Notes under the pieces: model-generated
What the model saw: only the letters and a program-made list of their open reading frames with translations
Told to the model about the DNA's origin: nothing
Database searches by the model: none
Part shown: one piece after another, positions 1-64,000 of the stretch
Numbering within the stretch: the first letter of the stretch is position 1
Layout: the number at the start of each line of letters is the position of its first letter
Assembly (NCBI GenBank): GCA_002189035.1
Contig: NEEC01000018.1
Coordinates: forward strand, 1,364,001-1,428,000
Length of the DNA: 64,000 nucleotides
DNA from: Utricularia gibba
Lineage: Eukaryota; Streptophyta; Magnoliopsida; Lamiales; Lentibulariaceae
Reading direction: 5' to 3'
Translations under genes and position numbers: made by a program

Positions 1-108
1 AAAGATAAGTGAATAGATTTCGCGGAAATAATTGTTTGGAAAGGCATTCTCTCAATCTTTCGAGCAAAGACAACTTCAAAGAAAAAAAATAAAATTGATG
101 GTGAATAC

Positions 109-279
109 CTCAGACGTGCTGGAGCCAAATTGAAGGAGACCAGCTTGCCCTTTCGACGATGCGGTTTTGTTTTTGAGTTCTTCAATTTTCCGCCGCTCGG
201 CTTCTCTCTGCTTCTCCAGCCGCCGTATACGAACGGCATCCTGCGCCGTGCCTACATAACCGTCCCCCATGCCGGCCAT
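109..279 (-). CDS. XCT: XAP5 CIRCADIAN TIMEKEEPER (XCT), first coding exon only
   Basis: First coding exon of the XAP5-domain nuclear protein XCT, which in Arabidopsis affects circadian period, light responses, small-RNA production and splicing. Translation from the ATG at 279 gives an N terminus beginning MAGMGDGYVGTAQDAVRIRR, which I recognise as the highly conserved XCT start, followed by a basic helical stretch and a GLLQFGSSTSE segment. The exon ends with GAG at 109, directly before a GTATTC donor, so the rest of the gene lies beyond the left edge of the window. It diverges from the triosephosphate isomerase pseudogene, with about 320 bp between the two start codons. The annotation is partial only because of the window edge; no lesion is visible. 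Confidence 0.9.
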
Positions 280-596
280 GACTGCACCAAGGATTTTCCG
301 TCAGTCGCACCAAATGAGATAAATTAGGGTTCCCAAAAAAAGAATTCAGGGGGAGAACAGTTCCCAGTAGAATCCGTTGTCCGCCCTTCAGTATGAGGCA
401 TTAGTCACAGTTATATACTAATTAAAATTTTTAAAACGAGCGCGTGTGTTACACTTCCGCTTTACGCGGCTGGGACATTATTGGAGTTTAGATGGCAGTT
501 ATGAAAATGGAATGCCATCTCAAATTTGGATTTGGGCTCCGATCTCGGGAGTTCCGATAGCCTACTTCAGGCAGCCACCGTAGAAATATCCTAAAT

Positions 597-2447
<1,851 letters not shown>

Positions 2448-3243
2448 TTTTTGTGTTTGATGCAGATCCTTTACTGAAACAGTATAAATTACGACAAAGG
2501 TTCTGTGGCTGCACACCATGATCTACCACAGATATGTATGATAATTATTCAATAATGTAACTTTTTTTTGGGTAAAATGACATTCTTCACACGCTGATGA
2601 GAAAATTTCACTTTACACGTTTGATGTAAAACTTCAGATCAGGATCAGGATTACACTCTTTTCATAATATAAAGTTGTTAGGCTGCAGTCTTTTCATTTT
2701 AACCACAGGATCAGGATTGCAGATAACACTACTGTGTGTACCTGTTTTTTAAAAAAACAGCCATCTTAAGCAGCACAACACCCTGCTAGTTGATCAGTAA
2801 CCCCACTTCCACACGGTTTATAAGCTCATCAGAAGGCGTAGAACTCTACTTTTTTTTTTTTCATGTTAATCGAGTTCATTTTAACGCAAAAGGTGTAAGC
2901 TCACCAAAAGGCATAGAACCCCACTCCTGTTTTATGTTTTAGTGCTTCATACTCCAAGATGATCGCAAAGCATACCATGTGATGTCATACACTATGCATC
3001 CTCTGATGTATTTACATACTCAACGTAACGGCGCCACCCACAGTTGAAAATTTGCATTGGATTTTGCTAACCAGTTATCATGTACAGGGGCCGTGTTTCT
3101 CTCCTGGTCGTGGCAGATTCTCTGCACTTGCCACCTTCATAGAAATGATTAGTGGCATAAACACGTGACATGTTATTTCTGGTAAAGTAGATCGGTATCA
3201 CATTGAATTCCTGGATGATGCAATGTTTGCAACTTGCTCTGTG
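2448..3243. other. spacer between TPI pseudogene and SAUR array
   Basis: No gene is seen. The right part is the promoter of the first SAUR gene and contains a CACGTG G-box at 3162-3167, about 205 bp before its ATG. G-boxes are known targets of PIF and BZR-type regulators of SAUR genes; whether this one is used is inference. Confidence 0.5.
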
Positions 3244-3252
3244 TATATATAG
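3244..3252 (+). promoter_or_regulatory. TATA box of first SAUR gene
   Basis: TATATATAG lies 120 bp upstream of the ATG at 3372. SAUR genes are intronless with short leaders, so the spacing fits. Confidence 0.65.
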
Positions 3253-3371
3253 CTCACCCCTCTTGCAGAATGTCAAACACCAGCAAATCTTCTGAGCAAC
3301 TTTGTGCCTATTCTTGGAAGTTTATGCTACTTTTCATTCTGTTTTGCCTGATTTCTTGTCTTCAAGTATAA

Positions 3372-3650
3372 ATGGCTATCCGGAAGATCATCAAACGTTC
3401 CCTTTCCTTCGATAAAAGAGGAGTTTCACCAGGGAATGAGGTCAGGAAAGGGCATTTTGCTGTGTATGTTGGGGAGAATGACAAGGAAAGGAAGAGATTT
3501 GTGATCCCTGTGTCCTACTTGAAGTATCCATCTTTCCAAGAACTGCTACTTCTAGCTGAGGAAGAGTTCGGGTTCGATCATCAGAGTGGTGCGCTTACCA
3601 TTCCATGTAGCGAGCGTCTCTTTGTGGAGATAATCTCCCGCTTCACATGA
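3372..3650 (+). CDS. SAUR: small auxin-up RNA (SAUR) protein, 92 aa
   Basis: Intronless gene for a SAUR protein. It has the N-terminal helix [12 protein letters not shown], then the conserved core [35 protein letters not shown] and GALTIPC, and it ends soon after the last block, as in the SAUR19-24-like clade. These proteins promote cell expansion by inhibiting clade D PP2C phosphatases, which keeps the plasma-membrane H+-ATPase phosphorylated. The core carries a one-residue insertion (ENDKERKRF) relative to the next copy. It is the first of three tandem SAUR units on the plus strand. The ATG is the first in frame, 120 bp after a TATA box. The family call is firm; the exact orthologue is not assignable. 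Confidence 0.95.
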
Positions 3651-4476
3651 TGAAACTGATGAGCAGAAACGGAGCTTAGTAAAAAGAGCCCGGCAGCTCC
3701 ATTTTGTAGGTAGTAAAGAACTAATCTTGGTACCTATATAGATCTGTATGAACATTCCTTGTAAAATAATAGTTGGGGTTCGCGTTTGGCACCTAACAGC
3801 AGAATCATTGAAGCCAAACAAGGAACAATTTGTATGCTTGAGAGATGTATCATAAAACATTACTACTGAAACTAGATTATCAGACAGAAATCTTATTTAT
3901 TAGACATAAGCAATGACAAATCCATGAGAACCAAATATACTTGCCCAAAAAAAGACTAGTTAGCCAGAAGTCATTGAACCAGAGAAAAAACTGCCTGCAT
4001 TCCTCTTCTTCCTTTTCTCATGTTGCTTTGATCTCCACACTGAGCTACTCCTCTTCAGTCCTCACCACACCTGTGCATTCGTTACTGGTTTTCACATCAA
4101 GTTCCATGTGCATTTTCTTATAAAACGAAGGAAGAGCAACCCCCCAACAATTCTTATCTAATCATTGCTCAGTACACTGTAGAGAACAACGAAGCCATGT
4201 GCTGATTCTTCAGCATGTTTAGGGCTGAGCTGACTGAAACGTTTCTTTAACATCTGTGATGTTTGAATGTCTCAGACGTGCCTTTAATGAGTTTCCACGG
4301 AAATTTCAAGAAAAAGCAGAGATGCAATACAAAGAAGGACACGGCCCTACTCCTCAACGTACCCGCCAGCACAATCATGATCACTCCAGCAGCGCAGCAT
4401 TGCTGACAGGCCACCAACATATGGCTCTCATGTGCTCCTGGGATTTTCCAATCTTCGAAATGTCATCTCTTGTGGG
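3651..4476. other. intergenic, promoter of second SAUR gene
   Basis: No gene seen. A block around 4160-4260 is recognisably repeated upstream of the SAUR pseudogene (about 5415-5520; both contain GAAGCCATGTGC-type sequence), which shows that promoter and coding region were duplicated together. Confidence 0.5.
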
Positions 4477-4486
4477 TTATAAATGC
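4477..4486 (+). promoter_or_regulatory. TATA box of second SAUR gene
   Basis: TTATAAATGC lies about 120 bp before the ATG at 4602, the same spacing as in the first SAUR gene. Confidence 0.65.
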
Positions 4487-4601
4487 AACCCCGTGATCAT
4501 CCTTCCATCTCACAACCTGCTACAAGAACAACAACAAGAGAGAAAAATTTATATCCTCCATTCCTCACTTTCCCCACTTCAATTCCCACTAGAGAGAAAC
4601 A

Positions 4602-4871
4602 ATGGCGATTCGGAAGATGTTGAAGCGATCTCTTTCGGGTGAAAGGAGATCAATTTCTTCAGGAAACGAGGTCCCAAAGGGGCATCTCGCCGTGTACGTC
4701 GGTGCCGATGAAAAGAAGCGATTCGTTATACCAGTGTCGTGCTTGAACAGTCCCTCGTTTCAAGAGCTGCTGTCTCTGGCCGAAGAAGAATACGGATTCC
4801 AACATCCGATGGGTGCTCTCACAATCCCCTGCAACGAAGATTTCTTCTTGGAGATCGTATCTCGAAGTTGA
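4602..4871 (+). CDS. SAUR: small auxin-up RNA (SAUR) protein, 89 aa
   Basis: Second intact, intronless SAUR gene. It has [17 protein letters not shown], then [36 protein letters not shown] and GALTIPC, ending EIVSRS. Length and motif order are typical of SAUR20-like proteins. It shares more with the downstream pseudogene (the SGEKRSISS-type segment and flanking DNA) than with the first copy, so those two are probably the younger duplicates. The expected role is inhibition of PP2C.D phosphatases in auxin-driven acid growth. No lesion is seen. Confidence 0.95.
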
Positions 4872-5857
4872 ACCTTGGAGAATCCAGATGCCGACGACTC
4901 GGCAGATTTGAATCCGATTCAACCGGGAACCCTCATCCAGTTACCGAAACCATGAAAGCGGTGGCTCGAGGATCCAGTACAACAGTAGTAGGGAACCTGC
5001 AATGAGATTTCCAGTGCCTCTTGTAAATTGACTGAGTAACAGTAGATGCTAATGATCATTTTCTTAAACAAAAAAGGACTCAAGTTTAGCTATCTCCACT
5101 GCCTCGAAATTGTCGTATAATTGTAGACAGCAAAATTTCTTAGACAGGAGCTCATAAACCTGACCAAAAAAACTGAAACAAAAGAAGAACAAATAGAAGA
5201 AGAGATGTATACCAGAAATGCAACAATCCCATTACTAGTGAAGTGGATTGCACCGGGACATTCTTTATTTAACATCCAGAGTGATAAATCTGGCACTACA
5301 AAAGGGAAAAGAACAGTGCAGGCAAACGAAGAGGCATAGAAACATCACCAGTGGATTTCACAGTTCCAATTGCATGGAGTAACACAGTAACGCCCAGTAA
5401 TTCCATTTCCACCAAGGTTTATACACTGTAGACGACAGCGAAGCCATGTGCAGATTCAACATGTTTGGCATTGGAAGTGATTGAAGTCGACTTCACAGCT
5501 GTGTTGTGTTTAATGTCCGTGATGTGCAGTACATTCAACGAAAGGAAACCCCACTGACATTCAACAATAAGCTGTGGTGTTCCATGAATGAAATGAAAGG
5601 AGCGCAGGGGCCTACTCCGTAACGTACCAGCAAGCAGAGATGTCCATCACTGCCCAAGATCAGCAAAGCTGTTTGTGACAGAACACCAACATGTGAATCT
5701 CAGCTGCTCATGGAATTTTCAACTCTTCAAGATCTCATCTTTTGAGGTATGTATACACATGCGACCCGGGATCATACATAAGCAATAGAATTCCTCCCAA
5801 TGCACATCAAATTCCTCACCCATCTCCCAACTCTCACACCTCAAGAAAAAATTTTCA
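4872..5857. other. intergenic, duplicated SAUR promoter relic
   Basis: No gene seen. The part from about 5415 is a diverged copy of the promoter of the second SAUR gene. Its TATA position has decayed to a GTATGTATACAC-like sequence near 5743. Confidence 0.45.
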
Positions 5858-6038
5858 ATGGCGATTCGTCATATACAGAGAGGCGACCTCTTTCGGGTGA
5901 AAAGAGATCAATTTCATCCGTAAACGTTACCCCATCTCCCAATTCTCCCACCTCAAGAAAAAAATTTCAATGGCGATCCGTCATATACTGAGAGGCGATC
6001 GCTTTCGGGTGAAAAGAGATCAATTTCATCCGTAAACG
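5819..6038 (+). repeat. 112-bp tandem direct repeat
   Basis: The segment 5819-5926 recurs at 5931-6038 with few differences. It holds the 5' leader, ATG and first codons of the SAUR pseudogene. The exact 112-bp period suggests one slippage or unequal-exchange event. Confidence 0.85.
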
Positions 6039-6180
6039 AAGTACAAAATGCGCACATCGCCGTATACGTCAATGGCGGTAAAAACGAGCGGTTGTGCCGT
6101 TCATCAACAGCCCTCGTTTCAAGAATTGCTGCCTCATCCGATGGGAGGCGTCACCATCCCCCGCTACGAAGATTTGGGAG
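5858..6180 (+). pseudogene. SAUR: SAUR pseudogene with internal tandem duplication
   Basis: Relic of a third SAUR gene. The start region is present twice, with ATGs at 5858 and 5970, exactly 112 bp apart. After each, two extra bases in the helix codons shift the frame to an early stop. Downstream the family pattern is still readable (SGEKRSISS, HIAVYV, PSFQELL, HPMGGVTIP), but about 30 bp covering the LAEEEYGFQ segment is deleted at 6132 and the C terminus diverges near 6178. A piece of this tail also starts the second unit of the adjacent tandem duplication. No functional SAUR can be made. Confidence 0.85.
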
Positions 6181-6373
6181 CCCAATTCCAATGTACCCGC
6201 CGAATGAAGAACCCATGCCCTAGAGGCTGAATGACAGCAGCCGGAGGAAGAACTGGGTAATATGTTGTTTGTTGCTTCCATTAAAACCCTTTAATTTGTA
6301 ATTAACGTGTTGTTTAATTAAACAAATTACCCATTAAGAAAAGCCATCATTTATTCATTAGAACAGTGTTCAC

Positions 6374-7744
6374 TCACTGTAACATGCTTACAATGTTTAT
6401 GTCCGAAGCATGCGCCAGAGCTTCTTCCCTGAGCTGTTTTGATCTACTTCTCGCACCTTCATGTCCCATGAGCTTCACTATCATGGCGGCTATTTCCCCT
6501 CCATCTACCAAATCCTTCTGACCCCAACCCCATTTGCCCATCATTCCGAAGCCCCCCTTCTCCACCACCCCCGCATTCACCATCTGATCACCGTGCTGCG
6601 GCCACGCCAGTATCGGAACGCCATACCTAACGGCCTCCACCACTGAATTCCACCCACAGTGGCTCAAAAAGCCTCCAACAGCTCTATGACCCAGAACCGC
6701 TTCCTGATCCACCCACCCCTTAATCACGATTCCCTTGTTCTTCGTCTTCTCCAGAAATGATGCTCCTAGTATGTTTTCGATCTCTTCCTTATCATCTTTG
6801 TCCACTTTGCTGCCTTTAAACACCCATAAGAAGTTGCACTTGCTTTGCTCCAACCCGGAGGCGAGTTCTCGGAATTGGTTTAGGGGGAGCGACGTTCTGT
6901 TTCCGAAGCTGACAAAGAGGACGGACTCTGGGGACTGGTTGTCCAGCCAGGGAAGAACATTGATAGTTTCTGCTTTTAAATCGAAGCTGGGTAAGGGGCC
7001 AATGGGGAGAATTGTTGATGGGAGAGTACTCTTGAGTTCTTCAACTGCTTCTGGTTCCAAGGAGGAGAACGAGTTTATGAGAACCCCTTTGGATTTGTGC
7101 AGAGATGAGGCGTTTGTGGATATGTTGGCCGAAAAGAAGTAGTGTGGATCGAGAATGGGAGGAGGAATTCTTGAAATTGGTATCTGCGTGAACTGGGAAA
7201 GTTGAAATTCTGAATCTGAACGCTGTTGCGCATTCACTTTCTCTTGAAGAATCCGAGGGAGTTGAGACATTAGAGTGAAAAATGTGGCGGAAGTAGTAAT
7301 AAGAGTGAAGACAGGAATGGAGAGAGTAGACGCCAGTTCAGAAACGGCAGCAGTCACCCCAAAATCGGCGACGATGGCAGAAATTGGGGACGACAGAGAA
7401 GAAGAGGAGAGTTGAGAAGACAAGAGAGGAACGGAATTGTATATGGATTCAACTTGAATAAAGAAGGGATCCACATTTGTGAACTTGGATCCGGTGTGAG
7501 GAAGCAAGTGAAAGTCGAGGCGGTGGATGGCCGGGAAGGAGGTGAAGAATTGGGAAAGTAGTTGGGATTCAGCGTGGCTGACCGTGGGTTGGGGGATGAT
7601 CAGAGTGACGACGGCGCCGCGAGAATTGAGCATCACGGCGAGGCGGAGGAAGGGGAGCAAGTGGCCCGTGCCGGCGCAGGGAAGGAGAGCAAAATGGAGT
7701 TTCGCTTCGGCGCTGCCGCCGTTGGTTATTGGCTCCATCGTCAT
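6374..7744 (-). CDS. UGT708: UGT708-family UDP-glycosyltransferase (C-glycosyltransferase type)
   Basis: Intronless 456-residue family 1 glycosyltransferase. The N-terminal acceptor domain has the catalytic His in CAGTGH (H28) and the DPF motif at 92-94, a hallmark of UGT708 enzymes such as buckwheat and soybean flavonoid C-glucosyltransferases. The 44-residue PSPG donor box runs from about W344 to Q387 (WVDQEAVLGH, HCGWNS, HGDQ). The likely reaction is C-glucosylation of 2-hydroxyflavanones or related acyl-phloroglucinol compounds in the cytosol; the substrate is inferred from family only. Start is ATG 7744; an in-frame ATG two codons later is the one that aligns with the duplicated copy. 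No lesion is seen. A fragment matching the first codons of the gene lies about 115 bp upstream. Confidence 0.92.
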   Translation of the reverse strand: MTMEPITNGGSAEAKLHFALLPCAGTGHLLPFLRLAVMLNSRGAVVTLIIPQPTVSHAESQLLSQFFTSFPAIHRLDFHLLPHTGSKFTNVDPFFIQVESIYNSVPLLSSQLSSSSLSSPISAIVADFGVTAAVSELASTLSIPVFTLITTSATFFTLMSQLPRILQEKVNAQQRSDSEFQLSQFTQIPISRIPPPILDPHYFFSANISTNASSLHKSKGVLINSFSSLEPEAVEELKSTLPSTILPIGPLPSFDLKAETINVLPWLDNQSPESVLFVSFGNRTSLPLNQFRELASGLEQSKCNFLWVFKGSKVDKDDKEEIENILGASFLEKTKNKGIVIKGWVDQEAVLGHRAVGGFLSHCGWNSVVEAVRYGVPILAWPQHGDQMVNAGVVEKGGFGMMGKWGWGQKDLVDGGEIAAMIVKLMGHEGARSRSKQLREEALAHASDINIVSMLQ

Positions 7745-7945
7745 CGGGACAAAACAAACGGTGGCCAGTGAGAGGGTAAGTTGGATAACGTCGGTGAATA
7801 TGAGCAGGTTTTATCCGGAAGAAGTAATAAATTCCCCCGGCGCTGGTTGTTGGCTCCATCGCCTTCTGCACAACACGCGGTGGCTGGTAAGGGAAAATTA
7901 GGTACAACGACCACGCACGCCGTATCTTCCTCACAAGTGGGGATT
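7745..7945 (-). promoter_or_regulatory. UGT708 promoter with a repeated start-codon fragment
   Basis: Upstream of the intact UGT708 gene. At 7859 (minus) there is an ATGGAGCCAACAAC fragment encoding MEPTT, flanked by sequence like that around the true start (GGTGGC and GACAAAACA-type blocks at about 7755 and 7870). A block of about 118 bp therefore seems tandemly duplicated. The TATA-like GGATAAAAC at 7812-7820 (minus) is weaker than the ATATAAATAA at the same position before the second copy. Confidence 0.5.
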
Positions 7946-8177
7946 GAAAAGGAGCGGTTGTGTCGTCCCCATGCTTACTCCGGCAACCACAGTCGCCGGC
8001 GCAGCTCCGCAGATTTGGGAGCCCTAATTCCAATTCCACCGCCGAGGACAGCAACGGTCGCCATTGGAAACATATTATTTCCATTAAAACTATTTAATTT
8101 GAATTAATTTTTTTATTTAATTAAATAAATTACCCATTAAGAAGCCGTTATTTATTCATGAGAGAATTGACGCGCGC

Positions 8178-9543
8178 TCACTCTAACATGCGCATGATGT
8201 TGATATGAGAAGCGTGCGCCAGAGCTTCTTCCTTGAGACTTTTTGCTCTGCTTCGCACACCTTCATCTGCCATGAGCTTCACGATCATGGCGGCTATTGC
8301 CCCTCCATGCACCACCTTATTCTGGCACCAGCCCCAGTCTTCACCCATAATTCCGAACCCCCCTTCTCCACCGCCTCCTCATTGACCATCTGATCGCCGA
8401 GCTGCGGCCAGGCCAGTACCGGAACCCCAGACCTAACGGCCTCCACCACTGAATTCCACCCACAATGGCTCAGAAATGCTCCAATCGCTCTATGACCCAG
8501 AATCCTTCCCTGATCAACCCATCCCTTAATCACCATTCCCTTGTTCTTCGTCCTCTCCAGAAATGAGGCTCCAAGTATGTTTTCGATCTCTTCCTTGTCT
8601 TCTTTGTCCACTATGTTGCCTTTAAACAGCCATAAGAAGTTGCATCCGCTTTGCTCCAACCCGGAGGCGAGTTCTAGAACTTGGTCTACGGGGAGGGATG
8701 TTCTGTTTCCGAAGCCGACAAAGAGGACGGACTCTGGGGGCTGATCGTCTAGCCAGGGAAGAACATTGACAGTGTCTGCATCTGAACCGAAGCAGGGCAA
8801 AGGGCCAATGGGAAGAATGGGTGATGGGAGGTTACTCTTGAGGTCTTCAAGTGCTTCTGGTTCCAAGGAGGAGAATGTGTTTAGGAAAACTCCTTTGGAT
8901 TTGTGCAGAGATAAGACGTTTGCGATTATGTTGGACGAAAAGAAGTGGTGTGGATCAAGCATGGGTGGAGGAATTTTTGAAACTGGTATCTGCGTGAACT
9001 GGGTAAGTTGAAATACTGAATCTGAACGCTGCTGCCCGTTCACTTTCTCTTGAATAATCCGAGGGAGTTTAGACATTAGATTGAAAAATGTGGCGGAAGT
9101 AACAGCGAGGGTGTAGACAGGAATGGCGAGTGTAGAAGCGAGTTCAGAAACGGCGCCGGTAACCGCAAAATCGGAGACGATGGCAGTTATTGGGATGGCA
9201 GAGAAGAAGAACGGAGTTGAGAAGACAAGAGAGGAACGGAGTTGTATATGGATTCAAATTGAATGAAGAAGGGGTCCTCATTCTTGAAGCTGGATTTGGT
9301 GTACGGAAGCAAGTGAAAGTCCAGGCGATGGATGGCCGGGTAGGAGCTGAAGAAATGGTTAAGTAGGTGGGATTCAGCGTAGCTGACAGTAGGCTGGGGG
9401 ACGATCAGAGTGACCGCAGCGCCGTGAGAATTGAGCATCGCGGCGAGGCGGAGGAAGGGGAGCAAGTGGCCCGTGCCGGCGCAGGGAAGCAGAGCAAAAT
9501 GGAATTTCGCTTCGGCGGCGCCGCCGTTCGTTGTTGGCTCCAT
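8178..9543 (-). pseudogene. UGT708: second UGT708 copy, two frameshifts
   Basis: Close tandem copy of the neighbouring UGT708 gene, with the same His (CAGTGH), a DPF motif (EDPFF) and PSPG box. Two single-base deletions break it, both beside short runs: C4 to C3 at about 9192-9194, giving a stop after about 118 codons, and loss of one base after G6 at 8358-8363, just past the PSPG box. Correcting both on paper gives an open frame to TGA at 8178-8180 that stays collinear with copy 1, so decay is recent or the lesions are sequence errors. A strong TATA-like element (CTATATATAG, 9568-9577) and another at 9616-9628 precede it, so it may be transcribed. Confidence 0.85.
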
Positions 9544-9694
9544 CGTCTTCGGGAATATGAGCAGCAACTATATATAGGAGAAAGAATGCACCCTATCGTC
9601 GGTGAATATGAGCAGCTTATTTATATCTGGAAGAAGCAATAAAATCATCGCCGGTGAGAGGGGAAATAGTTGACGACGACCACAGACGCCTCGT

Positions 9695-9779
9695 TTCAGA
9701 AGTGGGGTTTCAACCCAGGCTCACCCACGTGAACCTGAACTCGGTTTCTGGCGCCATGAAACCACTCGGCCATCCTGAC
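9695..9779 (-). pseudogene. tRNA-Leu pseudogene
   Basis: Reading the minus strand from 9779 gives GTCAGGATGGCCGAGTGG, the 5' end of plant nuclear tRNA-Leu with an intact A box, then GGCGCCAGA and a T-arm-like GGGTTGAAACCCCAC ending TTCTGAA. Faults: the first acceptor pair is G-A, the anticodon stem and loop no longer fold normally and lack U33, and the B-box has G for the invariant C. Length is about 85 nt, as for leucine tRNAs. It marks the right end of the UGT708 tandem duplication. Confidence 0.7.
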
Positions 9780-9890
9780 AAGAGATGCTCAATCATGCAA
9801 TTTCTCACCAAATAATGTTTTCCGATGCTGCTAGATTAGTACTTGGGTAGTAATAACAGAAGCAAACATCTCTGTATTCACAGAAAGCTA

Positions 9891-11574
9891 TCATTTTGGA
9901 TCATTGGTCGCTGATGCACTTCCTTTGGACACTTGAGACTGCTGATATTCATCGTTCTGATGCTCCTGATCAATGTTCAATTCACTTGGTTGACGTTCTT
10001 CTCGCACAGGGGATGCCTGGAGGCTCATCATAACCAGGTGGAACTCCGAGCTCTCTCGAGTTACCTCCATTGTCTCCAACTTCAGTCGTTGCACTTCTGT
10101 CGACAGTGCACTGTGAAGCGCTGCCATAGAAGCATTACATTCTTATTTAGCGCAGTAACTTGAAAACTGAAGCATTGGAAATCCATACCATCCTGGAGTT
10201 GAGCATGTTGCTGCATGGCCTGCAACCGGTACTTGAGCTCATTGTTATGGTTTGACAATTCAATTGTTTCTCTCTGAAAAAAGAAGAAAACAACAGATGA
10301 AAGAAAGTTCATCTCTGAAGTATTCCCTTCTTGAACTTACAAAAGGGTTGCTCAGCTCAACTCCCTCACCTGAAGCACAGTAAGTTGAGCGCACAATGAT
10401 GTTGCTTCAGCTTGTAGTGCACGAACCTTGCTTTCCAAATCAGCCATGTATCGCATCTTTCGCTCTTTTGATCGAGCAGCCGATTGCCGGTTCGCCATGA
10501 TTCTGCATCACAGGTCAGGAATAACTATTCATCATTCTTTCTTTATGGATTAAGAAAACAGAGCATGAAGTTGATACCTAGTAGCCCTCTTGGAATCACT
10601 TGATTCTGTCTCAGTTGACCTCCCACTTGCCTCTACTGTGTTTGCAGCTGCACCCTGCCTGAACAGCATCCCTTGAGGTAGAGCCATTTGGGGAGACTCT
10701 GCACCAAAATATGCATTTCTCTGGCTTCCATCTACTGATAAACTATGGCGATGCTTACCCTTAGAAGCCATGCCCCTCGTACCATTCCTTCTTACCCCTT
10801 CACTTATTTTCATGGTGCTTTCACTGCCGCTAGTTTCATCATTTTCACTGAAGCTACGTCCATTTATCTTCATCTCATCTTCTTTCCCCTTCAGAGAATT
10901 CCCAAGGAAGTTGTGTGGATTCTCAGAGTTCATATAAAAAGCGGTGAGGTCTTCACCATGCCTCCCTGGAGCCCATTCCTCTCCCTGATATGAATCCCTC
11001 TTCAGCAATGAACTCTCTCCATCAACAAAACTCCTATCAAACTGACAGGTACTTGTAATTTGGTTCTCTGATAAAGCTTGCAGTTCAGGAAAGTACCTGC
11101 TGAACATGAAGAGGATTGAGTTTTATTGTAGCATTTGTGACAGATGAAGGTGTCAGCTTACCCATAAGAGAAATCACTGTTAAATCTCCGATGATTATGT
11201 TCCCGAGGACCTGTTTCTCCAATCCACAACGCTCCACTCGAGGAAGGAAACAGCAAAGGGAAAGATTTCCCTTTCATGTCCTCCATGGCAACATCGCCAA
11301 ACAGACTGTCTGAAGGAGGCAAAGAATCAGGTCCAAGATACAGGTTTCTGAAACCTGATGAAGATGAATGAGGATGAGCAACACCAAAACCATTGATTCT
11401 GGTGCGTGTTTCAGCATCAAACTGCAACTGAAGTTGATTATTCCTATCAAATGAATCCTGCTGCTGCTCTCTAAGAAGCCATGATGATGAAGAAGCTTCA
11501 TGGAGTTTCTGAGCAACCTTTTCAGGAGAAGACTCAGTGCTAGCCCCTCCTTCAACATAACCATATCCACTCAT
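9891..11574 (-). CDS. group I bZIP transcription factor (VIP1/bZIP29/bZIP52 type)
   Basis: Five coding exons: 11574-11162, 11099-10578, 10502-10370, 10273-10189 and 10120-9891. Together they give 1,383 nt, a 460-residue protein. The basic region (from about residue 312) reads [20 protein letters not shown]: Asn, seven residues, then Lys in place of the usual Arg, the signature of plant group I bZIPs. A long leucine-zipper helix follows. The N-terminal half is disordered and has HRRFNSD, an HxRxxS-type site, and RHSLSVDGS; in VIP1 relatives such sites bind 14-3-3 proteins and hold the factor in the cytoplasm until osmotic or touch signals release it. The second acceptor is CAGCAG, so two products differing by one residue are possible. 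The exact orthologue is uncertain. Confidence 0.9.
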
Positions 11575-13354
11575 TTCACACACTAGCACTTGAACCAGAC
11601 AAAAACAACAGGGGGTTTGTCCACCAGTATGCCTGTTTAAAAAGCAGTGCAAAATGTGGTAGCATCTGGAAATCCCAGAACCTGCGGGCCAGTTTTCGAT
11701 TCAAGGAAAATGCAACACACCTGTATAGATATCTATTGTTGGTAACCACATAAACAACACCAGATTTGCACTCCAAACATATCCACAAAACAACAGCACA
11801 AGGACACAGACACAGATAATTTTCTTTTGTCCATCTTTCCAAATCATTGATTACGAATCTAACTCAACCATGAACACGATGGGAAGGCTGCTAACTCGAC
11901 AACCCACATACTACAATTATGAAGCATTAGGCAGGTTGCTTTCTTTTAGTGAGAGCAGTGAGTGTGTTAGGTTTTCTGCATCAGAAAAACACAGTGGCGT
12001 TGCTGGTTTGGTTCATCACCCCAACCATTTCACGCTTCTGTGCATGCGATCTTTTTGTCTGGGTGGCTTTTAATGATGCTGTAAATGCATTCAGTGGCCG
12101 TTACCAAAAGCATTTGGGGCACTGCATGAAGCATGTAATAACAAATGTTTTGTCACTTCTTGTTGTATACATTCCCTTCTCGCTGAATCACTTGCTATAA
12201 TTAGAAACGGTGTGGGCCAGTAGATTACCGGTAGCCAACCCGACCCGTTTATTTACAAGTTTTTTTTAACTATTTTATTTTAATTTCACTAAATTTTGGT
12301 TTCCTACATGATTCTTCTGAAATTTAGGACTTTAAAATATATATATTTTTAATAGAATTCGATTTCTTTATATCCATCTAAATTTCAGACTTTAAATTGA
12401 ATTATAAATCAAAAATAAAAAATTTAGGTACCCCAAGTACAAGACAATTAAATATTATAACTTTTAAAAATTAAATAAAATTATTTTAAAAAATTCTATT
12501 TATATAATAAGTCCTAAGACTAAATAAATATAAATATGGTAAAATTAAAGCAACATTTTGGTTGTTATGGGATTTCCCTTATAGAAGCGACCATTTTTGG
12601 CTCTCATAATTGTGGAATTATTTTGGGATGGATGCTGCTATTTATATTAAATTAAGTAACTCCATACACAAAAATGAAATAATTAGGATAGTCGTTATTA
12701 AGGTATGTTCTAAAATAGGATATGGTTCGATTTCGAGTTATCGAAAAATATTAGAAACTAATTTTATTTCATATGTCAAACTTTAAAAACCAAACATGTC
12801 TGATATGTTAAATAATAACAATCAATTATGTCAATAGAGACTAACCAAGATTTGCCTAACTTGATTTTTGATGCCATAAGCGCATTTTAAGTGTAATAAT
12901 AAAGGTTATGACACCAAGATTTGCCTAACTTGATGCCTACTGGTTGAGTTGGATGAGAAAACTTTAATCATCGTTACTTTTTAATTAAGGTGGGGAAAGT
13001 ATCTTAGTGCACTAACTATATGTTTATATTTGGGGATAATTATATTGAAAAAAAATCATGAAACCTAATTGGGTCTAAAAATCATGAAACCATAATATGC
13101 TAAAATTGGGCCTTTTAAAGCCCTATAAATCCACCTAGGACCCCTTTGATACATATAATAAGATTTGATTTTCTCTATGATTGCATTTTTTTTTTTATAT
13201 GATGAACAAATCCACCTAAATCTCATATATACTATTGTATACCAAATGAGCTCCTGATTGATTTAGAAATATAGTCAAACTATGTAGAAAAATTAAATTT
13301 TTAATTTTTTGTATTAATATGTGATAAATAAAATAAAGATGAATGGAACTTCGG
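11575..13354. other. bZIP 5' region and AT-rich intergenic DNA
   Basis: The first several hundred bases should hold the leader and promoter of the bZIP gene; no TATA box is obvious. From about 12,250 the sequence is strongly AT-rich and no gene is seen. A weak inverted-repeat pair at about 13,145-13,170 and 13,230-13,255 (TTTGATACATATAATA versus the complement of TATTGTATACCAAATG) could be an old MITE. Confidence 0.4.
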
Positions 13355-13921
13355 CTATTTTTTTTTTGTTGTTGCCGCGTGTACCATGATTAAGCGCGTC
13401 GACATGGTGATCGAATCCGAACCGAATACGATCCGGGTGAATTCGATCGATCTATAGAAAATCTGTAGGGGAAACATCGGATCCATCAAGACGATAGTGG
13501 TTTCAGCAAAAGCATCTCCGAAATGCTTCCAAAACGCGTGATCTCCGACCTGCTTGCGGAAGCCAAGGAAAATCGCAGCATCCGGAAACAGAGGATCCGT
13601 TAGATGCTTGAGAGACAATTGGATCGACGCGGATCTTCCGTCGACGAAATTCGAGAGCAATATGATGTTTCTCAAGGAACAGCCGCGGGCGACCGCTCGG
13701 AAACACTTCCACCGCGTCGAAACCACGGTCACGCCTCAGGCGGACACTCCGATCCTGTGCGTGAAGCCGGTAACGCATCGGACGCAAGGATGTTCATCGC
13801 ACAGCTTCGCGGGGGATTCGGACTGCAGATCCTGTCGACGGATTTCCTTGATTAGGGCATGCGCGCGGGATTCACGAGGGCCAGTGTCGATGGCGAAGCT
13901 CGACTGGTCGTTCACCGCCAT
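13355..13921 (-). pseudogene. interrupted reading frame of unknown family
   Basis: From ATG at 13921 the minus strand encodes 61 residues (MAVNDQSSFAIDTG...), then TGA at 13736-13738, and then stays open in the same frame for another 126 codons to TAG at 13355. The block is much richer in GC than the AT-rich DNA on both sides, as a coding relic would be. A C-to-T change of a CGA codon would explain the stop. I do not recognise the protein in any frame. Another minus-strand frame is also open over 13503-13787, so even the reading frame is uncertain. No intron signals are evident. Confidence 0.3.
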
Positions 13922-15936
13922 GGATATTGGGCCTCCAAATTTAGGCCCACAACATGGGCTGCATCAGCGTTCACTGATTCGATCTGTTTATATACGCCAT
14001 TTCGAAATATCAATATTTAAAAAAACCCAAATTGATTAAACAGTTTTGAACTATAAATCGTGATTGAATTGCCCTGAACCGGTTCATCATTATTTTTCAA
14101 CATTTAAAACAATTTTTAATACCATTATCTTATGATTGGAGAAAGGGAAGAGACACGAACCCAGAGATATTTATTATGGTTGGTGGACGATTCAAATTTA
14201 TTTATGTCAAGTGTCAGAAGACGTGGATCCACCGGATTGGTTCAAATTAAATATCGGTCGGGGCCGGAGGCGACCCCGCACCAACCCCGCTACCCTCCTT
14301 ATCCGGTTCCGGGCCCACTCCAACGTGCCTTGCCCTTTAACAACTAGAAATTACATTGTATGAAATATAAATTTGGCCATGTGTTATATATTCTGTGAAA
14401 ATAATGATCATGTTATATGTATTTTTTTATGACTAAGTATGTGAGAGAGAATGTGACAGTGAACACTTTTCTAAATGATCAGATTACATCCGTAATCTTG
14501 GTAATGAGAAAAAACTTATAAATATAAGTACAAAATGAATTATGCACGATTTCAAAAAATAGTCATTTTAAATATTAATTTGTTATCTTACTATATGGTA
14601 AAGAAACCCATTATGGTAATTTTTGAAAATGATGCTACCGACATGGCATATAAGTACAAAAACATAGTCAAACGTGCAATTTATTCATGGCGCACCCTCT
14701 ACTACAACTAGTGCAAAAGTAAGGTTGAAGTTGTGACACTCTATCGAGCCTATCTACTTCTGACTTGTTGCCAAGTTGGCAACTACTTGAGCTACATTCA
14801 CTTGCACTATACCACAACTTTGTATTAAGATTTTTAATTGCCAAACCCAACAAGCGAACCGGGCATCAAATTGTCCAGTGCAATCACTTAGATTTCAACA
14901 TGTTCATCCATATTAAACCACATTTATTTTGCACGATATCATATGTTTCGAACACCCAAATCTTATAATTTTATGTTATCATTTTCCGTAGAAAATGTCT
15001 CGTATAAGATTAGAAAGACCCTGTTATTTAAATACATCCACTCTCACGTTCGTAATTAACATGATATCCTCACAAAACTCCTAACTAAGAAATCAATTTT
15101 TAGTCAATTATAATTCATTGTTCATTGAGGGTTTTATGCATTATGCTTGATAGATGTAAAACTAGTGTTCAAATATGTAATGTTAGCTAATTCATCATTG
15201 ATATTAAAGAATATATTATCATTATTATTAATTTAACATAGGAAGAAATATAAAATTATAATATAAGCTCTACAGTTACCCTGGGGGAAAGGGCGGGGCC
15301 CATGAATAAGGAAAAATCCGTTATGAATATGAGCATCAGTACGGGCAGTGAGTTGCCGTGGTGGTTGGAATGATGTTGCAGGATGGTACCCAGACGCCAT
15401 TCATCTTTATGGACGGTAGACCTGTGGGCCCCTTGCTTAAGGTTGGATTTTTTCTATTTTTAATTCGAATTAAAACACTTTTCAAATTTTTTCTAAAATT
15501 TGTTGCATATAATTTAATAAATAATATATTTTTATACATTATAAACCAATTAAAAATGTATAGAATATCAAATCTATACACATGAAATCGGATAAATTTT
15601 TAAATAAATATAAATAGAATATCCACGAATTCAAATAGGATCCGACTAAATAATTTGGGTCGGGTTAGTTGTGTACGGGGGCCCACGTATCATGCATGAA
15701 TTAACGCATGAGGGAAGAAGGGAGTTGGTTGAGTTTGGAGATTTAAAGGAAAACGAAAATGATGTAGCGGTTGGGACATTTTACCAAACACCTTTGTCCT
15801 TATAGTGCAATAACATGGATACTCAAGTGATGGCGGGTCATTGCAATCAATGCAGGAGAGTTACTTCAGAGCAAACAGAACCATGGGTACTTGGAACTTA
15901 TGCCAAAATTAGCTGCTGCATCCACATGACGGTTAA
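13922..15936. other. AT-rich intergenic DNA
   Basis: No gene is recognised. Two GC-richer islands (about 14,210-14,335 and 15,280-15,440) have no convincing coding pattern. The sequence close to 15,936 is the 3' flank of the MYB gene. Confidence 0.4.
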
Positions 15937-16771
15937 TCACTTCATCTCCAGGCCTCTGAGATCCAGAGCTCTGGTTTTGAATCCCAGAAGAAGTGAGCTT
16001 GCTGCTGCTGCTGACCCACCAACAACAGGTTTCCTGCAGCTGCAATCTCTGCTGTTTCGGATCCCGAGGCTGCAGGTGAAGCACGCCGCAGTGTTGTCAT
16101 CTCTGCTCCTTGGGTTCTCGTCTTTCTGCTCTGAATCGTGGGAATGGGGTGGGCTTATTCTCAACTCCAGGTTTAAGTCGGGGTACTTTTCAGTGGTTGG
16201 GATCTTCGAGCTTTGTTCTTCCGGTTCTTTCCCGTCGGTGAAAAAGCTCCTCCTGGATTCAGATAACTTCGCCGGTGACGGTGGGTCGTTGATGGGGCGG
16301 TGAGTTGTGGGATCGATTCCCCTGCTCAGAAGCTTTCTCCTGATATGCGTATTCCAGTAGTTCTTTATCTCATTGTCTGTTCTCCCGGGCAATCTCCCTG
16401 CAATTAACGACCACCTGAAAACAAAACCCCCGGAGGAGAAAAAAACCCCATGAATCTCAAAGCCCCAATTCATCAAACGCAGGAATCATTCATTCATTCA
16501 CTCACTCACTTGTTACCCAACAGGCTGTGAAGCTTGATGATGACCTCATCTTCCTCCTCCGTAAAATTGCCCCTCTTCAAATCCGGCCGCAGGTAATTAA
16601 TCCATCGCAGCCTGCAACTTTTCCCACATCGCAGAAGGCCCGCCGCTTTCGGCAACGATCGCCAGCACCCTTCGCCGTGGGCGCGTATATAAGCAATTAA
16701 CCGATCGTCTTCCTCCTTAGTCCACGCCCCTTTGTTCGTATGAGCCTTCTCGCAACAAGGAGATCTCCCAT
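15937..16771 (-). pseudogene. MYB4-like: subgroup 4 R2R3-MYB repressor (MYB4-like) with start-codon frameshift
   Basis: Two exons, 16771-16510 and 16414-15937. Exon 1 encodes the usual [20 protein letters not shown] start, complete R2 and most of R3; exon 2 begins [18 protein letters not shown] and ends in subgroup 4 repressor motifs: C1 ([14 protein letters not shown]), the C2/EAR motif PDLNLEL, the cysteine motif CFTCSLG...CSC, and a terminal LEMK. Such proteins repress phenylpropanoid and lignin genes through EAR-bound co-repressors. The DNA reads ATGGGAGATCT where ATGGGNAGATCT is expected, so the only suitable ATG is one base out of frame with the MYB domain. No in-frame ATG follows early, and an in-frame TGA lies upstream. 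With the base present the product would be 246 residues. It is either a very recent pseudogene or a sequence error. Confidence 0.85.
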
Positions 16772-17617
16772 TATAACAAACACCTAACCCTGCAACTCCA
16801 ATCTGACACCCAAATCAAACCCCTAAAAAAAACAATTTTTTGGTGGCGTAAAGAGAAAAAACCCGGCTTTTGACTGAAGGTTGGAGGTGGGCGTTAATGC
16901 TTCTAGACGCGATTTGGTAGAAAGAAGCTCCAGAGGGAGTCCCTCAAGAAACAATATATAATGAACTCCGGGTGGCGACAGAGGGACACAGAGAGAAATT
17001 TAGGTGAAAAGGGAATTGAATACTGGTGACCTTGAAACGCAGTAGGTATGAATAAGGTAGGCGGAGTACGCCCTGATCCATCCCCTCCCACCACTCTCTC
17101 ACCGCATCACAGCAAACCCAAAAATCCCATTTCAGAGTCTCGGCATCCGGCGATTCCATCAAGTTGGGTAGTTGCCGGACGGCCCCATCTCAGACGAGTG
17201 GCGAATTCAACTGCGGAGGAGGATGGCGAAAAGGAGAGGATTCTAGAAGGGGGAGGAGGGGATGAGGAGGACAAGGCGTGGCATGTGGTGCACGTTCCAG
17301 GGAGAGAGAGATTGCTTCACGTTCCCCATTCCTTGTCATTACCAGTAAGTAATAAGACAAATGTGGAGGTTCGGACCAGCATCACATGATCTCTTTCTTT
17401 CCCCTAATCGCCGTACACAAAATAGCACCACGCAGAGATCCATCTTTCTTCACGCCTTATCGTATCTTAATCATTAGGGTTTTATTCACATGGGTCCTTT
17501 CCTTTGCGCCGAAACACGTATCTCCATTTACAAAATGCGTGTTGTTGTGATACAAGAAAAACGACCATTTTTAAGGATACCTTTAATAGATAGTTTTAGA
17601 AGTTTAAATCACATGAG
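16772..17617. other. MYB promoter region
   Basis: Upstream of the MYB gene. A TATA-like TTATATATTG (minus) lies near 16,952-16,961, about 185 bp before the start. An open frame at 17,048-17,389 on the plus strand looks low-complexity and is not called. Confidence 0.4.
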
Positions 17618-17752
17618 TATGTTTGGTACATGGATAAATTATATTAAGTATAAGAGAATATATATAATGAAGTATTATATGACAATATAATTTTATCTCA
17701 TATTCATGATATAAATTATCTTAATTATAATTTATCTTACATACCAAACATC
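17618..17752. mobile_element. MITE-like element with about 31-bp terminal inverted repeats
   Basis: The left end TATGTTTGGTACATGGATAA (from 17618) and the complement of the right end, GATGTTTGGTATGTAAGATA (from 17752), are inverted copies with few mismatches; both continue into AATTATA(T)TTAAG. The element is about 135 bp, AT-rich and non-coding. A related TTTGGTAT terminus occurs in the element at 58,764. The target-site duplication is not clear. Confidence 0.6.
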
Positions 17753-20579
17753 TTATTTTTTTCTTCTCATTTAATTATCCTTCTTTATACACCTACCAAA
17801 CACACTCCATGGGTTTAGGAATCAAAGTACGTTTTTTATGTTAATTTTGATTAGAGTTGCGACCGATTTCGAATTGATCTGTTTCGATTTGCAATTAAAT
17901 AGTTTTTTTAAACCGTAGATTTATAAACTATTGTTCATTGTCGACTTCGGTTCCAATTTCAATTTGAAAACAGATTTTTAAATCTTGAATCAAACTGAAA
18001 CTAAAACCAAACAGTATCGTTTCACTTCAAAATTGCAATCGAAAACGTTCAATTTCAGTTCAAATCATGATTTTAAAAATGAAAAATAAATACTTAATTA
18101 AGAAATTAAACAAATGCTATTTCTGAAAAATATAGATTAATTGTAAGACACCTACATGAGCTTGCGAAAGGCATCATTTTTTAAAAAGATTTTTTAAGCG
18201 TTTATAACATTTGTTAAGAATATATAGAAATAATTCTAAAAATCTAGAATGTTTCCCACACACTCACATGAACCATACTGATGGTTCAGATTCAAACCGA
18301 TTATAGTTTATCATTGACAAATACTGGTGTTTTTTTTTTTCTAAATCCATGTAAGTTTAACACTTGTATTAAATGTAATTTTAAACAATCACAATTCATA
18401 TATCAAATATATTATCATAAATAAACATTTTTTTCATTATTTATCTGAATTTAAATGATATTAATTTTATACGGATATTAAGTATCATAATATATAATAT
18501 TTTCATATCATATTGTTCGTTTTGTATACTAAATCATACTTTTTCTTTTTTTAAGAAAATAATCTTATATAAAATTTGGATGGTTCATTTGTTTAAACAT
18601 GTATATTTATTTTTATAAGCAATGTGACATATCATATTTCCGCCCCAATGCCACTTGGATTACTTACCCAAAACTAACATAATTGTTAATTTTTTATTAT
18701 CTCGTTGTTTTCCAAACCAATGGGTAGGTGCCAATGCCGGTCCAGTAACGGCGCGTGCTTCGGAATCCCCGATGGGCTTTTAAACATGGGCCAATGCTTC
18801 CAAATTCTACAGGGCCTTAACCCTGAGCCCAAGTTCCCAAATCTGCTTCCGAAATTCTATAAATATAACCGTATTTTACTATAAATATATATTGTTTTAT
18901 TTATTTCATCAAATATATATTAAAATTTATATTTACTCCAGATATTCATAATTCAATACGCATAAATCAATGGATTGTGTTTTTAATAATAATATTAATA
19001 ATTATGTTAATTACATATTTGTATTAGAGATTTTTAATGACTTGATAGGATGTGAAATTTTATTCTATGTTAAATAATATTTATTAATTGCACAACTATT
19101 AACTATTAATATTTAATAATATGAACTAGATATTCACTTAATTTTATTATTTAAAAATTCATTTATTATGAAATACAAGTCTATCTATTGATTATAAAGT
19201 GTAATATTACTCTTATTATTTTAAAAAAAATCCAATGTTGATATGTAATATTACTAAAATCCAATTATTTACCGATTTCAATAATATTATATATAAAGTT
19301 AATTGTAAAATATTATTTTATTAACCATCACAATTCATCTTCTTTTTTATGATATTGTTTGTTTCGACCATCCAATTTTTATACTTTTATGTTTTTACTT
19401 CTCGAAAAAAATACATTATGTAAAATTAGAAAATATATATTTATATAAATTATATTTATATTCAATTTATAATTGATGTGATATTTATCTAAGATATTTC
19501 TCCTGTTAGAAACTTAGTGTCCTTGGTGATGTTTGCCCTACCATCAGTTACAGTTGTGATTATATATTTAATTCGGTAATTAAATATATAATGAATCAGT
19601 TATTTATATTAATTCGACAATTAAAATTACACCGCCTCCAACTAAACACGTGTACCACCACACAGTTGACAATTGTGATAGACATCACCAAAGTCACTCT
19701 ATGAGCTATAACCGCCATTAAAGACAATTAAGGCGGCTGCACCCGTAAATTGAATTGGACAATTCTTTAATTATATATTATCCCTTTTATCGATTTAATT
19801 CGAATAAATAATCAGTATAATGAAAATATTTAATCAAATGAGTTATTTAAAATGAAATTCCCTTTTAATCACGTCATTGCTCTGTTAATTAATTATTGGG
19901 TATTACTCGACATTCTTTATTATTTATTTATTCACACGTCATTGGGCCTAAGCCCTAAACTAGTCTAGTTTCCGCGCGCGGCCCGCCCGGTTTGACTGGG
20001 GGCGGGACTACCGGGAATAAAGAAAGGGCCGGCAAACGCCGTTACCTCCGCCGTTACGTCAACTGTCAACCCGCTCTTTTTGTATGGCCGTTGTGTGACG
20101 TGGCGTCCGTCTCCAATTTTGAGTTAACGGCTACAAATCTGCAGATTTCTTCTCTTTTTACCCGTTTCGTTTTCCGAGTGCTGATTTCTTTTTTTGTGTC
20201 TCGGGAGTCAAATGCGGAAAGATTGAACTTTATTGTTTTAGAATTTTTTTTTCTTTTGGGTAGGCGCGACCCACGATTATCTTGATTGGTGGGTATTGAT
20301 TTGGTTGGTTTTCTGGTGGAGTTGAACATTCGAGAAGAGTTTGTATTAGCAGGGGGAGTCTGTTGGCGTCGTCTCCCTTTGTTTTGTGAGCTGTTTGTTT
20401 AGAGCTTGATTATGGGATTGAGTTTTCGCTGACTTTTATTTTTTTGGAAGCAATACCAGCACCCATTTTAGCGATTACCAGGCGTTGTACATTGAAAAGA
20501 GATGATGGGTGTCAGAGGTTTGTAGGGATTTTGTATAGTCTTCGGTTGTCCATAGACTTTGTTTCACTGCTGGGGTGGA
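17753..20579. other. AT-rich intergenic DNA and leader of the kinase gene
   Basis: No gene is seen up to about 19,950. Around 19,520-19,705 there is an inverted repeat (CTTGGTGATGT against ACATCACCAAAG) that might be a decayed element. From about 19,960 the DNA is GC-richer and should contain the promoter and 5' leader of the downstream kinase. Confidence 0.4.
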
Positions 20580-23361
20580 ATGACAGTAGAAAAGGTGGTT
20601 TTGAGGAATAAGAAAGTGATAGTGGGAATACGGTTGGATTTTCATGCGAAGGAGTTACTTGATTGGGCACTGGTGAAAGTAGCTGATCCTGGAGATTCCG
20701 TGGTTGCAATTCACGTATGCAGAAATCCTGGTAACTTTTGCGTGGGTGTAATGAAGCACTTGTTCCTTTTCTTTTCTCGTCTTCCTTGTTTTGGTGGCCT
20801 TTATGATTCTTGGAATACTGGGTTTTACAGCTAGGATCCCGAAAGACAAAACTTTGTTGAATGGATTTTTGGAAGACTACAAAGGCCTATGCAGCAAAAA
20901 GCAGGTTCCCTTCTTCTAGTTATTGAACTTTGGTGATGATCATGTACTAACATTCAACTCGCTTCCATCATGATGCTTATCTGATCTTCGTTTTTGGATG
21001 TGCAGGTTACCCTCAGTGTTCACGTTTTTGGAGGGCTTTCCAGAAGAAAAGTCTTTGCTAGGGAGGCTAAGAAACACAGGGCATCCATTCTTGTAGTTGG
21101 GATATGCAAGCACAGTGCACTGAGGTAGGCAAGTGGATACATGAATTGTTAGATTTCAGCCATGCTGATTTTTTTCATAAAATGCTTGAATCAGTCTGAT
21201 ATTCAGAAGTATTTTTTGATTGATTTAGCTTCAGAGGGTGCACTTGTGTTGCCAAGTATTGCTCAAAGATCCTGTCTCCTGATACTGAAGTTACCGCTGT
21301 TTCCAATGGGAGAGTTTTCTTTCACAGGGGTTTCAGTTCACCAGTTCCAGGTCAGATATCCTCCCTGATTCCAGCATAATTTCTTCTTTCTTAATGTAAA
21401 AAGATATCATATTAATGATCACAGGTTTTGTGTCTGATCCAAAGCCAAGTTTTCACACAAAAGAGAGCCTTGGGATGAATTCTAGTCATCAAGAAAATAC
21501 TGAAACTGATGTATCAGAAGGTAGCCGGTTGAGTTTTACTGCAAACGTTTCAAAGTTCAGCTCAAAAGAAGATGATAACAGTCCTGTCATGAGGCAACAT
21601 AAAGCCTCTCTTAGTTTTACTTATCTTCCTGGGGATGATTTTTTGAAACAGAGGCCTGGATGGCCTCTACAGATATTCAACTCAACGAATCCAGTAGCAA
21701 TAGATGCAAGAAAAATGTCGGTTGTGCAATGGGTGATGAACTTGCCCCATAGAACTGCTTCTGACATTTCTGGATCCAACTCTCCCATGAGTCTTGAGGA
21801 TGCCCCTGAAAATGGAAGTCAGAATGCAGCATTGTTGCCGAAAGAGATGGAGGATATACTCGCAAGAAATCCATTAATCTGCAGATTGTTCAACTATGAG
21901 GCCCTTAAAGTTTGGACTAGTGACTTCTCCTCAGGTAACAAGTTGAAACAGCTTTTTCAACAATGAAGCAGATCTCTGTATCGAAGTCTATTGACATTTG
22001 AGTTCCTGTACTGCACCAGGAAATCTTATTGGAAAAGGAGGCTGCAGTTCTGTGTACAAGGGAACTCTCCCGGACGGCAAGCAAGTTGCAGTGAAGGCCC
22101 TTGCACAATCAAAAGGAACCAGGAAGGACTTCATCAGGGAGTTGGACATCATGACAACGTTGGACCACGACAGAATTGCACCGTTGATCGGAATCTGTGC
22201 AGAAGGCAACAATCTCCTCTCCGTTTATGACTTCATGCCGAGAGGAAGCCTTGAAGAGAACCTACATGGTACATGACAACAACAAAGCTTCTCATTCCAT
22301 TAGCTCTTTCTTTCTCTATATTGATCTAATTTGAACCCCTTGTGGAAAACCAGGCAGCAGAAAGCGTAACACAATACTTCCATGGGAATCAAGATTTGAA
22401 ATAGCAGTAGGAGTTGCTGAGGCGCTGGCCTACTTACACAGCAAATGCCCTCGCCCTGTTATTCACAGAGATGTCAAGCCTTCAAATATTATGCTTACTG
22501 ATGAACTAAAGCCTCAGGTACATAACTAACTCCTCATCAAGCTCTCCCTGCATCCCTCCCTGATCATGAACTGATTTTCTGAACTTCACTCCGTAGTTAT
22601 CTGACTTTGGATTGGCAACATGGCGACCTCTGACTGGGGATTTCTTGTTGGATAGAGATGCAGTAGGCACATTCGGGTATCTGGCCCCGGAATATTTTCT
22701 ATATGGTAGAGTTAGTGACAAAGTGGATGTGTACGCCTTTGGAGTTGTCCTCCTGGAACTGCTCTCCGGGAGGAAAGCTATTGATCCCGAGACAGAGAGC
22801 TTAGCCATCTGGGTAAGAACATGACGACTATTCACTAAATCTGCTTCACTAGAGTTGGCTTCTTCATGGAATCTCCCTCCATGATTTCTGTTTTCAGGCA
22901 AAGCCACGACTGGAAACCAGAGATTACAGCAGCTTATTAGATCCAAATCTCAAAACAGACGTAGACAAAGTACAAATGCACAGACTGGCGCTTGCTGCGT
23001 CTCTCTGCCTCACTCAAGCTGCAAGGCTTCGACCCAACATGCAACAGGTAATCAAAAGAAGAGCTTTCCCATGGCCGCGTACTCCCAGTCTAAGAGCGTT
23101 GATCCCTTCACTGCAGGTGCTCAGTGTGCTTAAAGGAGAGGAATGGGAAGAAGAAGCCGCAGCACAAATAAACGGTGGGGGGTTGCAGACGAAGGAAATG
23201 GGAGTGAATTTGATGATGAAGTTTACCCGGAATCATGCGCTGAATCGTATCTCAGCCTTGCGTTGCTCGATGTGAACGACGATTTGGCGTCGGTCGCCAG
23301 TTCCGGCCGCTGTAGCCCTCTGCCGGGGCAAGACTACTTGCTCAGGAATAGAAGATGGTGA
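20580..23361 (+). CDS. UspA-domain receptor-like cytoplasmic kinase (RLCK-VI type)
   Basis: Ten exons: 20580-20730, 20831-20904, 21006-21124, 21229-21350, 21425-21934, 22020-22268, 22354-22517, 22597-22812, 22898-23047, 23117 onward. The N terminus is a universal-stress-protein domain ([33 protein letters not shown]), then a Ser-rich linker and a kinase domain from about residue 326: [43 protein letters not shown]. All catalytic residues are present, so the kinase should be active; RLCK-VI members are linked to ROP signalling and stress. The last exon shifts frame: the expected tail ([14 protein letters not shown]...) is one frame off, fixed by one more G in the G6 run at 23177-23182. As read, the protein stops at 23275 (637 residues); otherwise at 23361 (about 666). 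Confidence 0.88.
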
Positions 23362-23935
23362 TTACATTTTTAAAAAAATTTCCTAATTTTTAAATAAAAA
23401 ATAAATTGATTCTTTAAAATTTAAAGCACGCCTAATTTGATATAAATATATCCTAATAGTATATTTGTAAATTTATCGTCGTCGTGTATTCACATCCCTA
23501 TCCGTACCGATAACGCACCCGTACTTACCGTTTGTAGCAAATAGGCGACTTAACGAGCCCAATAAGATAAATGGGCCGAATATATTTACGCCCACAGCAG
23601 TCCACGCCGTCAAAATTCGCAGAACTCCCCGCCTGAAGCCTTTAGTGCAGAAAGCGACCATCTTCAATAATTGTGCTCTCGTCAGCGGGGAGGGGTGAGG
23701 GGGTTTGTTTGGTCAATTGGCCAGATGTGTAAATGCTTTAAGCATCTTGTAGGGTTTGTCGTTTTCTACTTCAAAATTGGTTTTTCTCTGAGAAACCAGC
23801 TTCATTACTTATTTCCAGACGCATAATTCCTTTGTGAGTTTCGCTTTATTGCTTCCAAGTCATCATCCTGCAATTGGGTTTCATAGATTTCGGTATTTAG
23901 TGAGGTGTATTCCGGTTTCTGGATTTTGTTTTGGG
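23362..23935. other. intergenic, promoter of bZIP19/23-like gene
   Basis: No gene seen. The right part should be the promoter and untranslated first exon of the zinc-response bZIP. A leader intron with GTAAG at 23936 and AG at 24051 is predicted. Confidence 0.45.
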
Positions 23936-24057
23936 GTAAGAATGTCCCTCCTATGCTATATGTCTTCTTGTTTTGCGGTCGTTGTGAATGGTTTAGTTGC
24001 CTTTTATTTCCATTCTGAAATATTAATTCGCTTTGCTTTGGTTGCTCGTAGAAATAA

Positions 24058-25040
24058 ATGGACGACTGGGAGGTTGATTTCGCAGATGATCAAATGTTTT
24101 CCTGCTTGGATGTACCTAACTTTGAAAGCACTTGTTCTTTGGACATGGATGAGTTTGTAGACAGGACTCAAGCCTGCAATGATGCTCTTGGCCGAACGGA
24201 GGCTTACACCGACGTCCTTGGTCGAACACAAGCTTGCACTCATGCTCATGCTTGCAATCCATTTGGGCCAGATAAATCCCACACTCATACTTGTATTCAT
24301 GTCCACACTCAAATAATGCCCTCCCATGCTGAACCCCAAGCGCCTAGCGATGAAACTGCAGAGTTAGTGGATAAAAAGTCCAAGAAAAAGCCTTTAGGTA
24401 ACCGGGAAGCTGTACGTAAGTATAGAGAAAAGAAGAAGGCTAGAAGTGCTTCTTTGGAGGATGAAGTTGTTAAATTGAGAGCTATAAACCAGCAACTTAT
24501 GAAGAGGCTGCAAAGCCAAACTCTGTTGGAGGCTGAAGTTGCTCGGCTTAAGTGTTTGCTTGTTGATATTAGAGGAAGAATTGAGGGTGAAGTTGGTTCT
24601 TTTGCATACCAGAACCAAAGCAAGGGTGTAGATTTATATGAAAACATTGCTGATCCTACTAATGTTCCAGGCACATACATGATGAATCCCTGTAACATGC
24701 AAAGTAACGATCCACTATATTGCCTCCGGCATGGTTCAGATGCTGCAGCATTTCATGATCAGGAGACAGGGGATTGTGGTTTCGACATTGTTCAGTGTTC
24801 TGGTCGTCAGAGTTCCAGTCTTAAAGGACTCCTGGATTCTCCATCCCCCAATGTTACCCTTCCTACTAGGAGGAGAGGTGCCCTCTTCTTTCCTCTCTTT
24901 CTGCCAAAAAAACAAAAACATCAAACTCTTTTTATATATAAATGGATTCAATGCCAAAAGACGATGGAAATCTTCATCTACAGTATTTCTTACTTCTCCT
25001 CTGTTGTCAAACAGGGTCTTGCAAATCAATGGCACTTTAA
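24058..25040 (+). CDS. bZIP19/23-like: group F bZIP, zinc-deficiency regulator (bZIP19/bZIP23 type)
   Basis: Homologue of bZIP19/bZIP23, which sense cellular zinc and activate ZIP transporters when zinc is low. The zinc-sensor motif is complete: ACTHAHACNP, GPDKSHTHTCIHVHTQI. The basic region is GNREAVRKYREKKKARSASL followed by a leucine zipper ending LKCLLVDIRGRI, both characteristic of group F. The motif is preceded by a three-fold 10-residue repeat that I do not know from homologues. The ATG at 24058 follows a predicted leader intron (23936-24051). The end of the gene is unclear: without splicing the frame stays open to 25071 (337 residues, long for the family), while a GTGCCC donor at 24878 and AG at 25014 would give a 281-residue protein ending at 25040. 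Confidence 0.88.
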
Positions 25041-25071
25041 AAGTTCTTATATACTGGAGCAAATGTTTTAA

Positions 25072-27600
25072 TTGAAGGTATGTTTATTCCTGAATTGTTG
25101 CCGCTCTGTAGCCGGGAACCGAATAAGACAAAACAACAGGCCCAGTCCATGCTCAGCACTTTCTTCGATGCTTTTGCGAATGCAGTTTCTCAATAATTCT
25201 TCCTTTTTTTGTAAGTGGGGAGATCATGATGTACGCATTTTGTATGTTCTCTTGTTTAGTTTGCAATGATGCTATCAGAGAATGCCTGGTGTTCATTCAT
25301 TAAAGTACAGTAGACTAGCAGGGTTGGAATCAATCCCACATTTTACATGCTGTTGTACCAGGTTACAAGTTTTTTTTTTCTATGCACATTGCGAATTTGG
25401 TAAAAACATGAACCCAAGGATCCTAACATACATCTTTGTATGTACTTGGTAGGCGTCGCTCATCACAAGTTCGTACCCGTTTGCTCTCCAGTAAGGCAAC
25501 TGGTGTTGAGCGCTTCAAGAGACTCAACTGGTGTTGTCCTTCAGGAGTACAACGTCCCCATAGCACTTCAGGCAACGACAGATGATCGCAACTAAGTGCT
25601 ATATCTTCCAACATTGTCTTGAGTCAGCTGCACATGCAGTCTTGGTGGAGCTCGCGACCATACTCATCAGTTTCTGAACGAGCCACATGAAAATCGGTAA
25701 TGGATTCCCTTCTCATCGCACGTGTTATGTCGCCTGAGACCCACACTGGACGGCAAATGATGCTTTCCCATAAAAGATTCTTGAGGAACTTCGCCATGAT
25801 ACATATGAGCTTGTTCTTTCAAGCATTTGAACAGTTTCTCTTAACCATGATCTTTGGTTTGAACTGGAAGCCCGTGTCGGTTTGATGAGGATTGGACATG
25901 GGATTCAACCACTCGCTGTGCTCTTTTGTCTTGGACATATGAATGATGGATCCATGTGCCCTGAGATTCCTTTCCCAGCCACGGCCATTCGTGCATCATC
26001 ATCTCAACACCTAACCCTCCTTTTTTTCTCACAGATTAATGTCTTTTTCCACCATCAGTGGAGTTGGGAGCCCCGGATCTACACCTCCCTTAGCAGAGGA
26101 AATGTCAATAGTTCACATTGCCTTGGCATCATGAAAAAAACTTCTACGTCCTGTGGGGGGTAACAGTGTGCCCACATGGAGAGATCTCGGGTTAGAGATA
26201 GAGAGAATTATAGCCTCAGGTTGTGGACAGTTACTGAGTGGCAGTAGTAACTTGCATAGGTTTGGACAAAGGGCACTGGAGAAAAGAGTGTGTGTGGTCA
26301 CTCTGCTACTAAAGTAATCTATCTATCAATCAATCCCTCTGTGCTCCCAGCTTTGACCGCAACCCCAGCATTTATGTGATTTCTCCTCCACTGATCTCTT
26401 GCTCTGTGTCCATTATTCAGCAGACCCCACTTCCACTTAACCCTTCCTTTAATGGAAGGGAGATTGATTCCAGCATCTAAGAGTCATCTCCCTCCCTCTC
26501 CCCCCCCACATTCAGTATGAATAAAGCCTCAGGATCAGAAGCACAGATTGCCAGATTCATAAAGCTTTAACCTCAGAAATCCATCCCTCCAACACACCTC
26601 TATGAGCTGTGAGGGGATAGGACAGCTTCTGGATCCAACATTTGGGGGTGAGGGTGTGCCCTAATATTCTCTGTCACCATTAATGGGGCTGCCTCCCACG
26701 CTCCCGCTCTGTAACCTTTACTATTCCATGTTGAAATCGATCATCGAGGACCACTTCAACAGCAACAACAACCAAAAAAATGAAATAAAATAATGAATCT
26801 ATGGATCAAAGCATAGCGTAGCTAGCTGGGCACCACACCACCATGCGAAAGATCCCAATCCGCACACCCAGAATGCGCACAGATACGCATTGAAACCCTC
26901 CAAAAAAATACCGATTAAGCAGTTGACCGAATCCAGTAGGCTCGAGTTAAACGTGCTTAGGTGTTTAGAAAAGGAGAAGGGGTGGGTCGACAGCGGCGGG
27001 TGGGTAGACTTCCCCGCCGGCCTCGCAGTACGCGGCCCCCACTGGTAGTAAATTTCCGGCCAGTCCTGTCTTCAAATATTTGCATGGGCCCGGGTCCTCA
27101 CCCGACCCGACACTCTAAATTTCTTTTTCTTTTTTTTTCATTCAAGAAATTAATAATCTTACAAAACATATGAAAAGTGAGAAAATAAAATTCTGAGTTT
27201 AAAAATAATAAAAAAATTTATTCAATGCATTATATTGTTTATTATCCTTTAATAAAATCATTTTTAATAATGTATTGTGTGTTTTCTTTCAATTTTGATA
27301 TCTTTTATTTTATGTTCAATTGATTTAACTCTATTTTTAAATACATTTATAATTTTGTGATTCATTTTCAAAAGATATTTGTCACATATCACTTATTGCA
27401 TGTCCCTAGAGCTTTTAACCGTTTTTCATATATTTTTTTCATCATTAATTTTTTTAATTTTTTTTTACCATGAATTAAAAAATATATTTTTTTCTCACAG
27501 TTTAAATAGGCCTCCCTCTTCTCTCTATTGCCTGCCTGTGGATTCTCGTCTCCTCTGTGCAGCTGTTGCTTCTGCTTCGATCTGAGAACTAGAAGGATTC
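25072..27600. other. intergenic, no recognised gene
   Basis: About 2.5 kb of mixed composition. Several short open frames (for example 25,423-25,614 minus and 25,882-26,163 plus) resemble no family I know. I looked for conserved microRNA sequences and found none. From 27,120 to 27,500 it is AT-rich; a TTTAAATAGG element at 27,500 may be the TATA box of the RING gene. Confidence 0.4.
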
Positions 27601-27607
27601 GATTTCC

Positions 27608-27634
27608 ATGGCGGTAGAAGCGCAGATGGTGTAA
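27608..27634 (+). other. in-frame short upstream ORF of the RING gene
   Basis: ATG at 27608 encodes MAVEAQMV and then TAA at 27632. It is in the same frame as the main start at 27665. BOI-family proteins often begin MAVEA, so this may be the ancestral start cut off by a stop codon. Confidence 0.55.
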
Positions 27635-27664
27635 TCGTCGAGTCTTGGTTCTCAGGATTTGGGT

Positions 27665-28390
27665 ATGGAGGGCGGTAGTCAGGGAATCGGGATTTTCCAG
27701 GGGAGCGGTGATTGCGGGAGTCTGCAGTTCATGGGCTGTGATCACTTCCCTCAGAGCACCGTTTCTGGTTATCTCCAGAGTCAAAGAACCGGGATCCATT
27801 CCTTGTTCAATGCCCAGGTACGATCGATCCATTAGTAAGCAACTGCCACTCCTCGCTGGTCAATCCATCCCCTCATGAATTGTTGGTTTCAGAGCGAGAG
27901 TCTGAGCCGGGCTCTGCAGGAGCAGCGGTGGAAGCAAATCCAGTCCCTGCTCCGGAAACACGAGCCCCGAATCCGTCTCCTGATAGAAGCCAAAGAGGAC
28001 GAAATCGCGATGGCGTGGAGGAGGAGGATGGAGCTAGAGGAAATCGCGACAAGGGTCGAAATCGAGAAGGAGAAGTGGCGGGAAATCGCCAAGGAAAACG
28101 AAGCCACGATGGTCCTTCTGATGGACGAGCAGACGAAGCTCGCAGGCGGCAGCGCCGGCGACTCAGAGTCACGGTGCCCCTCCTTCCCAGAAGACGAAGA
28201 GGCGGAGGACTCAGATGCGCTGGAGATGCAGAAAACGAAGAACTGCAGGATGTGCGGGTCTCGGAAATTGTGCGTCATCATGCTGCCGTGCAGGCATCTC
28301 TGCTGCTGCACCCACTGCGAACCTTTTCTCCAGTTTTGTCCCGTCTGTAACCGCATTAAGAAAGCAAGCTTTGAAGCTCTGTTCCCTTGA
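27665..28390 (+). CDS. BOI/BRG-type RING E3 ubiquitin ligase
   Basis: Two exons, 27665-27817 and 27893-28390, giving 216 residues. A charged coiled region (LLRKHEPRIRLLIEAKEDEI, EKEKWREIAKENEA) precedes a C-terminal C3HC4 RING at about 169-203: CRMC, LPCRHLCCCTHC, CPVC. This order is typical of the BOI/BRG family, which ubiquitinates partners such as BOS1 or DELLA proteins in defence, cell death and gibberellin responses; the substrate here is unknown. At 216 residues it is shorter than many members (about 300), with a short N terminus. The start used is the first ATG with an open frame through exon 1; an upstream in-frame ATG is blocked by a stop. RING ligands are all present. Confidence 0.88.
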
Positions 28391-30745
28391 CACTTGAATG
28401 CCTACCCGTACTGCACAGTAACTCCATTATTTTATCTCTCCGTTCTTTTCTCTCCCTCCGGCGCATGCACAGTGAAGGCGACGACTCCATCCCTCTGAAT
28501 CACCGCCACATTAAGAATCGGTTCCGATTCCGATCACCCACCTCGCGTACTGCACGCCAGTAGAGGCTTCGGTGTCCGGCGCATTGACTTCTCTGTTTTC
28601 CTGCAGGAAAGGAAATCGACTTTCCCTTGCACTACAGTTATAGCCCCTAAACCCTCCTCTAGCATACCTAATTAACTCACTAAACACGATTAGTCTATTA
28701 AACACCCTAAAATCAAACCAAATTATACACTAACCCACCCCCTCCAAAATTCCTAATTTCTAGGGCCAATTCCAAAATCCCGGTTGACCTCGTTCATTTT
28801 CGGCCTTTGTGCTATTGTGATTCATATTTTTATTATATGATATTATTCATTTTTAGTATATCACATTTTTCTTATATAATATTATTCGTCTTTCATATAG
28901 TTAATGCTTATGCTTTTAAAATATTTGATTCTAACAAAAAGATATCATATAAAAATAGGAATTCTATTCAGTTTACTATTTCATCTATAATTATAAATAA
29001 TTCATAATCAAATAAAATTTATCAATATATTAAATACTATTTTTTCATGATCCTTTAAAATATAATTAAAAAATAATAAATAATATTCAATTTAATATAA
29101 CAAGAATTCAATTTAAATCTATAATTAAATTAAAAAATAAATTCAACCTGTCTTTAAATACACTCATTTTGACTCAATAATGCAAATGCCACTACTAGCA
29201 TTAATTTTTTTTCCCATCAATATAATTTGTGGCCTTCATTCTCTACTCAAAACTCATTATTCATATTTCTACTCTAACGAGTCTAATCCAAACACGCTTA
29301 ACTTTGAAATTTCGATCAAATTGGACCCCATCCCACTAATGCCAACAAAAATAATGAAAAAGAAAGGAGATGTGGGTTGGGACAACAATGGGGGGGTTTC
29401 TTTCCTGGAAATTTAATTCAGAGAATCCGGAATGAAGGATTTGGACATAATTAATTATAAAGAATCTTAAATAAATATTACGGTGACGTAATTACAAAAG
29501 GAGACACGTGGTCGGATTAGGATGGAGGAAGGGCCACCGTGTCCGAAGAGCGTGTCGCATTACATCACATGTTGGAAAATGATTATTTTTTTTTTTCAAA
29601 AAAATATTATCCATTGGTATAAACGTAGTATAGTAATGAATCCAAGCGAGGATGACGTCTCCGATTGGGGAATTATTGTTTTAAATTCGATTGATTAATT
29701 GATAATTGTTGAAAAACGATGTGAAATATGCTTTTTTGTTCATATTTATATTTTCTTGGATTGGAGATTAATAATTAATATGTGTTTATTTTTCTATTTA
29801 AATTTTTAACTAAATTTTTGAAAATCATTTTCAAATTTTTATTTTATCCATGAATCTTAAACCAAAATTTAATTCTTTAATCGAGTCTTGGGCTGAGATT
29901 AGTATACTATCAAATCCATAAATTGTTGAGTTTTGAAAAATAATTAAAAATAAAGAAGAAATTGGATTGTAAAACATGTAAAAACAACTATCAAGAATAA
30001 TGAAAAAATATGTTATATTATGAAACGATACAAAATAAATATGTTATATATATATTTTTAGTTATAAATTTGTTATGTCGATTTACTGGGACTGCTCAAG
30101 AGTCAAGGGCTATTTTACTGACGTATTTTTTTAAACTATTTTTACGGTATTTTTATAATTCAGTTTTTTTATACTGGGACTGCTCAAGGGCTACCGCGCG
30201 GCCCACGTGAGGTGAAGCCCAGGGCCCACAATTATGATTAATCACACATGTAATCATGATTACTTATGCTACAGGTGCTTTTTGGTTATTAATTATGTTT
30301 ACTTATTACGGGCCGCAGCTTGCCTTCCGTTGGCTGTCTATATCGGGAAAGGGGGCGGTGCCCGCAAATCCCCCGCAAATCCTATGCAACAACATCCAAT
30401 GATGTGGGGAAGGGTGTTTCGGTAATTCTCTAGGGATTCTCCCTCTTTCTTACCATTGCATCCCTGGTATAGCAGTCAATTATGCATCTGGTCTGTGGGT
30501 ACAAACAAATACACCCAGAGGGAAAAAAACAATGCACCGGGGTGGTGTCAGGCTCTTCTCATTTCTATAGCCTGCACGAAAGGAAACCATTGAACATCAA
30601 AAGAACACTAATTTAACATCTCTCTGCATGGTCTGGCTGCTGGAGATGTCTGGAGTGTCTGCCTTGGCAGCAGTTATCTCCACTTGGTTTCCTTGAAAAG
30701 CTTTCAGAACTGCACAGCTTCACACCCCTGAAATCTGAAGGCTAA
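28391..30745. other. intergenic, AT-rich
   Basis: No gene is seen. It contains the 3' flanks of the convergent RING and IF3 genes, a CACGTGG G-box near 29,505, and a 17-bp direct repeat (30084-30100 and 30172-30188). Confidence 0.4.
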
Positions 30746-33250
30746 CTAACTCTTCCTGTATCTGTTAGTCACCTGTGAGGGGCTTTGTCCAGAGGCAGGA
30801 TGGGTACCAAAAGGGCCATAGCCTTTGTTTGATGAATCGAAGAAGCCACCGCGGGGGCGGTCATCTTCATGGTTGGGAACATCAGCTTGATGTCTATGGT
30901 TGTGTGCACTTGTAGGAATCACAGGCCTTGGAGGGACTCTGGCATATCTATTTGACTGTGGAGGAGGAACACCCACGTTTCCATTCTCTATCCCATGCCT
31001 TGGAGAAACATTCTGATATCTGTTTTCTGTCTCAAGATTCAAGGGGGCTTTTCCGTATCTGTTTTCCATCCCAGGCCTTGGAGGAAGGCCTCTATATCTG
31101 TTTTCCATCTCGGGCTTTGGAGGAGGTTTTGCATACCTGTTTTCTATCTTGGGGTTGGGGTGAACTAATGAAGGACCTGATGAAACTGCAGGAGAGTCAA
31201 CTGGTATGCCAAAAACTGCATGGACTTCCTCATCTCCATCGGATTCATTAGCCTGATCATCTCCATCTGTCAATTCATCGGAATCCTTATGCTGTGTAGT
31301 GGCATTAGAAGCTTTCTTGCTGGAGCCCTTCTTCAAGGGTCCAAACTTGACATGTCTAACGACAACGAATGCCTGTTTCTTTTCAACTCTCGGACCACTC
31401 TCAACAACGGCCACATCATCAATCTAACAAGATGGATGTTCAACAGATGTTACAATAATGCAAAAAACACCCTTCCATTTCATGTATGTATATCACATAA
31501 TACTATCAACTTCTGAAGAAAATACTAGAAGAATCTCACCAAGGCAGAGAAACGGGATAGCAGTGTTTCCATGTCCACAGTATCAGTTGGCTCAATAGCA
31601 GTACACTGAAAACCAAAACAAAAATACCAGGAGTAAACTGTCAGCGCACCTTGCTTTACTTAAGAAACTCACAACATTTAAATAACGACAAAGTACCTTA
31701 ACTCGGTGCCCACTTTCCATGAGTCTCCTAACCATGTCAGCTTTTACTTGTAAGTCGTTTTGAGTCTACGACCAGCATGGGATTGAAGGGTCAAAAGGTT
31801 GAAAATTAAAATTGAATCAGTTAAATCAAGATAAAATTTTGGTGCATGTTTGATCAAACTAACCAACTTCATGTTACACCATTGTATTAGATTCGAAATG
31901 TATATGTGATGAAGGTGGAGGGGTTATACAACATAAACAAGAAATGTGCATAGGTGGAAGCCAGAGAAACTTATTCAGAGTACGCATAAGTGCTCCATGA
32001 TTTGGATTCCAATCCAAGAAAAGAATGATTAGATGGGAATGATAAAGCCCAGGAACTTACAATTTTACCACTAAATCGAATTTCTTTAGGAGACCCTTTC
32101 TTGAGTGTAGCAGACTGCAAGAAAAATAAATAAATAGCACAAGTCAACGGCAGAGAATCACATCCAGGAGTAGGATTAACAAAATGACTCCAGAAAAAAT
32201 CCACTTTTGAATACGAATACATGCATCGTACCATACCACGCAGTTGATAGGATGCACCAGGAAATCTCATTAAAAAAACCTAGAAGGGGTGAAACGGCCT
32301 ACTCTATCTCTAAATCCTTGACACCAAAGGCAATCGGAAGCTTATTAAACAAAAGGCAAGGTTCATAAGAATGAAAAGAGGTACCATCTTCTTTTTAGCA
32401 CGTTCCTTTTCCTTTGTTTGTTGTACGTACTTCTCCTTTTTATAGTCAAAAATTTTGCATACAGGAGGCGTTGCCTGGCCATCAACCTATCAAAACATAC
32501 GCGAAGACATTCATAAGGACATGAAACAACGATGTACCCAGCATCCATCTACATGAAAACATACTGTTTCAACAGCATTACTTAAAATTTGATAACGAAA
32601 ATTACCATAACCAAATCCAACCTAAGGCTTCTTGCACGGGATAGGGCTTCATACCTTGAAATTAAAAAATGACCTGGAAGTTCCAACAAACAAAAACAGC
32701 TCAAAGTTGAAATAACAAATACAAGGCAGCGGCTCCAAAATGCAAATCCTAATTAACACCCATGAAGAAAAAAAGCATCCTAAAATGGTCTTTCTGGTAT
32801 GGAATTTTTTGTGATCCAAAATCAAAAATCAAAATTTATTTGCTTGTACACACACCTTCATCGGTGACAAGCCGAACTGAAGGAGATGTGATTTGTTCGT
32901 TCATTTTAGGGTAGCGACTATCCTTTTCTTCCTTCTTCTCTGTGGCCTACCAGATGTTAAAAAAACAGAGAGCAGTCATCAGAAAACGAAAGTTTAAATT
33001 GAAGCCCCCTCGAGAACCAACGACATAGGGCTAAAAACCAAAACATTGGCCTTCGACCAATCACCTCAGAAGGCGCTGCATAGAATCTCACAACATGCGA
33101 AGCCTCGAATCTGCTACTACGTACGTCAAAAGGAAATCTTTTCGAAACTGGAAACAGGTTCCGATTATCCAACCGTTGGTTGGCTTCAAAATGTCCGCCG
33201 TATATAGTACAGAATCTCCGAAATTCCTTGAGTGTACTCCTGAATGCCAT
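30746..33250 (-). CDS. IF3: mitochondrial translation initiation factor IF-3
   Basis: Eight coding exons: 33250-33065, 32946-32856, 32673-32606, 32486-32385, 32114-32061, 31765-31697, 31605-31540, 31423-30746, in frame throughout, 437 residues. Exon 1 is an Arg/Ser-rich, acid-poor presequence, as in mitochondrial proteins. The IF3 N domain follows (MNEQITSPSVRLVTDEG, SRARSLRLDLVMVDGQATPP, VCKIFDYKKEKY), then the C domain (KKGSPKEIRFSGKI, DLQVKADMVRRLMESGHRVK). IF3 keeps ribosomal subunits apart and proofreads start-codon pairing. The last exon adds a hydrophilic C-terminal tail of about 180 residues, acidic at first, then with repeats of ENRY spaced by Pro-rich segments. Tails of this kind occur in the plant mitochondrial form (At1g34360 type). 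Confidence 0.9.
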
Positions 33251-33599
33251 TCCTAACGCTCTAGTAGGAACCCTCAGAAACCAAAAAATTCCACAACAGC
33301 GGTTTGAAAAAAATACGATCACCAGAAACCCATAACCAATCTAGCTATTATCCTCTGGACTGCCGAGGGAAAACTGATGGAAAAATGAATCAAAACGACG
33401 AACTCAGCCTTTGACGGCAAATTCCGGCATCTCTGAAACGGGCCTAAAAAGCCTACGTGATGGGCCACAATTTTATAAATGGGCTGTAACGAAAGGCCCA
33501 TATGCGGCAAACTTTCAATAATATATTTGATAATTAGATAAAAATTAATATAATTTATATCATGCTTCATATATATATTGTGATTATTGAAATCAAGAA
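33251..33599. promoter_or_regulatory. IF3 upstream region
   Basis: Presumed promoter and leader of the IF3 gene. No clear TATA box. The sequence turns AT-rich beyond 33,500. Confidence 0.35.
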
Positions 33600-33965
33600 A
33601 AAAAATATGTTTGATATAAGGGTTTAGAAGTAAAATTTATTAACAAATTATTAGATAAATATCTTATAAGGTTTTAAAAAAATTCATGGTATGTTTGTTA
33701 GAATAATATAATTAATAATATATTTGAATTATTATACTCAAATAAATATTTTTTGTTATATAGATTTTGAATATATATTTAAATAATATTATATTTGATA
33801 GCTTATCTTAAAATAAATATTTATAAATTTGATTGCTTATCAAAATCCACCTAGAATGCAATTTTTAAAAGACATGTGTTTTGAATAATACATAAACACA
33901 TGTTTTATGCGAGTTTAAAAAATTCCACATGTTTATCAAAACCAACATACCAAACGTATTTTAAT
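33600..33965. mobile_element. possible MITE
   Basis: The left end (AAAATATGTTTGATATAAGGG) resembles the complement of the right end (AAAATACGTTTGGTATGTTGG). The interior is AT-rich and non-coding. The termini share the GTTTGGTAT theme of the elements at 17,618 and 58,764. The match is imperfect, so confidence is low. Confidence 0.35.
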
Positions 33966-35860
33966 TTTAAATCTATATGTTTAGTCTTCAAGATATATCA
34001 AATCTAAATATAATATATTATGATATTTTGAAAAATGTTTTTTTTTTTTTTGATAAGTCATCGAGCTTATCCGGTGTGATTGTGTTTCGGACTTTGAGAC
34101 GCAGCACCCGTGCCTGCTCTTGAGATAAGTCTACGCGCTTTGACTTTTTTTATGTGGTTTACTTTAATAATTTATTACAGTTTTTTATCCTACCAGAAAA
34201 GTCACGTTTCTAGGTACACGTCAGACGGGTACAAGATGAATGCTTTAGAAATGAAACTAAGTTCATTGAATGCACCACGTACCCTCCACTGTACAGATAT
34301 TTTCGTGGATTAATATATTAAATTATTTTCCAGGTATTATTCAGCTTTTTTGACATTTTTGTTGAATTTGGTTTGTTTAAAAGAATTAGTTTTTTAATAT
34401 ACTATTTATTTAATGATATTAAAATCTTATTTTTTATCAATTTGGGTATAGTATTTAGGGTATATAGTGTTTATAGTGATGTTTAATGTATGATTTTAAA
34501 TGTCCAAAAAAATCATTTACGATTTGAATGATTTAATCATGATTTAAATTGCAATTGACGATAATTTATCATAAATAACTCAATTTAAATTTAACTCAAA
34601 TTAATCGTTATAAACATATTTCTTATAAATATTCATAAAGAAAAGGCATATATTTAAATAATTTTTTTAAAAAAACTCTTCTAATGTTCAATTTGTTTCA
34701 TTTTCATGGAATTAGATTAAACTCAATTTTCACGATTTTACGTTCTTTACTTTTGAAAAAAAAGTTTCATGTAAAATTAACATGATCTTTTTATTTAAAA
34801 ATATCTTCTATTTTAATCAATGTGGAATATATTTTGTAGGCCCCGAATTAAATAGAATTAATCCATTATAAATATAATTTCTCTATTACACATTTAATCA
34901 ACAAAATTACATATAGAGTGGGTTTTTTTTTACACAATTTATGACATATGACCATTTTTCTAATTCATTTGATTTAAACACGTAAAGTCATCATCAAATA
35001 ATTTATTATACTTATTTTAATGTTCCATCCCTTAATTTGAGTTTGAATTTGAATTTGATTTGGAGGAGGGGACCGGAGGAGGGTTTGGATTTTCCCGTTG
35101 ACCTTCTCCCCAGTTTGCTTTCCGTTTATGAAGTTCGTTTTCTCTCCGTTTGATGGTTTCTAGAAGAGGAGAAGGAAATCTTGGTGCCCTTCGCTTAATG
35201 TTATAAATACCTCAACGTCGTCTTCTACTTTCCGGAAAGACGAGTGTGGGATAGCAACAGAAGAGGACCCTTTTTCGGTTTTAGGGGTACGCAGATCTGA
35301 AGAAGGGCTTTTCATTTTGCAGATCTTTGTTCCGCGGTATTGGCTCTGAAGGGGATTTGGGGGTTTTCTCGGCGTATTGGTTTTTGGAGTGATTTTCGAG
35401 AATTTGAATCGGCTGATTAGGAATTGCTTATTGAACGTATTATCGTGTTTCCCGGTTTGATCTGGATAAGGGGGAATTATCTGGGGTTGTTTGGGAGCGA
35501 TCTGTTTGACTTGAATTTGTGACTTGAAGATAGTGCTGATGCTTATCGAATCAGTGTGTATTTCACTTCGATCTGTGATTGCCTTCAGTTCTAACGTATT
35601 TTTTATTCTTCAGGGTCGGTGTGTTGGAGTCTTCTGGATCTCTCACTTCGCGCTTTCTCTTGAAGGGCTGGGTGCGAACTCTTTTGGATAGTGGGGTCCG
35701 GTGCTCTTCTGGTTTTATGAACGAGTAAACTAGACTACGGGAATCAGAGTACAGTGAGGGAAGTGATCCTCAGCTTATCCAAATTGTTTTTTTTGCTGGA
35801 GTCTCCTTTTTTGGTGCTCTGGTGTGTATAATTTGGAGGGCTGTTGTGGTGAGATGAGGG
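33966..35860. other. AT-rich intergenic DNA and PP2C leader
   Basis: No gene is seen up to about 35,050. From there to the ATG at 35,861 the DNA is GC-richer and probably holds the promoter and a long leader, perhaps with an intron ending at AG 35,613. A short upstream frame (ATG at 35,853, MRDAISVD) overlaps the main start in another frame. Confidence 0.45.
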
Positions 35861-37500
35861 ATGCTATCAGCGTTGATTAACTTTTTGAGGGTCTGTTTCC
35901 GGCCTAGAGATGATAATTGTGGATGTTCAGATTCCGGTGGTCACCAAGAGGGCCTTCTTTGGTACAAGGACTTAGGCCAACACTTCAATGGCGAGTTTTC
36001 GATGGCCGTAGTTCAGGCGAATAATTTGCTGGAGGATCAAGGCCAGCTTGAGTCTGGGTGTCTCAGCTTAAATGAGTCAGGGCCATGTGGCACTTTTGTT
36101 GGGGTATATGATGGTCATGGTGGATATGAGACTTCGAGGTTCATCATAGATAATCTCTTCCATCATCTCAAGAGTAAGTACTTTGTGTTGTACTTTAGTT
36201 TGAATAATGTTCAAGTTTAGATTTTTGCTCATTGAAAAATGTGAAACGAAGGATAAAAAAAACCGTATTCTTTTAGCCATCAAAGCCGTATGTCGATGTA
36301 TCTGCTGTAGCCTACTTTTCTTAGAAAACGCCATCAAGGATGCATAAAGGGTGGAAAATTAATGCTCAACTCGTGGCTGTGTTCACAGCATTTAGTTTTT
36401 GTGTTGAAATTTTGTCCCTGCTCCTACCAACACCAGAAAAAGTTATGTTTACTTGTTTGGCAGGTTTCGCTACGGAGAATCAATGTATGTCAAGTGATGT
36501 CATTCGGAAGGCATTCCAGGCCACCGAAGATGGTTTTTTCTCATTGGTTAGCAGAGAATGGCCCCACAAACCTCAGATTGCAGCTGTTGGATCATGTTGC
36601 CTTGTTGGTGTCATCTGTAATGGCACTCTTTACATTGCCAATGCTGGTGACTCCCGCGCCGTTTTGGGGAAGCTTGTCAGGGCTACTGGGGATGTTCTTG
36701 CTGTTCAACTCTCTGTTGAGCATAACACATGTATCGAATCGGTGCGACAGGAGTTGAGGTCTCTACATCCTGATGACCCGCATATTGTAGTTCTAAAGCA
36801 TAATGTATGGCGTGTGAAGGGTCTGATACAGGTTTGCTGCAGTTTGTTTTTCTGCCTTTCATGGCTTCATTACGATGAGCATGATCTTGACATGTATATC
36901 AAAATGTTGTCGCATTGCAGGTCTCAAGGTCAATCGGAGATGTATATTTGAAAAAGGCAGAGTATAACAGGGAGCCACTCGTTCAAAAATTCAGACTTCG
37001 TGAGCCTTTCAGCCGACCAATTTTAAGCGCTGAGCCATCCATAGTAGTGCACGAGTTGCATCACCAGGATCAGTTCATTATATTTGCATCAGATGGCCTC
37101 TGGGAGCATCTTTCCAACCAAGAGGCAGTTGACATTGTTAAGAATCATCCACGCAATGTGAGTTCTTTCGCACCTAACTTCACTTTAGATCAGATATGAC
37201 CTGCCACAGATCATCCCCTTGATTGCCTGTGAAACTAATACTGTGGACATCATTTTACTGAACCTTCAGGGGAGCGCCAGGAGACTAGTTAAAACAGCAT
37301 TGCAAGAAGCTGCAAAGAAGAGGGAGATGAGGTACTCAGACTTGAAGAAGATTGAGAGGGGAGTGCGCCGCCATTTCCACGACGACATAACGGTGGTCAT
37401 CGTATTCCTGGACTCCGGTGCTGTGAGTCGAGCCAGCTCCATTCGGAGTCCCGGTGTATCAGTTAAGGGAGGTAGCATCTCAGTGCAGTCCATACACTAG
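35861..37500 (+). CDS. PP2C.D: clade D protein phosphatase 2C (PP2C.D)
   Basis: Four exons: 35861-36173, 36464-36831, 36921-37157, 37270-37500; 382 residues. It starts [16 protein letters not shown] and continues [20 protein letters not shown], both typical of clade D. Metal-binding motifs are present: [18 protein letters not shown] and [14 protein letters not shown]. In Arabidopsis these phosphatases remove the activating phosphate from the C terminus of the plasma-membrane H+-ATPase and are inhibited by SAUR proteins, two intact genes for which lie 31 kb to the left. Intron positions and length match the family, and no lesion is seen. It converges with the CPP1-like gene, whose stop is 250 bp away. 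Confidence 0.95.
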
Positions 37501-37749
37501 TTGAGGTTCCACGTTCCTGTGTCGTTGCCTGCTGAAAGATTTTACCATTGTGTATAGCTGTAGCTTCTTGAAAGATAAGAGAGGGCCATGCCCGCCCTCA
37601 AATTCTTTGTTTATGGTTGACATCCAGTGCAATACTCTGGCTTCTTTACCCTTTGGCAACGTCATTCTGATCAAATCTGGAGATACTTAACAGCAATGGA
37701 GTTTACAGCTGAGGCATTTTACATTGTAGAAATCCAGCAATACACCTTT

Positions 37750-39078
37750 TTACCGTAAGTACAAAGAAACCAAAAACTGGGAGAGGAGTATGAATTCGGC
37801 AACGACAGTTGCCGGGGAGTGTATTCCCATCAGCGGCACAATATCCACCTGCAACCATCCCTCCACTGCTGAGCCTACCACTGCACCAGCCACAAGCCCT
37901 CCAATTGTTATCACAGTTGCCTTCCCTGCAGATATCAACATGTCTGATCAGGTCGGAAAATCTGGTCCAAATACTACTTAGGTTCAAAACATGGAAATCA
38001 AAGCTGTCACAAACACCCTCTAGAATCAGCTATGCCCCCATTCTTAGCTCTATGCAGTTCACTGTATAGATGGAGAGCACTGATGCCTGTTGATGATCAG
38101 TATTCCTGATTAGGAAAGAAGAAGAATTTCTTACCCAGTGTAACTTTTTTCTTGGTCATGAAGTACAAGGATGCTCCAAAGCTGGTGGCTAAAATGAGGC
38201 CAGGAACATCAGCACCGGCATATGGAACGGTAGACGATGATGAGGCTCCATTTGCGTACGTTAAGACCATCAGAGCCCCATAAACACCAGCCTGCACACC
38301 GAGCTGAGAGGTCGTTGGGGACTCGGCAGTGATAGGGGATTGTTTGACAAAATTCTGAAGCCATTTTGGCATTGATGATGTTTTTGTATCTGTCTTCACA
38401 TCTGCATAGCGGACGCTGCTGCTAGATACCTTGCCAGCTCTTCTCTGTGACAAGCTCTGCATTAGCAGCATGTCGTATGCAGCTTCTACCTGCGTGGAAT
38501 AGGATCGCAGTTGCCAGTAAGGGATAAAAGCTAAAGCTTTAAGAGATAACCCATGAAGCAACTAAGTGAAGAAGAGTTCCAACTTATCAGAATCATGGCT
38601 AACATCAATCAGAGAAGCTGATCAGCAAGCAAACATCATGTATCTGATTTAAAGATGCTCAATTTCGAGATTCATAGCTAGAAACCACAGCTTCTCTGCA
38701 CAACCCATGTACCAGGAATGAAAGTACAACAAGAGAAAGAGGAAGAACAGACCTGAGAAACCGCCTTTTCGTCGTCTTTACAAGAGGCAATGATTAAATT
38801 CTTAGCCCGGACAATATCTTCAAATGATGCGCCCTCAGATACGCCCAATACTTTGAGGGCATTCTCCACCGACATCTCAAAGGGGCAGGGTCATCAGCAC
38901 GAGAGCCGGCTCTCAGCGGCGAACGGCGGCGGGTGAACAAAACATCCCATCGACCACGGCGACCGCAGATTAGCATATTAATCAATGGGTCTGAGCCGAG
39001 TCGCCGGAAAGAAGGTGATCTAAGTCCGTTACAGCCGATGACGGCGAGGTGGGGCCGAACGCTGAGAGCTGTGGCCAT
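37750..39078 (-). CDS. CPP1-like (DUF3353) chloroplast membrane protein, frameshift in exon 1
   Basis: Three exons: 39078-38753, 38489-38135, 37925-37750. It begins with an Arg/Ser-rich plastid transit peptide, then a degenerate J-like segment (MSVENALKVLGVSEGASFED, VEAAYDMLLMQSLSQRRAGK), then four hydrophobic helices, ending QFLVSLYLR. It resembles At3g51140, a relative of CHAPERONE-LIKE PROTEIN OF POR1, which stabilises protochlorophyllide oxidoreductase. In exon 1 the sequence reads GCCCCTTTGAG where one more base is needed (APFEM) at 38879-38881; as read, the frame shifts after the transit peptide and ends at 38794. With the base, all exons join in frame into 285 residues. Splice sites and the rest are intact, so this is a very recent lesion or a sequence error. 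Confidence 0.85.
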
Positions 39079-39641
39079 ATTCTCAGGGCTAGGAAAGGAA
39101 ACGAAAGGTTAAGGGTGTAAGCAACAAAGATTCTGGTTTTCTTTCATCCAATTGGTGGTGCTTGTAATGAAGGAGATGACGTGGAAGCAATGTCAATATT
39201 GAAGCCTATCAGTTATCACCACCATTCTTTCAGGGTAAAAAGATGAACTGGATGATGGATGAACTGTGAATCTCCCCCAAGTTTTGCAACTTGCGCTTAT
39301 CCAGTCTTTTGGGTCAGCAAGCAACGTGTCACTGCTCCTGCACAGTTGCTTCATCGTTTGTCCTGACATGATCAATCAACACTTATATACAGATTAATGG
39401 CATCTTCCTTCTGTTTCAGTCCACTGGGGTGGATCCATCTTATGTAAAGCATAGCTTTTGCTGCATCTAGAGTGTCATTAAGGAGAGGGGTGAAGGAAGG
39501 TTACCGGCATCTTCCTTCGGCTGCAATTCTTTCACCCTTCTCCCATTCTTTTTTCCCGGCTATGGGGATTCGATCCTCTCTATAAAAAGAGGGGTAAAGG
39601 CGGTAGAAGGGAAGGCAAAGGAAAACTGAAGGTAACCTGCC
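39079..39641. promoter_or_regulatory. shared region between CPP1-like and F-box genes
   Basis: The two genes are divergent, with 563 bp between start codons. A clear TATA box (TATAAAAAG) lies at 39581-39589, about 60 bp before the F-box ATG. None is obvious on the CPP1-like side, as is common for plastid housekeeping genes. Confidence 0.6.
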
Positions 39642-40799
39642 ATGGCGGATTGGTCCATGCTTCCCGCGGATCTCCTGGGGCTCATCTGTCAGCACCTCCC
39701 CACAACAATCGATGTCATCCGTTTCCGATCTGTGTGCGCCCCATGGCGCGCTTCTGCTCCGCCGGGCGCCGCTTCCTGTACCCGTTTCCCTATCGTCCCC
39801 AATTGCGGCATCTTCGATACCAATTGGGGGTTCCATCTCTCCGAACGAACCATCTACTCCCTCCAATCGCCTTTCCCCACCACCAGTACCACCAATTCCT
39901 CATGGATCATCAAAATCGAACGCGACAACCCGTTTCGTATGCATCTCGTGGATCCGCTCGCGAGATCTCCCATCATACCCTTACCTGCTAACTTCCCCAA
40001 ACGCTTCAATTTCATTGATATCAGCGTTAGAGAGATCAGCAAAGAGTACGTACTTCGGTACGTCAGTTTCAGACCCACGGCGAATTCGATTGGAGATTCC
40101 GGAGATGTTTACGGGGAAAAAGTTGCTGTTATGAAAAATCCGGGCGGCGGGTTCGTCCTGGTGACAATTCACGTATCCGGCAGGCTTGCAATCTGTAAAT
40201 CAAGTGACAGAAAATGGCGAGTGGTTTCCAATGATTTGGGGTTACTTCTCGACGACGTGATTTTCAAGCAAGGCAAGCTCTACGCCGTCGACCACACCGG
40301 CAGAACGTTGGTAATGGATAGTGTGGACTTCGACGTTACCCTCGTGATCGATTCAGTTTACGGCGGCGATAGGAAGTATCTGGTGGATTGCGATGGGGAG
40401 CTCCTTCTGGTAGACAAATATCTGACCGGAGGAATGTGGGGAATGGACGAGGAGGATGTGGACGAAGCTGGTTCTGAATGCTTTGCAGGCGAGAGAGCTA
40501 TGAAGTTTGAGGTATGGCGGTTGAATGAGAATGAAGGGAGATGGGAAGAGATCACTGATTTAGGAGACCGCACCTTGTTTCTGGGAGAAAACTCCACATT
40601 TGCTGCAGATTCAGAGACTCTAGGCGACAGCTGCTGGAAGAACTGCATATACTTCATGGATGGAGTGTACAGTTTGGAGCGGTTGAGGATCGAGCTGATC
40701 GATGGAACAGTGAAGAAGTTTTGGCCACCACCCGATTGGGTATATGCAGCAGCAGCAGCAGAAGTAGCAGCAGGAGTGGAGACCATGGAAAGTGGATGA
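39642..40799 (+). CDS. F-box protein with DUF295/KIB1-like domain (SKIP23 type)
   Basis: Intronless, 385 residues. An F-box occupies about residues 1-45 (WSMLPADLLGLICQHLPTTI, FRSVCAPWR). The C-terminal half has the DUF295 pattern (FEVWRLNENEGRWEEITDLG, RTLFLG, GDSCWKNCIYFMD). Such proteins are substrate receptors of SCF ubiquitin ligases; the target is unknown. The C terminus carries an alanine run from a (GCA)n stretch at about 40,747, a short-repeat expansion. The start is the first ATG after the TATA box. It converges with the RopGEF gene 266 bp away. Confidence 0.9.
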   Translation: MADWSMLPADLLGLICQHLPTTIDVIRFRSVCAPWRASAPPGAASCTRFPIVPNCGIFDTNWGFHLSERTIYSLQSPFPTTSTTNSSWIIKIERDNPFRMHLVDPLARSPIIPLPANFPKRFNFIDISVREISKEYVLRYVSFRPTANSIGDSGDVYGEKVAVMKNPGGGFVLVTIHVSGRLAICKSSDRKWRVVSNDLGLLLDDVIFKQGKLYAVDHTGRTLVMDSVDFDVTLVIDSVYGGDRKYLVDCDGELLLVDKYLTGGMWGMDEEDVDEAGSECFAGERAMKFEVWRLNENEGRWEEITDLGDRTLFLGENSTFAADSETLGDSCWKNCIYFMDGVYSLERLRIELIDGTVKKFWPPPDWVYAAAAAEVAAGVETMESG

Positions 40800-41065
40800 G
40801 CAACACCAGTGCATGTAAGTTCTTTGATTTTGTGGATGAGCAGATGTGTATGTTAGACTGCATTGAAAACCAGAATGAAGCTTCTTTTTCGAGAATATGG
40901 ATACATATTCCTTCAGTTTGTAGAGCTACTGCAGCACTAAGATCTAGACACAAAACAAGAGATTCAGGAGGCAATTCCATCTTTGGAACTTGAACCAGAG
41001 ACAAGTATAATCTGCAGCAAATGTACAGGTAACATCTCCTTGAGTCTAACTGTGGAGTGTATGAT

Positions 41066-42916
41066 TCACCTGAGCATTCGACCCGCTTGTGTTATGGGAC
41101 TGATGGTGCCTGGGCTGCTGGGGAAGAGCGGAGAGGAGCAGAATGTGGGAGTGGCGAATGGAGATGTATAAGGCGTGTTTTGGATTGAGAAGGAGCTTGG
41201 AGACATCCTCTTTTGCACAGGCAGCCGCCGGTTGAAAACAGATGTGGTCTCTGCTCCAGAACATTGCTTGATGGCATCATCTACATACAGAACATCATCA
41301 ACTCTAGCGATTATGTTGAATGCCAAGCTCTCCACTACCCTCGAGTAACTCTCCAGTATGGCACGGCCAACATCCTGCAAAGCTGAACCTTGTTACACAG
41401 ATGAAAGGAGGAGTAAAGCGTATCATATTCAGTTAACTCCACCTTGTTGTATTGAATCTTGCACATCTCCAGTGCAGTTTGTGGGAGACCGGGGAACTGG
41501 AGTCTGAGGCTCTGCAAGAGACTCTCAGCTCGATTAGCTAGAAGCTTGTTCCGCCCTCCATCGCCCACAAGTCCCTTGACCTTACCACCCCAAGCCTTCC
41601 TTTTAGATTTCTTATCAGCTGGGATATTTTTTCTATCTTTGAGTTTCCAAACGTGCACTGCAGCTTCGATCCTGTTCGCTGCATCCACTGTATGATGCTC
41701 AGACGAGAAGTTTAGACCATCAAGAAGCGTTTCCGGCGACAAGTGGTCCGCAGTTATGTGGCCATAGATCACATCACCCAGACAATCTCTTGCATTCTGC
41801 AGGGGTAATGTTGAGTGCAGAGCAAATCAATGTATGAGATGAGCTACACAGAGTTGAGTTCTTCCTAATTACCTTCGGCAATGTCTCAGTATAAGCATCG
41901 GGGATCTCCATCTCAGCCAGCACGTTACTGTTTATGGCCATCGCTGCTTTCAGTATCTGGCCTGTGCAATCCTTGCACTGCTGCAAGCTCTTCCGTGAAT
42001 CTTCAGATAATCCCTTTCTAGGAACTCTTGGACATGGAAGCCACCATTTGTTTTCTTGTCTAACAGAAGGGCGCCCGGGAACAACAGACGCGGGATGCTG
42101 CTTGTCATGGTAATCGTCCATTACTATTCCTTGCTCAACGTACCAAAACTCTGTTTCTTGAAACCCATCGAGAGCGCTGATCAGCATGCCGTCGAGCTTC
42201 TTCAACGCCGGCAGATTCATGTGCAGGTCGGCACGCGGCCGTGTTACCATTACTTCGTATGCACCGTCACCTTCAGGTAGACGATGCAGTGAAGGAACCA
42301 GTTCCACAATTGAATCACACACAGAGAGCAACCATTCCATCTCTCTGCACCACATTGCCTTCTTCTGATCAACCACCGGTTCCAGCCTCCAAAGGTCCCC
42401 AAATATCGATGCTAAGATTCGGTAAACTTGGAAGTCTGAGAACTTGGAGATTTATGAGAAGAAACAGCAGAAGAAGTGAAGTTAGAGGTACCAGATAAAT
42501 TGGTTATGGCATTTGAAATGGCGAGCGCCGTACAAACTCCTCTTCCACAGCCAGACATGTCCTCACCGAGCAGCAACTTCGCAAACCTGGCCTTCATCAT
42601 GTCGATTTCTGCAAATAAAAAAAACAAAAAGGATGAATAACCTGCAGCAAGATAGAGTAGGGTGAAAGGAAATCGCAGAACCTGACAAATCAGAGCGATG
42701 TCTAGGTTTAGTATCCCAAGAAAGGGCATCTTTCCCTCCGAGGAGACGGAGACCGGAAGCCTGTGTTACCGCGGCGGAGCTGGAAGGGGCGTCGCCATCG
42801 GCGTCATAGCTCTCCGATTCACTGACGTCCGCGCTGGGACTGTAACTCCCATAACTCTTCTCACTCCCTTCTTCCTCTGAGTAAACACTCCCCATGCCTG
42901 AAATCTCATAACTCAT
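41066..42916 (-). CDS. ROPGEF: Rop guanine nucleotide exchange factor (PRONE domain)
   Basis: Five exons: 42916-42682, 42608-42492, 42411-41873, 41796-41443, 41374-41066; in frame, 517 residues. The PRONE catalytic domain starts at about residue 80 ([17 protein letters not shown]) and includes [50 protein letters not shown] and [25 protein letters not shown] proteins load GTP onto plant ROP GTPases at the plasma membrane, acting below receptor kinases in polar growth and hormone responses. The N terminus is acidic and Ser-rich, and the C terminus is variable ([15 protein letters not shown]), a region that in relatives autoinhibits and is phosphorylated. The ATG at 42916 is the first Met; an upstream open stretch begins with a non-AUG codon. 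Confidence 0.93.
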
Positions 42917-45117
42917 ACCGACGGAGCGAATCGTAAGATCTCCCGAAGCATTTTCCGATAACGCGGTAAAAAAAAAAAACTCCGATCGCGGTGGGGGCGA
43001 CAAGTGAGAAGGACGTGAAAAGAGGAAGAGGAAATGTAATGTAACCGGAGGAGCAGCAGAGGAAGTGCATTTATTTGGTTCACAGTTGGTAAAACTTAAA
43101 ACGACAAAGGCGTCATGTCAAGGCCTCTTACCTTACCTTAAACGGCGTAGCCTATTCCTGGCCCCCACCTCCTCCCTGCTAAAATCTTTCTATAAATGCA
43201 CTTTGATCCAAAAAATAATCCAAAATTATCCCTTAATCAGTTTCCATTAATCCAATCAGTTTGTAAATAACACCATTCTTGGTAAACAGATTACGAATAA
43301 AGATACATTTAATACGTTGATTTAATAAAAACATATATATATATACATATTTATTTTTTTAAAGGTATAAAATTATATTGAAAATGATAAAAACATCATA
43401 TCAAATTTCAATTATTTTAAAAAGTTAATCCTTAAATTTCAAAATTATATAAAAGACACATTAAATTGTCAAAATCATTTAGAAAAAATCTAAATGATTT
43501 TTTCGAATTTTTAGGCTAATTCACGTTATTATGAACCAATTCTGATTTCACATTCAATAAAATTTTATGATAACACTTTTCGTATTCATATATGAAGTTT
43601 TAAGAATAAAAAATCTTTCTTAGGGCTATATCATGTTTGCGTATCATGATTTTCAAAATTCGTTAAGGATGAGACAATCAAAAAAGGAAGAATGAAAGTT
43701 ATATATAATATTTATAACAATGCATCATTATATTGATATTAAACATCAAAACCAATTAATTTTAATAATATGGGAGGTTAAAATGTAATTTAATAAGTTC
43801 AGGATCAAATTGTTTACATAAAAAAAAAATTTAAAAGATGTGTGTCACAATTTTGAAACTTTAAACTTAAACTTTTTATATTGTTATAAATTGAATGCCA
43901 CAGGTAAACTACACTCAAAAATTATATCTATTGATTTACATAAACACATCTCCAATTTTTTAAATCCAAATAATTACAACGTATCCATTAAACATAATAT
44001 TATAAAAGTATTTCATATTTTTATCTAAATTTAAATCTTATTACGCTTTAATATTATATTAACATGAATAATAAAAAATAATCCAAAGTACCAAAAATAG
44101 AAACCACTCCGACAAACGGGCTTTTTCCACATTTGTAAATCGTACGGATTTTTCAAAATCAAATAAACGGTTGATATGGTAATAATAATAATAATAAAAT
44201 GGATTATTGGAGTAAAATGTTTCTTTTTATTTTATATATTAAAGAATTGAGGCACGGAAAGTGGAGTGGCGGCAGAGACGTAGACTGTGCCTAGGGACCT
44301 GATGCCCCTCGTGTAGGTCGGCTGGTCCAGCACTTTCACTCTTTTTATTTTATTTTATTTTATTTATTTTATTCCTCCCGGTGCCCCTGCATGTTTCATT
44401 TACGGCACGCGTACCGTACACGACTCTTTTAAAATTATGGAATTAAATAATTATTTTAAAATATAATTAAATTTTTTAATTTCATCCAAATTTATGAATA
44501 TACAAGAAAATGGGTTGAATTGGTTTGAAAATTGTATGGTGCACTGCACCAGCCACTTCTTGCATTAAAATAATGGGGACCCTTTTACTGCTCCAACCCT
44601 CACATGTCATATTTTGATTTTCAAATTTTTGATTTTTTTTAAAAACCACATCTACTTTAGGATTGTAGGTCATAGCTTCCATAAGTTGCTTTTTGTATTA
44701 AAACACAGCTGTTTTAAAAGTATAGAAAAATATTCAAATTATTATAAAATAGGATTAAAAATAAAAGAAATTTATTTTAATTAAATTTAATTTGTATTAA
44801 ACCTGAGAACAAGTAAAGTGGGCGGGCCCAATAGAGGATGGGCTTGTGGCCCGATAATTAGGTAATGCAGTCATGATTTTGAACCGTGAACAGACGGCAT
44901 CTGATTCTCTTTTCGTTTGATGGTAATGGTGTAAAACAAGCGGGAGCGTTCGGTTTGGAACCCTAATTGCTGTTTGATTTCCCTATGAGGATTTGGATTA
45001 TTGGAATTTTGTGGTACTGAGGAACTGCTGAACGAGTTTGTGATGACAGCCTAAGCGGAATTTCGCGCTCATTTCAGTATAGTGCTTTTTTTTGTTTTGT
45101 TTCACAGAGCATTGAAT
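42917..45117. other. AT-rich intergenic DNA
   Basis: The left part is the RopGEF leader; an A11-type run lies near 42,969. No gene is seen in 43,200-44,880. Simple repeats: an AT run at about 43,331-43,345, (AAT)6 at about 44,181, and (TTTTA)n at about 44,341-44,372. A short GC-rich island at 44,250-44,335 is unexplained. The right end is the UXT promoter. Confidence 0.4.
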
Positions 45118-46063
45118 ATGAACGATTTACGGATGGAGAAAGTGAGGAAGTTCGAGGAATTTCTGGACGGCCGCTTGAAGCCTGATCTCGTTCACGCTTT
45201 TGCTCAACGGTAGCTTTTGTTTCCGGAAATTGGTTTTTCTCAAAGTCGCGGATATTGTCAGTTTTGCGGCATTTCCTTTTGCATTTTCAAGTTAGTTTTG
45301 CGGATGCTAGTTAGAGTAGTTTATCAGCTGAACACTGCCTCGTTCTGATTTTTTTTTTTTTTTTTTTTGCATGTTTTCAGTGACAAGGTCCTTGAGCAGC
45401 AAAAGGTTTTGTATCCTGTGTACCTTTATTGTGCAACACGGTCTATGTTAGTCCTGCGTACTTTTCACTTCGTTTCAGGAATACTAGTTGGACTTTCCCT
45501 TTACTACTATTTACTTAGCTCTGATTTGAGAAGAAATATTGAAAACTTGGAGAAAAACAGTGTGACAAGTATGAAGACGTTAGTCAACATTGGTTCTGAG
45601 GTTTATATGCAGGCTGAGGTGTAGGTGATTCCTATCTTACTTCTCAAATCGTTTTTTCAAGGTGATGTTGTCTCACATGAGTAGCTTGTATTGTCTTCTA
45701 GACCTGATACACGAAGAATTTTTGTTGATGTTGGGCTCGGGTTTCATGTTGAGTTTACCTGGTCTGAAGCTCTTGACTTCATTACAACCAGGGAGGAGAA
45801 GTTGGCCAGGTAACCTATGTCATCATTTTTCAGGCAGGGGTGAAGTGAAACAACCCCATTGATGCAAATGCTTTCTGCAGGCAAATAGAGGAGTACACAC
45901 AGTTGATTGCATCCATTAAAGCAAAGATCAAGATGGCAAGCTTTTTCTTTCTTTGGTTAGCTTTCCGCAAATTTCCTCCCATTGCTTCAATGCTCTCACG
46001 CTGAGTTTGCAGGTGTGTGAAGGAATTAGAGAACTGCTTCAGATCCCAATCACCGAAATCTGA
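45118..46063 (+). CDS. UXT: UXT-like prefoldin alpha subunit
   Basis: Six exons: 45118-45209, 45381-45410, 45519-45620, 45702-45809, 45881-45935, 46013-46063; 145 residues. The protein is almost all coiled coil (KVRKFEEFLDGRLKPDL, DLRRNIENLEKN, REEKLARQIEEYTQLIASIK) around a beta-hairpin segment (GSEVYMQAEVPDT, IFVDVGLGFHVEFTWSEAL), the prefoldin alpha-class layout. UXT belongs to the R2TP/prefoldin-like complex that helps assemble RNA polymerases and PIKK kinases. Intron 5 starts with GC (ATG, then GCAAGC at 45936) and ends with AG, the main non-canonical class of spliceosomal intron. All junctions keep the frame. Confidence 0.9.
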
Positions 46064-46739
46064 TATCCACTACATTTCTGTGCCTGAAGGAACACAATGT
46101 ACAAACGGTAGCAATGAACAAACTAGTTCTACGGACTTTTGTGATGAGATGTTTCTCCTCTGTCCCTGGTGTATTCGATGTTCGTGATCATTCCCCTTTA
46201 ACCGTCAAGTTAATGATGCTGAGTTCAAACAGCCGCGTCATTGCTCAGGAAGGGAGGAGCATTCAGCAAACACCAAGACTGTCCGTCTGAAGCTCCACAA
46301 AAAGCATGTTTAAGCACACAGAACAACAAGCTGGCTTCTACGCAACACAAAAAGGAGCTTCCTCTTTTTCAGTCTACGCAAAGAAAGCTCTATGAAATGA
46401 TGCAGAAACCATAAGATCCCCGAAACCGCCATTTTAGGAATCCAAATCTTCGATGTGCAGCTGAATTTCACGGTGAATCTAATGAGAACCTGGGAAAGGG
46501 GGCTTCCTCTTATGATTCAATTCAGCAACCACGTAGTCCTCCCGAAAACGACGTCGCTTCGCGATTGTTTATTTTTAATTATGGAATTAAATCGAAATAT
46601 AAATTTAAATGGGAAAAAAAAAGAAAGTGAACGTCGTTTCAGCTGTTGTGCGAAAACAGAGCGTGGCACGCGAATTGAAAACTGAAAACGAGGAGGATGA
46701 AGAATTTTCTGGAGGATTCACTATAGATTCTTCCAGCGA
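46064..46739. other. intergenic between UXT and DUF155 genes
   Basis: It holds the UXT 3' flank and the next promoter. No gene seen. Confidence 0.4.
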
Positions 46740-48700
46740 ATGGGGAGATGGAGAGGGTTGGTTGCTGTCTCCCATGCGCTCTACGCTATTAAGTCAATCA
46801 ACGCCCCTAATTTTCGCATAAACCCATGTCGGAAATCCCTAATGGCATCACTGCTTTCAGAGCCCAGAAATTGCTTGATGAATTTTCGGTTGTTTTCGGC
46901 GCTTCCATCGCCGTCAGCGTGCGATGGGGAAGAAGATGATCTCAAGATTGATTATTTGAGTGAAGATCATGGTCTGAAAGGGGAATCATGGGAACATGAG
47001 GACGGAGGTGTTAAAATCCCTGTTAAAGCTTTTTTTCTTTGCACAAGGTTTGATAACTTTCACTTAGCTGTTGATTTTTTTGGTCTGTGTATTCCTTGTT
47101 TGGTTATTGAGGGATTCAATTTTGGTTTGTTTTGTTGGCAGTATTGATCTGAAGAATTTGCATGCTGAGAATTCAAGATATGTTATCCCTCAAGCTGGAC
47201 GTGTGTCAAATTCTTTAGTCCTTAGATTTGGTGATTCTTCAGTGCCAAATGTAAGGAGTTTTGTAGTTGTGGCTTTTTTTTTTCTCTTCACTGTAGTAGC
47301 TTTTTGGTGAATGGATTCATTGGCTTCAGGGAGGTTTGGTTGAAGGAGGTGTGAGCTGTTATCGATATATGTTAGTATTTCAGTATGGGTCTGCAGTTCT
47401 ATTCAATATTCAGGATCATGAAGTTGATTACTACCTACAAACTATAAAGCGGCATGGCTCTGGATTACTTTCTGATGTCAGAAAAGATGGTGCATCTCAC
47501 CTTTATTTCTGTTACCTCAAAATGCATCATCTGATTGTCTGCCTACAAGGAATCTTAATTTTTACTACCATTGAGTGTGTTTTTTTTTTTGAGCTCCCCA
47601 TATGTATGGCCTGTGTAGAGTCCTTATCCCTTTTTGTTTAGCAGCTTCAGAAGAAGATTTATTCATGCCAGTTTTGTTCGCTGACATTAACCTTGTGTTT
47701 TGATTTAGATTATGCTATAAAAGAGGCCCCTTTGATGGCTGAGGGCATTAAGGGAGGTCCAGATTACATAATTGTGAAAACTCTGGATATAGACAGCATT
47801 CGTATAATTGGATATGTGCTTAGCCAGAGCATTGCTCTCGATCATTTTGTCTCCCAGGTAAGGTGAACAATGGCCTTTTCATGGCTTATACTAAATCCTC
47901 ACGGTTGTTTTTGTGATATTTGGAACTGAGTATTCAAATGAAATAAAGTATGGTGTGTGCCAAAGTAATGGTAGTTAGAGCACATAATGGCAGGGGCTAA
48001 CAGGGCTTCTTAAAACACTTGAACCTTTGGCATAGATATTCTGGTGCTTTTGGCGATATAATGTATCATTAGCCACATTTTCGTATCATATATATTGATT
48101 AGTTGGTTTCCTCTAAACTGGAACTACATTTCAGGTTGATGGCATGGTTGAAGAGTTTGCAGAGATCAATCGCCGGATGGAGAAAACCGGCACTTTCACC
48201 ATGGCACGGAAGAAACTGTTTCAGCTTTTCGGCAAAGCAAATTCAAACATAGCTGATGTGATTCTTAAAGTTCGCGTATTTGAAAGGTCACAACAGCAAC
48301 AACTAGTCTTCATATGCCTGTCCTATTATTTAAAGCTCTTACTTGTGCTTGCCCGCAGATCAGAGATTGTTTGGAAAGATGCTAGATATGCAGGGCTACT
48401 CGACTACCTTCGAGAAGAATACGAGGTCAGTCAGCGGATCGGAGACCTCAATGTCAAGTTACAATACGTTGAGGTATGCCCACACATTTCTATCTGGAAA
48501 AACTCAGCTACGCTTCATGGATTGCTGTTGAAACCTTCCCTTCTTTCTTTCTGTAGCACAACATCCATTTTCTTCAAGAAGTCCTACAGAACCGGAAATC
48601 CGATTCACTGGAATGGTGCATCATCGTCTTGTTGGCTATGGAAAACATCATATCATTGTATGACATTGTCACAGAGTCTGCTGTCGCACTTCCCGTCTAG
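46740..48700 (+). CDS. RRG-like: DUF155 protein, RETARDED ROOT GROWTH (RRG/RRL) type
   Basis: Seven exons: 46740-47047, 47142-47250, 47330-47489, 47709-47857, 48135-48286, 48359-48473, 48557-48700; in frame, 378 residues. The N terminus is basic and Ser/Leu-rich, fitting mitochondrial import. The DUF155 domain follows (YMLVFQYGSAVLFNIQDHEV, IRIIGYVLSQSIALDHF), then RKKLFQLFGKAN, WKDARYAGLLDYLREEYEV and a terminal hydrophobic helix (SLEWCIIVLLAMENIISLYD). Relatives are the Arabidopsis mitochondrial proteins RRG and RRL, needed for root meristem cell division, and yeast RMD1/RMD8/SIF2. The molecular activity is unknown. Introns 2 and 5 have weak polypyrimidine tracts, but the frame is kept across every junction. 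Confidence 0.9.
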
Positions 48701-49201
48701 AGGCAACGAAGATACAGGAAAACAAAACCCGTCTTCTTTTAAGAGTATGTTACATGGACTCCAACACACTGTCATTGATTATCACATAAAGCTGGTCGCC
48801 TTAGTCATTACAGTAGATCAGATTCCAACCCTTGATCTCACATTTTTCCCCGGATTACGATCCATGTATTGTTTTTGTTTTATATCTCAATATGATTCCA
48901 GCATTGTAGTTTTTTTTTTCTGTGTTACTGAACAATCTGAAACTATGTTTTTAAATGGAATATGAAATTGGGTCCTCTGTTTCTGGGCAGCTTTAGCTTC
49001 AATGCATATTTTCGCCTTCTTGAAGCTCAAAAAATAACGTGCAGTTCACAACAGTACCTCAACTCGATCATTCTACAGGAAAACCATCATCAAGTTGATT
49101 ACAACATATCCATAGTGGTCATGAGTCGGGCCAATACAAAGCGGCTACTTTGAAAACTATCATGCCTCTATTCTAATGAGACGTCTACACTTACCGAAGA
49201 A
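48701..49201. other. 3' region between convergent DUF155 and NUDT1 genes
   Basis: No gene seen; presumed 3' untranslated regions and terminators of both genes. Confidence 0.4.
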
Positions 49202-50440
<1,239 letters not shown>

Positions 50441-51867
50441 TCAGGCTGAAGCATGCCTCTTTCCGCCTCCAGAGTTTCTCCTGGAAGTGATCTCTTGTGC
50501 CCATCTTCTCCCCACTTCCGTCACAATTTTGCCTGAGACAAACCAAACCCGTGTAAGGCCGGCAGTGTGTGAGACAGCGTATCCATTCATCTGAGGAAGT
50601 TACCGGCGGTGGACTCAAAGAACTCATCCAGAACCTTTCCATGCTCTGCAAATACCACCCCTATATTATTCCAACGACCATGTCTTATAGATTTGGAGAA
50701 TTTGGACTTACCCGTTTCGTATTCTAGCGCCTGCAGAATCAGTTCAACCTGGAAAAGGGTAATGGATTCAGTGTCCAGTTCAGTTGTGAGCAGGGGATGT
50801 AAGTAAATTGAGTTACCTTGTCGAAATCTTTCACCAGATTGGCCTCTAGAGAGGAGTTGTTTTCATACTCCTGCCATAGTTCTCTTATTTCATCAGCTAC
50901 AGGGGAGAAACTTGTCTGTGAAAAGATGTACTTTGCTTGCAGCGTTATGTGACAGGGAAAGAGGCAAACCTCTTGTTCCTCCACCGAGAACTTTGCACAT
51001 TTCCTCTAGAGCTTCTCGTTCCATTCGACTCTTTTCTGCCTTTGGAACCCCATCAGATGGAGTAATATCTCCCACAATGGCTGCCAGCAAATTCCATGGA
51101 AATTGTGGTGACAAATCAGGAAATGGTAACAAGCCTCAAATCCCATCATATCAGGGGGAACAGCAAACGGTGGTTTAACAGAAAAATTGTTCGGGAATAC
51201 GTATAGAAATGGATCACCTTCTGCAATATCATGAACAATGGCGATCTTGAGACACCTGTTAGAAATGGATGATTATCAATCAATTCAAGGAAGCTTGTAT
51301 TTTGAAGCCGAGGCAATCAAAGTCTCCTAATGAGGGATACCAGCAGCTGCGAAGCGTAAGCATTTTTTTTTTTTTTTTACCTTTCCCTGTTAACACCAGG
51401 AAGATCATCAACAATTAATGTCATCAACGCCATACGGTACATGTGATCAGCAATGGACTCAGGGCGTTCAATTCCATGGTTAACCCAGCCCTGTCTCTTC
51501 GTAGACTACAGAGAGACAAAACGTGAGAAAATCAATAGCAGACTGCAATCAAAAGCCTGAAACACACTGCAATCAAAACCAACTGATGCGTTCATACTTT
51601 CAAATTGTGGCACAACGTGAGAAAATCAATAGCAGACGCGGGTGCCAGAACGCTGCATTCATCCTTAGGCAGGATACCAGATACAGAAGCCTCCACACCA
51701 ACTGAATCATGGTCGGAATCGTGAGCACAAACCGAAAACCGTCTTGAGTTTGAAGGGCCGCAGGAAAATTGCATTTTGAACGAGAAACTAGGGGAAAACC
51801 TTGAACTTGGGAACCGAGTGGAAATAGACGGAAATAAGTAGCCTTCAATCCCGGGAAGCGACGCCAT
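50441..51867 (-). CDS. HD-domain 5'-deoxynucleotidase (HDDC2/YfbR-like), organelle-targeted
   Basis: Nine exons: 51867-51598, 51505-51381, 51255-51218, 51080-50970, 50896-50817, 50748-50712, 50645-50604, 50532-50441 (eight coding blocks after the first are not needed; these eight join in frame), 264 residues. Residues 1-70 are a Ser/Arg/Phe-rich transit peptide. The HD domain follows, with the metal-binding set ESIADHMYRM, IVHDIAEAIVGDITPSD and LVKDFDKVELILQALEYE. HDDC2/YfbR enzymes remove phosphate from deoxynucleoside 5'-monophosphates and have also been linked to cytokinin and flavin nucleotides; the plant substrate is not certain. The last exon (GKIVTEVGRRWAQEITSRRN) completes the domain. 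To be exact, the gene has eight coding exons as listed. Confidence 0.92.
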
Positions 51868-53068
51868 TTTTGAAGTTTTCTTTGAGAAAGATCACAAACT
51901 TCTTCCAATTTCCAATTCATTTCCTCCGTCTAACCCTCCTCGCCGGCCCATTTCCAGTCCGGCGACAATCCCGGAGCACGAGAACCTTTTACAGCGCTGC
52001 TCCTAACAGTCACAGGATTACCATTACCGTATGCCTGGTGATAAATCCACCCAAGAGAGCCCACTGGACCGGAGTAAATGGGCTGACCCAACGGCCCGAA
52101 CTAGTTACCAACGAAATAGCCTTTTCTAAGGCAGCTCATTTTCTATTGGGCCAAATGTTAACATAAGAGATCTAAAAGCCCAAATGTAGACTTACCATGA
52201 TCAGCAGTGTTTTTATTTTTTATTTTTTTTGCCTCAAGAGATGGCCAACAAAATCTGTTCTAGTGACACAAACAGAGGATATATGATAAATGCAAGCTTT
52301 CTTTGCTACCAATTTGCTTCTTGTGCACCAAACAGATAAAAAAAAATGTTGCTTCTTTAGAGGCTAAAAAATGGCAGCACTTGAAACTTACAAACTGCAT
52401 GAAACCAAAGGAACTTTTTTTGGAGCATTTCTTGTACAGAATGGAACAACTTTTCACTGTGAAGGAGATTGAGGATGGTGAATTGAGTGGTAAAAATGGA
52501 CAAGCGCCTGAAGAACTCACATGAAAGGCTGCTGCCCTCCTGCTCTTAGCTCAGTCAAGACAGGGATTTAAAGCTCTTCATAAATAAGGATTGTACTGAA
52601 CAAGGCTTGGTCTCTTGAATTCTAGCTATCTGGGGCCAGTGTCGCACGTGATTACACAAAACACCTGTAAAAGCAGGCGCAGAAGAGGTGCCAACTTCAT
52701 GCACTTCATGGTTTAAGGCATCTCTGATCACCCCTTAAACAATCACGGCTGCAAAGAAGAAGAAGTGTAGATGATGCAACTGTGGCGCACAGACAGGGCG
52801 GAGCAGTTGTTTAAGGATTCTTAAGTGCAATCAGCAACTTCATAGTTTTGAAGCATGCAGAGGAGTAAGCAAAGGAACATGTTGTTAAGAAGATGGATTT
52901 AGATCCAGACAGAGTCTCCATTCTTGAGGAAAATAAAGCAGCTCACATGGTGAGAGAACTTATTTGCAGAGACAGCTAAGCAAGTACCTTTTTTCTCCTC
53001 TGGTCATTTGATGCACCAGGGAGGGAGGGGATTTGCATCTCACACTCTTGTTTCTGGAGGTTGTGAAA
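51868..53068. other. intergenic between HDDC2 and SOFL genes
   Basis: It holds the HDDC2 promoter on the left and the SOFL promoter and leader on the right. An open stretch at 52,303-52,524 has no family resemblance and is not called. Confidence 0.4.
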
Positions 53069-54064
53069 ATGGATCATTCCAAAGAGATTGAAGAATGCAA
53101 TAGCAGTGAATCCGGCTGGACGGCGTACATCAACTCACCGATGCAGGATGATGATCAGTCAGTGAGTGAAGAAGGTAAGGAGTGTGGTGTGAGTGCGGGA
53201 GAATGCAAGAAAACTGCTGAAGAGGAAGATCTGGAGGAAGTGGAAAGCGATGATTCAATGGCGTCTGATGCATCATCTGGTCCAAGTCATGCAGGGAGTA
53301 GAGATGATTGGAAGCACAATCAGCAAGAAAGGAAGAACAAACATCATATGCAGACAGAGGCAGAAAAGGATAAGCCAGCAACACACAGGGAAAATACTGC
53401 TAGAGGAACACCGGATAGAACGCAACCATCGCTTTCCTGGAGAAAGAATGTGCAGTTACCAAGTGAGAGAATCCAAGAACGCAGGTACATGATTTTGTAG
53501 CTTTTTTATTTCTCCATGGTCACTAGATCCAACACATTAAAAAAATAAACAAGACCAATTTGCAATGCACCACTGTAAGCAACTTGCTCAGGTTTTGCGG
53601 TCAAATGCATATTGAGTTACCACCAGTTTTCATATACAACACATAATCATTTCTAGTATGGCAGTTTTATATACTCACTGCCTTTCTTTGCGAAAATCTC
53701 TATTTCCTGATATGATCACACAATGCACAACTACTCATTTTGTATGTAAAATCATCAAGAATTTTTGCACAAGCTGAATAAAACCTCTGCAAAGAAGCAC
53801 GAGAAAGAGGAGATACAGAGGTTTAAACAGTCATTCAAAAAGAAAAGGGAACTCATAAAAATTGGAATCAGAAATCCAAAATATGCGGTACAACAGAGCA
53901 CATGGTGTGAAACTAAGCGCAAACTCAAGAAACTTTGGAATTCGGGAGATGATGGATTACATCAAGAACACAAACCAAAGCAAACCCTCGACACAGAAGT
54001 CACAAGAAAACAAAACCCATTTCGTAAAATAATGAATCTAGCCGCAGAAGCTAAAAACTTATAG
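53069..54064 (+). CDS. SOFL: SOB FIVE-LIKE (SOFL) protein
   Basis: Two exons, 53069-53462 and 53760-54064; 232 residues. The N terminus has both SOFL motifs: CNSSESGWTAYINSPM and, after an acidic stretch, DSMASDASSGPSH. The rest is hydrophilic and Lys-rich (KKHEKEEIQRFKQSFKKK). SOFL proteins are plant-specific nuclear or cytoplasmic factors that raise specific cytokinin levels and affect stature and leaf shape. The donor was chosen for frame: GTGAGA at 53463 joined to AG at 53759 keeps the Lys-rich exon open, while the nearby GTACAT donor at 53485 with the later AG would give an immediate stop. The intron assignment is therefore inferred. Confidence 0.85.
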
Positions 54065-54623
54065 CTTTTTCATTTTTTTTTCTGGCAGTCGAATGTCATC
54101 CTTGTAGAAATCTTGAAAAAGGAAACCAAAACAGAGTCCACTGCTGCTCTGTTCTTTTTTTTTATATTCCCTTTCACTTGTAACCAAGAACTCCAATCAC
54201 GTTCTGGACTCTGAACATCAGGAGAAAAGATTGAATATTTACCGGCCCTTATTCCTCAACCGCCGCTGTAATTCTCCAATGTTAAATATTTAATCATGTG
54301 ATATGATTGACTAGTTAGATATAATTAATTATGTTCCTCTTATGCAATAGTGTACGTTTTATACATGTAAATTTCACATTTTTATATTTCTCCATGTTTG
54401 GAATACCTTTGTTAAAATTAGTCTATTCTCATTATTTCAAATCAAGTATGGTTAAATTTCAAATTTGTATCACGATTTACGTAATCATTTTATTCAATCT
54501 TATCTTACATTTGTCCTTATGGGACAATGGATATGTATAAGGTACATTCAACCTTATTTACATTTTCTACCCAACATTCGCCTTCCACAGTCCACTTAAC
54601 TTGCTTAGGATGAGCTCCCGGCT
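54065..54623. other. intergenic, no gene seen
   Basis: SOFL 3' flank followed by AT-rich DNA. Confidence 0.4.
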
Positions 54624-54794
54624 CTACGGAAACCGAACTTTGCTAGAGAAATGCTTTGCAGCGGCGGCCATGGCAGCTTCTGGAGAATAAATGTGCTCCT
54701 CAAACCCCATGGAAGCTTCCTCTTTGCAAAACCATCCCCTTAATGACTCTATCACACTGAAAAACCAGCACTTTTTCTCCTTATGGCTTTCCAT
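54624..54794 (-). CDS. short 56-residue protein of unknown function
   Basis: ATG at 54794 to TAG at 54624-54626. The peptide starts MESHKEKKCWFFSVIESLRG, continues WFCKEEASMGFEEHIYSPEA and ends with an Ala-rich segment and KHFSSKVRFP. It is intronless. A TATA box (CTATAAATCC on the minus strand, 54884-54875) lies about 85 bp upstream, and the start context (AAGATGGAA) has A at -3 and G at +4. The Ala-rich EAAMAAAAKHF segment gives the impression of a small conserved plant family, but I cannot name one. It is below the usual ORF length cut-off and would be missed by many pipelines. Coding status is probable, not proven. Confidence 0.5.
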   Translation of the reverse strand: MESHKEKKCWFFSVIESLRGWFCKEEASMGFEEHIYSPEAAMAAAAKHFSSKVRFP

Positions 54795-54874
54795 CTTGAC
54801 ACAGAATGCCTTTTGTTCTCTCAGAGAGAAGAAGCTACGCCTGTTGGATTGTCAATGAGCAAAATAATCAACCG

Positions 54875-54884
54875 GGATTTATAG
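54875..54884 (-). promoter_or_regulatory. TATA box of the 56-codon ORF
   Basis: CTATAAATCC on the minus strand, about 85 bp before the ATG at 54794; ordinary plant core-promoter spacing. Confidence 0.5.
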
Positions 54885-55354
54885 TGAAGCTCTTTTCTTG
54901 TTAATCAAGAATAGCCTTGCTGCCGAGAAGGCGATAGGAATGCACAGTCGGCTGACGGCAGCAAATCTCACGTTCTTGATTTTCTCTTCTTTTTTCTTTC
55001 AGCTCAAGAAACAGCTTTTCACTGCCTCTGTATCAAGAAAGAGCTTTACTGGCTTGAGAAACATGGTGATGAACAGAAGTATCGAAATTAAAGATTTAAT
55101 GTTAGAATGAGAACAGGTGAAACATAAATGTATAAAAAAATATGGATCATCGACATAGTTTGTAATTCCTTATATTTGCTCGAATATGTACTGAATTTTT
55201 TTGTTAACAATTCCCAGCTCAACTATACATCATCTTCTTCGGAAGGTCTAAATACTGAAAGCTTGTAAAGTGGAAGTAAAACTTGACGAAAGCAAGGCCA
55301 AATGCTCATACTGTTTGCTTTGTTCCATAAACTACAAGCGTGCAGGAAGTCTCT
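54885..55354. other. intergenic, 3' flank of phosphogluconolactonase gene
   Basis: No gene seen. Confidence 0.35.
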
Positions 55355-56545
55355 TCATCCCATATCGGAAAAGCTTGCGTCTTTGATGTTGGCAGCAGCA
55401 GCTGAATCAAGAAACCATACTGATTCACCGTTGATTGGCTTGACCATACTTGCTGGAAGCGCTGGAGCTGGAGCGCTGGCGTCGACGACCAGTTGCACTG
55501 CCTCCGCCTTGCTGCCGCCGGTGGCGATGACCGCGACGTTTGCAGCGGAGTTGATGACCGGCAATGTGAAGGTTATTCTCTCCGGTGGGGGCTTGGGGGA
55601 GTCCGTGATGAAGGTAACCCATTGATCTTCGTCTTGGAGAACGCGGTGGTTTGGGAACAGGGAGGCCACATGGCCATCAGGTCCCATGCCGAGGAGGATG
55701 AGGTCGAACTTGGGACAATCGATTGGCTCAGAGACGCCGATCAGACGAGCCTTGACGAGCTGCCGGATCACAAACTCGTAGTCCTCTGCAGCCTGCTCTG
55801 CCGTCAACGAGTCATTTATTGAATGCACATGGCTGTGGATGATGGGAACCTGAAAAGATGTTCATACTGGAAGTGGTGAGCCACCGCAACATTTGCCTCA
55901 AGAATCTGTGCAGATTATACTATTTAACATATGACAACACAAATTTTGCTCAAATTCTGCTCCTCCATCCAGCTGAAATGTAGTGATGATCTTACTTCAA
56001 CAAAAGCCATGCTAATCACTAACAAGAGCTACATGAAGACTCTAGCACATTCAAATATCAAGATACTTACAAAACAAAGAGGCTATTCGAAGCTAGGTGC
56101 ATAAAATTCCAAATTCATTTAAAAAACATAGACAGGAGGAAAAAAAAAAACAACCTTGGGCAAAAACTGGTCCTTGGCAAGCCTATAGTTACTATCGGAG
56201 TGGCTTTTTGCAACAACACGCTCATCAACCCAGAATATGTGCCATTTGCCCCAATCAACAGTCTTGCTGTATGGAGCTTCACACAGCTTTCTGCGAAAAG
56301 GAAAAAAAGTGGAGTTCAATTAATCGAAGATTACCACATATGTAGAAGAAAAACAGAGACGCAGCCCCCTACCCCAGTAGAGATATGAGAGAACCACCAG
56401 ATAAGGCAATCGCAAAAGCTCCCCGATCTTTTACCGAAGCCTCAGATAACTCTGCAATGTAGTCTGCTAAGCTGGTGCTCAGTTCATCCACAGTTTCAAA
56501 AACCCTCAGGTTCCTTCCATTCTTAAGGGCACTAGTAAACGCCAT
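55355..56545 (-). CDS. PGL: 6-phosphogluconolactonase
   Basis: Three exons, 56545-56373, 56290-56155, 55849-55355; 267 residues. It hydrolyses 6-phosphogluconolactone to 6-phosphogluconate, step two of the oxidative pentose phosphate pathway. Motifs: [51 protein letters not shown] and [12 protein letters not shown], in the usual order. There is no long transit peptide, so this is probably a cytosolic/peroxisomal-type isoform. The C terminus (DASFSDMG) lacks the SKL-like signal of the dual-targeted Arabidopsis PGL3. The ATG at 56545 ([10 protein letters not shown]) is used. No lesion is seen. Confidence 0.93.
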
Positions 56546-58763
56546 GCTTCTCACTATAAAATTGAAACTACCTGCATCGTGTTAAGCAGGTCAGGAGACA
56601 AAGTTGAGAAATCAAAAACTTGTATTTGAAAAGATACCAAACGCTGTCACTCAAGAACAGACAAGAGTAAATCCACGCCATGAATGAATACAGAATACGT
56701 ATCAGCAAAATGAACGACTTGTAAAAGGACAGTAAAGTGACGCTTGATTCTATGAAAACGCCCCCTCAAGTTACTACATAGAGCCCAGAGCCCTAAACCA
56801 GAACCAAATAAGTGACGAGGATCTCAAAAAGAAATAACCAACAAGCTTTGTAGAGAAAACCAAAAGGAACACAACCACAATCAGCGTATTCATCATGGAA
56901 TCATGCAAATAAGAGCAACCCCACATCGAAATCGCACAGTACAGCATTAAAAAAACTCAGACTCTCAAGACCCATCAAACAACAACACAAGAATTTGCAT
57001 TCTGTAGATCAAGCGCAAAGGAAGGTGAGGCCTCACCGGAGAAAGAAGGAAACAAAGGCTTCAGTCAGAGAAGCAAAAGAAAACTAGAGTGAGATAGAAG
57101 AGAATTCCCGATGAGCATCGCCCTTCATTCTTTTATACACACGCCATGGGGTCTCCTTTTCTCCCCTCTGTATTCCCAGGAAACACGACTCAAATTCACT
57201 GCTGACAAGGACATGGGAGATCTCCTACTTCCCCGCAATTTACCTGACGCATACCCATCAGAATCCAACCATCAACACGCAAGAGAAATTACCCCCAGCA
57301 AACGTGTCCAAACCCCTTTATCTCAAACCCAAATTCGCCCCGTTTTTTCCCATCCGGGTAATCACCTTGTCCTCTTCCCCATAACTTGCAATAAGAGCAG
57401 TTGGGATTCCGATTACCCAATCTGAGCTCAACACAACAAGTGGAAGAAAGCTGGATTTCGTCTGGCCCTCAGATGGAGCTCCATTTCAAACCATAATCGG
57501 AAAACGCACCCAAATAAAATCTTTATTATATTTATTTATTAACGAACAAGATAATATAATATTTATTTGTTTTTGTTTCATAATGCTGACGTGGAAAGAT
57601 TCCTCGTCTTTTCCTCTGAGATTGTGTCCTGCGATTATCCCCCTTGTCAGACGGTAAACGCCACGTTTTACCGTGACCGTACGTTTTATTTACCGCCGTA
57701 AATTCCTACCCCGTTCCGTTCTAGGTAAAAAAAAAAGAAAAAGAATGATCCTTTGTCGTGTTTAGAATACATTTATTTTTAAAATGCGATATTACCCAAA
57801 CTGACACTTACTAAACAACACCAGCATCGACAAATATAGAAAAAAAGGTGAGACACAAGGAATCAAGGAAGAAAGACTATAATTAGAATATTCAATTTAG
57901 CTCTAAGATTTTTTCTTTTTCATCGAATTAATCTTATACTTATACCTCTTTCGATTAGATACGAGTTCGTATCGACGAAAAAACGTGAAATTGAGAGGAA
58001 TGTATAAGATTGGAGTACATATGTGACAATTTTCCTTTGCATCGAGATCATGTGTTATGTCGCTAGTGGATGTGTTGTGCACAACATTGGATGTCATCAC
58101 CCATCTTTTTCTTCACTAGGTTGCATCCCACATCGGTTTTGTAGGGTTGTATTTAGAAACTAATAAAAATAAATATATGAAAATGCCGGCCGACGTCATG
58201 ACTATTTCCTGCATTATTAGGAAAATTATAATAAAAAATTGACAACAATTAGCATAACAATAATAAATTTGGTGTTTAATTTCCATATAAAACATGTAAT
58301 AATAATAAAAAGGGAGGTTTATGTTGATTTTGGTTGAAGCAGGCGGGTGGCCCACCCGATAATACGTCACGTCAGCCATCGTTTTCACCACTTTGGCATT
58401 GTGTGCAGGAATTACAGTGAGACAAATAATATCCATGTGAATTCTACTGCTTCCGCTTCATTGAGGGGGTGGGCCCCACCCATATGATCGCTCCTTGTTT
58501 CCAATTCCCAAAACTTACCACCACGTAAAAAAAGTAAAAAAAAAAAAGAAAATTATTTTTGTACTCAAGAGGGTTCTATTGGATTCGAACCGACGACCCT
58601 TGGATCTGCCCTCAAACACTGCTACCCATCAAGTTTTGTTGTTGGGGTGGGTGACCCGACTGACTCCACGGTTGGAACTCCCACACATGTTCTATCATTT
58701 ACTATGAACTAAAAAAAGTAAAATCATGATAATTGAATTTTTAAAGTGAATAATATCGTATAG
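56546..58763. other. PGL leader and promoter, then intergenic DNA
   Basis: A GTGAGGCC donor-like site near 57,040 (minus) suggests a leader intron for PGL. No other gene is seen. A tRNA-like 3' half (GGTTCGAATCC on the minus strand) is present near 58,583. Confidence 0.4.
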
Positions 58764-59010
58764 ATATGTTTGGTATAAGAGATTATATAACGAGGGTTTT
58801 GGATTATTTGTGATTGATGTATACTAAATATAATAGATTATATATTTTTATGTTTAGTATGTATGATTGAGTTTATTTGTGATTAAATAAATTATACATT
58901 GATTTTAACAATCTGACCCACCCCTCACGTTTCATTATTACTGCGTATGTGAGATTATCGTGAGTTTGTTGAATCACTAGTGATTGTTAAATCATCCATA
59001 CCAAACACAC
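58764..59010. mobile_element. MITE-like element
   Basis: The left end TATGTTTGGTATAAGAGATT and the complement of the right end TGTGTTTGGTATGGATGATT form terminal inverted repeats of about 20-25 bp around an AT-rich, non-coding 200-bp interior. The terminus resembles the element at 17,618, so both may belong to one family. Confidence 0.5.
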
Positions 59011-60705
59011 CAAAAATATAATTATAAGTAAAAATATCACTTATCTTGCGTACCAATCATGCCCTATAAGTAAAGTGTAGATATTAACATTTGGTATAAG
59101 ATTAAAACATGGGCACATATCAATGGGGAGATATGATCTAAGTAGGAAAGAATATAAGATTAAAAACTGATGATGATATTTCATATTGATTATAACATGA
59201 GGATATATATACTTAATAAAAAGATTTTACTAATTTTGTATGAAGTTTTTTTAAAAAGAGAGAACACATAGTTGTAATGATTAAGTGCTTAAAATAGAAT
59301 ATCACACAAGAATAATATGCATGTTAAGTCGAACTTTTTGAGATATAACACTTGTGAGACTAACTTCAACGTGATACTTTTTTAGAAAAAATCAAAAAAT
59401 ATCATTACTTCTGATAGAAAAAAACAAATGAGGAATAAGTTGAATCTCATAGATGATGTCAAATGTTATGGAGTTTGCGTGTTTGTTAGTTAGTAGATTA
59501 ATTATAACATTAGATGACTTGAGGTTAGTTTCAATCAACTTTTTACTTATCATTTACGTCAATCAAAATGATTAGTCCAATTTCATTTGAAAATGAATTT
59601 GAATGAAACTTACCGGTGTCGATGTTATTATACTCTTCGCAAATTGTTAAATATGATATTTAATTCGCAATAGAAGGCAATAAAATAATCATGCCAAGTT
59701 GTGGGATTGGGCGCTTGGTCAAGTGACACGTGGCGCGCTGTTTCCCGATCCGGTCCAACGAATACGGTTCCATGCCGGCTGGTCATTTAAGTATCGCACC
59801 CCGCATTCAATGACCCATTCATACATTAATTTTTTTTCTATAAAAATAGAAAAAATTTCACAAATTAAAATCATGGTAGCAACTTAGTCCAATGTATCTA
59901 CTCTTTGGTAAGAACGGAATGATCATGCACATGGCTCTTACTAATATTCGGAGGTTCGATCGAAGCGCGATTGACGATATGGTTGTGAACTCGATTCGGA
60001 TCGAAAAAAACATACTAGTTTAGGCATTGGGGATGACCAATTTGTTCATTCATCATCCACTGCATCAGAAAGTTGGTTGGAAGAGACTTATTGATGCTTC
60101 TCATTCACATAAATGTCACACAATGTAGTGTATGAATTCCTGCCAACCCAAACTAAAAGCATTGAATTATAAACGCATATCCTCATGGTTTTACGTTTTT
60201 CCAACGAATGTCATGGACTCTTCTCATGTAGACCCATATAAATAGGTTAGGAAGGTAAGTTTGATCACCACCATGAAAACCCTAAAAATGAGTTCATATA
60301 TCATCACTCATCAGGATCCGAGAAGCCCTCAAACTGGAACCCTAGGAATTCAATTAGAAATGGAAGATCTTCCGACAAAACTTAGCATACAAACGTTAGT
60401 TGTATCATGAACATGCAAAAATCTTACTAACTGTGAAGCTACACGACGATTGTCTGAAAAACAAGAGGAAGAAGGTAGGCTAATCATTTACACCTAAATT
60501 GAATGAGCAGAGGGCGCTATAATGGGCAGCGCGTACGGTTAAATTATAGCTGTTGAGTACATGAAAACAGATAGGAATTCAGATCTCTCACAGCTCATGC
60601 CTTGAATAATTTACACCCACAGAACACACACACCTGAAAATCACAGAGGTAAAAAGAAGCTTCAGTAGTCGTCTTCCTGAGCCAAGCGTTGCTAGATGTT
60701 TGAGA
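59011..60705. other. intergenic, AT-rich
   Basis: No gene is recognised. The right end is the 3' flank of the TCP gene. Confidence 0.4.
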
Positions 60706-61794
60706 TCAAGGGTTGGAGGAGTAAACTGCAGTGGTGATTTGGTCAGTTACCGTGCAGCTACTGGACCCTCCTCTTTCATGGCTGAGACAATCCCAGCTGG
60801 TGAGGAACCCTATGAAGTTAGAGTTGGGATCCACGAATGGAGCAGATGATGAACTCGGGATTCCGAGAAGCTTCTCGAGGGTTCCAGAATCGGGAGGCGG
60901 CTGTTCGTATGATAGTATCGTTGCTTGATCTGTAAAACTGGGTTCTTGATCATGTGGAGTAGCTGCAAAGGTTCTGGGCATTGAAAACCCTAATTTCTGA
61001 AGATGTTCATCTTCAGTTGGTGTGGTAGATTCAGGTAGTTGGCTTGAGAGTCTTATCATCATCTTCTCTTTTGTTCGGCATCTTGCTCGTGCCCTCGCCT
61101 TGTCCCTCGACTCTCGAACGTTGGGCATCTTTTCCAAGTTCGTCTCTTCTTTCATTACACATTTCACATCTTTGTTCGAGCTTTCTTCCACCCCGGAAAC
61201 GACTTCGTCGCAGTCGGAGACGAAAGACTCGCTCTTGGCTTGGCTGTTGGAGACGTTCGAATCCACTCGAGGTTGGCCCTTTGAGAGCTCTTTTATGGCC
61301 TTCTTGGATTTGGAAAAGAGCCACTCAATAGTTTTGCTTGCTTTATCGTACCCAAGCATGTCCTGGAGATCGAAGAACTTGCGAGCAGCTTGGAGGGACA
61401 GTCGCATCCTCCGATCGCGAATCCCTTGTGCCGTACAAATCTTGCTATGCCGATCTTTCTTTCCCGCTCTTCTCCTCGGAGCAACGCCGATATTTCGCCT
61501 CCGCAGAGGTGGATCCATCTTCTTCCCCACCCTGGGATCCATAAGTTTACCCTTTGCTTTGATCTCAACATGTCCCTTCTCACCCGAATCAACAGCAATA
61601 GACGAACTCCCAGGGATCATCTGATTCTGAAACAAAACTTGATGATTCATCGAGAGCTCTTGCTCGTCACGCAGCTCCGGTGTCGGAAAATGGAACAAAA
61701 GATGAGGGTGCCCTTCGTCGGAGTTAGGGCTTTGTCTTGCAGGAGCTCTCAGCCATGGCTCCAAAACACTCGCTTCCATGGAGGGAGGAAGCAT
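60706..61794 (-). CDS. class II TCP transcription factor, CYC/TB1 clade (BRC1/CYC-like)
   Basis: A single open frame of 362 residues from the ATG at 61794. The TCP basic helix-loop-helix domain is at about 111-170 ([40 protein letters not shown]). An R domain lies at about 228-245 ([17 protein letters not shown]), present only in the CYC/TB1 clade and a few CIN members. A C-terminal [10 protein letters not shown] segment resembles the tail of CYC/TB1 proteins. These factors restrain axillary bud outgrowth (BRC1/TB1) or shape flower symmetry (CYC); which applies here is not decidable from sequence. The frame extends upstream without another ATG. CYC/TB1 genes often have an intron near the 3' end; none is needed here. 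Confidence 0.9.
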
Positions 61795-63565
61795 TCTATG
61801 AAGCCCTGGATTCAACACACAAACAAGGAAGGATTGAGCTCCGATAAAGGGAAAAAGCTAAGAGAGAAAGCAAGGTCAAGGACGCATCCATCTCACAATC
61901 ATGGAGATCTAAACTTAAAAGAGGAGTTGAATTTCAACTCATCTGATGTAGACCTCACATTATCACCAAACACTTTTTGTATTCCTTTTATTTATGCATT
62001 CACCCCTCAACTTTAACATATTTGTAAAAACACCACCCTAGAAAAACAAATGCCACCCCATTTGAAATTTAGGGTTTTCAATCTATTTTTAAATAAATTG
62101 ATTTCGATCAAAATTTGAACTTTTTTCGATTTATTTAGAGGATTTTTACACATCATTTCATTGTTTACATTATCGAAATTTACTGTAAACTTAATTATCT
62201 CCTCGAAATTTTAGTTTTTCAATTCAATCCGAAATCCGAAATTCGAACTTGTAGATTGATGCACATAATCTTAGAAACCTTAGGCTACAACGATCATTTG
62301 AGTAGCCATGCTTCCTTGACCGAGGCCCTTCATGATATCATATATAAAATTAGAATTTGCTTTTTTCCCCCACATTGATGAAAAAATATATATACTTATT
62401 TGCAATATAGTCCCTAGGTACTTCTCAATTACTACACTAGGGTCATTGGTCTTCGTCCACGAGTAGCTCTATCCATTTTAATCATCTACGTCCATCGGGG
62501 TCTCCTATGTCACAAATTAAGGGCACGAGCGATCCATCAAAATAGTTTGATGACAATCGAGGGGTTCGAGAATAAAAAACTATATTAGAATAAACAATTC
62601 TATATTGAAATTTAAAAGTAAAATAATTAAGTATATAAAAAATTAAAAATATATAATAATCGATTGAAATTAATCTTTTTTAATACTTGATGTGTGTAAG
62701 CTTGATAAGTTGTTCAACGCCTTTAACTTCCGGTGATACTCAATTGGACCGGCGGTTGGTAGCTGGCGGTTTGAGTAAATGGATAGCATGTCTATTTATA
62801 TTGATAATATTAATAATGTCACAAGTCGACTTTATTGTCGTTTTGAACATCTAATTTTTTTTCACGGTTTAACATTTTGAGAAAAAAATAGTAAAAAGTT
62901 TATGTATTCATTATATTTAATTCTCTGCACTCTCTTTCTCATAGGATTTGGGTAGGATCTACATTCTAAACTCTAAAAGAGTAGACTATGGGGGCGCAAT
63001 GACGAGCCGGCCCATATTTTGGCCCATCTACGCAACTAAATTCTGGCCCACAAGCCACTTCCGTAATTTCAAAATTAATCATTCAAGAGAGATTTTAATC
63101 AAAATAATGAGAATTAATGTATATTCAAAAAATTAAAAAAATAATTTTTATAGAAAAACACACATTTATCCATATTAGCAATAATAATATTTTATAAATT
63201 TTATAAAATAAAAATTACATTTTCTAAATTATCCATAGTATATAAATCTATAAATTCCATATTACTTCAAACATTGAAATATATTTATATTAATATTTAA
63301 TTATAATTTATTTGAATTGTGTTAGTTATTGTATTTATTTATTAAACATACGTATATAATTATAAATTCATATTATACAATTAATTCTCAAAAATTAATT
63401 TTCATATAAATTATATTTTAAGATAAAGAGAGGTAATCTTTGATCTTTATGTTGATTTGTAGTAGCCGGCGCGTAGCGTGCACATGATTGGTCGGTGAGC
63501 TTATTTATGGCGGATGGTGTCCGAGAAGTGACACTCCGGTGCTTTTCTTGGAGCCGTGTACGGTG
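61795..63565. other. TCP promoter and AT-rich intergenic DNA
   Basis: No gene is seen. The final 130 bp should contain the promoter and leader of the membrane-protein gene. Confidence 0.4.
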
Positions 63566-64000
63566 ATGGCAGAGGACACGACTTCACCGTCCTACTGGTT
63601 GAACTGGCGATTCTTGCTTTGCGCGATATGGGTTTTGTTGGCGGTGGCCGCATCCTTATTCATTATATGGAGAAGCGAGCGGAGGGGAAAAACCAGAAGC
63701 TGCGGGAACGGGAATCAGCCGTTGCTATGGGTATTGTATGAGGGCGAAACTTGGGGAACTTGTCTCAGATCAGTTCATCCAATTTGGCTTCTTGTATACC
63801 GTTTTCTTGCTTTCTGCCTCTCCTTAGCTCTTGTTGCTGCTGATATTGCTGCACACGGTCTCCGTGTATTCTATTTTTACACGGAGTAAGTTTATTAGAT
63901 TTTCATCTGGTTTAAATTTTCTCTTTTGTTGTGTTTTGCCTGGTCAATAAGAGATTTTTAGCCTTCATGTATGTTTTGTTGTGGAGCAGGTGGACTTTTA
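63566..64000 (+). CDS. multi-pass membrane protein (At1g70505/At5g62960-like), 5' part
   Basis: Exon 1 at 63566-63885 encodes MAEDTTSPSYWLNWRFLLCA followed by a first membrane helix (IWVLLAVAASLFIIW), a basic loop, LYEGETWGTCLRSVHPIWLL and a second helix (FLAFCLSLALVAADIAA), ending FYFYTE. The donor is GTAAG at 63886. The next exon starts at 63990 (WTF) and is cut by the window end. The order of motifs matches a plant family of six- to seven-helix proteins of unknown function. An upstream in-frame extension begins at a non-AUG codon, so the ATG at 63566 is preferred. Confidence 0.8.

Follow-up and report, generated by a model that had tools for sequence, protein, structure and literature searches.

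The window, by which we mean the whole stretch of DNA analysed here (C409:1364001-1428000, 64 kb), contains two UGT708-type C-glycosyltransferase genes, copies A and B, that lie head to tail together with remains of a SAUR gene (SAUR3) and of a tRNA-Leu gene (Table 1). Genome-wide searches were run against the assembly (100.09 Mb in 516 contigs), where these two copies were the only UGT708-type genes found, at a single matching locus. No second UGT708 locus that could serve as a single-copy outgroup was found in the genome, the next UGTs being only ~33% identical over most of their length.

Table 1. Features of the UGT708 locus (window positions) and landmarks of the sister block on contig C98.
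Feature	Position	Strand	Remarks
SAUR3 relic	5937-6240	+	almost complete but without an intact frame; left end of unit A
Duplication unit A	about 6078-7944		from alignments; left breakpoint corresponds to ~6078 within SAUR3
UGT708-type C-glycosyltransferase copy A (by homology)	6374-7744	-	intact single-exon ORF, 456 aa; Pfam UDPGT
Partial second copy of UGT start region and leader	7837-7909		relative of 7716-7790; older local duplication or remnant
Junction, ~18-base 3' end of tRNA-Leu	7931-7948	-	TGAA (about 7945-7948) common to SAUR
Duplication unit B	7945-9713		from alignments
Truncated SAUR3 remains	7945-8067	+	left end of unit B; brief coding stretch (GAAAAGGAGCGGTTGTGTCGT) plus 3'UTR of SAUR3
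UGT708-type copy B	8181-9543	-	two 1-base deletions relative to A; otherwise free of internal stops when read in A's frame
tRNA-Leu(CAA) relic	9694-9779	-	74/87 alignment columns identical to intact C98 tRNA; 9 substitutions, 3 indels
TPI	C98:2138167-2140250
tRNA-Leu(CAA), intact	C98:2156643
bZIP-like gene	C98:2157627
Further collinear sequence	C98:2201044-2213894		corresponds to window 13.4-23.4 kb

Copy A is classified as a UGT708-type enzyme, for which C-glycosylation of flavonoid precursors is predicted. Its closest solved relatives are SbCGTa (6lg0; 58% identity, E 1.7e-152) and SbCGTb of Scutellaria, followed by UGT708C1 (46.8%) and other C-glycosyltransferases. UGT families are named by a rule of ~40% or more amino-acid identity to named members, a level that copy A exceeds towards both SbCGTa and UGT708C1. 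The likeness extends to a complete 44-residue PSPG box and to aligned positions of the His/Asp pair. Different here is the presence of two tandem copies, the second of which is frameshifted, and the C-glycosyltransferase activity of the Utricularia copies is a prediction from sequence.

Copy B retains the PSPG box with 8 changes, H41L among them, and its two deletions lie beside homopolymers at codons 119 and 399, close to plus-strand positions 9,192 and 8,356 respectively. Ka/Ks between the copies is 0.48. When SbCGTa and SbCGTb were used as outgroups, 25 derived amino-acid changes were assigned to A as against 33 to B (P 0.36), and the estimated rate of evolution of copy B is not significantly above that of copy A. 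Its 451 aligned codons hold no internal stop, where ~2.7 would be expected under free drift since the duplication. The lack of stops and the similar counts of changes imply that copy B was constrained for most of its life, and its frameshifts would therefore be either late or homopolymer errors of the assembly. Because many other UGT genes of the assembly have open frames of 480-530 residues, two assembly errors in a single UGT gene would be unusual.

Local alignment of the two copies yielded one unbroken diagonal of 1.56 kb (6276-7834 against 8079-9646, offset ~1,804), which spans the whole UGT gene and parts of each flank. Beyond this diagonal, the right flanks stay in register as far as the tRNA piece and continue into it (7883-7945 against 9650-9710; score 51, the top of 1,000 dinucleotide shuffles being 41), and the left flanks consist of SAUR remains (score 65, shuffle maximum 52). 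The self-dotplot proposed in the preliminary description was run and placed homology outside the coding region on both sides rather than within it alone; its two head-to-tail units, each with a minus-strand UGT708 gene, are borne out by the continuous diagonal and the homologous flanks. The copies differ at ~13% of coding positions, and their flank deletions are not the same. The units meet at one junction that links the 3' end of the tRNA to the SAUR, with the full tRNA at the far end and the fuller SAUR at the near end. The UGT708 pair is a real, well-resolved tandem gene duplication, and the kind of event is ordinary.

The start-codon region of copy A (7716-7790) recurs in part upstream of that gene, where there is a second MEPTT-like start. 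About 45 bp of this start-region repeat seem to be missing from unit B, so that the repeat may predate the tandem duplication.

A sister block is present on contig C98, which is collinear with C409 over ~75 kb in the same order and strand: the TPI region, SAUR1, SAUR2, SAUR3, tRNA-Leu(CAA), a bZIP-like gene and additional sequence reaching to window 23.4 kb. The tRNA relic and the SAURs have their best relatives in the same region of C98, and SAUR3 and the tRNA are intact there. SAUR3, tRNA-Leu and the bZIP-like gene each occur once on C98, and no UGT stands between them. A search for a UGT remnant or its flanks in the ~310 bp between the C98 SAUR3 3'UTR and the tRNA gave no clear remnant and one weak opposite-strand flank score (2/500 shuffles) in A/T-rich DNA. 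As judged from these homologies, the C98 block shows in which order the two end points stood ancestrally, and it is compatible both with loss of the UGT from C98 and with its insertion on C409. The label 'bZIP' is our reading of the sequence, the exons having given no match in Pfam.

The two blocks differ in their spacing. TPI and SAUR1 are ~0.9 kb apart on C409 vs 12.8 kb on C98 (window 300-13,500 compared with C98:2138167-2201044), and the bZIP-like gene is ~2 kb from the next match on C409 vs 43 kb on C98, a strong one-sided shrinkage or expansion. The triosephosphate-isomerase-like gene at window 600-2500, which has a relative on C98, shows by eye a frame shift and an in-frame stop and is probably decaying. 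The sister SAUR2 frame (C98:2154218-2154480) is split by a 1-base deletion in a G run, which may be genuine or may be an assembly error of the type considered for UGT copy B.

Comparison with the intact SAUR3 of C98 identified the SAUR remains at both left ends. The relic of unit A matched it at 72.9% (blastn, E 5e-29), with an additional 85% over 40 bp, and its alignment to the C98 SAUR3 with untranslated region scored 101 (shuffle maximum 56). In unit B, 7984-8035 matched the C98 SAUR3 3'UTR (E 2.4e-7), and 7984-8062 scored 75 against SAUR3 with untranslated region (shuffle maximum 45). Each unit had been described as starting with a SAUR-tail fragment; SAUR remains do occur at both places, but the relic of unit A is nearly whole and thus more than a tail. 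Unit A retains the SAUR3 coding tail and little 3'UTR, whereas in unit B a little coding sequence is left together with a clear section of 3'UTR. Because the units retain different pieces of SAUR3, the copied segment must originally have been longer than either surviving end, different parts having been lost from each copy later. A 108-bp direct tandem repeat (5819-5926 and 5931-6038, 94% identical) also covers the leader and 5' end of this relic; it is single in the C98 sister block and far more recent than the duplication of the UGT.

The fuller tRNA-Leu sequence at the far end of unit B had been taken for a pseudogene, and the present analysis agrees. ARAGORN recognised no tRNA fold with a CAA anticodon at this position, although it called all four of the best genomic relatives of the relic, as tRNA-Leu(CAA). 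Letters of the variable arm are common to the relic and the C98 tRNA and absent from the other three copies, as expected of sister copies. The relic differs from the intact C98 tRNA at 9/83 positions, a divergence of 0.117 with a wide interval (5-20%). If the C98 copy has been constrained, this value is about one lineage's share since the tandem duplication, and the tRNA was therefore probably still intact, or just dead, at the time of the break.

At the junction (7931-7948), the sequence TCACAAGTGGGGATTGAA is identical at 15/18 positions to the last 18 bases, terminal two excepted, of the intact C98 tRNA-Leu(CAA), and it runs on into GAAAAGGAGCGGTTGTGTCGT, a piece of SAUR coding sequence. Taken by itself the 18-base match is weakly significant, its score being equalled in 10/1,000 shuffles (~1%). 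The tRNA reading of the junction holds because the match sits exactly at the place to which the alignment of the right flanks points, the remainder of the tRNA relic is found at the matching place in unit B, and SAUR sequence starts on the other side. The preliminary description had joined a tRNA-Leu 3' segment to the SAUR at ~7,932-7,950, which the in-register match upholds; the eight letters that it quoted, AAGTGGGG, prove nothing alone and were rejected as stand-alone evidence, as they occur 9 times in the 64-kb window on both strands.

The corresponding sequence is ATTTGAACCC in the intact tRNA and GGTGAAAAG in the intact SAUR3. Both contain TGAA, which is preserved at the junction; this microhomology is read from the intact C98 homologues, both C409 parental sites having mutated since. 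The probability of at least four shared bases at a random join is 1.6%. The C98 sister block contains no long homologous repeats flanking the single-copy unit, of the sort used in non-allelic homologous recombination. Judged from these sequences, the join fits best with a microhomology type, not with crossing-over between long repeats.

The tandem duplication was dated relative to the block duplication by synonymous divergence. Comparison of the UGT copies gave a Ks of 0.25 (bootstrap 0.19-0.31), and that of the C409 and C98 blocks a Ks of 0.50 (0.44-0.565) for pooled constrained pieces and SAUR1. The tandem duplication is accordingly younger than the block duplication, most likely ~half as old. 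This ratio is approximate, because the 0.50 pool was adopted after a first value was known, takes in some TPI-region frames whose status is uncertain, and retains any piece with Ka less than half of Ks, a filter that biases towards high Ks. The first value, from the bZIP-like gene pooled with SAUR1, was 0.33 (0.25-0.44) and overlaps that of the UGT copies. A bulk comparison of the bZIP-like gene (Ks 0.29, Ka 0.23) was discarded as unreliable for dating, the exons not being delimited and one piece seeming to run past an exon end.

Taken together, a single tandem duplication with its ends in mid-SAUR3 and in the 3' part of the tRNA, joined at TGAA and occurring after the block duplication, is very probably the correct history. 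The order SAUR - UGT708 - tRNA-Leu that had been proposed for the original block, with one tandem duplication and breakpoints in the tRNA on the right and the SAUR on the left, is supported by the flank alignments, the parts of the junction and the order of end points on C98. In this history, a large block would first have been duplicated, most likely through one of the whole-genome duplications of the lineage, two recent ones being known in Utricularia gibba (PMC8333044). C409 would then have carried SAUR1 - SAUR2 - SAUR3 - UGT708(-) - tRNA-Leu(-) - bZIP-like gene(-). About halfway to the present, the segment from mid-SAUR3 to ~18 bases inside the tRNA 3' end would have been copied in tandem, the tRNA end being fused to the SAUR across TGAA, presumably by microhomology-mediated end joining or by template switching in replication. 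Neither the SAUR nor the tRNA was damaged by the duplication itself, as each kept one whole copy; the left SAUR3 and the right tRNA would then have decayed independently on C409, their counterparts on C98 staying intact. Both UGT copies would long have been under similar constraint, relaxed yet real, before B gained its two frameshifts (or assembly errors).

Similar tandem and segmental duplications are known from microhomology-based routes (MMEJ, FoSTeS/MMBIR and yeast MMIR; PMC2518615), with which the present pair shares head-to-tail copies, a short shared junction sequence and, like one sequenced case from yeast, a breakpoint within a tRNA. In yeast MMIR, 5-10 bases are shared, compared with four here, and the present case is an old natural event in a plant, read from sequence.

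A refinement of the single-duplication history would make the tRNA causal, a replication fork having halted at the transcribed tRNA and then taken the SAUR as its new template. We consider this possible but doubtful. The probable state of the tRNA at the time of the break speaks for it, as does precedent in yeast, where segmental duplications have microhomology junctions in or beside tRNA genes (PMC2518615) and tRNAs are ~threefold enriched at breakpoints (PMC2675101). The likeness to the latter is a tRNA gene at the breakpoint, but here it is one case as against an enrichment there, and a right breakpoint placed at random between the UGT and the bZIP-like gene has a ~24% chance of hitting the tRNA. 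The suggested role of the tRNA as a fragile site is thus conjectural, given this chance of landing there and a 4-base microhomology that explains the join without the tRNA, and its plausibility derives from the yeast precedent.

Alternatively, a larger duplication comprising the whole SAUR3 - UGT - tRNA segment may have come first, the 5' parts of the first tRNA and of the second SAUR being deleted later. Small deletions are abundant in the region, A and B lack different parts of the SAUR3 tail, and the end sequence would be identical; this course nevertheless takes two events where one suffices, no leftover of the extra sequence was seen, and it is unlikely. Unequal crossing-over between repeated SAUR genes by homologous recombination is suggested by the SAUR array at the locus and the SAUR sequence in the junction. 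It is highly improbable, and largely refuted, as the sister block has no SAUR on the right-hand side of the UGT position and the junction joins tRNA to SAUR through only four shared bases, not SAUR to SAUR. An assembly artefact, with haplotypes or a misjoined repeat placed end to end, has almost no probability in view of the coding difference of ~13%, the distinct flank deletions and the one matching locus in the genome.

In old tandem duplications, erosion has usually made the junction unreadable. For the single tandem duplication favoured here, both parental ends can be identified through their intact counterparts in the sister block, which place it in time relative to the duplication of the block and point to a microhomology join. 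It would be a speculative step, and one we rate as improbable, to suppose that, in line with the yeast cases, a transcribed plant tRNA may act as a break-and-switch site duplicating a neighbouring metabolic gene and that similar tRNA-anchored tandem duplications recur in this genome. As a single case illustrating known mechanisms, the locus is of modest interest; it would gain value as a seed for a genome-wide test of whether tRNAs are found at tandem-duplication junctions in plants more frequently than expected by chance.
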